Shown: in pieces, positions 1 through 53,095 of the stretch
Layout of the letters: each line of letters starts with the position of its first letter
Position numbering within the stretch: position 1 is the first letter of the stretch
Origin: Blastococcus sp. CCUG 61487
Lineage (GTDB): Bacteria; Actinomycetota; Actinomycetes; Mycobacteriales; Geodermatophilaceae
Assembly: GCF_005222955.1 (NCBI RefSeq)
Contig: NZ_LWUA01000263.1
Span: 1 to 53,095 of the forward strand
DNA length: 53,095 nucleotides
Direction: 5' to 3'
Program-made: the position numbers and the translations under genes
The notes under the pieces: model-generated
Seen by the model: the letters and a program-made list of their open reading frames with translations, nothing else
What the model was told of the DNA's origin: nothing
The model's database searches: none

Positions 1-45
1 CCGGACTTCCGGTGCAGGAAGTCCCGGACTTCCGGTGCAGGAAGT
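1..45. repeat. Two tandem copies of a 22-bp hairpin-forming repeat
   Basis: A 22-base unit beginning CCGGACTTCC and ending GGAAGT occurs at 1-22 and again, identical, at 24-45, with one base between. Each copy contains the inverted repeat ACTTCC / GGAAGT around the loop GGTGCA. It sits at the very edge of the window, so the array may continue to the left. It could be a terminator of an upstream gene or part of a tandem repeat; the sequence alone cannot decide. Confidence 0.7.
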
Positions 46-87
46 TCGCAGGCGTACCTGGCCACCGCCGCGGGCAACCCTCCGACC

Positions 88-822
88 ATGACCATCGCCG
101 GACGGTTCGCCACCGCGCTGGACTCGGTCACCGACCCGGAGCTGGCCCGCCCGGAGCTGCTCCCGGTCCGGCTGGCCCGTGCCTGCGTGAGCATGCTCCC
201 CGTCGACGGCGTCGGGCTGAGCCTGCTCGCCGTCGACGGCCACCGGGTGCCACTGGGCGCCGCCCCCGAGGAGGCGGCGCTGGCCGAGCGACTGCAGTTC
301 ACCGTGGGCACGGGGCCGTGCGCCTCGGCGGAGAGCTGCCGCCACCCGGTGTTCGCCGTCGAGGAGGAGATGCTGCGCCGCTGGCCGGTGTTCGCCGGCC
401 TGCTGCACCGCGAGACGCCGTACCGGGCGGTGGTGGCGCTGCCCCTGGAGCTCGGCCTCAGCGGCTCGGCGGCGATCGACCTGTACTTCCGGCGCTCGGC
501 GGACGTGGCCGCGCTCGACGTGTTCGAGGCGATGGCCGTCGGCGAGCTCGTCGGCTCGGCGCTCAGCGACGCGGCCCTGTGGTCCACGTGGCGGGCCGAG
601 CGGGGACCGGACTGGCTGCACGGGCCGACGCCGCAGGAGCGCACCGCGGCCTGGGCGGCCGTCGACCGGATCGCCGCGGAGCTGGGCGTGGGCCCGGACA
701 CGGCGGTGGCGCTGCTGCGGGCGCGGGCCTACGTGCTGGGTGTTCCCGCGGACCAGGTCGCCGCCGACGTGCGGTCCGGCCGGCTGCCGGTCAGCGACCT
801 CCAGGTCCCGACGGAGACCTGA
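88..822 (+). CDS. GAF and ANTAR domain regulator
   Basis: A 244-residue soluble protein. Residues about 20-150 have the look of a GAF sensor domain (for example VDGVGLSLLAVDGHRVPLGA and the FTVGTGPC stretch that often closes the GAF pocket). Residues about 185-235 form a helical ANTAR-like tail (AELGVGPDTAVALLRARAY, then PADQVAADV). GAF-ANTAR proteins of actinobacteria bind paired RNA hairpins and act as antiterminators; that role here is inferred from the family. The ATG at 88 is the first one that keeps the whole GAF domain. It converges with pxpA: the two stop codons are separated only by GC. Confidence 0.8.
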   Translation: MTIAGRFATALDSVTDPELARPELLPVRLARACVSMLPVDGVGLSLLAVDGHRVPLGAAPEEAALAERLQFTVGTGPCASAESCRHPVFAVEEEMLRRWPVFAGLLHRETPYRAVVALPLELGLSGSAAIDLYFRRSADVAALDVFEAMAVGELVGSALSDAALWSTWRAERGPDWLHGPTPQERTAAWAAVDRIAAELGVGPDTAVALLRARAYVLGVPADQVAADVRSGRLPVSDLQVPTET

Positions 823-824
823 GC

Positions 825-1589
825 TCAACCGGTGACGGCGGCCGGCGTGACCCCGGCCAGTTCGAGCGCCGTCCGGACCGCCCGGGCCAGGTCGACGGCG
901 CCGGGGGTGTCCCCGTGCACGCAGATCGACTCCACCCGTGCGGGGACCGTGCTGCCGTCGACGGCGACGACCGTTCCCTCGACCGCCATCCGCACGGCCC
1001 GGTCCGCCACGACCGCCGGGTCCAGCAGGAGCGCGCCGGGTCCTCCGCGCGGGACGAGGTGCCCGTCGGGCGTGTACTGGCGATCGGCGAACCCCTCGGC
1101 GATCGGCCGGAGGCCCGCGGCCTCCGCCGTCCTGAGCAGCGCCGAGCCGGGCAGCCCCAGCACGGGCAGGCCGGGGTCGTACGCGACGACGGCGTCCACC
1201 ACCGCCCGCGCCTGCTCCGCGTGCCCGACCGTCGCGTTGTAGAGCGCGCCGTGCGGCTTGACGTAGCCGACGCGGCCACCCTCGGCGCGCGCGATCCCGT
1301 CGAGCGCGGCCAGTTGGTAGAGCACGTCGTCGGCCAGCTCGCCCGGCTCGACGTCGATGAACCGGCGGCCGAAGCCGGCGAGGTCCCGGTAGGAGACCTG
1401 CGCCCCGATCGCCACGCCCCCGGCCACGGCCGATGCGCAGACGCGACGCATGGTCGAGGGGTCGCCGGCGTGGAAGCCGCAGGCGACGTTGGCGCTGGTG
1501 ATGACGCGCAGCAGCGCGTCGTCGTCACCCAGCCGCCAGACGCCGAAGCCCTCGCCGAGGTCGGCGTTGAGGTCGACGGTGCTGCTCAC
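825..1589 (-). CDS. pxpA: 5-oxoprolinase subunit A (LamB/YcsF family)
   Basis: A 254-residue protein of the LamB/YcsF family, which with PxpB and PxpC hydrolyses 5-oxoproline to glutamate. Family landmarks are [11 protein letters not shown] at the N-terminus, [22 protein letters not shown] and [11 protein letters not shown] near the end. The GTG at 1589 is preferred over the GTG 21 bases upstream because it gives the normal [13 protein letters not shown] start and lies six bases after a GAGACT -10-like hexamer, as expected for a leaderless message. No pxpB or pxpC lies beside it, so its partners must be elsewhere or the subunit is an orphan. Confidence 0.9.
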
Positions 1590-1625
1590 CGGCGCAGTCT
1601 CGCACTGCACCGGGGAGCGGGCCGG

Positions 1626-2813
1626 TCACTGCTCCGGCTTGAGCTGCACCTTCACCACGCCGTCCTCCTTCTCCTGGAACTTCCGGTACATCTCCGGCGC
1701 CTCCGAGAGCGGCACCCGGTGGGTGGCGAAGTCGTCGCAGCCCAGCGGGTCGGCGTCGGTCAGCAGCGGCATGATGTCGGGGATCCAGCGCTTGATGTTC
1801 GCCTGGCCCATGTGCAGCTGGATCTGCTTGTCGAACAACGTGAGCATCGGGATCGGGTCGGCCATCCCGCCGTAGACGCCCGACAGGGAGATCGTGCCGC
1901 CGCGGCGGACGATGTCGATCGCGGAGTAGAGGGCGTTGAGCCGATCGACGCCGGCGGTCTGCATCAGCGGCGCGGAGATCGCCTTGGGCAGCAACCCGGC
2001 CGCCTTCTGCACGAACGTCGTCGCCGGCGAACCGTGCGCCTCCAGCCCGACCGCATCCAGCACCGAGTCGGGGCCGCGCCCGCCGGTCAGGTCGCGGATC
2101 GCGTCACCGAGGTCGTCCTCGTGCTCGCGCAGGTCGACGACCTCCACGCCCCGGGCGCGCACCCGCTCGAGGCGCTCGGGCACCAGGTCCACGCCGATGA
2201 CCCGGTACCCCTTGTGCTGTGCGATCCGGCAGGCGAAGTCCCCGATCGGGCCCAGGCCGAGCACGACGAGCGTCCCGCCGTCCGGGACGTTCGCGTACTC
2301 CACGCCCTGCCAGGCGGTGGGCAGGATGTCGGAGAGGTAGGCGAACCGGTCGTCGCTCGGGCCCTCCGGCAGCGGGATGTGCGTGAACTGCGCCTGCGGC
2401 ACCCGCAGGTACTCCGCCTGGCCGCCGGGCACCTCGCCGTACAGCTTCGAGAAGCCGAACAGCGCCGCCCCCATCCCCTGATCGCGCACCTGGGTGGTCT
2501 CGCACTGGGTGTACAGGTGCTGCCGGCACATCCAGCAGTGCCCGCAGGAGATCTGGAACGGGATCGCGACCCGATCGCCGACCTTCAGGTCGCCGACGTC
2601 CGAGCCCACCTCCACGACCTGCCCCATGGCCTCGTGGCCGAGGATGTCGCCGACGCCCATGAACGGTGCCAGCGGCTCGTACAGGTGCAGGTCCGAGCCG
2701 CAGATGTTGGTCGTGGTCACCCGGATGACGGCGTCGGTCGGCTCCTGCACGAAGGGGTCGGGCACCTCCTCGACGCGTACGTCGCGCTGTCCGTGCCAGG
2801 TCACTGCCTTCAT
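1626..2813 (-). CDS. Zinc-dependent alcohol dehydrogenase, formaldehyde-dehydrogenase-like
   Basis: A 395-residue medium-chain dehydrogenase. It shows ICGSDLHLYE (catalytic zinc cysteine region), GHEAMG, the four-cysteine structural zinc loop CGHCWMCRQHLYTQC, and a Rossmann motif VVLGLGPIGDFACRIAQ. The length and the long insert match the class annotated as glutathione-independent formaldehyde dehydrogenase-like enzymes. The substrate is not readable from sequence. The ATG at 2813 is chosen because GGTGGA lies just upstream; a longer in-frame start at 2834 adds a non-conserved tail. It is transcribed away from the radical SAM gene, so their promoters share 2814-2959. Confidence 0.85.
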   Translation of the reverse strand: MKAVTWHGQRDVRVEEVPDPFVQEPTDAVIRVTTTNICGSDLHLYEPLAPFMGVGDILGHEAMGQVVEVGSDVGDLKVGDRVAIPFQISCGHCWMCRQHLYTQCETTQVRDQGMGAALFGFSKLYGEVPGGQAEYLRVPQAQFTHIPLPEGPSDDRFAYLSDILPTAWQGVEYANVPDGGTLVVLGLGPIGDFACRIAQHKGYRVIGVDLVPERLERVRARGVEVVDLREHEDDLGDAIRDLTGGRGPDSVLDAVGLEAHGSPATTFVQKAAGLLPKAISAPLMQTAGVDRLNALYSAIDIVRRGGTISLSGVYGGMADPIPMLTLFDKQIQLHMGQANIKRWIPDIMPLLTDADPLGCDDFATHRVPLSEAPEMYRKFQEKEDGVVKVQLKPEQ

Positions 2814-2959
2814 GGGTCCACCCGTTCGTCTCATCGCGTGCGCGCCGTCGTCGGCGCAGGCTCACGGCTCCACGGGTGCCCGTGACCGACCGACCGAAAC
2901 CGGATCGTCCACCACGCTCCCATCGGAATGCACCCGGCCGGCGGCGTGCTGCTGACGGC

Positions 2960-4077
2960 ATGGCACCGGCCGAGCCGCTGACCCTCTTCGATCTCGAGTC
3001 ACCACCCGCTCCCGCACCGCCGAACCGGCTGCTGCAGGTGCGCCGCATCTACGCCGAGCCGGCGGCCCTCGGCAGCCCGCGCGGCCGGCAGGTGCTCGGC
3101 CGCTTCCCCGACGCCGAGGTCGTCGAGGTGCCGTCGCACTGGCAGATCCCGGACCTGCACGGCAACGAGGGCAACGTCGAGCGCTGGGTGCGGGTGAAGA
3201 CCGAGACGCTGGTGCTCGGGGTGAAGAAGTCGCTGTCCGCCCGGCCCAACGGCCGCTCGGCCGACTTCATCGCGCCCTCGACGGCCAACGGGTGCGCGAT
3301 GGCGTCGCCTACTGCTACGTCCCCCGGAGGAAGGGCTACGCGAACCCGATCACGGTCTTCACCAACATCGAGCAGATCACCGGCTACCTGCGCCGCCACG
3401 CGATCCGGCAGGGGCCCAAGCCGGCCCCGAACCAGGTGGACCCGGACAGCTGGGTCTACGACCTCGGCGAGAACAGCGACTGCTCGGTCGACGCGCTGGT
3501 GAGCGACAACGTGGCCGACCTGGTCGCCACCTTCCGCGAGCTGCCGACGGCGAAGGCGTCCTTCGCCACCAAGTACGTCAACCGGCGGCTGCTCGACCTG
3601 GATCCGGCCGGCCGCACCCGGATCCGGTTCTCCGTCATGCCCGAGGACGACGCGCACCTGCCCGACGTGCGCACCAGCCGGGTGGCCGAGCGGATCGCCG
3701 CCGTCGACGACTTCGTGGCCGCCGGCTACGAGGTGCACCTCAACCTCTCCCCCGTCGTCCTCCGCGACGGCTGGGAGGCCGACTGGGGTGCGTTGTTACA
3801 GCGACTGGACGACGAGCTCTCCCCCGCGACCAAGGCGCAGGCCGCCCCCGAGGTCATCCTGCTGACGCACAACCGCGGGCTGCACGAGGTGAACCTCGGC
3901 TGGCACCCGCAGGCGGAGGAGGTGCTGTGGCGGCCCGACCTGCAGCAGGCCAAGCGCAGCCAGAACGGGCAGGACAACGTCCGCTACCGCACCGACGTCA
4001 AGCGTGACGGAGTACAGCGACTGCACCGACTGGTCGAGCGCCATGCCCCGTGGCTCCGCGTCCGGTACGCCTTCTGA
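2960..4077 (+). pseudogene. Spore photoproduct lyase family radical SAM protein, frameshifted
   Basis: Two reading frames together encode a full-length spore-photoproduct-lyase-like protein of about 372 residues. The first frame (2960 to about 3305) ends in FIAPSTANGCAMA; the second (from about 3306) continues AYCYVPRRKGYANPITVFTN and runs to 4077. Adding one base between 3305 and 3306 restores CAMACAYC, the CxxxCxxC motif that would bind the radical-SAM 4Fe-4S cluster. The family repairs or acts on DNA photoproducts or has unknown substrates in non-sporulating actinobacteria. Both parts remain well conserved, so the break is recent or a sequencing error. The ATG at 2960 is preferred; an upstream in-frame start at 2876 exists. 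Confidence 0.85.
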
Positions 4078-4199
4078 GGCCACCCGCCGACGTGCTGGAA
4101 ACCCGGCTCCCACTTCCCTCGCACCCCTTCAAATGGTCACCGTTGGTGTGACAAGGTCGTACAGGTAGTGATCGATCGATGGCCGAGGGAGCACGCACG

Positions 4200-5864
4200 A
4201 TGGACCTCGGACATCTGTCGGCGGTGCCGCCGGAGCACCTCCTGGACGCGCTGCCGGTCGCCGTCGTCGTCGCCGACGACCAGGGCCGGATCACCTACGC
4301 CAACCCGGCCATCCGCACGCTGCTCGGCCACGATCCCGCGTTGCTGATCGGCCGGTCGCTCACGAAGTCGCTGCCGCAGCGCTTCCAGCCCAGCGGGAAC
4401 GGCACGACGCTGCGCCCGCAGAGCGTCGGCCAGGGCGAGCTGCTCGGTCGCACCACGCAGCTGCCGGTGCTGCACGCCGACGGGCACGAAGTGGTCGTCG
4501 ACCTCACGCTGGCCCGGCTCGACGCCGCCCCCGGCAAGCCGGCCGACCAGCGCTCGATCGTGTGCGTGCTGCGCGATGCCAGCGCCACGATCCTGCTCGA
4601 GCGCCAACTGCAGGTCAGCCGCTACCTGACCGCGACCCTCCGGGTCACCACCGCGCTCACCGAGGCCGCCGACGCCGACGTCGCCTTCCAGCGCGTGCTG
4701 CCCACCCTCTGCACCGAGCTGGACTGGGACGCCGCGGTGCTGTGGGAGACCGACGACCACAGCGGCCGCCTGGTGCACGCCGGCACCTGGACCGCGCCCG
4801 GCGAGGAGGTCGCCGCCCTGCGCAGCGAGACCCGCCGCACCTTCGGTCGGGGCGAGGGGCTGCCCGGCCTCGTGCGGGCCGGGCGGGCGCCGGTCGTCAT
4901 CGAGGACCTCTGGACCGATCCGCGGTTCCTCCGCGGGGCGGCGGCTGGTGCCGACGACGTGCGCACCGGCGTGGCCTTCCCGGTGCTGCACGGCGAGTCG
5001 GTGCTGGGCGTGTGCGAGCTGTTCTCCCACGAGCAGCGCACGGTGCCACCCGAACTGGTCGAGGTGCTCGCGCACGCCGGCCGGCAGATCGGGCAGTTCC
5101 TCGGCCGGTTGCGGGCCGAGTCCGAGGTCCGGGGGCTCGCGGAGACGCTGCAGCGCTCCCTGCTTCCCTCGCACCTGCCGACGGTGCCCGGCGTCGACCT
5201 GGCCGCGCACTACCGGGCCGGCGGCGGCTCGGCGCTGGTGGGCGGCGACACCTACGACGTCATGCCGCTGCCCGACGGCCGCTGGATGGCGCTCGTCGCC
5301 GACGTGTGCGGCACCGGTGCGGAGGCCGCCGCGCTCACCGCGCTGACCCGGCACACCGCGCGCGCCGCCTCGGCCGCCGGCTGCCCCGCCGCGGTGCTCG
5401 CGGCGATCAACACCGCGCTGCTGCACGAGCAGGCCACCGGCCCGCTGCGCTTCGTCACCGCCTGCTGCCTGGTGCTGGAGCGCGGCCCGCGCGGCCACCG
5501 CGTCGGCATCAGCATCGCCGGGCACCCCCCACCGCTGCTGCGCACCGCCGACGGCGCGGTCGTTGCGCTGGGCCGGCCCGCCGCGCCGCTGGGCGTCGAC
5601 CCGGACACCGTCTACTCCGCCCACCCCGTGGACCTGCCCGCCGGGAGCATGCTGCTGCTCTACACCGACGGGGTCACCGAGGCGCGGGACACCGCGGGCG
5701 AGCAGTTCGGCGAGGACGCGCTGCAGGAGCTGCTGCGGCACGATCGCTGCGCCGACGCCGAGGTGGCGGTCGCGGCCGTCGCGGCGGCCGTCGAGGACCA
5801 GGTGTCCGGCTCCCGGTACGAGGCCGACGACATGGCGCTGCTGGCCCTCGGCGTGCCCGGCTGA
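4200..5864 (+). CDS. PAS-GAF-PP2C (SpoIIE/RsbU-type) serine phosphatase
   Basis: A 554-residue sensor phosphatase. Residues about 10-125 form a PAS domain (LPVAVVVADDQGRITYANPAI), about 140-295 a GAF domain, and about 310-550 a PP2C/SpoIIE catalytic domain with metal-binding acidic residues in VGGDTYDVMPLPDG, DVCGTG, LLYTDGVTEARD and DDMALLALG. Such enzymes dephosphorylate anti-sigma-factor antagonists in partner-switching stress circuits; the partner is not in this window. The ATG at 4200 has GAGGGAG upstream; an in-frame ATG at 4179 is the alternative. Its stop and that of the convergent gene lie within the 18-bp perfect palindrome CCGGCTGAGCTCAGCCGG (5857-5874). Confidence 0.9.
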   Translation: MDLGHLSAVPPEHLLDALPVAVVVADDQGRITYANPAIRTLLGHDPALLIGRSLTKSLPQRFQPSGNGTTLRPQSVGQGELLGRTTQLPVLHADGHEVVVDLTLARLDAAPGKPADQRSIVCVLRDASATILLERQLQVSRYLTATLRVTTALTEAADADVAFQRVLPTLCTELDWDAAVLWETDDHSGRLVHAGTWTAPGEEVAALRSETRRTFGRGEGLPGLVRAGRAPVVIEDLWTDPRFLRGAAAGADDVRTGVAFPVLHGESVLGVCELFSHEQRTVPPELVEVLAHAGRQIGQFLGRLRAESEVRGLAETLQRSLLPSHLPTVPGVDLAAHYRAGGGSALVGGDTYDVMPLPDGRWMALVADVCGTGAEAAALTALTRHTARAASAAGCPAAVLAAINTALLHEQATGPLRFVTACCLVLERGPRGHRVGISIAGHPPPLLRTADGAVVALGRPAAPLGVDPDTVYSAHPVDLPAGSMLLLYTDGVTEARDTAGEQFGEDALQELLRHDRCADAEVAVAAVAAAVEDQVSGSRYEADDMALLALGVPG

Positions 5865-5866
5865 GC

Positions 5867-6562
5867 TCAGCCGGTCTGCCCGGTGTCGGCGTGCGCCACC
5901 CCGACCGGCTTGGACTCCGGCGAGCCCCGCTGGCGGAGGTAGACCGCGAAGATCGCCATCGAGCCGACCGCGAGCATCTCCGACTGCCAGTTCTGGAAGC
6001 TGCGATTCCAGAAATCGGCCTCGGCCAGATAACCCGCGAAGGTCACCGGGTCCTGTCGCTCACCCAGTTGCTCGCTGTTGAAGGCCACCCATCCGGTGAG
6101 CGCCGACGCCGCCCACGTCAGCAGGAACAACCCGCCCATGAGCAACCCGAGCGAGCGGGAGAACAGCGTCGTGCGCCAGCCGCCGGCTCCCGCCCAGGCC
6201 GGGGAGTCCGCGTGGGTGTGCTGCCCGACCCGCTGCTCCCGGTCCGATTCCGTGCCCTCCCGACCGGGCTCCTTCGACTCGCTGGAGCCCTTCTGGACCA
6301 GCCAGACCGTGGCGAAGATGTAGAGGAAGAACTGCAGGTACTCCGACTGCCAGTTCTCCATCACGTCGACCATGAACGACGACGAGGTGACGTAGTCGGC
6401 CAGGCTCATCCGCTCCAGCCCGTTCGCGACCTGGTCGGCGTTGACGTCGGCCACCCCGGAGAGCGCCTGGCCCACGAGCGTGACGAGGAACAGCCCACCG
6501 AAGGTCAGGCTGAGCGCGTTGGTGCGCAGGAAGCCGTAGCTCGGTTCGTCGACGCTGCTCAC
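5867..6562 (-). CDS. DUF6766-type membrane protein with internal duplication
   Basis: A 231-residue protein made of two related halves joined by a charged linker. Each half has a leading hydrophobic helix (FGGLFLVTLVGQALSG and MGGLFLLTWAASALTGW), then NWQSEYLQ or NWQSEMLA, a second helix, and QKGSSESKEP or QRGSPESKP. The pattern matches proteins labelled DUF6766; no function is established. The GTG at 6562 overlaps the stop of the small upstream gene in the arrangement GTGA, which points to translational coupling. It is the last gene of a three-gene minus-strand operon and converges with the PP2C phosphatase. Confidence 0.8.
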   Translation of the reverse strand: MSSVDEPSYGFLRTNALSLTFGGLFLVTLVGQALSGVADVNADQVANGLERMSLADYVTSSSFMVDVMENWQSEYLQFFLYIFATVWLVQKGSSESKEPGREGTESDREQRVGQHTHADSPAWAGAGGWRTTLFSRSLGLLMGGLFLLTWAASALTGWVAFNSEQLGERQDPVTFAGYLAEADFWNRSFQNWQSEMLAVGSMAIFAVYLRQRGSPESKPVGVAHADTGQTG

Positions 6563-6651
6563 CGGCCCAGCGCCCCCAGCGCGAAGGCGTAGGCGACGCC
6601 CATCAGGACGAGCACCAGGTAGGCGAGGAAGACGACCCGGACGCCGTTCAC
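6559..6651 (-). CDS. 30-residue single-helix membrane peptide
   Basis: A short frame from GTG 6651 to TGA 6559 encodes 30 residues: a short start (MNGVR), one hydrophobic helix (VVFLAYLVLVLMGVAYAFAL) and a small basic end. Both ends overlap neighbours by the sequence GTGA: its start overlaps the stop of the lipoprotein gene and its stop overlaps the start of the DUF6766-type gene. Two exact couplings and a coherent membrane helix argue that it is real. Function unknown; it may be a subunit or assembly factor for the membrane protein that follows. Confidence 0.6.
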   Translation of the reverse strand: MNGVRVVFLAYLVLVLMGVAYAFALGALGR

Positions 6652-7037
6652 GGCCCGTCCACCTCGCAGTCGTACGGCGCCTCGCCCCGCGGCTCGCACG
6701 CCGCTGCGGTGATCCGCCACCCGGCACCGGTGTCGGTCAGGAACAGAACGTCATCGCCGACCCGCACCTGCGCCTCCCCGCTCCAGACCTCGACCGCCGA
6801 CACCCCGCCGTCCGGCAGCGCCACCTCGCCGATCGCGTCGGGACACGGCGCCGACGCCTCGAACTCGAGCGCCGCCAGGGTCGCCGGGGCCAGGAGAGCG
6901 CAGCGCGCCTCCTCGGCCGTCCCGGGGTCGGCGAAGGTGGCCACCACCGCGCGCACCTCGTCGTCCGACGCCCCGGCGCAACCGGCCAGCGCCGCCGTCG
7001 CGCCGGCGGCGGCGCACCACGTCCTCACCGAGCCCAC
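6648..7037 (-). CDS. Small secreted lipoprotein of unknown function
   Basis: A 129-residue protein with a lipoprotein signal: hydrophobic stretch then lipobox LAGC with the cysteine at residue 20. The mature part has a DEVRAVVATFADPGTAEEARCALL segment and a beta-rich C-terminus (AEVWSG-like EVWSGEAQVRVGDDVLFLTD, GWRITAAAC), resembling small NTF2/SnoaL-like or Mce-associated lipoproteins; this family guess is weak. The GTG at 7037 has GAGGAGG a few bases upstream. It is the first gene of the operon with the 30-residue peptide and the duplicated membrane protein, and is divergent from crtI. Confidence 0.7.
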   Translation of the reverse strand: MGSVRTWCAAAGATAALAGCAGASDDEVRAVVATFADPGTAEEARCALLAPATLAALEFEASAPCPDAIGEVALPDGGVSAVEVWSGEAQVRVGDDVLFLTDTGAGWRITAAACEPRGEAPYDCEVDGP

Positions 7038-7150
7038 GACACCTCCTCGAAGGGGGCGCCGGCCTGCTGCTCGACCGGACCCCGGGAGCGCTACCCCCCT
7101 CGATCGCGCGGGCAAACGATCACCACCCGACCGGGCGGTGCCGGCCCGGC

Positions 7151-7162
7151 TACCGTGGCGGC
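7151..7162 (+). promoter_or_regulatory. Leaderless-type -10 element of the crtI-family gene
   Basis: TACCGT at 7151-7156 is followed by six bases and the GTG at 7163. In actinobacteria a TANNNT hexamer 6-7 bases before a start codon marks a message whose 5' end is the start codon. No convincing ribosome binding site precedes this GTG, in agreement. Confidence 0.5.
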
Positions 7163-8665
7163 GTGGCGCGGGTGGTGGTCGTGGGCGCCGGGCTCGGCGG
7201 GCTGGCCGCCGCCGCGAGGCTGGGCGCGCTCGGTCATCGGGTGACGGTGCTGGAGCAGGCCGCGGAGATCGGCGGCAAGCTGGGACGCGCCGAGCTCGAC
7301 GGCCACGTCTTCGACACCGGCCCGAGCCTGGTGACCCTGCCGCAGATCCAGCGCGACCTGTTCGCCGCCACCGGGGCTCCGCTGGAGGCCGCTCTGGACC
7401 TGGTCCGGCTCGACCCGGCGGTCGCCTACCGGTTCGCCGACGGGACCCGGCTGTCGATGCCCGGGACGCCGGACGCGGTGCCCACGGCACTGGACGCCGC
7501 GCTCCGGGACGGTGCGGGCGCCCAGTGGGCGGCACTGATGGCCCGGGCCGAGCGGATGTGGGCGGTCAGCGAGAGGCCGTTCCTGCGCAGCCCGCTGGCC
7601 GGTGCGGGCACGCTCGCCCGGCTGGCCCGCCGTCCGGCCGACGTCGCGACCGTCGCGCCGTGGCGCTCGCTGCGCGGCCTCGGGGAGAGCTACCTGCGGC
7701 ATCCGCACCTGCGCACGCTGCTCGACCGCTACGCCACCTACTCCGGGTCCGACCCGCGGCGCGCGCCGGCGGTGCTGGCCACGGTGCCGTACGCCGAGCA
7801 GGCGTTCGGCTCCTGGTACGTGCGCGGCGGGTTGCGCCGGCTGGCGACGGCGGTGGCCGAGCGGGCGGCGGCGCACGGGGCGGAGCTGCGCACCGGCTGC
7901 GCGGTGCGCCGGGTGCTGGTCGACGGCGGTCGGGCGAGCGGCGTCGAACTGGCCGACGGCGAGGTGGTGCCGGCCGACGTCGTCGTCTCCGGGGTGGACG
8001 CCGAGGCGCTGTACGCCGATCTGCTCCCGGCGGGCGGCGAGGCCGACCGGGCCCGTCGGAACCTGGCCCGGGCGACGCCGTCGCTGTCCGGGTTCGTGCT
8101 GCTGCTGGGGCTGCGCGGCCGCACGCCCGGCCTGGCCCACCACACCGTGCTGTTCCCCGCCGACTACGACGCGGAGTTCGACGCCGTCTTCGGGACCGGG
8201 CGCGACGAGGGCCGCCCGCGACCGGTGCCCGACCCGACCGTGTACATCAGCGCGCCCGACGACCCGGAGCTGCGTCCGGACGAGGACAGCGAATCGTGGT
8301 TCGTGCTGGTCAACGCCCCCCGGCACGACCCCGTGCGCGGCGTCGACTGGGACGAGCCGGGCTTGGCGGAGCGGTACGCCGAGACGGTGCTGCGGGTGAT
8401 GGCCGGCCGCGGCCTCGACGTCCGCGACCGCATCCGGGTGCGGGCCGTACGCACCCCGGCGGATCTGGAGCGCGACACCGGCAGCGTCGGCGGCTCGATC
8501 TACGGGACGTCGAGCAACGGCGCGCGGGCGGCGTTCCTCCGGCCCGCCAACGCCTCCCCCGTCCCCGGCCTGTTCCTGGTGGGCGGCTCGGCGCACCCCG
8601 GCGGCGGGCTGCCGCTGGTCACCCTCTCCGCCGAGATCGTCTCCGGACTCGTCAGCTCCACGTGA
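7163..8665 (+). CDS. crtI: Phytoene desaturase family FAD-dependent oxidoreductase (CrtI-like)
   Basis: A 500-residue flavoprotein. The N-terminal dinucleotide motif VVVGAGLGGLAAAARLGALGHRVTVLEQ binds FAD; DTGPSLVTLP follows as in CrtI enzymes; the C-terminus has GLFLVGGSAHPGGGLPLVTLSAEI, the second FAD contact. CrtI enzymes insert double bonds into phytoene in carotenoid synthesis, and CrtN/CrtO-type relatives act on other carotenoids, so the exact substrate is uncertain. No crtB or crtE lies nearby. The GTG start follows a leaderless-type promoter. Its TGA overlaps the ATG of the decayed GMC fragment. Confidence 0.85.
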   Translation: MARVVVVGAGLGGLAAAARLGALGHRVTVLEQAAEIGGKLGRAELDGHVFDTGPSLVTLPQIQRDLFAATGAPLEAALDLVRLDPAVAYRFADGTRLSMPGTPDAVPTALDAALRDGAGAQWAALMARAERMWAVSERPFLRSPLAGAGTLARLARRPADVATVAPWRSLRGLGESYLRHPHLRTLLDRYATYSGSDPRRAPAVLATVPYAEQAFGSWYVRGGLRRLATAVAERAAAHGAELRTGCAVRRVLVDGGRASGVELADGEVVPADVVVSGVDAEALYADLLPAGGEADRARRNLARATPSLSGFVLLLGLRGRTPGLAHHTVLFPADYDAEFDAVFGTGRDEGRPRPVPDPTVYISAPDDPELRPDEDSESWFVLVNAPRHDPVRGVDWDEPGLAERYAETVLRVMAGRGLDVRDRIRVRAVRTPADLERDTGSVGGSIYGTSSNGARAAFLRPANASPVPGLFLVGGSAHPGGGLPLVTLSAEIVSGLVSST

Positions 8666-9126
8666 TGGCCACGGCGGGCTGGAACGGGAGATCGCCTCGG
8701 TCGGACCGCTGGGCATCGGTGCTGGGCGAGGATTGGTCGCCGGGTGCTGCGGCGCAGGGTCATGAGGCGCTGCGAGCCGAGGTGCGGGAGACGCTCGAGT
8801 CGCTGTGCCAACCGGTCTCGTACTGCCGGATGGGTACGGACGACGCCGCGGTGGTGGACTCGAAGCTGCGGGTGGACGGCATCGAGGAGCTGCGCGTGGC
8901 CGTCGCCTCGGTCATGCCCACGCTGATGCGCGGCAGGACGAACCTGCCGTCGACCATGATCGGCGAGCGCTCGGCCGACCTGATCCTCGGCCGCACCAGT
9001 GCAGTAGCGGCGGCGTCCCCTCAATGGCGCAATTCCCCTAGCAATCGGACACTCACATTTCGAAGTAGCGGTCGCCCTCGCGGGCGGGCAGCTGCCCCTG
9101 CGACCGAGCCCTCAATCGGGCTTTGA
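8665..9126 (+). pseudogene. Decayed C-terminal fragment of a GMC oxidoreductase
   Basis: An open stretch of 153 residues whose middle part (about residues 35-115) matches the C-terminal end of choline-dehydrogenase-like GMC flavoenzymes: CRMGTDDAAVVDSKLRVDG, EELRVAVASVMPT, GRTNLPSTMIGERSADLILG. The N-terminal FAD domain is absent. The usual HPVGT with the catalytic histidine reads QPVSY, so the active site is lost, while the second catalytic Asn (in GRTNLP) survives. After about 9000 the composition falls and similarity ends, marking the boundary with the toxin island. It may still be translated, since ATG 8665 overlaps the crtI stop, but function is unlikely. Confidence 0.7.
9107..9122 (-). 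terminator. Weak hairpin downstream of the immunity gene
   Basis: AGCCC (9107-9111) and GGGCT (9118-9122) can pair around a six-base loop. On the minus strand it follows the immunity gene stop by about 65 bases. A 12-bp palindrome GGGCAGCTGCCC lies at 9086-9097. Both are modest structures; terminator function is only a possibility. Confidence 0.3.
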
Positions 9127-9187
9127 CTGTTGACGCAGCCTTCGCGCCGCCGGATGTAGAAGTCGCAACTAGCGGTCGGTCGTCCTC

Positions 9188-9427
9188 TTATTCGTAGACA
9201 GCCGCGGCGAACAGCAGTTCAGCAACTAGGCGCCAGGCCTTCTCGGGGAGAGTGGCATATGCGGCTAAGGGGCCTGATCCGGCATCAACCACGAACGCTT
9301 GCATTTGCTCTAGAAAGTCATCCAGAGACGCGATTGCATGCACAGCGTCGTCTGCCCGTAGTTGCCCGAGAAAGTTGGCCAATGACTGGGCGTCTGACAC
9401 GTTTCTAATAGCGTCGTCTATCTCCAT
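9188..9427 (-). CDS. Candidate immunity protein of the Rhs toxin
   Basis: A 79-residue acidic, helical protein that starts MEIDDAIRNVSDAQSLANFL and ends EKAWRLVAELLFAAAVYE. The ending pattern W..vAelL.AA..YE resembles small proteins annotated as DUF7660-type immunity proteins, but this is a tentative match. Its ATG at 9427 lies inside the last codons of the toxin gene, with GGAAGGAG eight bases upstream, also inside the toxin gene, so it is translated from the same message right after the toxin. Size, acidity, position and lower GC are all typical of an immunity gene cognate to the preceding C-terminal toxin. Confidence 0.75.
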   Translation of the reverse strand: MEIDDAIRNVSDAQSLANFLGQLRADDAVHAIASLDDFLEQMQAFVVDAGSGPLAAYATLPEKAWRLVAELLFAAAVYE

Positions 9428-12400
9428 CGAATACTCCTTCCACCGTTACGCGTCGTGAACTTTCGTGTCCATTCGCGGGCAACTTCTCGCTTCGTTGCCA
9501 TTCGATAGGGCATCATCACACCAGCCTGCTTGAATGCCCCCAGGCGTCGATTGTCCAATGAGTAAAGGGTTCCCCCGCGATTCACCAGCCTAACGGCTGG
9601 TACCGACCCAGGACTAATCTTTCCCGATCGAAGGCCCGCCGCCAATCCGGCTACAGACTGGCCATCTCTGAACGTCTTCTTTGCGCTGGATTGCGTGTAC
9701 CGAACCACAGCGGGATCGATCACCTGACACGACGAGTTGTGGACCAGCGTGCCAACCTGGTGGCTGCCAACGAGGTACGTATGCACGTTGGCAACTGCGA
9801 GGTTGTAGACGGTTCGGCCGGCTACCCACCCGTAGTCGACCACGTTGGTAATGACCAGGGGCACCCCGGTGGCACCAATGGTCGCGTCTCCGACCCGAAG
9901 GTCTTGGGCGTCGGTCCAGCCAGGCCCTTCGACCCAGATGGGGTGGTTCGCCGTGGCGATCCACGTGTCACTGCCTGGGAGGTCTTCCGTGCGGCCATCG
10001 CTGGAAGGTGCCCGAGCGGTGGTGACTTCGATGAGATGCTTGTCCCCACGACCCACAATGACGTTAAGAACGGGTTGAGCGGTGAGCTCGCCCGTGAGGG
10101 GGTGCCTGGCAGCAACCAAGTCACCGACCTGAACGTCGCTGATTGGTCGAGTGGTTCCGTCGGTCATAAGCACAGCCGTCTCCGGCGTGAAGCTGTTGCA
10201 TTTACTCAGCTTGTTGACCGAGGCCCCGATCTTGGATGCAACGCGACCGCCGGCTCGTGCGGCTGCGAAGCCGGCCTTGGCGGCCGCCCCACCACCCGGA
10301 ACCATCGCGGCGGCTGCGACGACGCCCATCTCAAAGGCTTTCCTCTTGTTGCCGGTCGCCGCGTAGGCGCCGGCGGAGATTGCTCCCGCCGCTGCTCCGA
10401 TGGGCCCGGGAACCACGGTGGCCACGACTTCGGAGACCTTGGCGACCTTCTTCATGGCCTTCTTGAGGATCTTGGGCATCCCCCACTGGCCGTCGAGGTC
10501 GACGCAATTGACCGGGTCGCCGGAGCAGTAGTCGTAGGCCGTCGCGTTGCCGCCCGGTGAGGGGTCGCGGGACCAGAACCGGCCGGTGGCCGGGTCGTAG
10601 AGCCGCACCCCCATGAGCAGCACGCCGGCAAGTGCGTCGGCCGAGCGCTGCTTGCCGCCCAACCAGCCGTACCGGCCGTCCTTGGCGGGCGCCTGGCCGG
10701 CGGTGACGATCCGCCCGCCGATGTTGGACCCTTGGGTGTTCAGGTCGGTCAGGTTGCCGAACTCGTCGGCGGTCTGATGCCTCAGCCCCGTCCAGTCGGC
10801 GGTGTTCTCGCCGTCCCGGATCGGCAGCGTCGTCATCACACTGCCGTGCAGGTCGATTAGCTGCAGGACCTGATCGCCGTCCTTGCCGGTCTGCATGGCC
10901 AAGTTGCCGTCCAGGCCGTCGACATAGCGGGTGATCTCGTCCGGCAGCGACGCGTCCTCTGCGATCCACGCCGGGGAGTCCGAATCGGAGTCGTAGTGGT
11001 TGACCTTGGTGACCGCCTCCTGCCAGCCGGCCACCCCGTCACCGCCGACCGCCCACGCCTGATTGGTATAGGAGGCGAACCGGCCGATCGCATCCAGCGT
11101 CCAGGTCTGGCGGGCGACGCCGTCGATCGTCTGGGAGGCGATCAGGTCGTTGGCGTAGTACGCATTCGCCACGCTCACGCCCGGAGAGCCACGTACCGGC
11201 GCAGTCGTAATGCGACCGAGCGGGTCGTACACCCACGGGCCCCCGTCGACCACGGACTCCGACAGGAGCCGGTCGGCCGAGTCATAGGCGTAGCTGTTGG
11301 TCATCAGTGCAACCGATCCGGGGTCGGCCGGGTCCACGCAGGTACCCGTGTCCGACACCGCCGTCGCCAACGACAGCCGGTTCCCTCGGGCGTCGTATGT
11401 GTACTTGCGGGCGGCGCACACCGACGTACCGCCGATGTTGTCCTGCGCGTCGGTCAGGCGACCCAGGGCGTCATAGATGTAGCGCTTGCTCGCCGCGTTC
11501 GTGACGTGGGTGACCATCTGCCCGGAGCTGTTCTCCAGCGCGGCCGACGAGGAGATGACCGCGCCGTCCGACGTGCGCACGTAGCTGCGCGAGATCGGCG
11601 TGCGGTTGGCGTCATAGCCGATCCGCAGCTCCACCCCGCCGGGCAGCGACTGCTCCGTCACCTGTCCGCCGGGGCCGTAGGAAGCGGTGATGTCACCGCC
11701 CACGGAGTCGGTGACCTTCGTGACAAACCCGCGGGGCTCCTCGGTGCGGTCGTAGGTGAACTCCGTCCACCCTGTGTCGTCGGTGACCCTCGTCGGCTTG
11801 CCGTACTGATCGAAGACGCTGGTGGTGGTGCCACCGTTGCCGTCCTCGTACTCGGTCATGCGGCCGAGCTGATCGAAGGTCTTCCGGATCGTCGACGTCA
11901 CCGTGCCGGTGACCGGGTCTTGCCCTTCGATCGTGGTGACGTCACCGGTCCCAGCGTCGTAGAGGTTGACCGTCTTGAAGACCGGTACACCGGCGCCGTC
12001 ACCCGACGCAGCGATCGAGACGGACATGACGCGATCGGCGGCGTCGTACTCCGTGACCGTGGTGCGGGACTGCGTCGTCGTAGCGCCGTTGACCGGGCCG
12101 GTGGCCGACTCGGTCACCGAGACGATCGACCCATGCCGGTTGTAGGCGGTGACGTGCTTGACCGGCAGCTCGCTGGCCATCCGAGCGGGGTCGTGGCCGG
12201 TGACGGGCCCGGCCACGTAGTTCATGCACGGCAGGCCGGCGTACGCAGGCTTGTTGCCGCACTCCGCTCTCTGCGGGTTCGGCCCGGCGCTGTAGTAGAC
12301 GGCGATGTTGGTGCGCGCGTCGGTGCCGTTGGCGCCGATGCCGCGCGACTCGACCGCCTTGCCCTGCGCGTCGTACCGGACGAACGCCGACAGGTTGGCA

Positions 12401-15400
12401 CCGGTGGCGTCGAAGGTGGTCACGGTCGGCTGACCGATCTTCCATCCCGAGGTCGGCCCGATGGGTGACTGCCCGTCGATCGGGTTGTAGCCCATCGTCG
12501 TCACTTCGACGTCCACGAGCTGCTCTGGACTTGACCCGGCGATCAGCAAGGCCTCGGTCTGCGTGGTGGCCAGGTGGTAGGCCACACCGTCGGGCTTACC
12601 CTCGTCGTATGCGTAGGTAGTCAGGTCGTGGACGAGGTGGACGTTGGTCGGGTCGTTGCCGACCGCCAGCTTCACGAGCGGCCCGCGGGACCGGAGGAGA
12701 TCCAGTCCCTCCGGCCCGTACGTGGACAGGCTGGAGAGTGCGACCGCCCGGGCCGCCGTGTCGGCCTCACTCAGGCCCAGTGCTTCCAGGTCCACGGCCG
12801 CCGTTGGCATCTGTCCGAGGGCCAGCAGCCGGTTGGTGGCATCGAGGGACCGGACGACGTTCCCGTACTGGTCGTACTCCGCGGTGTCGATGTAGCCGGC
12901 CACCGGAGCATCCGGCCCGGACGGCGTCGCCGAGTTCACTTCACGGCCGGACGCATCTAGGTAGTGCACGACCGCGGACTTGTAGCCGTCCGGTCCGGGT
13001 GCCGTTGCCGTCGCGGTGGTCAGGCCGGGCGGGTTCTCCGGGCCGAAGATCGCGGTGGCGTCCGTGGGCCCGTACCGCTGCGCCCAGGTGGCGATCGTGT
13101 CGGGGTCGAGGTCGTAGGGGCCACCGGCCGAGCGGGTGATCGGTACGTTGTAGACGACACTGCTGGTGGTGTCCGGGCCGACCTGAGCAACGGTGCCGGG
13201 CACCAGGGAGGCTCGCGAGACGGTGCGGAGCCGGCCGGAGCTGCGGTCGATCAGGTCACCGGCACCGACCGTCGAATTGGCGCCGCCGGTGCCGTAGACG
13301 AACGTCCACGGAAGCTCCCCGGGCGGGGCGAGCGTGATCACTCGTCCGTCGGCGTCGTACTCGTAGCTGGTCTTCAGCGCCGGGGTGATGCGCGGGTCCC
13401 AGACCTCGCGGAGGCGGCCCTGGGTGTCGTAGGCGTACAGCACGGCGTCGACCGCCTCGGTCTGCGTCGCGGTCGCCGACGGCGACGACAACAGCCGGAC
13501 CTTGGACAGTTGATCGCCGTAGGCGCCGAAACTCGACGAGGTTGCTGTCGTTCCGGTCGCGTAGACGAGCTCGAGGACCTCGCAGCCGACCGCCGGGTCG
13601 GCGCCGGTGCAGGCACCAGGGTTGTGGGGCCAGCTATCGACGCCCGGCTCGACCGGAGCGATCATCCGGGCCAGCCGCACCCGGCCATTCACCTGCTCGT
13701 ACACCAGTCTGGTCTGCCCCGATGCGACCGGAGGCGCAGTGGTGACCAAAGCCGAATCGAGCGCTGCCGGCTGACGGGCGAAGTCACTGACGGTGCCGTC
13801 GAGTTCGGTCAGCCGCCAAGTGCCAGGTCCGGTGGACGCGAGACGCAATCCCTCCGCTCCAGGCTCCGGCAGCCAGTTCGCGCCACCTCCGGTGAACCAG
13901 ATCTCGTCCCCGCCGGACAGGTGCAGGGTGGCGACGTCGGGGTAGGGCTGGCTGATCCGGGTGTAGGCGGTGCCGGTGGCGTGATCTGCGGTGCCCAGCG
14001 ACCACTGGCGGCCCAACGGGGCCCAGACCTCACGGACCGAGAGGTCGTCGAAGAAGACCTCCGTTCCGGTCGTGGAAAAGCCGTTGTAGAGCTTGACGTG
14101 AGGAGAGTTCGCCGAGGCCGGCAGCGCGACGTCGTAGCTGAGGTGCTGCCAGACGTCGGTCGCAGTTGCCTTCGGGGACGGGATCTCGTTCCACTTCCCC
14201 GCGTCGTGGTAGGTGGTGACCAGGCCGATGCCCAGGGAGCTCGCCGGCTGGAGCCCAGTAGCCGCCGGAACGTAGATCCATCCGCTGACCCGATAGGTGC
14301 GGCCTGGCTGCATGCCAATGAGGCCGCCGTCGGGTGCGACCGCCCAGGCGTAGCTGATGCTGGTGCCCCCCGTTGGGACGACGCGCAGCGAGTCGCCGCC
14401 TCCGTGTCCCCGCGTGGTCACGCGCGAGAAGGAAGCGCCGTCGGGTCTGTATCCGTCAGCCGAGGCGATCGTCTGCTGGGCGCTGGTCAGGCGATCCGCC
14501 TGCAGCTCGTACCCTGCGTCGACGTCGCGGCTGGAAGTCGTTCGTTCGATGGAGAGGCCGAACTCGTCGATGTCGGTGCTCGAGAGCCGGTAGTCGCCGG
14601 TGAGCAAGTTGACGGTGCCGGGGCCGATGGAGTCGGTGGCGGCGTTCTGCGCGTCCGGAGAGACGGTGACCGTCACCCATGGCGTGGAATATGCCCCAGT
14701 GCCCTGATCGTCCTCCGCCAGGATCGCCTGCACCTGAACGGGTCCGGGAACGTGACCCAGCGTCAAGCCGGCGTCCCAGGTCGCGTAATCCCCGAGGACG
14801 CTCAGCTCGCTCCACTGGCTGGTGACCGATCCGCCGTTCGAACGGGTCAGCGCGGCGAGGTCGATGTCCTGGCTGGGTGTATCGGGGCCGCGACGCCACA
14901 CGAACTTGACGTGGGAGAACGCCGCCTCCCCCTTGACCGCCAGACGGACCCGGCGGACCACCTGCGAGCCTTCGATGGGTGAGACCAGCGCCCCGCGGCC
15001 TACGTAGAAGACGTGACTCACGACTGGGGACAGGTTCCCGGCCTTGTCGACCGACCTCACCTGCAGCACGTGTCGACCATTGGTCGGCGGAGTCACCGAC
15101 AAGGTGGTGCTGCCGGAGGCCGCCAGTCGCGTGTCCGGTGTCTTGTCGAGCGCCCAGTCGAATCCGGCGAGGCCGGGATCGACCGCCGGCATCGTCAACG
15201 TGAACGTGCCAGCCTCGTGCTCTGCCTTGTGCCACCCGCCGTCACTGGGGTAATCCGTCGACGACACGATCGGCGCAGCCGGCGCCTGGGAGTCGATCGT
15301 GATCATGGGGGTGAAACCCGTGTTCTGCCGGTTCCACTCGATGCCGTCGTGCGAGTGGGCGACGAACTTGTACGACTTCCCGTCGTGCATGACGCCCGCA

Positions 15401-17331
15401 GGAACTTGCACGCCCGTCGTCCAGCCGACGGGCATAGGAGGAGCCCACCCTTCCCAGACGATGCCGGCGTTGTGCTCGTAGAGCTGGAAGAAGACGCTGA
15501 CCGTCCCCTCGCCGTCGATGTCCACCGTGTTCACGGTGAGCTCAGGCGTGGTGGTCGGTGACCAGTAGGTCGTGCCGTCGAACGTCGCGCTGCCGTACCT
15601 GGGGTTGGCGGCCGCGCCCGGGGGCGTGTTCCAGTGGATCCAGAGGCTGGGGACGACGTACGGCGAGTTGGCCGAGGTGAACTTCTTCCACCCCTCGTTT
15701 CGGCTCTCGTTCGTAGCCTTGAGACCGAGCCCGACGTGGCCCGCGCCCGCGTTCGACCAGCCCTGGATCATCGAGGTGAGGTCCGCCGAGACCCAGCCCT
15801 GCCCGCAAGCTCCGGAACCGAGCGTTTCCCACGAGGCTGCCCTGGGCGCACCCCAGAACGGCTGGGCGTAGATCCGCGTGTTGTGGTCGGCCGCGAAGGT
15901 GTCCCACACCTGCCACTCTGTCGGGGCGCAGGACCAGGAGTGGAAGTTCCACAGATCCAGGCGTGCGTTGAGGATCGTCTTGTAACGGATTCCTGAGAGA
16001 TCCAGGTTGATGAACGAGCGGGCGACGGTCCACCCGCCGTCGTAGGTACCGATCCGCAGCTCGGGACTACCGGACTGGTCGCTGTTGAACCCGTGCTGCA
16101 CCCACGTGTCGAAGCCGTAGATCCACTGCCACTCCGGATCCACCACGACCGGGTACTCGGTCGCCGGGTCCTGGAGGAAGGCGGCGTCCGGACTGAGGGA
16201 CAGCTCGACCACCCCGGGTGCGACCACCGCGGCCGCCGTCTCCAGCGGCAGCGCGGTACTCGCCTTGGCCTCGGCAGCCTTCTCAGACGCGACCTGTCCG
16301 GCGTCTTCTCCCGGCTCGACCGGGGAGTTGTGGGGCAGGGGCGGAACGGTCGAGGGCGCTGGGAAAGGGGGAACGTCGGAGCCCGGCAGAGGAACAGACG
16401 GCGGCGTCGACGGCTGTGCACCTGCCGGAGTGACCTTCCACTCCGGCTGCGGGGAGAGCCCTCCCTCGGGTGCATCATCGGCACGTTCCCACGGTCGAGT
16501 GATGGGATTGAGCCGCTCCAGGTCGACAGCCGCATCCCAGACGAGCGGAGTCGCGGACGAGCCGATGACCTCTCCGGCGCCGTCGGTGTACTGCACACCA
16601 CCGCCAGGCGTCGGTGCCGCCGTCACCCCGTCCCCCACGACAGTGAGGGACAGGTCGAGCGGTGCGTCATCAGCAGGCCGCTCCTTCACCACGAAGAACT
16701 GCTCGTAGCCGGTGCGCGTCGCCTCGATGACCAGGTTCAGGCCAGGCCGTACGTCCTCGTAGACGGCCCGTGGCCCCTCCAGCTGCGGTGCCGGCAGATC
16801 CCCCCTCCAGGCGAGACTCACGGTCTCCTCGGTCTCACCCGTCATCGAGACGAGGACGCCCTGTTCAGGCGCTTGCTCGCCGGCGAGCTGCAGATCGATG
16901 ACGTGCGCCTTCGGGCGGACCGACCCGTCATCGGCCACCTCGAGGGTGAGGTCGACCGGAGTCCAGTCGGCTGATGACGTGCCGTCGCCCGTGTCAGTCG
17001 GCACCCAGATGGGCCCGGATGCCTGCCCGGTCGTCATGGTGCCGTCGGGCAACGCGAAGGTGGACGACGTCACCGTCCGCTCCCCGACGACCTCCACCCG
17101 TTCGTTCTCGAGTCGGGCGATGGTCTTGGCCGTGGGGATGTCAGGCGCCTCGAGCACACCCTCCGGCGTGCGGGTCGGCTCCTCCTGAGCGGGCGGCGTC
17201 TGCACCGGCGCCGCCTGCGCACCCGTGGCCATGAGCACCATCTCGGCGAGCAGCGCGCCGCTCAGCGCGATGACGAGGACGCCCCTCGCACGCCACTTGG
17301 AAACAGGGCTGGAACCGTGACGTGGGGACAC
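9418..17331 (-). CDS. Secreted YD-repeat/Rhs polymorphic toxin with HINT domain
   Basis: A 2637-residue secreted toxin. Residues 1-40 are a signal peptide (hydrophobic VLVIALSGALLAEMVLMATG, cleavage after AQA). About 394-570 is a DNRLRE-like domain (PVVVDPEWQW, RSFINLDLSG, GQGWVSADLTSMIQGW). About 575-910 holds Ig-like and linker segments; about 1300-2260 holds YD repeats, closing with FWSRDPSPGGNATAYDYCSG and DPVNCVDLDGQWG. A HINT autoprotease follows, from Cys2378 (CNSFTPETAVLMTDG) through NHPIWVEG to LVHN2532, predicting cleavage before Ser2533. The released 105-residue toxin contains LYSLDNRRLGAFKQAGV, which recalls the ParB/sulfiredoxin-like fold. The immunity gene overlaps its 3' end. 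Codon bias weakens from about 9700 down, a sign of exchange of the toxin tip. Start: ATG 17331, needed for the signal peptide. Confidence 0.9.
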   Translation of the reverse strand: MSPRHGSSPVSKWRARGVLVIALSGALLAEMVLMATGAQAAPVQTPPAQEEPTRTPEGVLEAPDIPTAKTIARLENERVEVVGERTVTSSTFALPDGTMTTGQASGPIWVPTDTGDGTSSADWTPVDLTLEVADDGSVRPKAHVIDLQLAGEQAPEQGVLVSMTGETEETVSLAWRGDLPAPQLEGPRAVYEDVRPGLNLVIEATRTGYEQFFVVKERPADDAPLDLSLTVVGDGVTAAPTPGGGVQYTDGAGEVIGSSATPLVWDAAVDLERLNPITRPWERADDAPEGGLSPQPEWKVTPAGAQPSTPPSVPLPGSDVPPFPAPSTVPPLPHNSPVEPGEDAGQVASEKAAEAKASTALPLETAAAVVAPGVVELSLSPDAAFLQDPATEYPVVVDPEWQWIYGFDTWVQHGFNSDQSGSPELRIGTYDGGWTVARSFINLDLSGIRYKTILNARLDLWNFHSWSCAPTEWQVWDTFAADHNTRIYAQPFWGAPRAASWETLGSGACGQGWVSADLTSMIQGWSNAGAGHVGLGLKATNESRNEGWKKFTSANSPYVVPSLWIHWNTPPGAAANPRYGSATFDGTTYWSPTTTPELTVNTVDIDGEGTVSVFFQLYEHNAGIVWEGWAPPMPVGWTTGVQVPAGVMHDGKSYKFVAHSHDGIEWNRQNTGFTPMITIDSQAPAAPIVSSTDYPSDGGWHKAEHEAGTFTLTMPAVDPGLAGFDWALDKTPDTRLAASGSTTLSVTPPTNGRHVLQVRSVDKAGNLSPVVSHVFYVGRGALVSPIEGSQVVRRVRLAVKGEAAFSHVKFVWRRGPDTPSQDIDLAALTRSNGGSVTSQWSELSVLGDYATWDAGLTLGHVPGPVQVQAILAEDDQGTGAYSTPWVTVTVSPDAQNAATDSIGPGTVNLLTGDYRLSSTDIDEFGLSIERTTSSRDVDAGYELQADRLTSAQQTIASADGYRPDGASFSRVTTRGHGGGDSLRVVPTGGTSISYAWAVAPDGGLIGMQPGRTYRVSGWIYVPAATGLQPASSLGIGLVTTYHDAGKWNEIPSPKATATDVWQHLSYDVALPASANSPHVKLYNGFSTTGTEVFFDDLSVREVWAPLGRQWSLGTADHATGTAYTRISQPYPDVATLHLSGGDEIWFTGGGANWLPEPGAEGLRLASTGPGTWRLTELDGTVSDFARQPAALDSALVTTAPPVASGQTRLVYEQVNGRVRLARMIAPVEPGVDSWPHNPGACTGADPAVGCEVLELVYATGTTATSSSFGAYGDQLSKVRLLSSPSATATQTEAVDAVLYAYDTQGRLREVWDPRITPALKTSYEYDADGRVITLAPPGELPWTFVYGTGGANSTVGAGDLIDRSSGRLRTVSRASLVPGTVAQVGPDTTSSVVYNVPITRSAGGPYDLDPDTIATWAQRYGPTDATAIFGPENPPGLTTATATAPGPDGYKSAVVHYLDASGREVNSATPSGPDAPVAGYIDTAEYDQYGNVVRSLDATNRLLALGQMPTAAVDLEALGLSEADTAARAVALSSLSTYGPEGLDLLRSRGPLVKLAVGNDPTNVHLVHDLTTYAYDEGKPDGVAYHLATTQTEALLIAGSSPEQLVDVEVTTMGYNPIDGQSPIGPTSGWKIGQPTVTTFDATGANLSAFVRYDAQGKAVESRGIGANGTDARTNIAVYYSAGPNPQRAECGNKPAYAGLPCMNYVAGPVTGHDPARMASELPVKHVTAYNRHGSIVSVTESATGPVNGATTTQSRTTVTEYDAADRVMSVSIAASGDGAGVPVFKTVNLYDAGTGDVTTIEGQDPVTGTVTSTIRKTFDQLGRMTEYEDGNGGTTTSVFDQYGKPTRVTDDTGWTEFTYDRTEEPRGFVTKVTDSVGGDITASYGPGGQVTEQSLPGGVELRIGYDANRTPISRSYVRTSDGAVISSSAALENSSGQMVTHVTNAASKRYIYDALGRLTDAQDNIGGTSVCAARKYTYDARGNRLSLATAVSDTGTCVDPADPGSVALMTNSYAYDSADRLLSESVVDGGPWVYDPLGRITTAPVRGSPGVSVANAYYANDLIASQTIDGVARQTWTLDAIGRFASYTNQAWAVGGDGVAGWQEAVTKVNHYDSDSDSPAWIAEDASLPDEITRYVDGLDGNLAMQTGKDGDQVLQLIDLHGSVMTTLPIRDGENTADWTGLRHQTADEFGNLTDLNTQGSNIGGRIVTAGQAPAKDGRYGWLGGKQRSADALAGVLLMGVRLYDPATGRFWSRDPSPGGNATAYDYCSGDPVNCVDLDGQWGMPKILKKAMKKVAKVSEVVATVVPGPIGAAAGAISAGAYAATGNKRKAFEMGVVAAAAMVPGGGAAAKAGFAAARAGGRVASKIGASVNKLSKCNSFTPETAVLMTDGTTRPISDVQVGDLVAARHPLTGELTAQPVLNVIVGRGDKHLIEVTTARAPSSDGRTEDLPGSDTWIATANHPIWVEGPGWTDAQDLRVGDATIGATGVPLVITNVVDYGWVAGRTVYNLAVANVHTYLVGSHQVGTLVHNSSCQVIDPAVVRYTQSSAKKTFRDGQSVAGLAAGLRSGKISPGSVPAVRLVNRGGTLYSLDNRRLGAFKQAGVMMPYRMATKREVAREWTRKFTTRNGGRSIRWR

Positions 17332-17532
17332 GAGACCTCATCCGGACGACTGCAGGAACGAGGGCTTGAGGTCCTCGCTCGCCCCTGACCGGGGCGTTCG
17401 CCGGAAATGTCGCAGCCCGAACAACTCAATGGCTCCGATACATGGTTGCGGTCCTGCAGCGCCGCGCCTCAGTGGCCCCGGCGGTCACGCGTACCTCACG
17501 CGCCTCTTAGGTCGCGCTACCGCGGGGAACGG

Positions 17533-18999
17533 TCAGCCGCGGGCGGCTCCGTAGCCGAGCAGCGCGGCCAGGCCCAGGGCGCTGCGCGGCTGGTACGCCG
17601 CCCGCCACAGGCCGCCGTGCGCCGCCTCGCAGGCCTCGTCCTGCCACGGGTGCTCGTGGGCGGGGCCACCACCGGTGTGCAGGTCGTGCACCAGCAGCGC
17701 GGCCATGAGCACGTTCGAGGTCGCCGGCTCGAAGATCTCGACGCCGAACCGGTGCGCGCCGGCGTAGGCAGCGGCCAGCGCGCGGTTCTTCACCACCGAC
17801 CGCGTCCGCGTCGGCGGGGCCACGTTCATCGACACGGTGCTGCCGGCAGCTCGCGCCGTCGTCGCCCGCCAGCGCTGCAGCCGCTTGGCCAGTGCGTAGT
17901 TCGGGCCCTGCTGGGCGACCAGGCTGTCGGCGATCCCCGGGTCGGTGCCCGGCACGTACGCGCGCTGCAGCAGCCGGCCTCCGGACACGGTCCGCAGCGG
18001 CCGGCCCACCCACTTCCCCATCCGCGACCGCCCGGCGTACGCGCGCACCGAGTGCTCGACGGCGTCGGCCGGGACGGCGAAGACGTCGGTCGGGGTGGCC
18101 AGGAAGGCCAGCGCGACGTCCGGCCGGTCGGCGGTCACGCGCACGGTCAGCGCGTCGACGGCCGTCGAGACCCGCACGTTGGTGGCGCCGTCGGCGTAGA
18201 CGTAGTTGCCGAGCACCGGGCGGCCGGGCAGCCCGGCGAGCCAGTCGGCCACCGCCGGCACCTCGGTGATGAGGTCCGCCCCGGCGCGTGCCGGGTCCGG
18301 CTCGGCCGCGGCGTCGGCCGTCGGCACCAGGAGGGTGCCGGCGCTCCCCCGTGCGGTCTCGAGCACCCGCTCCCACAGCGGCGCCCGCGGCAGGTCCACG
18401 CCTGCCACGCGGGCACCCCAGCGCAGCAGGGCCGTGAGCGGGCCCATCTCGGCGCCGGCGCCCAGGACCACGACCGTGGTGTCCGGCAGAGCCAGCCACT
18501 GCGGGTGGTCGGCGACGGTGCGGACCGCGTCGGCGCACGAGGGCTCGATCACCCCCGCCTCGACCCATGCGTCCAGCTGCCGCAGCAGGTCGTCACCGCG
18601 CAGCCGCCGGCCGTGGAAGGGCAGGGAGAGCTCCCGCTCCGGCTCGGCGGTGCCGGCGACCTCGACGGTGTGCAGCGCACGCTCCGCGGGCGCGGTGGTC
18701 AGCGCGTGCAGGCCGGTCTCTCCCTCGGGGCCGGCCACCCGCATGCGGGAGTGCAGCGAGTCCAGTCCCGCCTCGGCGATGGTCCGGGCGGCCGGCGCGC
18801 TGGTCAGCCCCGCCTCGACCAGTCGCCGCAGGTGGGTCAGGTAGCCCCCGCGCCAGTTCGTCTCCCGCTCCGCCGCCAGCGCTCCGGGCGCGTCCACCGG
18901 GCGCAACGCGTCGGCGACCACGGCGCGGCCCAGGGCCGCTGTGCTCCGTCGTCCGTCCGGTCCCACCGGGAAGACGACGCCCTGCTCGTCGACGCTCAT
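17533..18999 (-). CDS. Conserved protein with Rossmann-like motif, function unknown
   Basis: A 488-residue soluble protein that I do not assign to a named enzyme. Its centre holds a nucleotide-binding-like glycine loop (TTVVVLGAGAEMGPLTALLRWGARVAGVD), followed by VLGNYVYADGATNVRVSTAVDAL. The C-terminal part has SVSMNVAPPTRTRSVVKNRALAAAYAGAHRFGVEIFEPATSNVLMAALLVHDL, shown here only to mark position. The motif fits an NAD- or SAM-binding Rossmann fold. ATG 18999 has GGAGGAG seven bases upstream. It lies between the toxin island and the DUF3117 gene on the same strand; 17332-17532 between it and the toxin gene holds no other gene and should contain the toxin promoter. Confidence 0.65.
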   Translation of the reverse strand: MSVDEQGVVFPVGPDGRRSTAALGRAVVADALRPVDAPGALAAERETNWRGGYLTHLRRLVEAGLTSAPAARTIAEAGLDSLHSRMRVAGPEGETGLHALTTAPAERALHTVEVAGTAEPERELSLPFHGRRLRGDDLLRQLDAWVEAGVIEPSCADAVRTVADHPQWLALPDTTVVVLGAGAEMGPLTALLRWGARVAGVDLPRAPLWERVLETARGSAGTLLVPTADAAAEPDPARAGADLITEVPAVADWLAGLPGRPVLGNYVYADGATNVRVSTAVDALTVRVTADRPDVALAFLATPTDVFAVPADAVEHSVRAYAGRSRMGKWVGRPLRTVSGGRLLQRAYVPGTDPGIADSLVAQQGPNYALAKRLQRWRATTARAAGSTVSMNVAPPTRTRSVVKNRALAAAYAGAHRFGVEIFEPATSNVLMAALLVHDLHTGGGPAHEHPWQDEACEAAHGGLWRAAYQPRSALGLAALLGYGAARG

Positions 19000-19061
19000 C
19001 GCTGCTCCTCCACGCCGGTCACCTTGCCAGGGTGGTCCCGCGGAGCGCCGACCGGGAACGG

Positions 19062-19104
19062 CGCGGCCCCGGCCGCCGGCTCGTCGCCGGCGGCCGGGGC
19101 CGCG
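19062..19104 (-). terminator. Strong hairpin terminator after the DUF3117 gene
   Basis: Arms 19062-19080 and 19086-19104 are perfectly complementary over 19 bp (GCGGCCCCGGCCGCCGG core) around the loop TCGTC. It lies 43 bases after the DUF3117 stop and before the next minus-strand gene. It lacks a T tract, as is usual for high-GC actinobacteria. Confidence 0.75.
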
Positions 19105-19146
19105 TCGTCTCCGCCGGACCGCCCGAGGGCAGGCCGGCGGAGACGA

Positions 19147-19314
19147 TCAGCTGGTCGCGCCCTTCAGCGCCTCGGACAGCGCCGTCGCCTCGTCCGGCGA
19201 CAGCTCGACGACCAGACGGCCGCCTCCCTCGAGCGGGACGCGCATGACCAGGCCGCGGCCCTCCTTGGTCACCTCGAGGGGACCTTCACCCGTGCGCGGC
19301 TTCATGGCCGCCAT
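19147..19314 (-). CDS. DUF3117 domain protein
   Basis: A 55-residue protein, MAAMKPRTGEGPLEVTKEGR followed by a short beta-hairpin and the helix LSPDEATALSEALKGA. This is the highly conserved actinobacterial DUF3117 family, found next to tag in mycobacteria; its function is unknown. The ATG at 19314 has AAGGAGG five bases upstream, which rules out longer in-frame starts. It follows tag on the same strand and ends with a strong terminator. Confidence 0.9.
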   Translation of the reverse strand: MAAMKPRTGEGPLEVTKEGRGLVMRVPLEGGGRLVVELSPDEATALSEALKGATS

Positions 19315-19418
19315 GCGTGCCTCCTTCGCGGCCACACCGCTCCCCGCCGAGGGCGGGAGGTGGGGTGGCGTCCGTCGATGCTGTGAGCTGCCCAGCAATC
19401 TTCCCGTATGGGACGCCG

Positions 19419-19982
19419 TCATCCAACAGGAGCCCCCTGGTCAGGCGACGCGCGGAAGCAGTCGGCCACGTGATCGTCGACCATCCCGGTCGCCTGCATG
19501 AGCGCGTAGGCGGTCGTGGGGCCCACGAAGACGAAGCCCCGCCGCTTGAGTTCCTTGGCCATGGCCACCGACTCGGGGCTGGTCGCGGGCACGTCGGCGA
19601 GCGTGGCGGGCCGGGTCCGCGGGCCCGTCGGGGCGAAGGACCAGAGCAGGTCGGACAGCCCCTCGGGCTGCTGCTGCGCCGTCCGGGCGTTGCGGACGGC
19701 GGCCGAGATCTTGGCGCGGTTGCGGACGATGCCGGCATCGGCCATGAGCCGCGCCTCGTCGTCGGGACCGAACGCCGCGACGGCGTCGATCGAGAACCCG
19801 GCGAACGCGGCCCGGAACGCCGGGCGCTTGCGCAGGATGGTCAGCCACGAGAGACCGGACTGGAACGCCTCGAGGCACAACCGCTCGAACAAGGCGTCGT
19901 CGCCGCGCAGCGGCCGGCCCCACTCCTCGTCGTGGTAGGTGACGTACTCGGGTGCCGAGTTGCCCCAGGCGCAGCGCTGCAC
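19419..19982 (-). CDS. tag: DNA-3-methyladenine glycosylase I
   Basis: A 187-residue base-excision repair enzyme that removes 3-methyladenine from alkylated DNA. It shows the family start MQRCAWGNSAPEYVTYHDEE, RPLRGDDALFERLCLEAFQS, GLSWLTILRKRPAFR, and the C-terminal zinc-associated GMVDDHVADCF. The GTG at 19982 is chosen over GTG 20006: it gives the canonical M(Q/E)RCxW start and lies seven bases after TACCGT, a leaderless-type promoter inside the longer frame. It is followed by DUF3117, an order conserved with mycobacteria. Confidence 0.93.
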   Translation of the reverse strand: MQRCAWGNSAPEYVTYHDEEWGRPLRGDDALFERLCLEAFQSGLSWLTILRKRPAFRAAFAGFSIDAVAAFGPDDEARLMADAGIVRNRAKISAAVRNARTAQQQPEGLSDLLWSFAPTGPRTRPATLADVPATSPESVAMAKELKRRGFVFVGPTTAYALMQATGMVDDHVADCFRASPDQGAPVG

Positions 19983-19995
19983 GGGAACGACGGTA
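19983..19995 (-). promoter_or_regulatory. Leaderless-type -10 element of tag
   Basis: On the minus strand TACCGT (19995-19990) is followed by seven bases and GTG 19982. This spacing predicts transcription beginning at the start codon and decides the start of tag. Confidence 0.5.
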
Positions 19996-20013
19996 GCGCC
20001 GGGCACCGACGAC

Positions 20014-20919
20014 TCAGCGGGCCGCGGCGTCCAGCGCCTCGGTCGCGGGAGGCGGCGGCGCGACCGGGCTGCGCCGGGTGGCCAGCACGCAGCCGATCAG
20101 CACGAGCGGCAGGCCGAGGGCGATGCCCAGGGTGAACGGCTCGCCGAGCACGAGGACGCCCAGCAGCACCGCGACCGCTGGGTTCACGAAGGTGATCACC
20201 AGCGCCCGCTGCGGGCCCACCTCGCGGATGAGCGCGAAGAACAGCGCCAGCGCGATCGCGGTGCAAAGCACGCCCAGCCCGGCCAGCGACAGCAGCGCCT
20301 CGGAGGAGGCGTCGGCGAGCGTGCCGAGCTGCGGGACGGCGAACGGCGCGTAGACCAACGCGGTGAACGTGAGCGCGAGGGACGACGCCGCCACGCCGGG
20401 CACCTCGGGCAGCTTGCGGCTGACCACCATCGGCGCGGTGGCGTAGCCGACGACCACGCCGCCGATGGCGAGCAGCGGCAGGAACTGCGCGCCCTCCACG
20501 TCGAGCCCGAGCAGCACGGCGATCCCCACGACACCGATCGCCAGGCCGAGCAGCCGCACGGGGGTGAGCCGGTCCTCCTCGCCGAACAGGCCGGCGGCCA
20601 CCGCGGCGACGAACGGCACGCCGGCCACGAGCAGCCCGGTCAGCGAGCTGGACAGCGACTGCTCGGCGTAGGAGAGCAGCAGCCAGGGGGCGGTCATCTC
20701 CAGCACGGCGAACAGCAGCAGCCAGCGCCAGTGCCGCAGCGCCGGGCGCAGCTGGCCCCGGCGGATGGTCCACGGGAGCAGCAGCGCCGCACCGATCACG
20801 CAGCGGACGAAGACCACCAGGACCGGCGACACCTCGTCGACCGCGACCTTGATCATCAGGTACGGCACGCCCCAGATGACCGACATGGTCAGGAACAGCG
20901 CCCATCCGCGGCGGCTCAC
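20014..20919 (-). CDS. EamA/DMT family exporter
   Basis: A 301-residue integral membrane protein with ten hydrophobic segments arranged as two EamA repeats, ending in a short basic/proline tail. The first segment (ALFLTMSVIWGVPYLMIKVA) and the later ITFVNPAVAVLLGVLVLGEP are typical of the drug/metabolite transporter superfamily. Members export amino acids, metabolites or drugs; the substrate cannot be told. It stands between tag and the SRPBCC gene on the same strand, an interruption of the gene order seen in mycobacteria. Start: ATG 20919. Confidence 0.85.
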   Translation of the reverse strand: MSRRGWALFLTMSVIWGVPYLMIKVAVDEVSPVLVVFVRCVIGAALLLPWTIRRGQLRPALRHWRWLLLFAVLEMTAPWLLLSYAEQSLSSSLTGLLVAGVPFVAAVAAGLFGEEDRLTPVRLLGLAIGVVGIAVLLGLDVEGAQFLPLLAIGGVVVGYATAPMVVSRKLPEVPGVAASSLALTFTALVYAPFAVPQLGTLADASSEALLSLAGLGVLCTAIALALFFALIREVGPQRALVITFVNPAVAVLLGVLVLGEPFTLGIALGLPLVLIGCVLATRRSPVAPPPPATEALDAAAR

Positions 20920-21018
20920 GGCCGGCCACCCGTCGTGCTCACCGGAGCATCCTCGCCCACGGGCTCCGCGGCGCCGTCGGCGGTCGGCGGGGTCGAGGGC
21001 CTGGGTCCAGGGGCTGGT

Positions 21019-21474
21019 CTAGGGCCTGGTCTCGGCCAGCGCGGCCAGCCGGCGCAGCGAGCGCCGCAGGCCCCAGACCACCAGCGGCCGGGCGAGCCAC
21101 CAGCCGACCACGCCCACGACGCCGAAGGGCAGGTACCACGTCTCGCTGCAGACGACGGTCGCGTGCCCGTCGCGCGGCAGCACCTCGAACGTGCCCGGGC
21201 CCCGCACGATCCGCCCGGTGTGCTGCACCTGGACCAGCCGGGGCGGTTCCCACCGGACGACCACCATCGTGTCGAGGACGCCGAGCCGTCGCCCTCCCGG
21301 CAGCGGGATCCCGGTGCGGGCGGCGAGCCGGCCGTGCAGCCGGCGCGCCGGTCCGCCGACCTCGCGGACGTCGGTGAGCAGCATCCAGTCGCCCTGCCGC
21401 TCCCAGTCGGTGAGCAGCTCCCACACGCGCTCGGGCGGCGCCTCGACGTCGATCCGCTCGACCAGGTCAGGCAT
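21019..21474 (-). CDS. SRPBCC family protein (polyketide cyclase/dehydrase-like)
   Basis: A 151-residue protein with the START-like helix-grip pattern: ERIDVEAPPERVWELLTDWE at the N-terminus, central strands (VVVRWEPPRLVQVQHTG), and a C-terminal helix with LRRSLRRLAALAE. A hydrophobic WYLPFGVVGVVGWWLARPLV stretch near the end could touch a membrane or ligand. The ligand is unknown. Its start overlaps the DivIVA-like gene by eight bases, so it belongs to the dapE-LOG-DivIVA operon. Confidence 0.8.
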   Translation of the reverse strand: MPDLVERIDVEAPPERVWELLTDWERQGDWMLLTDVREVGGPARRLHGRLAARTGIPLPGGRRLGVLDTMVVVRWEPPRLVQVQHTGRIVRGPGTFEVLPRDGHATVVCSETWYLPFGVVGVVGWWLARPLVVWGLRRSLRRLAALAETRP

Positions 21475-21853
21475 GCCGGGACTCCTCGTCGTCGACGGCC
21501 GCGGGGCCGTCGTCCGCCGCCGGTTCCTCTCCTGGCTTCGCCGGGACGGCGGGCGCCGGATGCAGCTGGACCCGCAGCGCGGCCAGCTCGCCGTCCCGCT
21601 CGTCCAGGGTCCGGGCGAGCTGGTCCAGGAGCCAGTCCACCTCGCTCATCCGGTAGCCGCGCAGGCTCACCGTCATCCGCAGCGCCCGCACGTCGTCACC
21701 GGTGACGGCACGGCCCACGGGCAGCTCGACCGGCGAGCGCTCCGGATCCGCCGCGGGTCGCGTCTCCCCCCGCCCGAGCAGCACGGAGGCGCCCAGGAAC
21801 AGCAGCGCCGCGACGACCAGCACCCCGCCGACGAGGAGGACGACGTCGAGCAC
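21467..21853 (-). CDS. DivIVA-domain membrane protein
   Basis: A 128-residue protein. Residues 1-27 are a membrane helix (LDVVLLVGGVLVVAALLFLGAS), and about 55-95 is a DivIVA-like segment (MTVSLRGYRMSEVDWLLDQL) followed by a short coiled coil and an acidic tail. Similar small proteins lie next to tag and LOG in other actinobacteria and are thought to relate to polar growth or envelope placement; that is inference. It is one base from the LOG stop and overlaps the SRPBCC gene. Confidence 0.8.
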   Translation of the reverse strand: MLDVVLLVGGVLVVAALLFLGASVLLGRGETRPAADPERSPVELPVGRAVTGDDVRALRMTVSLRGYRMSEVDWLLDQLARTLDERDGELAALRVQLHPAPAVPAKPGEEPAADDGPAAVDDEESRHA

Positions 21854-21854
21854 G

Positions 21855-22700
21855 TCAGGCGTCGGACGGCCCGAGCGACGCCCGCATCCCGCCCCCGCCG
21901 TCGCCCTCTGCCTGCGCGGCGGCGTAGGCGGCCTGGATCACCCGGACCACCTCGCCGACGTCGTCGGTGAGCGTCATCAGGTCGAGGTCCGAGGGGTCGA
22001 TCGTGCCCATCTCGGACACCGTGGAGCCGATCCAGTCGAGCAGCCCCGACCAGTAGTCGGTGCCGAAGAGCACCACCGGAAACCGGGTGACCTTGCGCGT
22101 CTGCACGAGGGTGAGGGCCTCGAACAGCTCGTCGAGCGTGCCGAACCCGCCGGGCAGGATGACGAACGCCTGGGCGTACTTGAGGAACATGGTCTTGCGC
22201 ACGAAGAAGTAGCGGAAGGCGATGCCGACGTCGACCCACTCGTTGAGCTCCTGCTCGAACGGCAGCTCGATCCCGAGCCCCACCGAGAGGCCACCGGCCT
22301 CGCTGGCGCCCCGGTTGACCGCCTCCATGGTGCCGGGACCGCCGCCGGTGATGACGGCGAAGCCGGCCTGCGCCAGCGCCGCCCCGATCTCCCTGCCCGC
22401 CTCGTAGTACGGGTGCTCGCGCGGTGTCCGGGCGCTGCCGAAGACGCTCACCGCCCGCGGCAATTCGGCGAGCAGGCCGAACCCCTCGACGAACTCGCTC
22501 TGGATGCGCAGCACCCGCCACGGGTCGGTGTGCACCCAGTCGGTCGGCCCGCGGCGGTCGAGCAACCGCTGGTCGGTCGTCGTGCCGGCCGTCCGCGGGT
22601 TCGGCTCGCCGCCGCGCAGCAGGACGGGGCCGCGGTGGCGCGTCGGGCGCGGCCGGCGGTCCCCGGGCGGCGGTGGCGGCATGCTCGGTGGAACTGTCAT
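21855..22700 (-). CDS. LOG family protein (TIGR00730)
   Basis: A 281-residue Rossmann protein with the family signature [12 protein letters not shown] and the upstream pair [17 protein letters not shown] and [19 protein letters not shown] proteins are nucleoside 5'-monophosphate phosphoribohydrolases that release cytokinin-like bases; the bacterial role is uncertain. The first about 60 residues are a proline/arginine-rich extension not part of the fold. Its ATG overlaps the dapE stop by ATGA, so the two are translated together, an order shared with mycobacteria. Confidence 0.88.
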
Positions 22701-23809
22701 GCGGTGCTCCCGGACAGGTAGGCGGTCAGAGCGTCCTCGGCCGGCTGCAGCCGGTCGACCAGGACGTGTTCCTCGCGGGTGTGCGCCAGCTGCGGATCGC
22801 CCGGGCCGTAGTTGAGCGCCGGGATGCCGAAGGCGGAGAACCGGGCGACGTCGGTCCAGCCGAGCTTCGCCCGGGCGGGTCGGCCGACCGCCTCGATGAA
22901 CGCGGCGGCCGCCGGCTCGGAGAGCCCGGGCAGCGCGCCACCGGAGTTGTCGACGACGGTGAGCGTCGCGCCCGCGGCGACCGCGTCGGCGAAGACCTCC
23001 CGCACGTGCGCCTCGGCGGCGTCCTCGTCCCGGTCGGGCGCGTAGCGGAAGTTGATCGTCAGCGACGCCTCGTCCGGGATGACGTTGCCCGCCACCCCGC
23101 CCGAGACGCCGACGGCGTTGAGCCCCTCCCGGTACAGGCAGCCGTCGATCTCCACCTCGCGCGGCCGGTACGCGGCCAGGGCGGTGAACGCGCCGGTGAG
23201 CGCGTGGATGGCGTTGACCCCGAGCCAGCTCCGCGCGCTGTGCGCCCGCCGGCCCCGCGTCTCCAGCACCGCCCGCAGCGTGCCCTGGCAGCCGGCCTCG
23301 ATCTCGCCGTCGGTGGGCTCCATCAGGATCGCGAGATCCCCGTAGAGCCAGCCGCGCCGCTCGCGCGCCACCCGGCCGAGGCCGTTCTTCACGGCCTCGA
23401 CCTCCTCGTTGTCGTAGAAGACGAACGTGACGTCGTGCGCCGGCTCCGCGCCCGGGACGCCGAAGCGCCCGGCGAGGCGCAGCATCACCGCGTCGCCGGA
23501 CTTCATGTCGCTGGTGCCGCAGCCGTAGAGCCGGCCGGTGGCCTCGTCGAGCCGGCTGGGGACGTTGTCGGCGATCGGCACGGTGTCCAGGTGCCCGGCG
23601 AGCACGACGCGGGTGGGCCGGCCCAGGTTGGTCCGGGCGAGGACGGCGTCGCCGATCCGCTCGACCTCCAGGCCACCGAGATCGCGCAGCGCCGCCTCCA
23701 CCGCGTCGGCGAGCGCCGTCTCGCCGCCGGAGACCGACGGGGCGTCGACGAGCGCGCGGGTGAGCGACAGGACATCGGCGGAGAGGTCCAGCGGCGGCAG
23801 GTCATCCAC
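22697..23809 (-). CDS. dapE: Succinyl-diaminopimelate desuccinylase
   Basis: A 370-residue M20 metallopeptidase that removes succinate from N-succinyl-LL-diaminopimelate in lysine and cell-wall precursor synthesis. Metal and catalytic motifs are visible: [25 protein letters not shown], and [17 protein letters not shown]. Only one of the two zinc sites has the exact textbook residues readable by eye, but length and context fit. The GTG at 23809 follows TAGGGT by seven bases, a leaderless-type promoter. It is divergent from dapD, which acts two steps earlier. Confidence 0.93.
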
Positions 23810-23880
23810 GGGCCAAACCCTAAGGGTGGGGTGCCGGGGCGGCCCCCCAGCAGGTCCGCGACGCCGGTAGCGTCGAGAGC
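23810..23880. promoter_or_regulatory. Divergent dapE/dapD promoter region with two leaderless -10 elements
   Basis: On the minus strand TAGGGT (23822-23817) is seven bases before the dapE GTG; on the plus strand TAGCGT (23868-23873) is seven bases before the dapD GTG. Both predict messages starting at the start codon. The dapE element sits in the small palindrome ACCCTAAGGGT (23817-23827), which could be an operator. No ribosome binding site precedes either gene. Confidence 0.6.
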
Positions 23881-24864
23881 GTGACTGACGCAGCCTCCGC
23901 CCCCGTCTCCGCCGTGGCCGCCGGTCTGGCGACCGTCACCCCGACCGGCACCGTCCTGGACACCTGGTACCCCGAGCCGCGGCTGGGTGCTCCCGACGGC
24001 GCCGGCACGGGGACCACCCGCCTGGGCGCCCTGGAGCTGTCGGGCGAGCTCGGCCCCGACTACGGCGGGCTGGTGCGCAGCGACGAGGCTCGGGGCGTCG
24101 AGGTCATCGGCGTCCGCACCGTGATCGCCGACCTCTCCGCGCCCCCCGTTGACACCCACGACGTCTGGCTGCGGCTGCACCTGCTCTCGCACCGGCTGAT
24201 CCGGCCGAACCAGGCGAACACGACCGGGGTCTTCGGGCTGCTGACCAACGTCGCGTGGACCAGCGCCGGCCCGGTCGAGGCGACGGCGTTCAACGCCCAC
24301 CGGCTGCGCGCCGCCGTCGGCCACGTGACCGTGTTCGGCGTCGACAAGTTCCCGCGGATGGTCGACTACGTCATCCCCTCCGGCGTGCGCATCGCCGACG
24401 CCGACCGCGTCCGGCTCGGTGCCCACCTCGCCGAGGGCACCACGGTCATGCACGAGGGGTTCGTGAACTTCAACGCCGGCACGCTCGGGCCGTCGATGGT
24501 CGAGGGCCGGATCAGCCAGGGCGTCGTTGTCGGCGCCGACAGCGACATCGGCGGCGGCGCCTCGATCATGGGCACGCTGTCCGGTGGGGGCACCGAGGTC
24601 ATCTCCATCGGCAGCGGCTGCCTGCTCGGCGCCAACGCCGGCATCGGCATCTCCCTCGGTGACGACTGCATCGTCGAGGCCGGGTGCTACGTCACCGCCG
24701 GCTCCCGGGTCACGCTGCCCGACGGCTCGGTGGTCAAGGCCCGGGAGCTCTCCGGCCGCGACGGCCTGCTGTTCCGGCGCAACAGCGTGAGCGGTGCCCT
24801 CGAGGTGCTGGACCGGACGGGCCGCGCCTGGGGCGCGCTCAACGCCGAGCTGCACGCCAACTGA
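23881..24864 (+). CDS. dapD: Tetrahydrodipicolinate N-succinyltransferase
   Basis: A 327-residue left-handed beta-helix transferase that moves succinyl from succinyl-CoA to tetrahydrodipicolinate. The C-terminal half shows hexapeptide repeats ([57 protein letters not shown]). The form with an N-terminal SxTW-like domain and [11 protein letters not shown] motif is the actinobacterial type. It starts at GTG 23881 with a leaderless-type promoter and is transcribed away from dapE. Confidence 0.95.
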
Positions 24865-24910
24865 GCGTCTCCCAGCAAAGCGTCAGTATCGCCGCCTACC
24901 GTCGTCGGTG

Positions 24911-25513
24911 ATGGCCACCTCGACGACGTCCCGGTCGGCGGTGTTCGCGGCGAGCGGCCCGGCCCGTCGACGGCGGCGAAAGCGGCGGAGCCGCGGCGGC
25001 GACAACTGGTGGCCGCTGGTCGTCGTGGGGCTGGTCGTCCTCGTCGGCGTTGCCTGGGTGCGGTCGACCGAGCGCGCAGCAGACGATGACTCCTGCGTCC
25101 TTCCCCTCTCGTCGGTGCCCCTGACATCCGAGCAGGTGGGCAATGCGGTCACCATCGCCGAGGTGGGGTACGCGCGCGGGCTGCCTCAGCGGGCCGTCGT
25201 GATCGCGCTGGCCACGGCGATGCAGGAGTCGAGTCTGCGCAATCTGGACTACGGCGACCGGGATTCCCTCGGACTCTTCCAGCAGCGCCCCTCGCAGGGT
25301 TGGGGAGCCCCTCACGAGGTCCAGGACCCGGTCTACGCGGCCGGCAAGTTCTACGACGGCCTGGTGCAGGTGCCCGACTGGCAGACACGGGACCTCAGCC
25401 TGGTGGCCGACGCCGTACAGCGCAGCGCCTACCCGCATGCATACGGACAGTGGTCAGCGATGGCCACGGAGCTGGCGGCCACGTTCGATGCAGGCGAACG
25501 GCCCTGCAGCTGA
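24911..25513 (+). CDS. Membrane-anchored transglycosylase-like protein
   Basis: A 200-residue protein: a basic N-terminus (ARRRRRKRRSRGG), one membrane helix (WWPLVVVGLVVLVGVAWV), then an extracytoplasmic domain. The latter has ALATAMQESSLRNLDYGDRD and LGLFQQRPSQGWG, a pattern widespread in actinobacterial lysozyme/transglycosylase-like domains; the Glu in MQES is the likely catalytic residue. It probably cuts or binds peptidoglycan. Start: ATG 24911, with GTG 24908 directly before it; TACCGT at 24897-24902 makes a leaderless start likely. It lies 46 bases after dapD. Confidence 0.75.
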   Translation: MATSTTSRSAVFAASGPARRRRRKRRSRGGDNWWPLVVVGLVVLVGVAWVRSTERAADDDSCVLPLSSVPLTSEQVGNAVTIAEVGYARGLPQRAVVIALATAMQESSLRNLDYGDRDSLGLFQQRPSQGWGAPHEVQDPVYAAGKFYDGLVQVPDWQTRDLSLVADAVQRSAYPHAYGQWSAMATELAATFDAGERPCS

Positions 25514-25640
25514 TCGTGCACAGACCGAACCCCGCCGAGAGCCCGGGCGGCACCGCGGAAACTGTGCAGGGAGAAGAAGACGGGCTCCGCGCCCGGCCAG
25601 CTGATCGTCGCGGATTGCTTCACCGGTCCAGCGCCGCAGG

Positions 25641-25679
25641 CCGTGAGCGGGCTCACGGGCGATCCCTCAGGTGAGGGAT
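25641..25679. promoter_or_regulatory. Two adjacent 8-2-8 palindromes before the GGDEF-like gene
   Basis: CCGTGAGCGGGCTCACGG (25641-25658) and ATCCCTCAGGTGAGGGAT (25662-25679) are each perfect 8-bp inverted repeats around GG, three bases apart and ending one base before the GTG at 25681. As DNA they could be paired operators. As RNA the second hairpin would hide the GGTGAGGG that serves as ribosome binding site. Confidence 0.6.
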
Positions 25680-25680
25680 A

Positions 25681-26253
25681 GTGCTCAACCGCCGTTCCGT
25701 TTCTGCCGACCTCCCTGACATGTCGTTCGCGTCCCGTTTCGCCCACGCCCTCGCGGCCGCCGTCGACGAGGCGGCTGCTGACGAGGCGCCTGCTGACGAG
25801 GCGGCTCCCGACGTCCGGGCGCTCCTGCCCGACCGCGAGGCGCTGCTGGAGCGACTGACCGAGCGCTCGGCCGCCTCGGACGCCCCCGTGACCCTGCTGA
25901 TCGTCGGCCTGCTGCGCCGCGACGACGGCCGGCCGACGCCCGCGCCCGCCCTCGCCTCGGTGACCTCGCTCCTCGCCCGGTCGCTGCGCGGCGAGGACTG
26001 GCTGAGCAGCCCGGGAGCCGGCGAGTTCGCCATCGTGATGGACGGACCGGAGAGCGCCGCGGAGACCGCCGGAGCACGGCTGACCGCCGCCGTCGCCGGC
26101 CTCGGTATCGGCGGCCTCACCGCCGCGGCGGGCCTCTCGGCATCGACCGCCGAGCTGGACGCGGCGGAGGTGTTCCACCGGGCCATGCTCAGCCTCAACG
26201 CGGCGCGCAGGGTCGGCGCCGGCACCGTGCTCCGCTACCGCGAGCCGTCCTAG
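25681..26253 (+). CDS. Degenerate GGDEF-domain protein
   Basis: A 190-residue protein. After an acidic, alanine-rich N-terminus (DEAAADEAPADEAAPD), residues about 60-185 follow the GGDEF fold: VTLLIVGLLRRDDG, SLLARSLRGEDWLSSPGAGEFAIVM, and a final AEVFHRAMLSLNAARRVG. The active GGDEF signature is replaced by PGAGEF, so diguanylate cyclase activity is unlikely; it may bind nucleotide or regulate another GGDEF protein such as the one encoded at 27878. GTG 25681 follows GGTGAGGG; ATG 25720 is an alternative. It converges with dapC, with one base between stops. Confidence 0.65.
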   Translation: MLNRRSVSADLPDMSFASRFAHALAAAVDEAAADEAPADEAAPDVRALLPDREALLERLTERSAASDAPVTLLIVGLLRRDDGRPTPAPALASVTSLLARSLRGEDWLSSPGAGEFAIVMDGPESAAETAGARLTAAVAGLGIGGLTAAAGLSASTAELDAAEVFHRAMLSLNAARRVGAGTVLRYREPS

Positions 26254-26254
26254 G

Positions 26255-27373
26255 TCACGCTCCGAGGCGCTCGACCGCGGTGTCGATCCGCTCGTCGGTG
26301 GCGGTGAGCGCCATGCGCACGTGCCGCGACCCGCTGGGCCCGTAGAAGCTGCCCGGCGCGGCCACGACCCCCAGCCCGGCCAGCCAGTCGATCGTCGTCC
26401 AGCAGTCCTCGTCCCGGGTGACCCACAGGTAGAGCCCGGCCTCCGAGTGGTCGATCCGCAGCCCGGCGGCCCGCACGGCAGCCGCGAGCCGAGCGCGTCG
26501 GCCCCGGTAGCGCTCGCGCTGGGCGTCCACGTGCGCGTCGTCGGCCAGCGCCGCGGTCATCGCGTCCTGCACCGGCGTGGGGACGAGCAGGCCCAGGTGG
26601 CGGCGCACCTCCCACACCCGCCGCACCAGCGCGGGATCTCCGGACAGCAGACCCCCGCGGTACCCGGCCGCGCTGGACTGCTTCGACAACGAGTGGACGG
26701 CGAGCAGGCCGGTGTGATCGGCGCCCGCCACCTCCGGGTGCAGGATCGACCGCGGCTCGACGTCCCAGCCCAGAGTCACGTAGCACTCGTCGGCGGCGAC
26801 CGGCACGCCGTGCGCCCGACCCCAGTCCACCCAGGCCCGCAGCTCGTCGTCGGTGAGCACCCGTCCGTGCGGGTTCCCCGGGGAGTTCAGCCAGACCAGC
26901 GCGACCCCGTCGGCGCCGGCGGGCGGGACGTCGGTGCGCTCGACGGCGAGCCCGGCCACCACGCCACCGACCTCGTAGGTCGGGTACGCGACCGAGGGGA
27001 TCAGCACGGTGCCCGCGCCGGACAGCCCGAGCAGCGTCGGGAGCAGCGCGACCAGCTCCTTGGAGCCGATCGTCGGGATCACCGACGGGTCCGCACCCAG
27101 CGGATCGGCCACCGTGACGCCCAGCCGGCGCTGGAGCCACCCGGCCGCCGCGGTGCGCAGCGCGGCGGTGCCCAGCGCCGTCGGGTACCCCGGCGCGTTG
27201 CCGGCGGCCGCCAGGGCCGCACCGAGCAGCGGCGGGGTGTCGTCGACGGGCGTGCCGATCGAGAGGTCGACGACCCCGCCGGGGTGCCGGCCCGCCCGCT
27301 CACGGGCCGCGTCGAGCGCGTCCCAGGGGAAGTCCGGCAGCGCCCGCGGCCCGGCGGGCAGCGGGGCGGTCAG
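26255..27373 (-). CDS. dapC: Succinyldiaminopimelate transaminase
   Basis: A 372-residue class I aminotransferase acting after DapD. It has DFPWDALDAARERAG and VDLSIGTPVDDTPP at the N-terminus, LNSPGNPHGRVLTDDEL, the PLP lysine in HSLSKQSSAAGYRGG and the substrate arginine in SGSRHVRMALT. No ATG, GTG or TTG exists in frame between the ferredoxin overlap and the conserved N-terminus; the codon in the right place is CTG 27373, whose bases CTGA overlap the fdxA stop. A longer start inside fdxA is the alternative. Translation is probably coupled to fdxA. Confidence 0.9.
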   Translation of the reverse strand: MTAPLPAGPRALPDFPWDALDAARERAGRHPGGVVDLSIGTPVDDTPPLLGAALAAAGNAPGYPTALGTAALRTAAAGWLQRRLGVTVADPLGADPSVIPTIGSKELVALLPTLLGLSGAGTVLIPSVAYPTYEVGGVVAGLAVERTDVPPAGADGVALVWLNSPGNPHGRVLTDDELRAWVDWGRAHGVPVAADECYVTLGWDVEPRSILHPEVAGADHTGLLAVHSLSKQSSAAGYRGGLLSGDPALVRRVWEVRRHLGLLVPTPVQDAMTAALADDAHVDAQRERYRGRRARLAAAVRAAGLRIDHSEAGLYLWVTRDEDCWTTIDWLAGLGVVAAPGSFYGPSGSRHVRMALTATDERIDTAVERLGA

Positions 27374-27696
27374 TGCCCTTCGCCGCGCGGCGGGAGCGCC
27401 GCCACGAGCGGGTGGTCCTTGTGGATCTTGCCGGTCTTCGCCGCGCCACCCGGGCTGCCCAGGTCGGAGAAGAACTCCACGTTGGCGTTGTAGTAGTCCT
27501 TCCACTTGTCCGGGACGTCGTCCTCGTAGTAGATGGCCTCGACCGGGCAGACCGGCTCGCACGCACCGCAGTCGACGCACTCGTCGGGGTGGATGTAGAG
27601 CATCCGTTCGCCCTCGTAGATGCAGTCCACCGGACACTCGTCGATGCACGCCTTGTCGAGGACGTCGACGCAGGCCTCGGTGATGACGTAGGTCAC
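27370..27696 (-). CDS. fdxA: Seven-iron ferredoxin
   Basis: A 108-residue ferredoxin with cysteine motifs for a 3Fe-4S and a 4Fe-4S cluster: CVDVLDKACIDECPVDCIY and CVDCGACEPVCPVEA. The C-terminal extension with KDYYNANVEFFSDLGSPGGA is typical of actinobacterial FdxA/FdxC. It carries electrons for reductases or P450s. The GTG at 27696 has GGGAGGG seven bases upstream; starts further up would add a tail that is not conserved. The gene pair fdxA-dapC is widespread in actinobacteria. Confidence 0.93.
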   Translation of the reverse strand: MTYVITEACVDVLDKACIDECPVDCIYEGERMLYIHPDECVDCGACEPVCPVEAIYYEDDVPDKWKDYYNANVEFFSDLGSPGGAAKTGKIHKDHPLVAALPPRGEGH

Positions 27697-27877
27697 GGTG
27701 ATTCCCTCCCGGGGGACGGTGCGGACCAGCAACCGCTGGACGGTTCGATCGCGTGCATTAGTATCACCCTCCCCGGCCGCACGGCCGGGAAGGGTGCCCT
27801 TCCTCCCGTGTCACCCCGTGGGGGGAGGCCCGGGTGCCCCACTCAAGGGTGGCTCCGGCCGGACCGATTTCTCCCCC

Positions 27878-30709
27878 GTGTCCGAGCCCACGGCAGTGCA
27901 CGTCGCCGCGCCCCGACGGCCGTCGGCGTCCCCGTACGACGCCCAGGCCGCGGTGGACCGCCTCCTCGACCGCCTGCAGGAGGCGTCGGGAGCGAGCCGG
28001 GTGTCCGTGTGGGTGCACGAGACCAGCACCCACGCGCTGGTCCCCTTCGCGGTGTCCGTCCCTCCCGGCACGCCGGTCGTCCACCCCCCTGCCGGCCGGG
28101 CCGCGTTCGCCGTGGCCCCGTCGTTCCTCGCGGCCGTCATCTCCGAGCGCCGTCCCGCCGTCGTGCACGGCGACGGTGGGCGCAGCGGTGACCCGGGCCT
28201 GGCCATCCTCGGCGCCGGCAGCGCGCACGTCGAACCGCTCGTCCTCGACGGCGAGGTCATCGCCGTCCTCACCGTCGAGCCGGCCACCGGCGCGACCCCG
28301 GACCTGCTCGCGGCGATCGTCCCCGACCTGACGCCCGCGGTCGCCGACGCGTGGATGCGGCGGTCGGAGCGGCGCCGGTCCCGCCAGGCCGAGGTGCTGC
28401 TCGGCCTCATCGAGGCCGCGGCGCAGGCGAACTCGATGGCCCACCTGCTCGGTACCGCCTGCGTGCAGCTGGCCAAGCTCGGCGAGGTGGAGCGGGCCTG
28501 CATCTTCCTGCTCGAGGACGGCCGGCTCGTCCCCCGGATGGCGAGCTACGCCGACGGGCACAGGGACCTGGCCACCTGGGAGCGGTTCCGCAACGCCCCG
28601 GTGAACCTGCAGCTGGCCGAGACCGTGCTGCGCACCGGCCAGCCGCTCACCGCGGACAGGGACTCCGACCTGCTGGCCGGCTGGTGGGTCGACACGTTCC
28701 AGATCGCCTCCGCACTCGCCGTGCCGATCGGGCGCAGCCCGCACGTGGCCGGCGTCCTCACCTTGGACAGCACCGTCGTCCGCCCGTTCTCCGAGGCCGT
28801 GCGCCGGCTCGCGGCGGCGGCGGGCGCGCACCTCGGCGGGGTCATCGAGCAGGCCCGCACCAGCCAGGCTCGCGCGGCCTCCCTGACCACCGCCCGGGTC
28901 GTGCGCCAGATGATGGTCGACGGCTCGAAGGCCACCGGCGCGCCCGAGGCCGCCGAGGTGCTGGCCCGGGCCGTGCAGGAGCTCGTCGGCACCGAGCGCA
29001 GCGCGGCCTACCTCGTCGACGACGACGGCGTGGTCGACGAGATCCGGCACGTCGGCTGGACCGAGGAGCACAAGGCGATCGTGCAGGCCACGCTCGTCGG
29101 ACGACCGGCGGACGACGTGCCGCTCTGGCGGCTGACCTGCGAGCAGCGGCTGCCGGTCTTCGTGGAGGACGCGCCGAGCACCACCCTGGTCGACCTCCGG
29201 CTGATCGCCGCCCTGGACCTGACCTCCTTCGTCAGCGTTCCGCTGCTGTCCGGCGACCGGCTCCGCGGCCTGGTCATCACCGGTTCGACCAGCGGCGGGC
29301 GGACCTGGGGACCGGAGGTGCGCGAGGCGGTCCGCCAGGTGGCCCTCGAGGGCTCGCTGGTCGTGGAGAACGCCCAGCTCCGGGCGGTCGAGCAGCTGCG
29401 GCTGCAGCAACTGGCCACCGAGGCCCACCACGACCCGCTCACCGGGTTGCCCAACCGCCGCCGGTTCACCGAGGCGCTCGAGGCCGCCGTCTACGGCCCC
29501 GGCGAGCCCGCGTGCGCGGTGCTGATGATCGACCTCGACAGGTTCAAGGAGGTCAACGACAGCTTCGGGCACAGCGTCGGTGACGACCTGCTCTGCCTGG
29601 TCGGCCCGCGGTTGCAGGCCGCCCTGGAGCCCGGCGACCTGCTGGCGCGGATGGGTGGCGACGAGTTCGCCGTCCTGCTGCCGGACGCCGACGAGCAGCG
29701 CGCCCGGGACGTCGCCACCCGCCTCGGCGCGGTCCTGCGCGACGCGTTCGAGCTCGACGGCATGCCCCTGCACGTCGACGCCAGCATCGGCGTCGCACTG
29801 TGCCCCGACCACGGCCGGGACCGCTCGCTGCTGCTCGCGCGGGCCGACACCGCGATGTACGGCGCCAAGCGCGGCCGGGAGGGCTTCGAGGTCTGGGTGC
29901 CCGACGGCACCTCCGCGCCGCGCGACCGGCTGGAGACCCTCGAGCAGCTGCGCGCCGCGCTGGACACCGACCAGCTGCTCCCGCACTACCAGCCCAAGCT
30001 GGACGTGCCCACGGGCGCCGTCGTCGGCGTGGAGGCCCTGGTGCGCTGGGAGCACCCCGAGCGCGGGCTGCTCCGCCCCGACGTCTTCCTGCCGCTCGCG
30101 GAGCAAGCCGGGCTCATGCGCCGGCTGGCCCTCCAGGTCCTCGAGCAGTCGCTGCGCGACCTGCGCGCCTGGCGCGCCGCCGGCCAGGACCTCACCGTCG
30201 CGGTGAACCTGTCGGTGTCGAACCTGCAGGACGTCGCGCTGCCCGACCAGGTGGCCATGCTGCTGGAGGCCTGCGAGGTGCCGGCCGAGTCGCTCATCCT
30301 GGAGATCACCGAGGACGTGCTCATGGCCGACGCCGCGCGCAGCCAGCAGGTCATGGCCGCGCTGCGCCGGATGGGCATCCGGCTGTCCATCGACGACTAC
30401 GGCACCGGCTACTCGTCGCTGTCGTACCTGCGGGCGCTGCCGGTCGACGAGCTGAAGCTCGACCGCAGCTTCGTCAGCTCCCTGGCCGGCGACGAGCGTG
30501 CGGCGGCCATCGTGCGCAGCACCCTGCAGCTCGCGCGGGACCTGGAGATGGACATGGTCGTCGAGGGCGTCGAGGACGCCGAGACCCTCGACGTGCTGCG
30601 CACGTGGGGCTGCCAGACCGCGCAGGGGTACCACATCGGCCGGCCGATGCCGGCCGACGAGTTCGCGAGCTGGCTGGGCGACCGGCGCGCCGCCGCCCCG
30701 CTGGCCTGA
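27878..30709 (+). CDS. GAF-GAF-GAF-GGDEF-EAL cyclic-di-GMP enzyme
   Basis: A 943-residue soluble protein. Three GAF-like regions span about 15-150, 165-325 and 345-510. The GGDEF domain follows (DPLTGLPNRRRF, motif GGDEF at 593-597) and then an EAL domain (EAL at 719-721 within VEALVRWEH, LEITEDV, DDYGTGYSSL, LKLDRSFV, VVEGVED, QGYHIGRPM). Both catalytic signatures are intact, so it may make and break cyclic-di-GMP under control of ligands bound by GAF. The GTG at 27878 is the last start before conserved sequence; its ribosome site is weak. The leader 27765-27877 is rich in small hairpins. A degenerate GGDEF protein lies 1.6 kb upstream. Confidence 0.9.
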   Translation: MSEPTAVHVAAPRRPSASPYDAQAAVDRLLDRLQEASGASRVSVWVHETSTHALVPFAVSVPPGTPVVHPPAGRAAFAVAPSFLAAVISERRPAVVHGDGGRSGDPGLAILGAGSAHVEPLVLDGEVIAVLTVEPATGATPDLLAAIVPDLTPAVADAWMRRSERRRSRQAEVLLGLIEAAAQANSMAHLLGTACVQLAKLGEVERACIFLLEDGRLVPRMASYADGHRDLATWERFRNAPVNLQLAETVLRTGQPLTADRDSDLLAGWWVDTFQIASALAVPIGRSPHVAGVLTLDSTVVRPFSEAVRRLAAAAGAHLGGVIEQARTSQARAASLTTARVVRQMMVDGSKATGAPEAAEVLARAVQELVGTERSAAYLVDDDGVVDEIRHVGWTEEHKAIVQATLVGRPADDVPLWRLTCEQRLPVFVEDAPSTTLVDLRLIAALDLTSFVSVPLLSGDRLRGLVITGSTSGGRTWGPEVREAVRQVALEGSLVVENAQLRAVEQLRLQQLATEAHHDPLTGLPNRRRFTEALEAAVYGPGEPACAVLMIDLDRFKEVNDSFGHSVGDDLLCLVGPRLQAALEPGDLLARMGGDEFAVLLPDADEQRARDVATRLGAVLRDAFELDGMPLHVDASIGVALCPDHGRDRSLLLARADTAMYGAKRGREGFEVWVPDGTSAPRDRLETLEQLRAALDTDQLLPHYQPKLDVPTGAVVGVEALVRWEHPERGLLRPDVFLPLAEQAGLMRRLALQVLEQSLRDLRAWRAAGQDLTVAVNLSVSNLQDVALPDQVAMLLEACEVPAESLILEITEDVLMADAARSQQVMAALRRMGIRLSIDDYGTGYSSLSYLRALPVDELKLDRSFVSSLAGDERAAAIVRSTLQLARDLEMDMVVEGVEDAETLDVLRTWGCQTAQGYHIGRPMPADEFASWLGDRRAAAPLA

Positions 30710-30717
30710 GCCCGCTC

Positions 30718-31170
30718 TCAGCGAGGCGTCCCAGGGACCGTCGGATCCGGCACGGTCGGGTCCGGCGCCGTCGGGTCCGTCACGGGCGCGGGGGGTCGCA
30801 CCGCACCCAGGAGCCGGCCGCAGGCGAACGCCCCGGCGACCACCCCGGCGATCAGGAAGAGGATCCCGAACACGCCCAGCGTGCCGGTGCCCACCAGGAC
30901 CAGGTCCCCCTCGGGGCGGCGCACCATGGCGGCCAGCGCGACCACCAGCCAGGCGAGCGCCGGCAGCACGGCGACCGCGCGCGACCCCGACAGCCGGTAC
31001 GCCAGGCCCACGAGCAGCAGGTTCCCGACCGGCGCCGCGAGCACCGACAGGGGCACCGGCACGCCACCGACGCGCAGGGGCAGCCAGAACACCTGCACCA
31101 GGGCCAGCCAGGTGGCGACGACGACGGCGGCCAGTGCCCAGCCGACCCTGGCGATGATGCGGGAGGTCAC
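30718..31170 (-). CDS. Four-helix membrane protein beside mshB
   Basis: A 150-residue integral membrane protein with four hydrophobic segments ([74 protein letters not shown]) and a Pro/Thr-rich cytoplasmic or external tail. It resembles the DUF6113-type protein that often follows mshB in actinobacteria; function unknown. Its ATG overlaps the mshB stop by four bases, so it is translated with mshB. Its stop and that of the GGDEF-EAL gene lie in a small CTGAG / CTCAG hairpin. Confidence 0.7.
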
Positions 31171-32060
31171 CGGTCGAGGCCGGCGAACAGGTCGTCCTCC
31201 CAGCCGTGCGGTCCCGCGCCCGGACCGCGCCGACCGCGGACGAGGCGGTAGTGCTCGGTCGCGAGCACCTCCTGGCCGAGGTTGTTCGACAGCGCGAAGA
31301 ACGGTCCGTCCACGGTGATCTGGGAGGGGTGCGACCGCATCGCGGCGTCCTTCCGGTCGGCGTACTCACGCCCGTCGACCACGGTGGTGACGACGTCGTC
31401 GGGGACGACGAACGGCACCTGGTCGAGGTCGCCGAGCCCCTCGAACGGCGAGGCCTCCCCGAGCGCCTCCATCGCCTCGATGCCGGCCTGCACCACCGAG
31501 CGCGGCATCGCGTTCCAGTAGACCTTGGCGACCTCCCACGGAGCGCCGAGGTCCGGCCGGTAGGCGGGGTCGGCCGCGGCGTCGACGGCGCGCATCGCGA
31601 CCCGGTGCGCCTGGATGTGATCGGGGTGCCCGTACCCGCCGAACTCGTCGTAGGTGACCAGCACCTGGGGTCGCACCTCGCGCACGACGGCGACCGCGTG
31701 CGCCGTCGCCTCGTCGAGGTTGGCGTTCCAGAACGCCCGCGGGTGCTCGTTGGCCGGCGTCCCCATCATCCCGGAGTCGCGGTAGCGGCCGGCGCCGCCG
31801 AGGAACCGCCAGTCGGTGACGCCGAGGGCCGCCATCGCCGCCCGCAGCTCACCGATCCGGTAGCCGCCGAGCTGGTCGGCCTGGTCCGCGGCGAGCTGGG
31901 CGAGCTCGGGAACGAGGATCTCGCCCTCCTCCCCCAGCGTGCAGGTGAGCAGGGTGACCGCAGCCCCCTCGGCGACGTAGCGGGCCATGGTGGCGCCGTT
32001 GTTGATCGTCTCGTCGTCCGGGTGCGCGTGGACGAGCAGCAGGCGCCGATCAGCTGTCAC
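31167..32060 (-). CDS. mshB: N-acetyl-glucosaminyl-inositol deacetylase of mycothiol synthesis
   Basis: A 297-residue zinc deacetylase that removes acetyl from GlcNAc-inositol in mycothiol synthesis. The zinc motif HAHPDDE is at residues about 10-16, with [11 protein letters not shown] supplying the third histidine; [12 protein letters not shown] is also conserved. ATG 32069 lies directly against AGGAAGG, too close for a ribosome site, whereas GTG 32060 is nine bases downstream of it and gives the family start [20 protein letters not shown] 32060 is therefore chosen. The gene marks the organism as a mycothiol-making actinobacterium. Confidence 0.92.
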
Positions 32061-32098
32061 GGTGCGCATCCTTCCTGGGGTCGGTGGTCCCACGACGA

Positions 32099-32180
32099 CG
32101 TCCTCCCTCACCGCGCGTCGTCCTCCCCCACCGCCCACCGCGAGGGAGGACGCGCCACGATCAGGTCACCTGATCGTGGC
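32099..32180 (-). terminator. Double hairpin after the opp operon
   Basis: GCCACGATCAGG (32154-32165) and its complement (32169-32180) form a perfect 12-bp stem with a three-base loop, nine bases after the oppF stop. Further on, CGTCCTCCCTC (32099-32109) pairs perfectly with 32142-32152 around a 32-base loop. Together they probably end opp transcription before mshB. Confidence 0.65.
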
Positions 32181-32188
32181 CGACGAGG

Positions 32189-33247
32189 TCAGAGCACCGG
32201 GCGGGGCTCCGCGTAGTGGCAGGCGTTGAGGTGCCCGGCACCGCGGTCGGCGAGCTCCGGGTCGACGTCGATGCACTTCCGCCGCTGCGTGTCCGACAGC
32301 TCGTTCGCGAACTTCTGGCACCGCGTGCGGAAGTGGCAGCCCGAGGGCGGGTTGGCCGGGCTGGGCACGTCGCCGGTGATGATGATCCGCTGCCGCGCCC
32401 GCTCGCGGCGGGGGTCGGGCAGCGGGATCGCCGACAGCAGCGCCTGGGTGTACGGGTGCACGGGCCGCTCGAAGAGCTCGTCGCGATCGGCCACCTCCAC
32501 GATCCGGCCGAGGTACATGACGGCCACGCGGTCGGAGATGTGCCGGACGACCGAGAGGTCGTGCGCGATGAAGAGGTAGGACAGCTGCAGCCGGTCCTTC
32601 AGCTCCTCGAGCAGGTTGATGACGCCGGCCTGGATGGACACGTCCAGCGCCGACACCGGCTCGTCGAGCACCAGCACCTTGGGCTCCAGCGCCAGCGCCC
32701 GGGCGATCCCGATGCGCTGCCGCTGCCCGCCGGAGAACTCCGAGGGGTACCTGTTGGTGTGCTCGGGGTTGAGCCCGACGAGCCGCACGAGCTCCTCGAC
32801 CCGCTCGCGGATCGCCGCCTCGCCCTTGACCACGCCGTGGATCAGCAGCGGCTCGGCGATGATGTCGAAGACCGGCAGGCGGGGGCTCAGCGAGGCGTAG
32901 GGGTCCTGGAAGACGATCTGGATGTCCCGGCGCAGCGGCCGCATCTGCTTGCGGCCCAGGCCGGTCAGCTCCCGGCCCTGGAACCGGACCGACCCGCTGG
33001 TGGCCGGCTGCAGGTTGAGGATCGCGCGTCCGGTCGTGGACTTGCCGCAGCCGGACTCGCCGACCAGACCGAGCACCTCGCCGGGGTAGAGGTCGAGGTC
33101 GACGCCGTCGACGGCGCGCACCGCACCGACCTTCCGCCGCAGGAGGCCGCCAGTGATCGGGAAGTGCTTGACCAGGCCGCGCACGGAGAGGATCGGCTCG
33201 CCGCGCTCGCCGGCGGTGCGGGGACGGTCGTCCGCGGGGGCGGTCAC
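32189..33247 (-). CDS. oppF: Peptide-type ABC transporter ATP-binding protein
   Basis: A 352-residue ATPase of the oligopeptide/dipeptide family. Walker A is [14 protein letters not shown], the Q-loop is in [13 protein letters not shown], the signature is [17 protein letters not shown], and Walker B is [12 protein letters not shown]. The C-terminal oligo-peptide tail with cysteines ([19 protein letters not shown]) may carry an Fe-S cluster as in DppD-type proteins. GTG 33247 overlaps the oppD stop (GTGA). Last gene of the importer operon. Confidence 0.92.
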
Positions 33248-34521
33248 GGGTGGTCTCCTCGGGGAGTCGTCACGGTTCCGGTCTCGCCGCCCCGCTGCGC
33301 GGCCGGCTCGGTCTGGTCGCCCGGTGGCGGACCCGCCGGCTCGTCGTCGCGGGCCACCGCCGCCTGGCCGCCCGACGGCTGCTCGACCAGCAGCGTGTCG
33401 GTCACCCCGGCCTCGAAGACCTCGGTGGCGTGACCGCCGGCCGCGGCGACCACCTCGGTGCGGATGCACGCGGCGGTGTGGCCCGGCCCCACGGGGATCA
33501 ACGGCGGCTCGTCGGCGTCGCACTCCGGGATGTGCAGCGGGCAGCGGGGTGCGAACGGGCACCCCGGCGGCATGTTGAGCATCGAGGGCGGGGCGCCGAC
33601 GATCGGCGTCAGCTGCTCGCGGGTGGTGCTGTCCAGCCGGGGCAGGGAGCCGAGCAGGCCGAGCGTGTAGGGCATCCGCGGCTGGTAGTAGATGTCCTCC
33701 ACGCCGCCGACCTCGATCGGCCGCCCGGCGTACATGACCAGGACGCGGTCGGCCATGCCGGCCACCACACCGAGGTCGTGGGTGATCAGCACCATGGCGG
33801 CGCCGGTCTCCTCGAGCGCCGTCCCCAGCACCTCGAGGATCTGCGCCTGCACCGTCACGTCGAGGGCCGTCGTCGGCTCGTCGGCGATGATGACGTCGGG
33901 CTGGTTGGCCATGGCGATCGCGATGACGACCCGCTGCCGCATGCCCCCGGAGAACTCGTGCGGATACGACCGGACCCGGTCCGCGGCCTGCGGGATGCCG
34001 ACCATCTCCAGCAGCTCGACCGCCCTCGCGGTGGCCGCCTTGCCCGAGAGGTTGCGGTCGTGGATCCGCAGGGTCTCCTCGATCTGGTGGCCCACGCGGT
34101 AGACCGGGTCCAGCGAGGTCATCGGGTCCTGGAAGATCATGGAGATGCCCGAGCCGCGCAGCCGCGACATCTCCTTGTCGCGCATGCCGAGCAGCTCCTC
34201 ACCGCGGAAGAGCACCGAGCCGGTCACCCGCGCCGAGGACGGCAGCAGGCCCATCACGGCCAGCGAGGTCACCGACTTGCCCGAGCCGGACTCGCCGACG
34301 ATGCCGAGCACCTCCCGCGGGCGCAGCGCGTAGTCCACCCCGCGGACGGCGTGGACCAGCCCGTCCTCGGTCGGGAACCGGACGTTGAGGTCGCGGACCT
34401 CGAGCAGCGCGTCCGACGCCGGCCGCGGGGGTGCGGCGGCGTCGGTCCGGGTCGAGGAGAGCACCTCGTAGGACGTGGCGCCGGCGGGCAGCCCCGAGCC
34501 GCTGGGGTCGTTGGTGGTCAT
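33244..34521 (-). CDS. oppD: Peptide-type ABC transporter ATP-binding protein
   Basis: A 425-residue ATPase, the partner of OppF. Walker [30 protein letters not shown], signature [17 protein letters not shown] and Walker [13 protein letters not shown] are intact. The cysteine tail ([16 protein letters not shown]) matches the family. It has a long acidic C-terminal extension (from about residue 370) and a 35-residue N-terminal lead, both unlike the core family. ATG 34521 has GGGGAG upstream. Confidence 0.92.
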
Positions 34522-34531
34522 GCCGCTCCCC

Positions 34532-35494
34532 TCAGGCCCGCACGCGGCGCTGGCTGGGATCGAAGGCGTCGCGGATGCCGTCACCGATCAGGTTGATCGC
34601 CAGCACGATGAGCAGTAGCGCGATGCCGGGGAAGTAGAAGAGCCAGGGGCGCGTGCTGGCGGCCTGCACCCCGTCGGACACGAGCCGGCCCAGCGAGGTC
34701 GCGTTCGCCTGGTTCACACCGAAGCCGAGATAGGTGAGCGAGGCTTCGAGGATGATCGCCGTCGCCGCGGCCAGGGTCACCCACACGATGATCGAGCCCA
34801 GCGCGTTGGGGACCAGGTGCTTGAAGATGATCCGCTTGTCCGAGGCACCCAGGGCGTGCGCCGCCTCCACGTACTCCTTCTCGCGCAGCGTCAGGAACTG
34901 CCCTCGGACGATGCGGGCGAGATCGAGCCAGCCGAACAGCCCCAGGATGAGGCCGACGCCGAACGGCGTGCGCAGCTCGGGGAAGTTGCTCGCCACCACG
35001 ATGAGCACGACCAGCAGCGGCACCGTGAGGATCAGGTCGACCAGCCGCATCAGCGTGCTGTCCACCCACCGGCCGAAGTAGCCGGCCAGCGCACCGATGA
35101 GCAGGCCGAGCGGCAGGGCGATGACCAGGAAGACGACGACGATGAACAGCGTGCGCTGGACGCCCTGCATCAGCCCGGCGAGCAGGTCGCGGCCGATCGC
35201 GTCGCTGCCCAGCGGATAGCCGTCCGAGCCGGGCGGGACCGACTGCGCGTTCCGGTTCTGGGTGGCGTACTCGGTGCCGTAGAACAGGGGGCCGACGAAG
35301 CCGAACAGCAGCATGACGACCAGCAGCACCAGGCCGGACATGCCGACCTTGTTGTGCAGGAAGCGGCGGACGATCTGCTGGCGCTGGCTGCGGGACCGGA
35401 CGCCGAACTCGTGGTCGACGCCGGACTCGACCGGGGTGCCCGGCTCCGCCGGGATGACGGCTCCCGCCCCCGGCTGGGCCTGTGTGGATGACAT
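34532..35494 (-). CDS. oppC: Peptide-type ABC transporter permease
   Basis: A 320-residue permease with an N-terminal OppC region (RRFLHNKVGMSGLVLLVVML) and about six membrane helices. The EAA loop is visible as EYVEAAHALGASDKRIIFKHLVPNA. It forms the channel with OppB. Start at ATG 35494. Eleven bases separate it from oppD and 27 bases from oppB, so all are cotranscribed. Confidence 0.92.
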   Translation of the reverse strand: MSSTQAQPGAGAVIPAEPGTPVESGVDHEFGVRSRSQRQQIVRRFLHNKVGMSGLVLLVVMLLFGFVGPLFYGTEYATQNRNAQSVPPGSDGYPLGSDAIGRDLLAGLMQGVQRTLFIVVVFLVIALPLGLLIGALAGYFGRWVDSTLMRLVDLILTVPLLVVLIVVASNFPELRTPFGVGLILGLFGWLDLARIVRGQFLTLREKEYVEAAHALGASDKRIIFKHLVPNALGSIIVWVTLAAATAIILEASLTYLGFGVNQANATSLGRLVSDGVQAASTRPWLFYFPGIALLLIVLAINLIGDGIRDAFDPSQRRVRA

Positions 35495-35521
35495 GTTCGG
35501 TTCCCTATCGGCCGAGGGCCG

Positions 35522-36511
35522 TCACGACAGCCGGATCCGCGGATCGAGCACCGCGTACAGCAGATCGGCGATCAGGTTGAAGAGGACGACGAAGACGGCG
35601 CTGACCAGCAGCCAGCCGAGCACGACGTTGATGTCGTTGGCGCCGATGCCGTTCTCCAGCAGGTAGCGCCCCATGCCGTTCCACACGAACACCTGCTCGG
35701 TGATGATCGCGCCGCCGAACAGCGTGCCGATGCCGAGGGCGACGACCGTGGTGAGCGGGATGAGCGCGTTGCGCAGCCCGTGCTTGACGACTGTGCGGCG
35801 GTAGGTGAGGCCCTTCGCGCGGGCCAGGCGCATGTAGTCCGACCCGAGGACGTCGAGCATCGCCGCCCGCTGAAACCGGCTCCACGCCGCGAAGGAGAGC
35901 AGCGCGAGGCTGATCGTCGGCAGCACCAGGTGCGCCAACCTGTCCGACCAGAGCTCCCACCCGTCGGCGTAGAGGCCCAGTGCCGCCGTCTCCTCTCCCA
36001 GGGTGAACAGCACCTGGCGCCCCAGCGCGTCGTTGATGCCGACGGCGACGAACTCCTTGAGCAGCGCGGCGAACCAGAAGGTGGGCAGCGCGATCAGGAG
36101 GTAGGCGACGAACGTGAAGAAGTAGTCGATCGGCTTGTACTGCCGCACGGCTCCGATGACTCCGACGACGATCGCCAGGATCACCGCGATGATCACCGCG
36201 GCGCCGATCAGGCGGGCGGTGACACCGAGCCGCTGGAACAGCTGGTCGGCCACCGGCGTCCCGTTGATCGTCTCGCCGAAGTCACCGGTCAGCACCCCGG
36301 TGAGCCAGTTCCAGTACCGGACGAAGAAGTTGTCGTTCAGCCCCAGCTCTTCGCGCATGTTCTCGAAGAACGCCTCCGGCGGTCGCGGCTGGAGCGTGTA
36401 GTACCGCGAGAGCGGGTCGAAGCTGGCCGCGCAGAGCGCGAAGACCAGGAAGGAGCTCCCCAGCAGCACGAGGACGGACCCGAGGATCCGTCTCACCGCG
36501 AAGAACAGCAT
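35522..36511 (-). CDS. oppB: Peptide-type ABC transporter permease
   Basis: A 329-residue permease with the N-terminal OppB helix (VRRILGSVLVLLGSSFLVFA), a long external loop, and about six helices. The EAA loop is SDYMRLARAKGLTYRRTVVKHGLRNA. ATG 36511 is the first start that begins at the helix. It is preceded by two strong hairpins that separate it from the binding-protein gene. Confidence 0.92.
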   Translation of the reverse strand: MLFFAVRRILGSVLVLLGSSFLVFALCAASFDPLSRYYTLQPRPPEAFFENMREELGLNDNFFVRYWNWLTGVLTGDFGETINGTPVADQLFQRLGVTARLIGAAVIIAVILAIVVGVIGAVRQYKPIDYFFTFVAYLLIALPTFWFAALLKEFVAVGINDALGRQVLFTLGEETAALGLYADGWELWSDRLAHLVLPTISLALLSFAAWSRFQRAAMLDVLGSDYMRLARAKGLTYRRTVVKHGLRNALIPLTTVVALGIGTLFGGAIITEQVFVWNGMGRYLLENGIGANDINVVLGWLLVSAVFVVLFNLIADLLYAVLDPRIRLS

Positions 36512-36635
36512 GGGCGAAACCTTACGTCCAGGTTCGGCGCGTTCCGGTGCCGGACGGGCGCGGTCCGGGGACCGGGGGCCGTCGGCCGTGACGGGCGGAG
36601 GAGGCGGTGGTCGTGCCGGTCGTGCCGGCGCAGGC

Positions 36636-36676
36636 ACACCGCGGCCCTCGGAGCAGTGCGCCGAGGGCCGCGGTGT
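36636..36676 (-). terminator. Perfect 16-bp hairpin between oppA and oppB
   Basis: ACACCGCGGCCCTCGG (36636-36651) pairs perfectly with 36661-36676 around a nine-base loop. It lacks a T tract. Located in the 234-base gap between the binding-protein gene and oppB, it may reduce read-through or protect upstream mRNA. Confidence 0.7.
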
Positions 36677-36701
36677 GGCGTGGCCGCACGGGCGGCCGGG
36701 T

Positions 36702-36739
36702 GGTCATGGGCTCCCGGCGCGAGCCGGGAGCCCATGACC
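36702..36739 (-). terminator. Perfect 17-bp hairpin just after oppA
   Basis: GGTCATGGGCTCCCGGC (36702-36718) pairs perfectly with 36723-36739 around a four-base loop, GCGA on the plus strand. It begins six bases after the oppA stop. Such a stem should be a strong terminator or a 3' end that stabilises the binding-protein message. Confidence 0.75.
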
Positions 36740-36745
36740 GGTGGA

Positions 36746-38491
36746 TCACTCGACGGTCCAGGTCTCCGAGTTCCAGAGCGGACCGGCCTGCGTGGAGTTG
36801 TCCTCCACACCGCTGATGCGGCTGTTGTACGCGATGAACGTCGGCTTCTGGTACAGCGGCACGGTGGCCACCTGCTCCCAGAGCAGCGCGTCGATCTCGT
36901 TGCCCAGGCGGGCCTGCTCGTCAGCGTCGGGCTCCTGCACGAACTGCTCGTACAGGGCGTCGATCTCCTCGGTGCCCTGGCGCGAGTAGTTCTGGCCCAG
37001 GCCGTTGGCCGGCGACCAGTAGATCGACTGCGTGGCCGACCGGAACGGCGAACCGACCCAGGCGAAGACGGCGGCCTGGAAGCCACCGGCCTCCAGCGAG
37101 GTCGGCTTCTCCGCGCCCGCGAAGATGTCGGGGTTGGCGTTGAAGCTCGCCTCGATACCGGCCTCGCGCAGCTGCGGGATCATGACCTCGATGGTGGTCT
37201 GACGCAGCGGGTTGTTCGCGGTCGTGTCGATCTGGATCGCCAGCCGCCCGCGCTGCGGGTGGGTGTAGATCCCGTCCGGACCCTGCGTGTAGCCGTCACC
37301 CTCGAGGAGCTGCCGAGCCTGCTCGACGTTCTGCTCCTTGTACTCCTCGGGAGCGGTGTCCTCGTACTGCGGCTGGTTGTTGAAGAAGATGCGGTTCTGC
37401 AGCACCTCGGCGTCGGAGGAGAACTGCCCGACGGTCTGGGCCACGATCTCCTCGCGGTCCAGCGCCATGGTGATCGCCTGCCGGACGGGCAGGCTGGCCA
37501 GGTGCTGGTCCTCGGCGTTGAAGTCGAGGTGCTCGAAGGAGAGACCGAAGGTGATGTCGCTCTCGACGTTCGGGGCCAGCCCCTCGACCTGGTCGACCAG
37601 GTCCAGCTGCGGCTGCGGGTAGATCAGGTCGATCTCACCGTTCTGCAGACCCTGGACCGCGGTCGTCGGGTCGTTGCCGATGTTCTGGATGATCAGCCGC
37701 TCGATGTTCGGGCCCTCGCCCCACCACTCGGGGTTGGGGGTCAGCACGACGGTCTGCGTGCCGACGTCGATGCTCTCGGCCTTGAGCTGCCAGGGGCCAC
37801 CGGAGATGTCGTCCGGGAGACCCTCGGCGATCGGCCAGCCCTCGGTGATCGTCTCGCAGAGCGCGGCCGGGTCGTCGTTGTCCATGATGTGCGCCGGCAG
37901 GATGCCGCCGCCGAAGTCACTGCTGAACAGCGACTGCCAGTCGGCGAAGGGCGAGGTGTAGGTGACGGTGACGGTCTTGTTGTCGTCACCGCTGCCCTCG
38001 ACGGACTCGATCTGCTCGTAGCCGGTGGTCGAGAGCAACGACGGGCAGCCGCCGTCGGCCGGGTCGGTGCTGCGGTTGGACCGCCAGGTGAACTCGAAGT
38101 CGTCGGCCGTGATGGGCGTGCCGTCGCTCCACACCGCGTCGTCGTTGAGGACGTAGGTGTTGACCTGCTTGTCGCCCTCGGTCTCGAGGGTCGGCTCCTC
38201 GGCCAGCAGGTTCTCGTTGTGCACGATGCTGAAGTCGGGCAGCACGTTGAAGGCGCCCGGGAGGATGCCGTTGATGATGTTGGCCGTCGACGTCGCGTTG
38301 CCCGCGGCGATGTTCGGGAAGAGGTTCTCCGGGAAGTCGGTGGACTCACCGAAGACGACCTGACCGGAGCGGTCCGAGGCGCTGCCGCCGCCGGAGCCCT
38401 CGTCGTCGTCGCCGCCGCCACAGGCGGAGAGCACCAGTGCACCGGCCAGGCCGGTCGCCACGAGCGCTGTACCGCGCCTACTGAAGTTCAC
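36746..38491 (-). CDS. oppA: Peptide-type ABC transporter substrate-binding lipoprotein
   Basis: A 581-residue lipoprotein. The signal peptide ends in the lipobox LSAC with Cys24, followed by a Gly/Asp linker and an SBP_bac_5 fold (VFGESTDFPENLFPNIAAGN; YVLNDDAVWSDGTPITADDFEFTW; RQAITMALDREEI). It presents peptides or similar ligands to OppBC. GTG 38491 has GGGAGG nine bases upstream. A candidate promoter, TAGGGT at 38641-38636 on the minus strand, would give a leader of about 140 bases that holds an 8-bp hairpin (38593-38614). Confidence 0.92.
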   Translation of the reverse strand: MNFSRRGTALVATGLAGALVLSACGGGDDDEGSGGGSASDRSGQVVFGESTDFPENLFPNIAAGNATSTANIINGILPGAFNVLPDFSIVHNENLLAEEPTLETEGDKQVNTYVLNDDAVWSDGTPITADDFEFTWRSNRSTDPADGGCPSLLSTTGYEQIESVEGSGDDNKTVTVTYTSPFADWQSLFSSDFGGGILPAHIMDNDDPAALCETITEGWPIAEGLPDDISGGPWQLKAESIDVGTQTVVLTPNPEWWGEGPNIERLIIQNIGNDPTTAVQGLQNGEIDLIYPQPQLDLVDQVEGLAPNVESDITFGLSFEHLDFNAEDQHLASLPVRQAITMALDREEIVAQTVGQFSSDAEVLQNRIFFNNQPQYEDTAPEEYKEQNVEQARQLLEGDGYTQGPDGIYTHPQRGRLAIQIDTTANNPLRQTTIEVMIPQLREAGIEASFNANPDIFAGAEKPTSLEAGGFQAAVFAWVGSPFRSATQSIYWSPANGLGQNYSRQGTEEIDALYEQFVQEPDADEQARLGNEIDALLWEQVATVPLYQKPTFIAYNSRISGVEDNSTQAGPLWNSETWTVE

Positions 38492-38763
38492 GTGCGTGCC
38501 TCCCTCTTCCCCCGCTGTCAGCAGAGGAATGGATGTCCGATGTCCGGCGGGCCGCGGCCGAGAACGCGGGAGTGCGGGCTCGGGGGGCTTGCGTCCGTTC
38601 GACACGGAACGGACCACCGGGTGTATGCGGGGGAAACCCTAAGTTCGCCCGGCGGGGTCGTCCACGACCGTCACCCTTCTGTGACCTCGCCGCAGCACCC
38701 CTTCGGAGGGGTGTCCCGGCCGCCCGGACGGCGGGCGTGGCTCTCACCTGCGGAGTTGAGACG

Positions 38764-39735
38764 ATGACCCCGATGTCCCCGCCCGCAACGCCCCGTCCGC
38801 ACCGGCGCGCCGTGTCCCAGCTGTTGCTGGGGCTGCTCCCGCTCGTCGCGGTCGGCGCGGTGCTGGTGGGGCTGCTCGCCGCGCAGCTGCCCGGGGCGCG
38901 GGCCCCGCTCGCCGACGCGACCGCCACCGCCGTCGCCCGCGTCGTCGACGTCGGTCAACCGCCCGACGACCGCGGCGTCCTCGTGACCTTCGACGGGGAG
39001 GACGGCGAGGCCAGGACCGGCCGCATCGTCCTGGCCGAACCGGTGGCCGTGGAACCGGGCGCGGAGGTCACCGTGCGGTACGACCCGACCGTGGCGGGCG
39101 GCCCGTCCACGACGGTGTACGCCGACGGCGACGCGACCACCCGCGAGGTCCAGGACCTCGTCGCGGGCGTCGTCGTCGTCGCCGTCGTGCTGCTCGTCGC
39201 GGCCGTCTCGACGGCGCTGGTCGTGCTCACCCGGCGGCGGCTGCGCCAGCGACCGGTGCGCGCCCTCGCCGCCACGCGGCTGGTCGTGCGACGCGGCCTG
39301 CTCGTGCGCAGCTGGCTGGAGCTGGAGACCGACCGCGGATCCCGCTGGCTGCCGGTGTTCTGGGCCCCGGAGCTGCCGGGGCTGGCACCCGGGGAGCGGG
39401 TGGAGCTCCGCGGGAACCCGGTCACCGACCGGCTGGTCCTGCCCGTCGTCGCCGGCGCGGAGGTCTGGCCGTCGGGGCGGCTCCGGGACCAGGCGCCCCG
39501 CGGCGAGCAGCGCGCGCCCCGCCCGACGGACGTCGCCCCGCCGGCCGGCCTGGCGCGCCAGGTCCGCGTCGACCTGGTGGCGGTCTTCGTCGCTCCCCTG
39601 CTCGGGCTGGTGTGGGCCTACCTCGACGAGGGTGGGCTGGCGAGCTTCGCGGGCGGGACGGCGTTGAGCGCCGCCGGGGTGTTCTGGTTCTTCCAGCGGC
39701 TCGGGTCCGACCCGGAGGCGCCCGCCCGCGGGTGA
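38764..39735 (+). CDS. DUF3592-like membrane protein
   Basis: A 323-residue protein. A first helix (LLLGLLPLVAVGAVLVGLLAAQLPG), an extracellular beta segment (ATATAVARVVDVGQPPDDRGVLVTFDGEDG, EVTVRYDPTVAGGPST) typical of DUF3592, a second helix (LVAGVVVVAVVLLVAAVSTALVVL), a cytoplasmic domain, and two final helices. Function unknown. ATG 38764, or ATG 38773 nine bases on. The 272 bases upstream hold the promoters of this gene and of oppA and an AGGGG-type hairpin at 38696-38713. Confidence 0.7.
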   Translation: MTPMSPPATPRPHRRAVSQLLLGLLPLVAVGAVLVGLLAAQLPGARAPLADATATAVARVVDVGQPPDDRGVLVTFDGEDGEARTGRIVLAEPVAVEPGAEVTVRYDPTVAGGPSTTVYADGDATTREVQDLVAGVVVVAVVLLVAAVSTALVVLTRRRLRQRPVRALAATRLVVRRGLLVRSWLELETDRGSRWLPVFWAPELPGLAPGERVELRGNPVTDRLVLPVVAGAEVWPSGRLRDQAPRGEQRAPRPTDVAPPAGLARQVRVDLVAVFVAPLLGLVWAYLDEGGLASFAGGTALSAAGVFWFFQRLGSDPEAPARG

Positions 39736-39751
39736 GCTCAGGCCCGCCTGC

Positions 39752-42393
39752 TCAGGCCTCCTCGCGCAGCACCGCGGAGGGATCCGCGCGGTCGGCCGCC
39801 GCCTGGGCGTAGCGCGCGGTCAGCACGGCGACCAGCAGCGCCACCGCCACGGTGAGCCCGATCGCCGTCCACGGCACGTCGAGCAACGGCGTCGGCGGGC
39901 GCAGCAGGTCGACGTCGAGCCTCCGGTACACGAGCGCCACGGCGCCGACGGCCAGCAGCGCGCCGAGCACCAGGCCCGCGCCGGCCACCGCGCCGAGCTC
40001 GACGACGAGCGAGGCCAGGTGCGACCGCCGGGAGAGCCCGAGCCGGCGCGCCATGACGTAGCCCGCGACCCGGCTGCGGCTGCGGCTCTCCAGGTGCAGC
40101 AGCAGCCCCGCCGCGGCGATCACCCCGACGAAGACGGCCAGCGCGGAGAGGTACCCGAAGGTCCAGGAGATCCCGAGGAAGTTCGCCGTGGTGAGGACGT
40201 CGGCGGGCTCCAGCGTGCGGGCGAGCCGCCCGCCGGCCTCGGTGAGCGCCTCGACGGCGGGGCCGGCCGGCCCGTCGGTCCACAGCTCGGAGCGCCGGTC
40301 CGCGCCGGCCGACGACGGGACGTCGGGCAGCCGGTCGGCCGCGACCAGCACCACCGGCTGCGCCAGGCGGCGGCCGGGCAGGACCCGCGCGGTGCCGGCC
40401 ACCTCCGCCTCGACCGGCAGGGTGCCCAGCCGCAGGTCGACCGGACCTCGGGGCAGGCCGGTCGCGACCACGGGGAGCCGGCCGCCGTCGGCCGGGCCGG
40501 TCAGCCGGGTGACCAGGTCGTCGAGCGGGACGTCGGCGAAGCTGTCGTCCCAGAAGGCGGTGCCGGCGAACGTGGCCGGGTCGACGGCCAGCACCTGGAC
40601 GTCGGTGCGGGAGTCGTCGAGCTCGACGGTGCCTTCGTACCTGTCCAGCACCGTGCCGACGGCGTCCGTGCCCGCGGTCGGCGTCACCCGGTCGATCGAG
40701 ACGAGGGCGCGCTCGGCCCCGATCTGGACGCCGACCTTCGCCGCGAGCGTGGTCTCCGACGAGGCGGCCAGGGTCGCCGTGTAGCCGAGGACGGCGACCG
40801 GCACCGTCACCGCGACGAGCAGGGCGGCCGCCGCTCCCGGCGCGGCGGCCAGCCGGTTGACCGCCAGGAACACCGACGGTCGACGCCGGCCGGCCCACCT
40901 GCGCAGCGGCGGCAGCACCCTCGTGCCGAGCCGGGCCGCCAGCAGCGCCGTCCCGACGATCCCCAGGATCGGGAACGCGACGAGCAGGCCGTTGACCTGC
41001 GCGACCCCGCCCTCCAGCACGATCGCGTCGCGGCTCTCCAGCAGCAGCCAGCACAGCCCCGCGGCGACGACCAACGCCAGCTCCCACGGGACGGTGGCGA
41101 GGCGACGCGCGCCGACCCGAGCGGGCGCTCGACGGTTCCCCGGGCGCGCAGCCCGGCCGCCACGGCGGCGCCTCCCAGCCCCGCCAGGAAGGCGCCGGCC
41201 CCGGCCAGCACCGCCACGACGACGGCCGCGCGGTCGAGGTCGTCGGCCGGGCCCAGGGCGCCCACCAGCACCCGCGCGGTCAGCCAGCCGGCTGCTGCAC
41301 CGAGCAGGGCCGGCAGGAACAGCTCGAGGGCCGCCTTGCCGCCCAGCGCCGCCGGACCGGCGCCGCGGGCGGCGAGCAGCCGCACCTCGGCGCTGCGCCG
41401 GTCGGCCCAGAAGCCGCCGGACGCGGCCACGAGCAGCAGCGCCAGCACGCCGGCCGCCGCGGCCACGGCCACCACCGGCCCGCGCAACCCCGCCTCGATC
41501 AGCTCGGCCCGCTCCACCGCCCGGTCCAGCCGCTCGTTCCAGCCGCTGCCGACCAGGGCCGTGCCCTCGCCGTCGGTGAGCTCGCCGGCCGCCGCGCGTT
41601 GCTCGGCGACCAGGTCCCGCGCCTCGTCGACGGAGAGCTCGTCGAGTCGGGTGGGCACCTGCTCGGTCGTCTGCAGCAGGCCGGCCGCGCTGCTGAGGAC
41701 GAGGAGCGTCTCCTGGTCGGCCGCGAGCAGCAGGGCCGGCGGGGGGACGTTCGCGGAGGTCTCGTTCAGGTAGAGGTCGCCGTAGTCGCACCAGTACGGG
41801 CCGGGGTCGGTGTCGAACAGGTCGGTGTAGACGCCGGCCACCGGGACGCTCGTGTCCGCGATCGTGATCGCGTCCCCGACGGTGGCGTTCGCGGCCTCCG
41901 CGTAGGACGCGGGCAGCCACACCCCCGGCCCGGGGGCGGAGTCGACGACCTCCACGTGGTCGGTGGCCCCTGGCCGCCACACCAGGGTGGCCGGCTGCGA
42001 CATCGGCGTCCCGGTGGTGTCGCGGACCGGCACCGCCGCCTGCGGGTTGCCGGCCGGGCCGATCGAGCTCAGCACGAGCAGCGCCCGCTCGGGGTCGCGG
42101 CCGCGGTCGGTCCAGACCTTCCGGTTGGCGTCCGCCTGCTCGGCGAGCCGCTCGGGCGCCGTCCCGGGTTCGAAGCGCACGGTGGCGGCGGTCGCCGGCT
42201 GCGCGGCCTCGGCGCACTGCGGGGCCAGCTGCGCCTGCAAGGCGGCCGAGCGGGCCGAGGACAGCAGCAGCGGCGCCGAGGCCAGGGCGCAGGCCAGCAC
42301 CGCCGTCGTCACCAGGACCGCCACGACGGTGATCGGGGAGCCGAACGCCAGCAGCGGCGCGCGGCGCCAGGGGGCGAGCCGCCACGTCCTCAT
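39752..42393 (-). pseudogene. FtsX/MacB-type ABC permease, frameshifted
   Basis: Two overlapping frames make one permease of about 880 residues. The first frame (ATG 42393 onward) has an N-terminal membrane helix, a large extracytoplasmic domain and helices ending near RARGTVERPLGSARV; the second, from about 41108, continues RLATVPWELALVVAAGLCWL, a further external domain and three helices to the end. One base is missing around 41095-41113. Without it the protein would stop in a garbled tail. Membrane pattern fits the FtsX/MacB family (lipid or lipoprotein export). Its ATG overlaps the ATPase stop (ATGA) and GAGGGGG precedes it. Confidence 0.8.
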
Positions 42394-43073
42394 GCCGGCG
42401 CCCCCTCGCCGAGACGGCCGTCGCGCATCGACAGCACGCGGTCGGCCCGGTGCCAGGCCTGCTCGTCGTGGGTGGCCAGCAGCACCGCCGAGCCGCGTCC
42501 GGCCTGGGCGGCGATCGCCTCGAGCAGCGCGTCGGCGTGCCCGCGGTCCTGGTGGGCGGTCGGCTCGTCGGCCAGCAGGACGGCGGGATCGAGCACGAGC
42601 GCGCGGGCGACGGCGGCGCGCTGCTGCTCGCCGAGGGAGGTCTGGTGCGGGTAGCGCTCGGCGATCCGGGCCAGGCCGAGCTCCTCGAGCAGCTGCCGGC
42701 CGCGGGGTTCGGCCCCGGCGAGGTCCCTGGCGAGGCGGGCGGGCAGCAGCACGTTGTCGGCCAGCGACAGATCGGCGACCAGCCCGAGCGCCTGCGGCAC
42801 CAGCGCGAGCTCCGGCCACGACAGCTCCGCGGGCGCCCGGCCGGCCAGCGGACCGGTGTAGGTCAGCGTGCCCGAGTCGGCGGTGTCCCAGCCGCACAGC
42901 ACCGCCAGCAGCGTGCTCTTGCCCGAGCCCGACGGCCCGGCGAGCGCCACCACCTCCCCGCCGCCGACGGCGAGGTCCGCGCCGGCCAGCGCCGGGACGG
43001 TCTCGGCGCCGCGGGTGAACGTCCGGACCAGCCCGCGCGCGACGAAGCCGGGCCGGGTGTCGGCGCCGGTCAC
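42390..43073 (-). CDS. ABC transporter ATP-binding protein (LolD/MacB-like)
   Basis: A 227-residue ATPase with Walker A GPSGSGKSTLLAVLCG, signature LGEQQRAAVARALVL and Walker B VLLADEPTAHQD. The canonical LSGGQ reads SLGEQ, and the Walker B glutamate is intact. It starts at GTG 43073, overlapping the stop of the other ATPase, and its stop overlaps the permease start, so the three genes are cotranslated. Confidence 0.88.
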   Translation of the reverse strand: MTGADTRPGFVARGLVRTFTRGAETVPALAGADLAVGGGEVVALAGPSGSGKSTLLAVLCGWDTADSGTLTYTGPLAGRAPAELSWPELALVPQALGLVADLSLADNVLLPARLARDLAGAEPRGRQLLEELGLARIAERYPHQTSLGEQQRAAVARALVLDPAVLLADEPTAHQDRGHADALLEAIAAQAGRGSAVLLATHDEQAWHRADRVLSMRDGRLGEGAPA

Positions 43074-43792
43074 GCCACCACCCGGCCGTGGTCGAGGTGC
43101 ACTGTCCCGTCGGCGACGGCCATGACCCGCGGGTCGTGGGAAGAGACGACGAAGGCGACGCCGGTGGCGGCCAGATCCGCCATCGCGGCGAGCACGCGCT
43201 CGGCGGCGGCGGTGTCGAGCTCGGCGGTGGGCTCGTCGGCGACGACCAGCGTCGGGGAGCCGATGACGCTGCAGGCCACGGCGAGGCGCTGCTGCTCGCC
43301 GCCGGAGAGCTCGGCGGGGCGGTGCGCGCCGCGGTGGCCCAGGCCCAGCCGGGTCAGCAGGTCCTCGATCTGCGCGTCGTCCACCGGCGCACCGCGCATG
43401 GCCGCGGCCAGCCGCACCTGCTCGGTGGCGCCCAGGTAGGGCAGCAGGTTGTCGCCCGGCCGCTGGAAGAGGTACGAGACGTGTCGCCGTCGCAACCCCC
43501 GCCGGGCCCGGGCGCGCAACCCGTCCACCCGCTGGTCCCCGACGTGCACGGCTCCCGAGTCGGGCCGGTCGACGCAGCCGAGCAACCGCAGCAGCGAGGA
43601 CTTGCCCGCCCCCGACGGCCCCACCACCACCGTCACCCGGCCGCGGGGGATGCCGAGGGTGACCCGGCCCAGAGCGGTCACCGACTCGGTGGCCGTGCGG
43701 TAGGTCTTCACCACGTCGACGCAGCGGGCGGCCATGCCTTCCGAGGTGGGGCCCTCCGAGGCGGTGGTGCTCGGGTCGCTCCTGGGCTCCAC
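43070..43792 (-). CDS. ABC transporter ATP-binding protein (LolD/MacB-like)
   Basis: A 240-residue ATPase with Walker A GPSGAGKSSLLRLLG, signature ELSGGEQQRLAVACSVIG and Walker B LVVADEPTAELD. Two different ATPases feeding one large permease is a known actinobacterial arrangement; they probably form a heterodimer. Here only this subunit has a normal signature motif. GTG 43792 or ATG 43735 (with GGAAGG upstream) may be the start. Confidence 0.88.
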   Translation of the reverse strand: MEPRSDPSTTASEGPTSEGMAARCVDVVKTYRTATESVTALGRVTLGIPRGRVTVVVGPSGAGKSSLLRLLGCVDRPDSGAVHVGDQRVDGLRARARRGLRRRHVSYLFQRPGDNLLPYLGATEQVRLAAAMRGAPVDDAQIEDLLTRLGLGHRGAHRPAELSGGEQQRLAVACSVIGSPTLVVADEPTAELDTAAAERVLAAMADLAATGVAFVVSSHDPRVMAVADGTVHLDHGRVVA

Positions 43793-43947
43793 CCGACCAC
43801 CTCTCGCACCCCGGACCGGTTCCGGCCCTCGCCCTCGCGTCCGGCGCAGACCCTAGGACCGGCCGGCCGCCGCGCAGCGCAGCGCTCGCTCAGGTGTGTC
43901 ATCCCGCCGGCCCCGGGGTAGTGCGGGTCGGGACGAAAGGAGCTCAG

Positions 43948-44118
43948 ATGAGCGGCGAGGACAAGACGAACAACAAGCTGGAAGAGCTCGGCGGCAAGGC
44001 CAAGGAAGCGCTGGGCAACGCGACGAACGACAAGGACCTGCAGGCGGCCGGTCAGAAGGACCAGACCAAGAGCAACCTGAAGCAGGCCGGCGAGAAGGTC
44101 AAGGACGCCTTCAAGTAG
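43948..44118 (+). CDS. CsbD family stress protein
   Basis: A 56-residue hydrophilic, charged helix protein (MSGEDKTNNKLEELGGKAKE, then GNATNDKDLQAAGQKDQTKS and ending KVKDAFK), the CsbD pattern. Family members are induced by general stress in many bacteria; molecular role unknown. ATG 43948 has AAAGGAGC seven bases upstream. Monocistronic, divergent from the ABC system, and ended by a strong terminator. Confidence 0.9.
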   Translation: MSGEDKTNNKLEELGGKAKEALGNATNDKDLQAAGQKDQTKSNLKQAGEKVKDAFK

Positions 44119-44137
44119 GCGCTCCCACCCCTCGACC

Positions 44138-44180
44138 GCGGGGGGCCGCACCCACCGGGTGCGGCCCCCCGCTGCTTTTC
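44138..44180 (+). terminator. Rho-independent terminator after the CsbD gene
   Basis: GCGGGGGGCCGCACCC (44138-44153) pairs perfectly with 44157-44172 around the loop ACC and is followed by TGCTTTTC. It is a classic intrinsic terminator, and its last base is the first base of the adjacent 45-bp repeat. Confidence 0.85.
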
Positions 44181-44216
44181 CGCGGAAAAGCCGTCTGCTT
44201 CTCCGCGGAAAAGCAG
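44172..44216. repeat. 45-bp double palindrome, copy A
   Basis: First half CTGCTTTTCCGCGGAAAAGC, spacer CGTCT, second half GCTTCTCCGCGGAAAAGCAG. Each half is itself a palindrome and the halves are inverted copies, so the whole can form one 20-bp hairpin. It lies between convergent stops, six bases from the stop at 44223. Confidence 0.9.
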
Positions 44217-44222
44217 GGTGGC

Positions 44223-45107
44223 TCAGTTCGCGACAGCGGACTCACGGAGCGCCTCAGCGATACGGGCGACGACCTCGGTCAGATTCCGCAGGTCCGCAGC
44301 CGAGAGCCGGATGACGCGCCAGCCCGCTGCGACGACCGCGTCCAGCCGGGCGTCGTCCTTCACGATCTGCAACTCGTCGAAGTGGTGCTCTCCCTCGTAC
44401 TCGACGATCAGCCGCTGCTCGGGCCAGGCCAGATCGACCCGCGCCAACCAGCGTCCGCCGTCGTGCACCTGGTACTGCGGGATCGGTGCCGGCAGCCCAG
44501 CGAGAGCGCAGGCGACCCGCACCCACGACTCCGGTGGCGACTCGCTCCGGCCGTCCACCATTCCGAGAGCCCGTCGCGCCCGCGCCGAACGCCACGACGC
44601 GAGTGGTCGCTCGATCATCGCCTGCAGTCGGCCGGCGTCGATCAGCCCGGCCCGGACCATGGCATCCAGCACCCCGACGGCGGTGGCCGTGGTCTCGAGC
44701 GTGGCGACGTCCCATGCCGTCCGCGCCGCGGTCGCGTGTCGGATGCCCCACTCGTCCAGCGCGACGTCGGCCGGCGAGAAATCCGTCGTGTGCACCCGGA
44801 CCCCGACCGGGCCCGTCCACTTCGTGCCGGGCGGAACGAGCACCGTGACCGGATCCCCGTAGCTCGGTGCTGGGGCACCCAGTAGCGCCGCGGCCGAGCG
44901 TCCACCGAGTACTGCTTCGCTCGGCATGAGCAGCGCCGCCGCCCGACAGCGCAACAGATGGTCTCGGTCCAGCGACGAGTCCGCGTACACCCCGTGGAGC
45001 ACGCGGACGTACGGGCCGTTCTGCAGCTGATGGCGGGTCAGCACTCCCTCGGAAACGGCGTGGGAGCCGATGAACACCCCGTGGAGCCCCTGGGACCGGA
45101 GATACAT
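44223..45107 (-). CDS. DUF559-type endonuclease-like protein with AbiEi-like N-terminus
   Basis: A 294-residue protein. The N-terminal region (GVLTRHQLQNGPYVRVLHGV, AALLMPSEAVLGGRSAAALL) resembles AbiEi-type antitoxin/regulatory domains. The C-terminal region has RVDLAWPEQRLIVEYEGEHH, ARLDAVVAAGWRVIRLSAADL, the pattern of Vsr/DUF559 PD-(D/E)XK nuclease-like proteins: Asp in VDLAW and Glu in EYEGEH would be metal ligands. Biological role unknown. Copies A and B of the 45-bp repeat lie on either side. ATG 45107 is the start closest to conserved sequence. Confidence 0.7.
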   Translation of the reverse strand: MYLRSQGLHGVFIGSHAVSEGVLTRHQLQNGPYVRVLHGVYADSSLDRDHLLRCRAAALLMPSEAVLGGRSAAALLGAPAPSYGDPVTVLVPPGTKWTGPVGVRVHTTDFSPADVALDEWGIRHATAARTAWDVATLETTATAVGVLDAMVRAGLIDAGRLQAMIERPLASWRSARARRALGMVDGRSESPPESWVRVACALAGLPAPIPQYQVHDGGRWLARVDLAWPEQRLIVEYEGEHHFDELQIVKDDARLDAVVAAGWRVIRLSAADLRNLTEVVARIAEALRESAVAN

Positions 45108-45159
45108 CCGCGCATGATCGCGGCCGGGGGCGCCCCGCCGCTCCCGTCGTCCACAGCCC

Positions 45160-45204
45160 CTGCTTTTCCGCGGAAAAGCGGGCTGCTTTTCCGCGGCAAA
45201 GCAG
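45160..45204. repeat. 45-bp double palindrome, copy B
   Basis: First half CTGCTTTTCCGCGGAAAAGC identical to copies A and C, spacer GGGCT, second half GCTTTTCCGCGGCAAAGCAG with one change (CAAAG). It ends on the base before the stop codon of the SRPBCC-NUDIX gene (45205) and lies 52 bases upstream of the DUF559-type gene start. Confidence 0.9.
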
Positions 45205-45963
45205 TCAGGGCGGGGTGAGGTGGGTGCGGAGGGCGGGGAGCAGGGGGCGGTCGGCGGCGATCCAGTCGAGGTCGTCGAGCTCGTCGCGGCCCACCCACCG
45301 CAACGCGGCGTGCTCGTGCGCCACGGGCGTGCCGGACTCGACCCGGCCCACCCACACCCGCATCGTGGAGGCCCCGGGAGCCCCACCCCCGACCGGCCCG
45401 TCGAGCACGACCTCGCCCAGGAACTCCTCCGGGACGACGACGACGCCCAGCTCCTCGGCGCACTCGCGGACCAGCGCTTCCAGCTCCGACTCCCCCGGCT
45501 CGACCTTGCCGCCCGGAAACTCCCAGCACCCGTCGTAGGAGCCACCGGACCGTTGCGCCACCAGCACCCGGTCCCCCTCGACCAGCGCCGCACCCACCAC
45601 CCGCACGACGCCCCGCGCCCGGGCCTGCGCCGCCGCCGCGTAGACGTCCAGGTGCGCCCGCATCGCCCGCGCCAGCCGGCGCCGCACCGCCAGGTCGGCC
45701 AGCACCCCGAGCGGCCCCGGCAGACCGGTGCTCCCCTCGATCAGCTCCTCGACCCGCGTGCCCTCGGCGGTCGCGGTGAACCAGCGGGTGTGCGTGACCC
45801 GCCCGCGGCCCCGCAGGCCCTCGACCGAATGGACGTCGGACCACGGCCGCACCGACTCGATCTCCCGCGTCGGCCGCGGCCACGGGCGGCCCAGGGCCCG
45901 GCCGACGTCGAACGCCACGGTGAGCGGCGCCTCCACCGTCGTGGTGAAACGCAACCGGATCAC
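45205..45963 (-). CDS. SRPBCC-NUDIX fusion protein
   Basis: A 252-residue fusion. Residues about 1-115 have an SRPBCC/START-like fold (RFTTTVEAPLTVAFDVGRAL, RVTHTRWFTATAEGTRVEEL). Residues about 120-245 are a NUDIX hydrolase with an intact box GGKVEPGESELEALVRECAE, ELGV, and a RVVGAALVEGDRVLVAQR start and GCWEFPGGK typical of MutT/8-oxo-dGTPase-like enzymes. The fusion of a ligand-binding domain to NUDIX is unusual. GTG 45963 is preferred (a GACAGT hexamer lies seven bases upstream) over an in-frame start at 46011. Divergent from the Rrf2 gene. Confidence 0.75.
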   Translation of the reverse strand: MIRLRFTTTVEAPLTVAFDVGRALGRPWPRPTREIESVRPWSDVHSVEGLRGRGRVTHTRWFTATAEGTRVEELIEGSTGLPGPLGVLADLAVRRRLARAMRAHLDVYAAAAQARARGVVRVVGAALVEGDRVLVAQRSGGSYDGCWEFPGGKVEPGESELEALVRECAEELGVVVVPEEFLGEVVLDGPVGGGAPGASTMRVWVGRVESGTPVAHEHAALRWVGRDELDDLDWIAADRPLLPALRTHLTPP

Positions 45964-46000
45964 GCCGACCACTGTCGCAGACCACGGCAGGATGGCCGTC

Positions 46001-46474
46001 GTGCGCATCAATGCCCGGGTCGACTACGCCGTCCGAGCCGTTCTCGAGCTCGCCGCGGCCGCGCCGGACTCGAGGACCGCCGACGCGATCGCCACCGCCC
46101 AGGGCATTCCTGCCCGGTTCCTCCAGGCGATCCTCACCGACCTCCAGCGCGCCCGACTGGTCACCAGCCAGCGCGGCCGGGACGGCGGCTACCGCCTGGC
46201 GCTGCCGGCCTCGGAGATCTCGATCGCACGGGTCATGCGGGTGGAGCAGGGCTTCCTCGCCGAGGTCCACGGCCAGCGGCCCGAGGAGGTCTCCTACCCC
46301 GGCGCCGCCGCCGACCTCGCGAAGGTGTGGGTGGCCGCGCGCGAGGCCTACCGGCGGGTGCTCGAGGGCGTCACCGTCGCGGACGTGGTCAGCGGCGACC
46401 TGCCGCCGCACGCAGCCGAGCTCGTGGCCATCGACGAGGCGTGGCGCTCGTTCAGCGACTCCTCCGACGGCTGA
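46001..46474 (+). CDS. Rrf2 family transcriptional regulator without cysteines
   Basis: A 157-residue winged-helix regulator: MRINARVDYAVRAVLELAAA, IPARFLQAILTDLQRARLVTSQRG, DGGYRLALP wing, and a C-terminal helix. It contains no cysteine, so it cannot hold the Fe-S cluster of IscR/NsrR and is more like CymR, the cysteine regulator of firmicutes. Next to cysC-sir-cysH it is a likely local regulator of sulfur assimilation; that is inference. GTG 46001 gives the usual family start; ATG 45992 is the alternative. Confidence 0.85.
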   Translation: MRINARVDYAVRAVLELAAAAPDSRTADAIATAQGIPARFLQAILTDLQRARLVTSQRGRDGGYRLALPASEISIARVMRVEQGFLAEVHGQRPEEVSYPGAAADLAKVWVAAREAYRRVLEGVTVADVVSGDLPPHAAELVAIDEAWRSFSDSSDG

Positions 46475-46505
46475 CCCTCGGAACGGGTGCGCGACACTGG
46501 CCGCC

Positions 46506-47039
46506 ATGTCCGCAGCTCCGCGCCCCGGTGTCACCGTCTTCCTCACCGGCCTGTCCGGCGCCGGGAAGTCCACGATCGCCGACGCGCTCGTCGCCGACCT
46601 GGAGGCCGAGGGGCGGCCGGTCACGGTCCTGGACGGCGACGTCGTCCGCACCCACCTGTCCAGCGAGCTGACGTTCTCCCGCGAGCACCGCGACCTCAAC
46701 ATCCGCCGCATCGGGTGGGTCGCCGGCGAGGTGGTGAAGCACGGCGGCACCGTCGTCGTCGCCGCGATCGCCCCGTACGAGGAGGCGCGCGAGCAGGCGC
46801 GGAAGCTGGTCGAGCAGCACGGCCGGTTCGTGCTCGTCCACCTCTCCACCCCGTTGGCGGTCTGCGAGGAGCGGGACGTCAAGGGGCTCTACGCGAAGGC
46901 CAGGGCCGGGGAGATCCCCGAGTTCACCGGCGTGAGCGACCCCTACGAGCCGCCGGTCGCCCCCGAGCTGGTCATCGACACCTCGGTCACGCCGCTGGCG
47001 GAGTCGGTCGCCCGCATCCGCGCCGCCATGGCGGCCTGA
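46506..47039 (+). CDS. cysC: Adenylyl-sulfate kinase
   Basis: A 177-residue P-loop kinase that makes PAPS from APS. Walker A is LTGLSGAGKSTIADAL; DGDVVRTHLSSELTFSREHR and DLNIRRIGWVAGEVVKHGG are the APS kinase motifs; KGLYAKARAGEI follows. ATG 46506 lies seven bases after GACACT, a leaderless-type signal. It opens the sulfur cluster but no sulfate adenylyltransferase is in the window. Confidence 0.93.
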   Translation: MSAAPRPGVTVFLTGLSGAGKSTIADALVADLEAEGRPVTVLDGDVVRTHLSSELTFSREHRDLNIRRIGWVAGEVVKHGGTVVVAAIAPYEEAREQARKLVEQHGRFVLVHLSTPLAVCEERDVKGLYAKARAGEIPEFTGVSDPYEPPVAPELVIDTSVTPLAESVARIRAAMAA

Positions 47040-47093
47040 GCGGTTACCCGCATCACACCACCAAGCCGATCGGGATATGGCACCATCGTCGCC

Positions 47094-47180
47094 ATGACCA
47101 GCCGTGGCGTGCTCCTCGTCGCGCGCCTGCACATCGATCTCGCGCGCGTCTCCAGCGCCACCTGTTCCGCCTCGCGCTGA
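47094..47180 (+). CDS. Short leader peptide of the sulfite reductase operon
   Basis: A 28-residue frame, beginning MTSRGVLLVARLHIDLARVS and ending with a Ser-Ser-Ala-Thr-Cys-Ser segment before TGA 47180. The LVxRLHxDLxRVSS..C pattern is a recurrent actinobacterial leader peptide upstream of sulfur assimilation genes. The single cysteine codon near its end suits regulation by cysteine supply through ribosome stalling; the mechanism here is inferred. It lies 103 bases before sir. Confidence 0.75.
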   Translation: MTSRGVLLVARLHIDLARVSSATCSASR

Positions 47181-47201
47181 CCCAGGTCCCTCCCGCGCAC
47201 A

Positions 47202-47268
47202 CCTGCGCATCGAACCGGCAGCGCCCTCCCGATCCGCGGCCGGCTGCCGTGACGGGTGCAGGCGCAGG
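47202..47268 (+). promoter_or_regulatory. Attenuator-like stem structure before sir
   Basis: CCTGCGC (47202-47208) pairs with GCGCAGG (47262-47268), whose last bases form the sir ribosome site AGGAAG; CGGCAGC (47216-47222) pairs with GCTGCCG (47243-47249) inside it. A stalled ribosome on the leader peptide could change this folding. Predicted by eye only. Confidence 0.5.
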
Positions 47269-47283
47269 AAGAAGTACCGAGAC

Positions 47284-48957
47284 GTGACCACCCCCACCCG
47301 TACGAGCAACCGCCCCAAGCGCGGCGAGGGCCAGTGGGCCCTGGGCTACCGGGAGCCGCTCAACCCCAACGAGCGGATGAAGAAGGACTCCGACGGGCTG
47401 GAGGTGCAGCAGCGGATCCTCGACATCTACTCGAAGACCGGCTTCGACGGCATCGACCCCGGTGACCTGCGCGGCCGGATGCGCTGGATGGGCCTCTACA
47501 CCCAGCGCGCCCAGGGCATCCCCGGCGGCAAGACCGCCGTGCTGGAGCCCGAGGAGCTCGAGGACTCCTACTTCATGATGCGCGTCCGCATCGACGGCGG
47601 TCAGCTCTCCAGCGACGCGCTGCGGATCATCGGCGGCATCAGCACCGAGTTCGGCCGGGACATCGCCGACGTCACCGACCGGCAGAACGTCCAGTACCAC
47701 TGGATCCGCATCGAGGACGTCCCGGAGATCTGGCGGCGCCTCGAGTCGGTGGACCTGTCCACGATGGAGGCCTGCGGCGACGTGCCGCGCGTGATGCTGG
47801 GCTGCCCGCTGGCCGGCGTCCTCGAGGACGAGGTCATCGACGCGACCGACGTCATCGCCGAGACCGTCGCCAAGTACGTCGGCAACCCCGAGTTCAGCAA
47901 CCTGCCCCGCAAGTGGAAGTCGTCGATGTCCGGGTGCGTCGACCACTGCACCGAGCCCGAGATCGACGACGTCTCGTTCGTCGGCGTCGTGAACGAGGCG
48001 GGCGAGGCCGGCTACGACCTGTGGGTCGGCGGCGGGCTGTCCACCAACCCGCGGTTCGCCGAGCGGCTCGGCGTCTTCGTCCGCCCCGACCAGGTGACCG
48101 ACGTCTGGGCGGCGACGACGGCCGTCTTCCGCGACTACGGCTACCGCAGGCAGCGCAACCGCGCCCGCATCAAGTTCCTCATGGCCGACTGGGGTCCGGA
48201 GAAGTTCCGCCAGGTGCTGCAGGACGAGTACCTGCACGAGCAGCTCCCCGACGGCCCGGCGCCGGCGCCCGCCAAGCACGACCAGCGCGACCACGTCGGC
48301 GTCAGCCGGCAGAAGGACGGCGCCAACGCCGTCGGGTTCGCGCTGCGCACCGGCCGGATCAGCGGCTCGCTGCTCACCACGATCGCCGACCTCGCCGACG
48401 AGTACGGGCAGGGCCGGATCAGGACGACGACGCAGCAGAAGCTGATCATCCTCGACGTCCCGGACGAGAAGGTCGAGGCGCTCGTCGAGGCGCTCGCCGC
48501 GCACGACCTGCAGGTGCGCCCCAGCGCCTTCCGTCGCGGCACCATGGCCTGCACCGGCCTGGAGTTCTGCAAGCTGGCGATCGTCGAGACCAAGCAGCAC
48601 GCGCAGGACCTCTACGCGGAGCTGGAGAAGCGGCTGCCGGAGTTCGACACCCCGATCGGCATCAACGTCAACGGCTGCCCGAACAGCTGCGCCCGCTTCC
48701 AGACCGCCGACATCGGGTTCAAGGGCTCGATGGTCAAGGACGCCGACGGCGAGATGGTCGAGGGCTTCCAGGTGCACCTCGGCGGCCACCTCGGCGTGGA
48801 GGCGACCTTCGGCCGCAAGTTCCGCGGGCACAAGGTGACCAAGGCCGAGACCGCCGACTACTGCGAGCGGGTGCTCCGCGGTTTCCTGGAGCGGCGGACG
48901 CCGGGCGAGTCCTTCGCCCACTACGTCTCCCGCGCCGAGGAGGCCTGGCTGCTGTGA
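47284..48957 (+). CDS. sir: Ferredoxin-dependent sulfite (nitrite/sulfite) reductase
   Basis: A 557-residue siroheme and 4Fe-4S enzyme that reduces sulfite to sulfide using six electrons from ferredoxin. Cluster cysteines are Cys423 and Cys429 (CTGLEFC) and Cys465 and Cys469 (NGCPNSC). Two nitrite/sulfite ferredoxin-like half-domains are visible (MRWMGLYTQRAQGIPGGK; IRTTTQQKLIILDVP). The nearby cysH and cysC favour sulfite over nitrite. GTG 47284 has AGGAAG upstream, which may be masked by the attenuator stem. Its stop overlaps the next start by GTGA. Confidence 0.93.
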   Translation: MTTPTRTSNRPKRGEGQWALGYREPLNPNERMKKDSDGLEVQQRILDIYSKTGFDGIDPGDLRGRMRWMGLYTQRAQGIPGGKTAVLEPEELEDSYFMMRVRIDGGQLSSDALRIIGGISTEFGRDIADVTDRQNVQYHWIRIEDVPEIWRRLESVDLSTMEACGDVPRVMLGCPLAGVLEDEVIDATDVIAETVAKYVGNPEFSNLPRKWKSSMSGCVDHCTEPEIDDVSFVGVVNEAGEAGYDLWVGGGLSTNPRFAERLGVFVRPDQVTDVWAATTAVFRDYGYRRQRNRARIKFLMADWGPEKFRQVLQDEYLHEQLPDGPAPAPAKHDQRDHVGVSRQKDGANAVGFALRTGRISGSLLTTIADLADEYGQGRIRTTTQQKLIILDVPDEKVEALVEALAAHDLQVRPSAFRRGTMACTGLEFCKLAIVETKQHAQDLYAELEKRLPEFDTPIGINVNGCPNSCARFQTADIGFKGSMVKDADGEMVEGFQVHLGGHLGVEATFGRKFRGHKVTKAETADYCERVLRGFLERRTPGESFAHYVSRAEEAWLL

Positions 48958-49118
48958 CCGAGGAGACCGGCGCGGGCCGGACCCGGCAGCTGCCGGTGTT
49001 CCACTGCCCGTACTGCGGGGACGAGGACCTGACCCCGCACGACGACGGCGGCTGGCGCTGCAGCGCCTGCCTGCGGGCGTTCGCCGTCCGGCTGATCGCC
49101 ACGGGGGTGCAGCGGTGA
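48954..49118 (+). CDS. 54-residue zinc-ribbon protein between sir and cysH
   Basis: A small protein with four cysteines in two pairs, CPYCGDEDLTPHDDGGWRCSAC, a zinc ribbon, and a basic tail. It overlaps sir (GTGA) and cysH (GTGA), so it is cotranslated with both. A small zinc-ribbon gene at this position is frequent in actinobacteria; whether it delivers electrons, binds zinc or regulates is not known. Confidence 0.75.
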   Translation: MTEETGAGRTRQLPVFHCPYCGDEDLTPHDDGGWRCSACLRAFAVRLIATGVQR

Positions 49119-49825
49119 CGACGGCGGTCGGCGCGACCCCCGAGCTCGCCGCCGAGGCCGACGCCCGCTTCGGCTCGATCGCCGACCCGGTGGAGCAGGC
49201 GCTCGCCGTCCTGCGCTGGGCCGGCGAGACGTTCGGCGCGCAGTTCGCCATCACGTCGTCCATGGCCGACGGCCTGCTGTCCCACCTGGCCTCGCGGGTC
49301 ATCCCCGGCGTCAACGTGGTCTTCCTCGACACCGGCTACCACTTCGCCGAGACGATCGGCACCCGCGACTGGATCAGCAGCGTCCTGCCGATCACGCTGC
49401 ACAACGTCACCCCGCCCCAGACCGTCGCCGAGCAGGACCTGTCCTTCGGCGCGAAGCTGCACGACCGCGACCCCGACCTGTGCTGCGAGCTGCGCAAGGT
49501 GAAGCCGCTGGCCGAGGCCCTCGCCGGGTTCACCGCGTGGGGGTCCGGGGTGCGCCGCGACGAGTCGCCGACCCGCGCGGACACGAAGCTGGTCGACTGG
49601 GACGCCAAGCGGGGCATGGTCAAGGTCAACCCGCTGGCGGCCTGGACCCAGGACGTCGTCGACGGGTACCTCGCCGAGCACCGGATCCCGGTGAACCCGC
49701 TGTTCGAGCTCGGCTACGGCTCGATCGGCTGCGCGCCGTGCACGCGGCCGGTCGCCCCGGGCGAGGACCCGCGCGCCGGCCGCTGGGCCGGCTCGACCAA
49801 GACCGAGTGCGGCCTGCACACCTGA
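49115..49825 (+). CDS. cysH: Adenylyl-sulfate (APS/PAPS) reductase with 4Fe-4S motif
   Basis: A 236-residue reductase that makes sulfite from activated sulfate. It has the SSMADGLLSHLASR loop region, LDTGYHFAET, and the cysteines of the 4Fe-4S form: Cys123-Cys124 (DLCCELRK) and Cys206/Cys209 (GCAPC), plus catalytic Cys232 in KTECGLH. The cluster suggests use of APS rather than PAPS, so cysC may serve other sulfation. GTG 49115 overlaps the zinc-ribbon stop. Confidence 0.92.
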   Translation: MTTAVGATPELAAEADARFGSIADPVEQALAVLRWAGETFGAQFAITSSMADGLLSHLASRVIPGVNVVFLDTGYHFAETIGTRDWISSVLPITLHNVTPPQTVAEQDLSFGAKLHDRDPDLCCELRKVKPLAEALAGFTAWGSGVRRDESPTRADTKLVDWDAKRGMVKVNPLAAWTQDVVDGYLAEHRIPVNPLFELGYGSIGCAPCTRPVAPGEDPRAGRWAGSTKTECGLHT

Positions 49826-49839
49826 GCCACACTGAGGCC

Positions 49840-50133
49840 GTGCCTCGCCCTCCGCGCCTCTCGCCTGACGCCGTCGCCGATGCCCTGACCGGCCTGCCGC
49901 TGTGGTCCGGCGGTGCGGACGGGCTCCGGCGCACCGTGGAGCTGCCCGGCTTCCGCGACGCCGTCGCCGCGATCGTGGCGATCGCCGACGTCGCCGAGGA
50001 GCTGGACCACCACCCCGACGTCGACCTCAGGTACCGGACGCTGCACCTGGCGCTGGTGAGCCACTCCGAGGGCGGCGTGACCGAGCTCGACCTCGAGCTG
50101 GCCCGCCGCATCGACGCCCTCCTCCCCACCTGA
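49840..50133 (+). CDS. 4a-hydroxytetrahydrobiopterin dehydratase
   Basis: A 97-residue pterin-carbinolamine dehydratase: PLWSGGADGLRRTVELPGFR, the active-site EELDHHPDVDLRYRTLHLAL, and GGVTELDLELARRID. It recycles a pterin cofactor or acts as a moonlighting dehydratase. GTG 49840 has GAGG before it and a CACACT hexamer six bases upstream. It converges with the DUF3037 gene across copy C of the 45-bp repeat. Confidence 0.9.
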   Translation: MPRPPRLSPDAVADALTGLPLWSGGADGLRRTVELPGFRDAVAAIVAIADVAEELDHHPDVDLRYRTLHLALVSHSEGGVTELDLELARRIDALLPT

Positions 50134-50136
50134 CCC

Positions 50137-50181
50137 CTGCTTTTCCGCGGAAAAGCAGCCCGCTTTACCGCGGAAAAGCAG
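50137..50181. repeat. 45-bp double palindrome, copy C
   Basis: First half CTGCTTTTCCGCGGAAAAGC, spacer AGCCC, second half GCTTTACCGCGGAAAAGCAG. It fills the gap between two convergent genes: three bases after the dehydratase stop and three before the DUF3037 stop. Confidence 0.9.
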
Positions 50182-50184
50182 AGG

Positions 50185-50577
50185 TCAGGCGGAGACGGGG
50201 AGGACGAGGAGGCGGAAGAGGCGGTCGGTCTCGGCGTCGGGGTCCTCGGTCAGCCCGGTGTGCACGGGCCCCGGCTGGACGACGGTGCTGCGCGGCGCGG
50301 TCAGCCACCGGAACCGCGATCCCAGCGCCTCGCGACCCGCCGCACCGGCGCCCGGCTCGGCGGCGGACACGTCGGCGGCCGCCTGCAGCGCCCGCTCGAT
50401 CGCGGCTGCGTCGGCGGTGGGGTCGAGCGCCCGCAGCCGCTCGGGATCGAGGTGGATCCGCGACCCGAGGTAGTCGCGCTGGCGGCAGTAGAGCAGGACG
50501 CCGGCGTTGAGGAACTCCCCGCGCTCGACGCGCGGCACGACCCGCAGGACGGCGTACTCGAACGTGTCCCGGCTCAT
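50185..50577 (-). CDS. DUF3037 protein paired with a HipA-like kinase
   Basis: A 130-residue protein: FEYAVLRVVPRVERGEFLNA, GVLLYCRQRDYLGSRIHLD, then LRALDPTADAAAIERAL and LTAPRSTVVQPGPVHTGL. The DUF3037 pattern. It overlaps the HipA-like gene by ATGA (50574-50577), the standard arrangement for this pair. Role unknown. Only the small gap of copy C separates it from the next gene. Confidence 0.85.
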   Translation of the reverse strand: MSRDTFEYAVLRVVPRVERGEFLNAGVLLYCRQRDYLGSRIHLDPERLRALDPTADAAAIERALQAAADVSAAEPGAGAAGREALGSRFRWLTAPRSTVVQPGPVHTGLTEDPDAETDRLFRLLVLPVSA

Positions 50578-51419
50578 CGCTGCGTCATCCCCTCGGGCGG
50601 TGGCGGGCCCAGCCAGGACGGCCGGTTCTCGCCCCGCGGCGCGCGGCGGCGGCCCGCTCCCCCGGCCTCCGCCGCGGCGACCAGGCCGGGCACCCAGGCG
50701 TCCCGCGCGTCGAGCCGAGCCAGCAGCTGCTCGACGTACCGGGCGCGCAGCTCGTCGGGCGGCTCGCCCTCCAGCCACTCGTCCGGCACCAGCGTCAGCA
50801 CCCGGTCGAGCAGCTCCCGGGTGACCAGCGGCGCCAGTGCGGCGTCCGCGGCCGGCACGTCGGGCCCGCACTCGACCAGCGCGTGCGTGGACGCGTCGTA
50901 GGGCCGGGCCACCGCCGCGGCCGCGCCCGGCCAGTGGTGGTGGAAGGTCAGCGCGGCGCCGTGGTCGATCAGCTGCAGCCGGCCGTGCCAGAACAGCATG
51001 TTCGGGTTGCGCCACGACCGGTCGACGTTCCCGATCAGCGCGTCGAACCACAGCACGCGACCGGCCAGCCCGCCGTCGACGCCGTCGGCACCGGCCTCGA
51101 AGTCCAGCGCGCCCGGCAGGTAGTCCATGCCGAGGTTCAGGCCGGCCGAGCGCTGCAGCAGGTCCTGCACCTCGAAGTCCGGCTCCCCCACCGCGAGCTC
51201 GGGGGCGACGTGGACGGTGACCAGCGTGGGCACCGGCAGCTCCAGCGCCCGCGCCAGCTCGCCGCAGATCACCTCGGCGACCAGCACGTTCACGCCCTGC
51301 CCGGCGGCCCGCCACTTGACGACGTAGGTGCCCAGGTCGTCGGCCTCCATGAGCCCCGGCAGCGAGCCACCTTCGCGCAGCGGGGTGACGTAGCGGGTGG
51401 CGGTGACGGAGGCGAGCAC
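50574..51419 (-). CDS. HipA-like kinase fold protein
   Basis: A 281-residue protein with the HipA-like kinase pattern: GTYVVKWRAAGQGVNVLVAE (ATP lysine), DALIGNVDRSWRNPNMLFWH (catalytic HxxN-type DxxxxN loop) and LQLIDHGAALTFHH (metal Asp). Unlike true HipA it lacks a HipB antitoxin gene; instead it is followed by DUF3037. Function unknown, possibly a small-molecule or protein kinase. GTG 51419 has TAGGGT nine bases upstream. Confidence 0.8.
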   Translation of the reverse strand: MLASVTATRYVTPLREGGSLPGLMEADDLGTYVVKWRAAGQGVNVLVAEVICGELARALELPVPTLVTVHVAPELAVGEPDFEVQDLLQRSAGLNLGMDYLPGALDFEAGADGVDGGLAGRVLWFDALIGNVDRSWRNPNMLFWHGRLQLIDHGAALTFHHHWPGAAAAVARPYDASTHALVECGPDVPAADAALAPLVTRELLDRVLTLVPDEWLEGEPPDELRARYVEQLLARLDARDAWVPGLVAAAEAGGAGRRRAPRGENRPSWLGPPPPEGMTQR

Positions 51420-51431
51420 AGTGCGGCGACC

Positions 51432-51902
51432 CTACCGGGGCGGGTCGCCCCAGTAGCCGGACATCAGCTCGTGCGACCAGGCAGGTTGCCGGACCTCGCC
51501 CCGTGGCCCGAACTCCGCCAGGTACGGCTTGACGTCGAGCACCGGTGTCCCGTCGATGGCGTCCAGCGCCTGCACGGTGAAGGTCAGCCCGTCGACGGCG
51601 AGCAGCCGGCACACGGTCACCCCGATCCGGTTCGGTCGGGCCTTGCCCCGCTGGGCGAAGATGCCGACCCGCGGCCAGGCGGGGTTGCCCCGCGGATGGC
51701 GGGCTCCGGTCTGCACCGTGGCGGCATCGACCCGGTCGAAGACGTAGACCACCTCGACGTGGGAGAACTCCTCCAGGCCGAGCAGCGCCTCGGGGCCGAA
51801 ACGGTCGGCGTCCAGGGTGATCGTCGAGGTCACCGATCCCCAGTCGTCGTCCAGGGGCTCGGTCCGCGCGGCGGTGACCCAGCCGATCGGGGTGACGTCC
51901 AT
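51432..51902 (-). CDS. trmO: tRNA (t6A37) methyltransferase TrmO-like
   Basis: A 156-residue YaeB/TrmO beta-barrel methyltransferase: EEFSHVEVVYVFDRV, GIFAQRGKARPNRIGVTVCR, ALDAIDGTPVLDVKPYLAEF. It methylates the threonylcarbamoyl adenosine of certain tRNAs. The short length is usual for actinobacterial members, which lack the C-terminal domain of the E. coli enzyme. Twelve bases from the HipA-like gene on the same strand. Confidence 0.85.
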   Translation of the reverse strand: MDVTPIGWVTAARTEPLDDDWGSVTSTITLDADRFGPEALLGLEEFSHVEVVYVFDRVDAATVQTGARHPRGNPAWPRVGIFAQRGKARPNRIGVTVCRLLAVDGLTFTVQALDAIDGTPVLDVKPYLAEFGPRGEVRQPAWSHELMSGYWGDPPR

Positions 51903-51943
51903 GGCGGCAGCCTGGCACGCCGCGGTGGGCGAGACTGGCTGCC

Positions 51944-52489
51944 GTGGGCATCCTGCGCAGGACCGATCCGGCGGCGCTGGCCGACGCCCCGCTCACCTAC
52001 GCCGAGGTGGGTGGCACCGGGGCGGCCGAGTTGCCCGCCGGGTACCACCACGCCGTCCACTCGGCCGTCGTCGGATCCGGACAGGACGCCTTCGAGCGCG
52101 CGGCGGACGCCGTCCTCGACTGGGGACAGCAGCGGGGCACCGGCCTCCGCGTGCGGGCGACGGGTCCGGCCGGGCGCCCGGGCACCGTCGTCGTCCTCAC
52201 CGCCGGGCTGCCCCGCCTGGGCTACGACATCCCCTGCCGGGTGGTGTGGGCCTCGACGGACGGCGACGAGCGCGGGTCCGCCTACGGCACGCTGCCCGGC
52301 CACCCGGAGAGCGGCGAGGAGCGGTTCACCGTGCGGCTCACCCCGGACGACGACGTGGTGTACGAGATCCGCGTCTTCTTCCGGCTCGCCTCGACGGCCG
52401 CCCGGCTGGCCGGGCCGCTGAGCCTGGTGCTGCAACGGCTGGCGACCAGGCGCTACGTCGCCGCGATCCGCCGGGCGGCGCAGGCCTGA
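51944..52489 (+). CDS. DUF1990 family protein
   Basis: A 181-residue protein: LTYAEVGGTGAAELPAGYHH, PGTVVVLTAGLPRLGYDIPC, GTLPGHPESGEERFTVRL, then EIRVFFRLASTAARLAGPLS and LQRLATRRYVAAIRRA. This matches DUF1990, a SRPBCC-like fold of unknown role. GTG 51944 follows GAGACT by seven bases. It is divergent from trmO. Confidence 0.85.
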   Translation: MGILRRTDPAALADAPLTYAEVGGTGAAELPAGYHHAVHSAVVGSGQDAFERAADAVLDWGQQRGTGLRVRATGPAGRPGTVVVLTAGLPRLGYDIPCRVVWASTDGDERGSAYGTLPGHPESGEERFTVRLTPDDDVVYEIRVFFRLASTAARLAGPLSLVLQRLATRRYVAAIRRAAQA

Positions 52490-52492
52490 TCC

Positions 52493-52532
52493 GCGCCACC
52501 CGGCGCACAGTTCCCGTTCCGCTGGGTGGCGC
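52493..52532 (+). terminator. Hairpin after the DUF1990 gene
   Basis: GCGCCACCC (52493-52501) pairs perfectly with GGGTGGCGC (52524-52532) around a 22-base loop, three bases after the stop. The rest of the gap to 52645 shows a further separated inverted repeat (AGTTCCC 52509-52515, GGGAACT 52571-52577). Confidence 0.5.
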
Positions 52533-52644
52533 CCCGCCGTGGCCCGAGCCTCTCCAGGAGCTGCCGCGCAGGGAACTCCCCGCCTCGTGACCTGCTCGGA
52601 CAGGGTGCCCGCGACAGCGACCAGCGGCCCCACGGGGAGGCGCC

Positions 52645-53095
52645 ATGACCCACCGGAGAGGACGACTGCGGCAGCCGACACCTGTCCAGTGGCTGGAACT
52701 GCCGCACTGGCGCAGACCGATCGACGTGCTGATGGGCCTCGTGGTCACCGCCTCGATCGGCTGGCTGACCCTGGTGGCGATCCCCGCGGCCACCAGCGGG
52801 GAGGCCGCCGCCGGCCAGGCGCGGGAGACCGTCGCCGCGGACCGGGGGCCGGCCGCGTCCGACGACCTGGTCATGGGTCCGTTCGCACCTGCCGCCCCGA
52901 CGACCCCGCCGCGGACCGCTCCCCCGCCCGCTCCCGTCGTCGCGCCGCTGGCCGAGGCGGCGCCGCCGCCCGCCGTCGCCACCCCCGTCCGGTCGACGGC
53001 ACGACCGGCTCCCCGGTCGACGGCACGACCGGCCGCGCGGACGACACCCCGGCCCCGGGCGGCCGCCACCACGCCTCCCCCGCTGCCGGCCGCGG
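52645..53095 (+). CDS. Membrane-anchored Pro-rich protein, cut by the window end
   Basis: An open frame from ATG 52645 that has no stop before 53095, so it is partial. It has a basic cytoplasmic start (MTHRRGRLRQ), one membrane helix (VLMGLVVTASIGWLTLVAIP), and then a Pro/Ala/Thr-rich extracytoplasmic part with repeated RSTARPAPRSTARP. This could be a linker before a domain such as a class E/F sortase or a peptidase, but the end is not seen. GGGGAGG precedes the ATG by three bases. Confidence 0.6.
   Translation, partial: MTHRRGRLRQPTPVQWLELPHWRRPIDVLMGLVVTASIGWLTLVAIPAATSGEAAAGQARETVAADRGPAASDDLVMGPFAPAAPTTPPRTAPPPAPVVAPLAEAAPPPAVATPVRSTARPAPRSTARPAARTTPRPRAAATTPPPLPAA

Follow-up and report, generated by a model that had tools for sequence, protein, structure and literature searches.

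What does a reading frame of 30 codons do when it is wedged between two longer genes and overlaps both of them? We addressed this question for a 53,095-nucleotide stretch of DNA from Blastococcus sp. CCUG 61487 (contig NZ_LWUA01000263.1, positions 1 to 53,095), hereafter the window. The earlier note on this DNA had pointed to a short frame with one hydrophobic segment, joined by GTGA overlaps to a lipoprotein gene upstream and to a gene for a membrane protein with two similar halves downstream. This description was confirmed in the sequence: the three genes lie on the minus strand with no intergenic space, and the halves of the downstream protein, a member of the DUF6766 family, share 38% identity over 78 columns (E 3e-10). 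The features of the locus are as follows.

7092 to 7117, minus strand: SigB/SigF-type promoter motif, GTTT-N17-GGGTA, with its end 54 nt upstream of GTG 7037
6648 to 7037, minus strand: lipoprotein gene, 129 aa, GTG 7037 to TGA 6648, lipobox LAGC, predicted NTF2-like domain
7028, minus strand: in-frame GTG, a possible start of the lipoprotein gene besides GTG 7037
6659 to 6665, minus strand: Shine-Dalgarno-like GAGGTGG, 7 nt before the small-gene GTG (read by eye)
6648 to 6651, minus strand: GTGA shared by the stop of the lipoprotein gene and the start of the small gene (read from the sequence)
6559 to 6651, minus strand: small gene, GTG 6651 to TGA 6559, 93 bp with stop, encoding a 30-aa single-helix membrane protein, VNGVRVVFLAYLVLVLMGVAYAFALGALGR
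6559 to 6562, minus strand: GTGA shared by the stop of the small gene and the start of the DUF6766 gene (read from the sequence)
5867 to 6562, minus strand: DUF6766 membrane protein, 231 aa, start GTG 6562, two similar halves

The reading that we favor, with a probability of roughly 0.6, is that this three-gene operon stands under a SigB/SigF-type stress promoter and builds a membrane complex with the DUF6766 protein as its core, the 30-residue protein as a one-helix subunit and the NTF2-like lipoprotein as a third member. The small protein would probably be a subunit of such a stress-induced envelope complex because its gene lies directly before the DUF6766 gene, and usually behind the lipoprotein gene, in many actinobacteria.

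We surveyed 80 DUF6766 loci of Actinomycetota from named genomes; a second set consisted of lipoprotein loci found in 20 genomes among 150 of the same order. Many of these loci come from close relatives, so the counts are not independent. Of the 100 loci in which DUF6766 was matched, the window being counted twice, 97 yielded a hit when a script searched for a short hydrophobic ORF directly before DUF6766. The three misses differ in kind. In L048 the small gene was recovered by profile search, in L019 only a DUF6766 fragment is present, and from L068 the small gene is truly absent. Counting the 78 loci found by the script together with L048, the small gene is present in 79 of the 80 loci, and a lipoprotein homologue in 75. 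The three-gene order that the earlier note had proposed to look for in relatives is thus found there. The note had also named the case that would speak against its reading, both neighbors kept and the small frame gone; this case turned up in one of the 75 two-neighbor loci of the 80-locus set (L068), to which the fragmentary order-set locus L019 may be added.

We considered whether the small ORF might be a chance product of GC-rich DNA. A hydrophobic ORF of 24 to 36 aa lies at the lipoprotein stop in 91/91 loci, a set that includes the window and is restricted to loci where the ORF script had succeeded (91/94 if L019, L048 and L068 are counted as misses), compared with 14 of 4,550 resampled sequences and 12 of 1,820 random positions, which rules this out. 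The predicted products are also uniform. Their length is 27 to 30 aa in 95 of the 97 picked relatives, the two others being Agrococcus frames that begin further upstream. The consensus is RxxFxxYLxxIxxGLAYxxxLGLxxR, and 54 sequences align without gaps apart from the N-terminus (54 of 93 distinct products, after exclusion of near copies and of the odd ones from L014, L017, L076 and L090). Across 197 close pairs, pN/pS is 0.54 in frame, and the two alternative frames give 1.33 and 1.34; for pairs that are further apart, with saturated sites, the ratio climbs to 0.78 and 0.94. Judged by these substitution patterns, selection is maintaining the reading frame of the small gene.

No Pfam or NCBIfam family matched the small protein of the window at E 0.1, and its gene is missing from the gene tables of all four Streptomyces plasmid records that we compared; these tables are incomplete, so the absence is indicative only. 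By profile, the same four records carry all three genes, and the lipoprotein is listed in three. One open-access library of papers yielded no small membrane protein with a lipoprotein of Geodermatophilaceae, nothing on DUF6766 or PF20554, and for MetS only papers on unrelated subjects. Our use of "undescribed" for the small family refers to this library and to the Pfam and NCBIfam profile searches. One genome outside the DUF6766 set (G090) gave a weak small-gene match (E 0.0021) inside a longer frame, which we counted as unrelated.

A 4-nt overlap of lipoprotein and small gene occurs in 55 of 73 loci from named genomes and in 8 of 17 loci of the order set, and a start giving a 4-nt overlap of small gene and DUF6766 is available in 68 of the 73 and in 12 of 15, respectively. 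Such tight overlaps at both joints, together with a hydrophobic product, are what one would expect if the small gene were mainly a translation coupler that brings ribosomes, and perhaps membrane-targeting machinery, to the DUF6766 start, its peptide having no lasting role; in L068, moreover, the DUF6766 start follows just behind the lipoprotein stop. We consider a pure coupler unlikely, given that the frame shows amino-acid selection, that the core is conserved and gap-free beyond the N-terminus in 54 sequences, and that solitary DUF6766 genes manage without any small gene. Furthermore, the small gene persists in eight loci in which no lipoprotein was detected, where the upstream gene differs or is further away. 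Its presence in these loci likewise rules out that it is mere filler between lipoprotein and DUF6766.

The distribution of the small gene points to DUF6766 as its partner. DUF6766 is found in 36 of the 150 genomes of the order, 16 with a full-length protein of a type that we call paired (the window's protein included), 12 with a full-length protein of a solitary type, and 8 with partial sequences that were left out of the paired and solitary counts. Also dropped before counting were L115-L125, with partial DUF6766, and L021 and L022, with no DUF6766 match. The two types separate by their score against the paired-type profile, with E values of 1e-107 or better in the paired group and of 1e-57 to 1e-66 in the other. 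The small gene lies beside 16/16 full-length paired-type and 0/12 full-length solitary-type DUF6766 genes, and it adjoins DUF6766 in 17 of the 18 order-set genomes with a small-gene match. By profile, both the small gene and the lipoprotein are absent from all 18 DUF6766 loci of Alphaproteobacteria, Deinococcus and Spirosoma. Within the actinobacteria of the order, solitary-type DUF6766 occurs in L191-L194, L196, L197, L199 and L201-L204, 10 of these 11 belonging to one family (f16). Four of these loci (L191, L192, L197, L203) have another hydrophobic ORF 88 to 127 nt before DUF6766, and L143 has a hydrophobic ORF of 23 aa 45 nt before it; none of these ORFs matches the small-gene profile.

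The same division appears in the DUF6766 proteins. In a tree of 62 sequences, a branch supported at 100/100 sets all 19 solitary proteins apart. Of the remaining 43, 34 have small gene and lipoprotein, 8 have the small gene alone (at least 4 changes) and 1, L068, has the lipoprotein alone. Position 72 is Q in 88/88 paired and E in 30/30 solitary proteins, position 78 is F in the paired type versus M in the solitary type, and position 187 is R versus E or Q. L068 retains the paired-type residues at 72, 78 and 187, and in this locus, at the least, the small gene is dispensable; the type-specific residues may reflect ancestry only. We also looked for a docking face on the second long helix, which holds 9 of the 28 type-specific sites (61, 65, 66, 72, 75, 78, 80, 86 and 87). 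Seven of the nine lie within a 140-degree arc, but so do those of 4,329 of 20,000 random draws, and we take this as no evidence for such a face.

Whether the small protein might instead serve the lipoprotein, as chaperone or anchor, with DUF6766 as a bystander, can be judged from the exceptions. The lipoprotein gene is directly upstream and overlaps the small gene in the majority of loci counted above, as such a helper would require. The lipoprotein is undetected, however, in L064, L074, L076, L081 and L090 of the 80-locus set and in L107, L108 and L111 of the phylum set, and all eight loci keep the small gene and DUF6766; the reverse, a lipoprotein kept with DUF6766 and the small gene gone, is seen in L068 alone. 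We therefore regard DUF6766 as the main partner of the small gene and a helper of the lipoprotein as very unlikely. The proposal of an envelope complex with an unannotated small subunit thus stands in part: the frame is conserved, under coding selection, unannotated and overlapping with both neighbors in most relatives, but the picture of two equal neighbors gives way to one in which the small protein, from its genomic distribution, belongs with DUF6766 and the lipoprotein is a loose member. In L074 and L081 (Thermocrispum), a SigB-like motif is separated from the small gene by other frames, which may represent a replacement first gene. In L048 (Pseudonocardia sp. CNS-004), the lipoprotein match at 3611-4008 is split over two frames, with the small gene and DUF6766 frames open.

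The best clue to function is a feature that was absent from the earlier account. The sequence GTTTGCCCGCGCGATCGAGGGGGGTA at 7117-7092 on the minus strand, 54 nt before the lipoprotein GTG, fits the consensus GTTT/GNNT-spacer-GGGTA, which we took from SigB-type promoters of Bacillus and Streptomyces as described in PMC8346170, and at the level of sequence it qualifies as a SigB/SigF-type promoter motif. The motif recurs in relatives. Of 82 lipoprotein genes, the window's included, 47 have its loose form, GNNT-N14-18-GGGTA, in the 200 nt before them, compared with 53 of 1,640 random windows and 6 of 82 antisense regions; the GTTT form is found in 24 of the 82 upstream regions, compared with 17 of 1,640 and 0 of 82. 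With the window excluded, and with families assigned from record titles, the loose form is present in 23/32 Geodermatophilaceae and 23/49 others (5/49 antisense in the others), and the GTTT form in 19/32 versus only 4/49. The motif lies within 250 nt in only three of the eight lipoprotein-less loci, always more than 200 nt away, and was found in 1 of 13 solitary actinobacterial DUF6766 loci examined.

In the window's own 4.1-Mb genome, GTTT-N14-18-GGGTA has 8 sites versus 3 for a reversed control, and the GTTTG version 4 versus 0. One of the 8 is followed, 52 nt downstream, by a possible start of a HATPase-domain gene (28.5 bits, cut-off 27.4) that is weakly RsbW-like. The frame after this gene has SigF/SigB-family sigma factors as its best profiles (E 1e-63), a match that stays below the curated cut-offs and covers only residues 78-242. 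The arrangement is:

1501 to 3005 of L148 (own genome, contig C30): motif, RsbW-like gene and SigB/SigF-like frame

Before such a pair is where the promoter of an autoregulated stress sigma factor would be expected. Of the other seven sites, one is the operon's own and one precedes a glycosyltransferase-like frame; the frames scanned behind the remaining sites had no Pfam match. Phosphatases of the PAS-GAF-SpoIIE type are known from SigB control, where they activate SigB-like sigma factors. A gene for a PAS-GAF-SpoIIE (PP2C) phosphatase occupies window positions 4179-5864 on the plus strand and converges on the operon, and another locus, L146, has a GAF-SpoIIE phosphatase nearby.

In a more modest account, stress regulation is all that the three genes share, and the small protein has the membrane or some other target to itself, without binding DUF6766. 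The evidence for association is all genomic, and a common promoter alone could hold unrelated stress genes together. What such an account leaves unexplained is that the small gene tracks one DUF6766 clade, in the paired and solitary types and in the genomes with a small-gene match alike, and we judge it unlikely. We infer both the stress regulation and the partnership of small gene and DUF6766, and favor their combination in one complex.

A second link to stress comes from the solitary DUF6766 genes of Alphaproteobacteria. An EcfG-type motif (GGAAC-spacer-GTT, as given in PMC6599016) lies upstream of 7/15 of these genes, compared with 21/1,337 random windows and 3/15 antisense regions. All seven matches are within 100 nt of the start used, only three of them end in exact CGTT, and 8/15 loci have no match. 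Stress-type neighbors, judged by eye without a control, are present in 5 of the 11 annotated loci among the 15: Ku, LigD and Hsp20; a ferritin-like protein; trehalose-6-phosphate synthase; and a general stress protein. With SigB/SigF-type motifs in actinobacteria and EcfG motifs in Alphaproteobacteria, two phyla with different stress sigma factors would thus both place DUF6766 under stress control. DUF6766 appears from these motifs to be under such control in both phyla, in the Alphaproteobacteria less clearly. Genes with hemerythrin domains were seen near DUF6766 on two Streptomyces plasmids and one Sphingobium plasmid (L126, L147 and L131).

Based on these observations, we tentatively put forward a broader proposal, to which we give somewhat less than even odds: that Actinomycetota and Alphaproteobacteria have in common an undescribed envelope complex with DUF6766 as its core, controlled in each by a stress sigma factor unrelated to that of the other, and that one actinobacterial branch, with fixed changes at 72, 78 and 187, adds to it a near-obligate one-helix subunit of 27-30 residues and the NTF2-like lipoprotein.

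The DUF6766 protein of the window matches PF20554 over nearly the whole profile (E 2.4e-94, 315.2 bits versus a cut-off of 27; residues 10-229 on profile positions 3-221 of 221). Its structural model (pLDDT 80, pTM 0.68) has four long helices, two per half, and in the window each half carries an NWQSE motif and a GSxESK motif. Sites common to paired and solitary proteins include, in the first half, E69, N70, W71, S73, E74, G92, S93, E95, S96 and K97 and, in the second, N191, W192, Q193, S194, E195, S214, E216, S217 and K218. The solitary proteins of Alphaproteobacteria, Deinococcus and some actinobacteria belong to the same family, with the same duplicated NW(Q/E)SE and GSxESK motifs and, in part of the Alphaproteobacteria, a likewise stress-related gene setting; unlike the paired ones, their first half carries NWESE where the paired type has NWQSE, they come without small gene or lipoprotein and, in Alphaproteobacteria, the motif upstream, where one is found, is of EcfG and not SigB type. 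Fold searches with the model returned a best Foldseek E of 2.8 and a best VIA-align Z of 7.6, the latter to a chain without evident relation, with mostly long-helix proteins among the others. These matches are unusable, and we draw no fold relation from them.

The lipoprotein of the window has a signal peptide with an LAGC lipobox, as bacterial lipoproteins do, and no Pfam or NCBIfam family at E 0.1. A script detected the lipobox in 83 of 90 relatives, the other seven having truncated or unclear N-termini or falling outside the filter. Cys20, the lipidation site, is invariant in 77 aligned sequences, all of them chosen for having a lipobox; Cys46, Cys65, Cys114 and Cys124 are invariant as well. 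Going by where these four fall in the model's elements, they would fit a pair of disulfides, 46-65 and 114-124. The AF2 model (pLDDT 88.7) aligns by VIA-align with NTF2-like chains at Z 7-9 (best 3rob_A, Z 9.2, rmsd 4.1, 95 aligned residues), values little above the usual background of the tool, and Foldseek returned nothing under E 0.001. Weak Pfam matches to DUF4440 and DUF4878 occur in 6/77 and 3/77 members, respectively. Searches of solved-structure sequences with the lipoprotein, small-protein and DUF6766 profiles gave no match.

How would these parts work together? In the mechanism that we envisage, DUF6766 would form the core from two repeats. Each repeat would comprise two transmembrane helices, with an invariant NW(Q/E)SE near the start of the second helix and a GSxESK behind it. 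The 30-residue protein would serve one DUF6766 clade in particular as a one-helix accessory subunit, made in step with its partner by stop-start coupling at GTGA or ATGA, and its helix would pack beside DUF6766. The lipoprotein would sit on the outside as an exported, lipid-anchored NTF2-like domain that caps the outer face, useful yet dispensable. The whole unit may protect or tune the envelope in general stress; our guess is that it is membrane-stabilizing or channel-like rather than an enzyme.

Small subunits of this kind have precedents. KdpF is a one-helix accessory protein of a transporter. PMC7267776 describes AcrZ in the same terms. Like both, the small protein has a single-helix form; unlike relatives of either, it has no detectable sequence relation to them. 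CydX, encoded in the operon cydABX, is the small subunit of cytochrome bd oxidase, has 37 aa in E. coli and is often unannotated; its presence follows one CydA clade with a distinct loop (PMC4325964). The parallel is that a short hydrophobic protein in the operon of a large membrane protein tracks one clade with a matching sequence difference. Unlike in CydX, the partner here is DUF6766 and not an oxidase, and the small gene is upstream of its partner and overlaps it. No family of CydX or KdpF type is among the Pfam hits of the 54 small-protein members at E 0.1, and no solved (PDB) chain matched the small protein at E 10. The model NF033493, a MetS-like NSS transporter small subunit, matches 3/54 relatives weakly (best E 0.0032) and the small protein of the window not at all at E 0.1; going by the model's name, the likeness lies in shortness, and the adjacent protein, unlike a transporter, matched only DUF6766. 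Length and a single hydrophobic helix are also reminiscent of type I-like toxins. A toxin would be extremely improbable in a co-directional, overlapping position within an operon that is conserved, partner included, in many families of actinobacteria. One-helix subunits coupled to membrane proteins are a known kind; the family, the partner and the stress setting are new.

These results add a conserved microprotein family that the annotations checked had missed, and they give DUF6766 a likely partner and a functional setting, the general stress response in two phyla. The paired and solitary clades offer a natural comparison for the gain of one-helix subunits. Confirmation of the promoter would make the function directly testable by deletion under drying, osmotic or oxidative stress.

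Further genes flank the operon in the window. A gene for a phytoene desaturase family protein of CrtI/CrtD type (7163-8665, plus strand) is divergent from it. Beyond this gene lies one for an RHS-like repeat protein of 2,637 aa (9418-17331, minus strand), whose C-terminal part looks by eye like a Hint/intein region with a short tail. It is followed by a 79-aa frame (9188-9427, minus strand) that, again by eye, could be an immunity gene.
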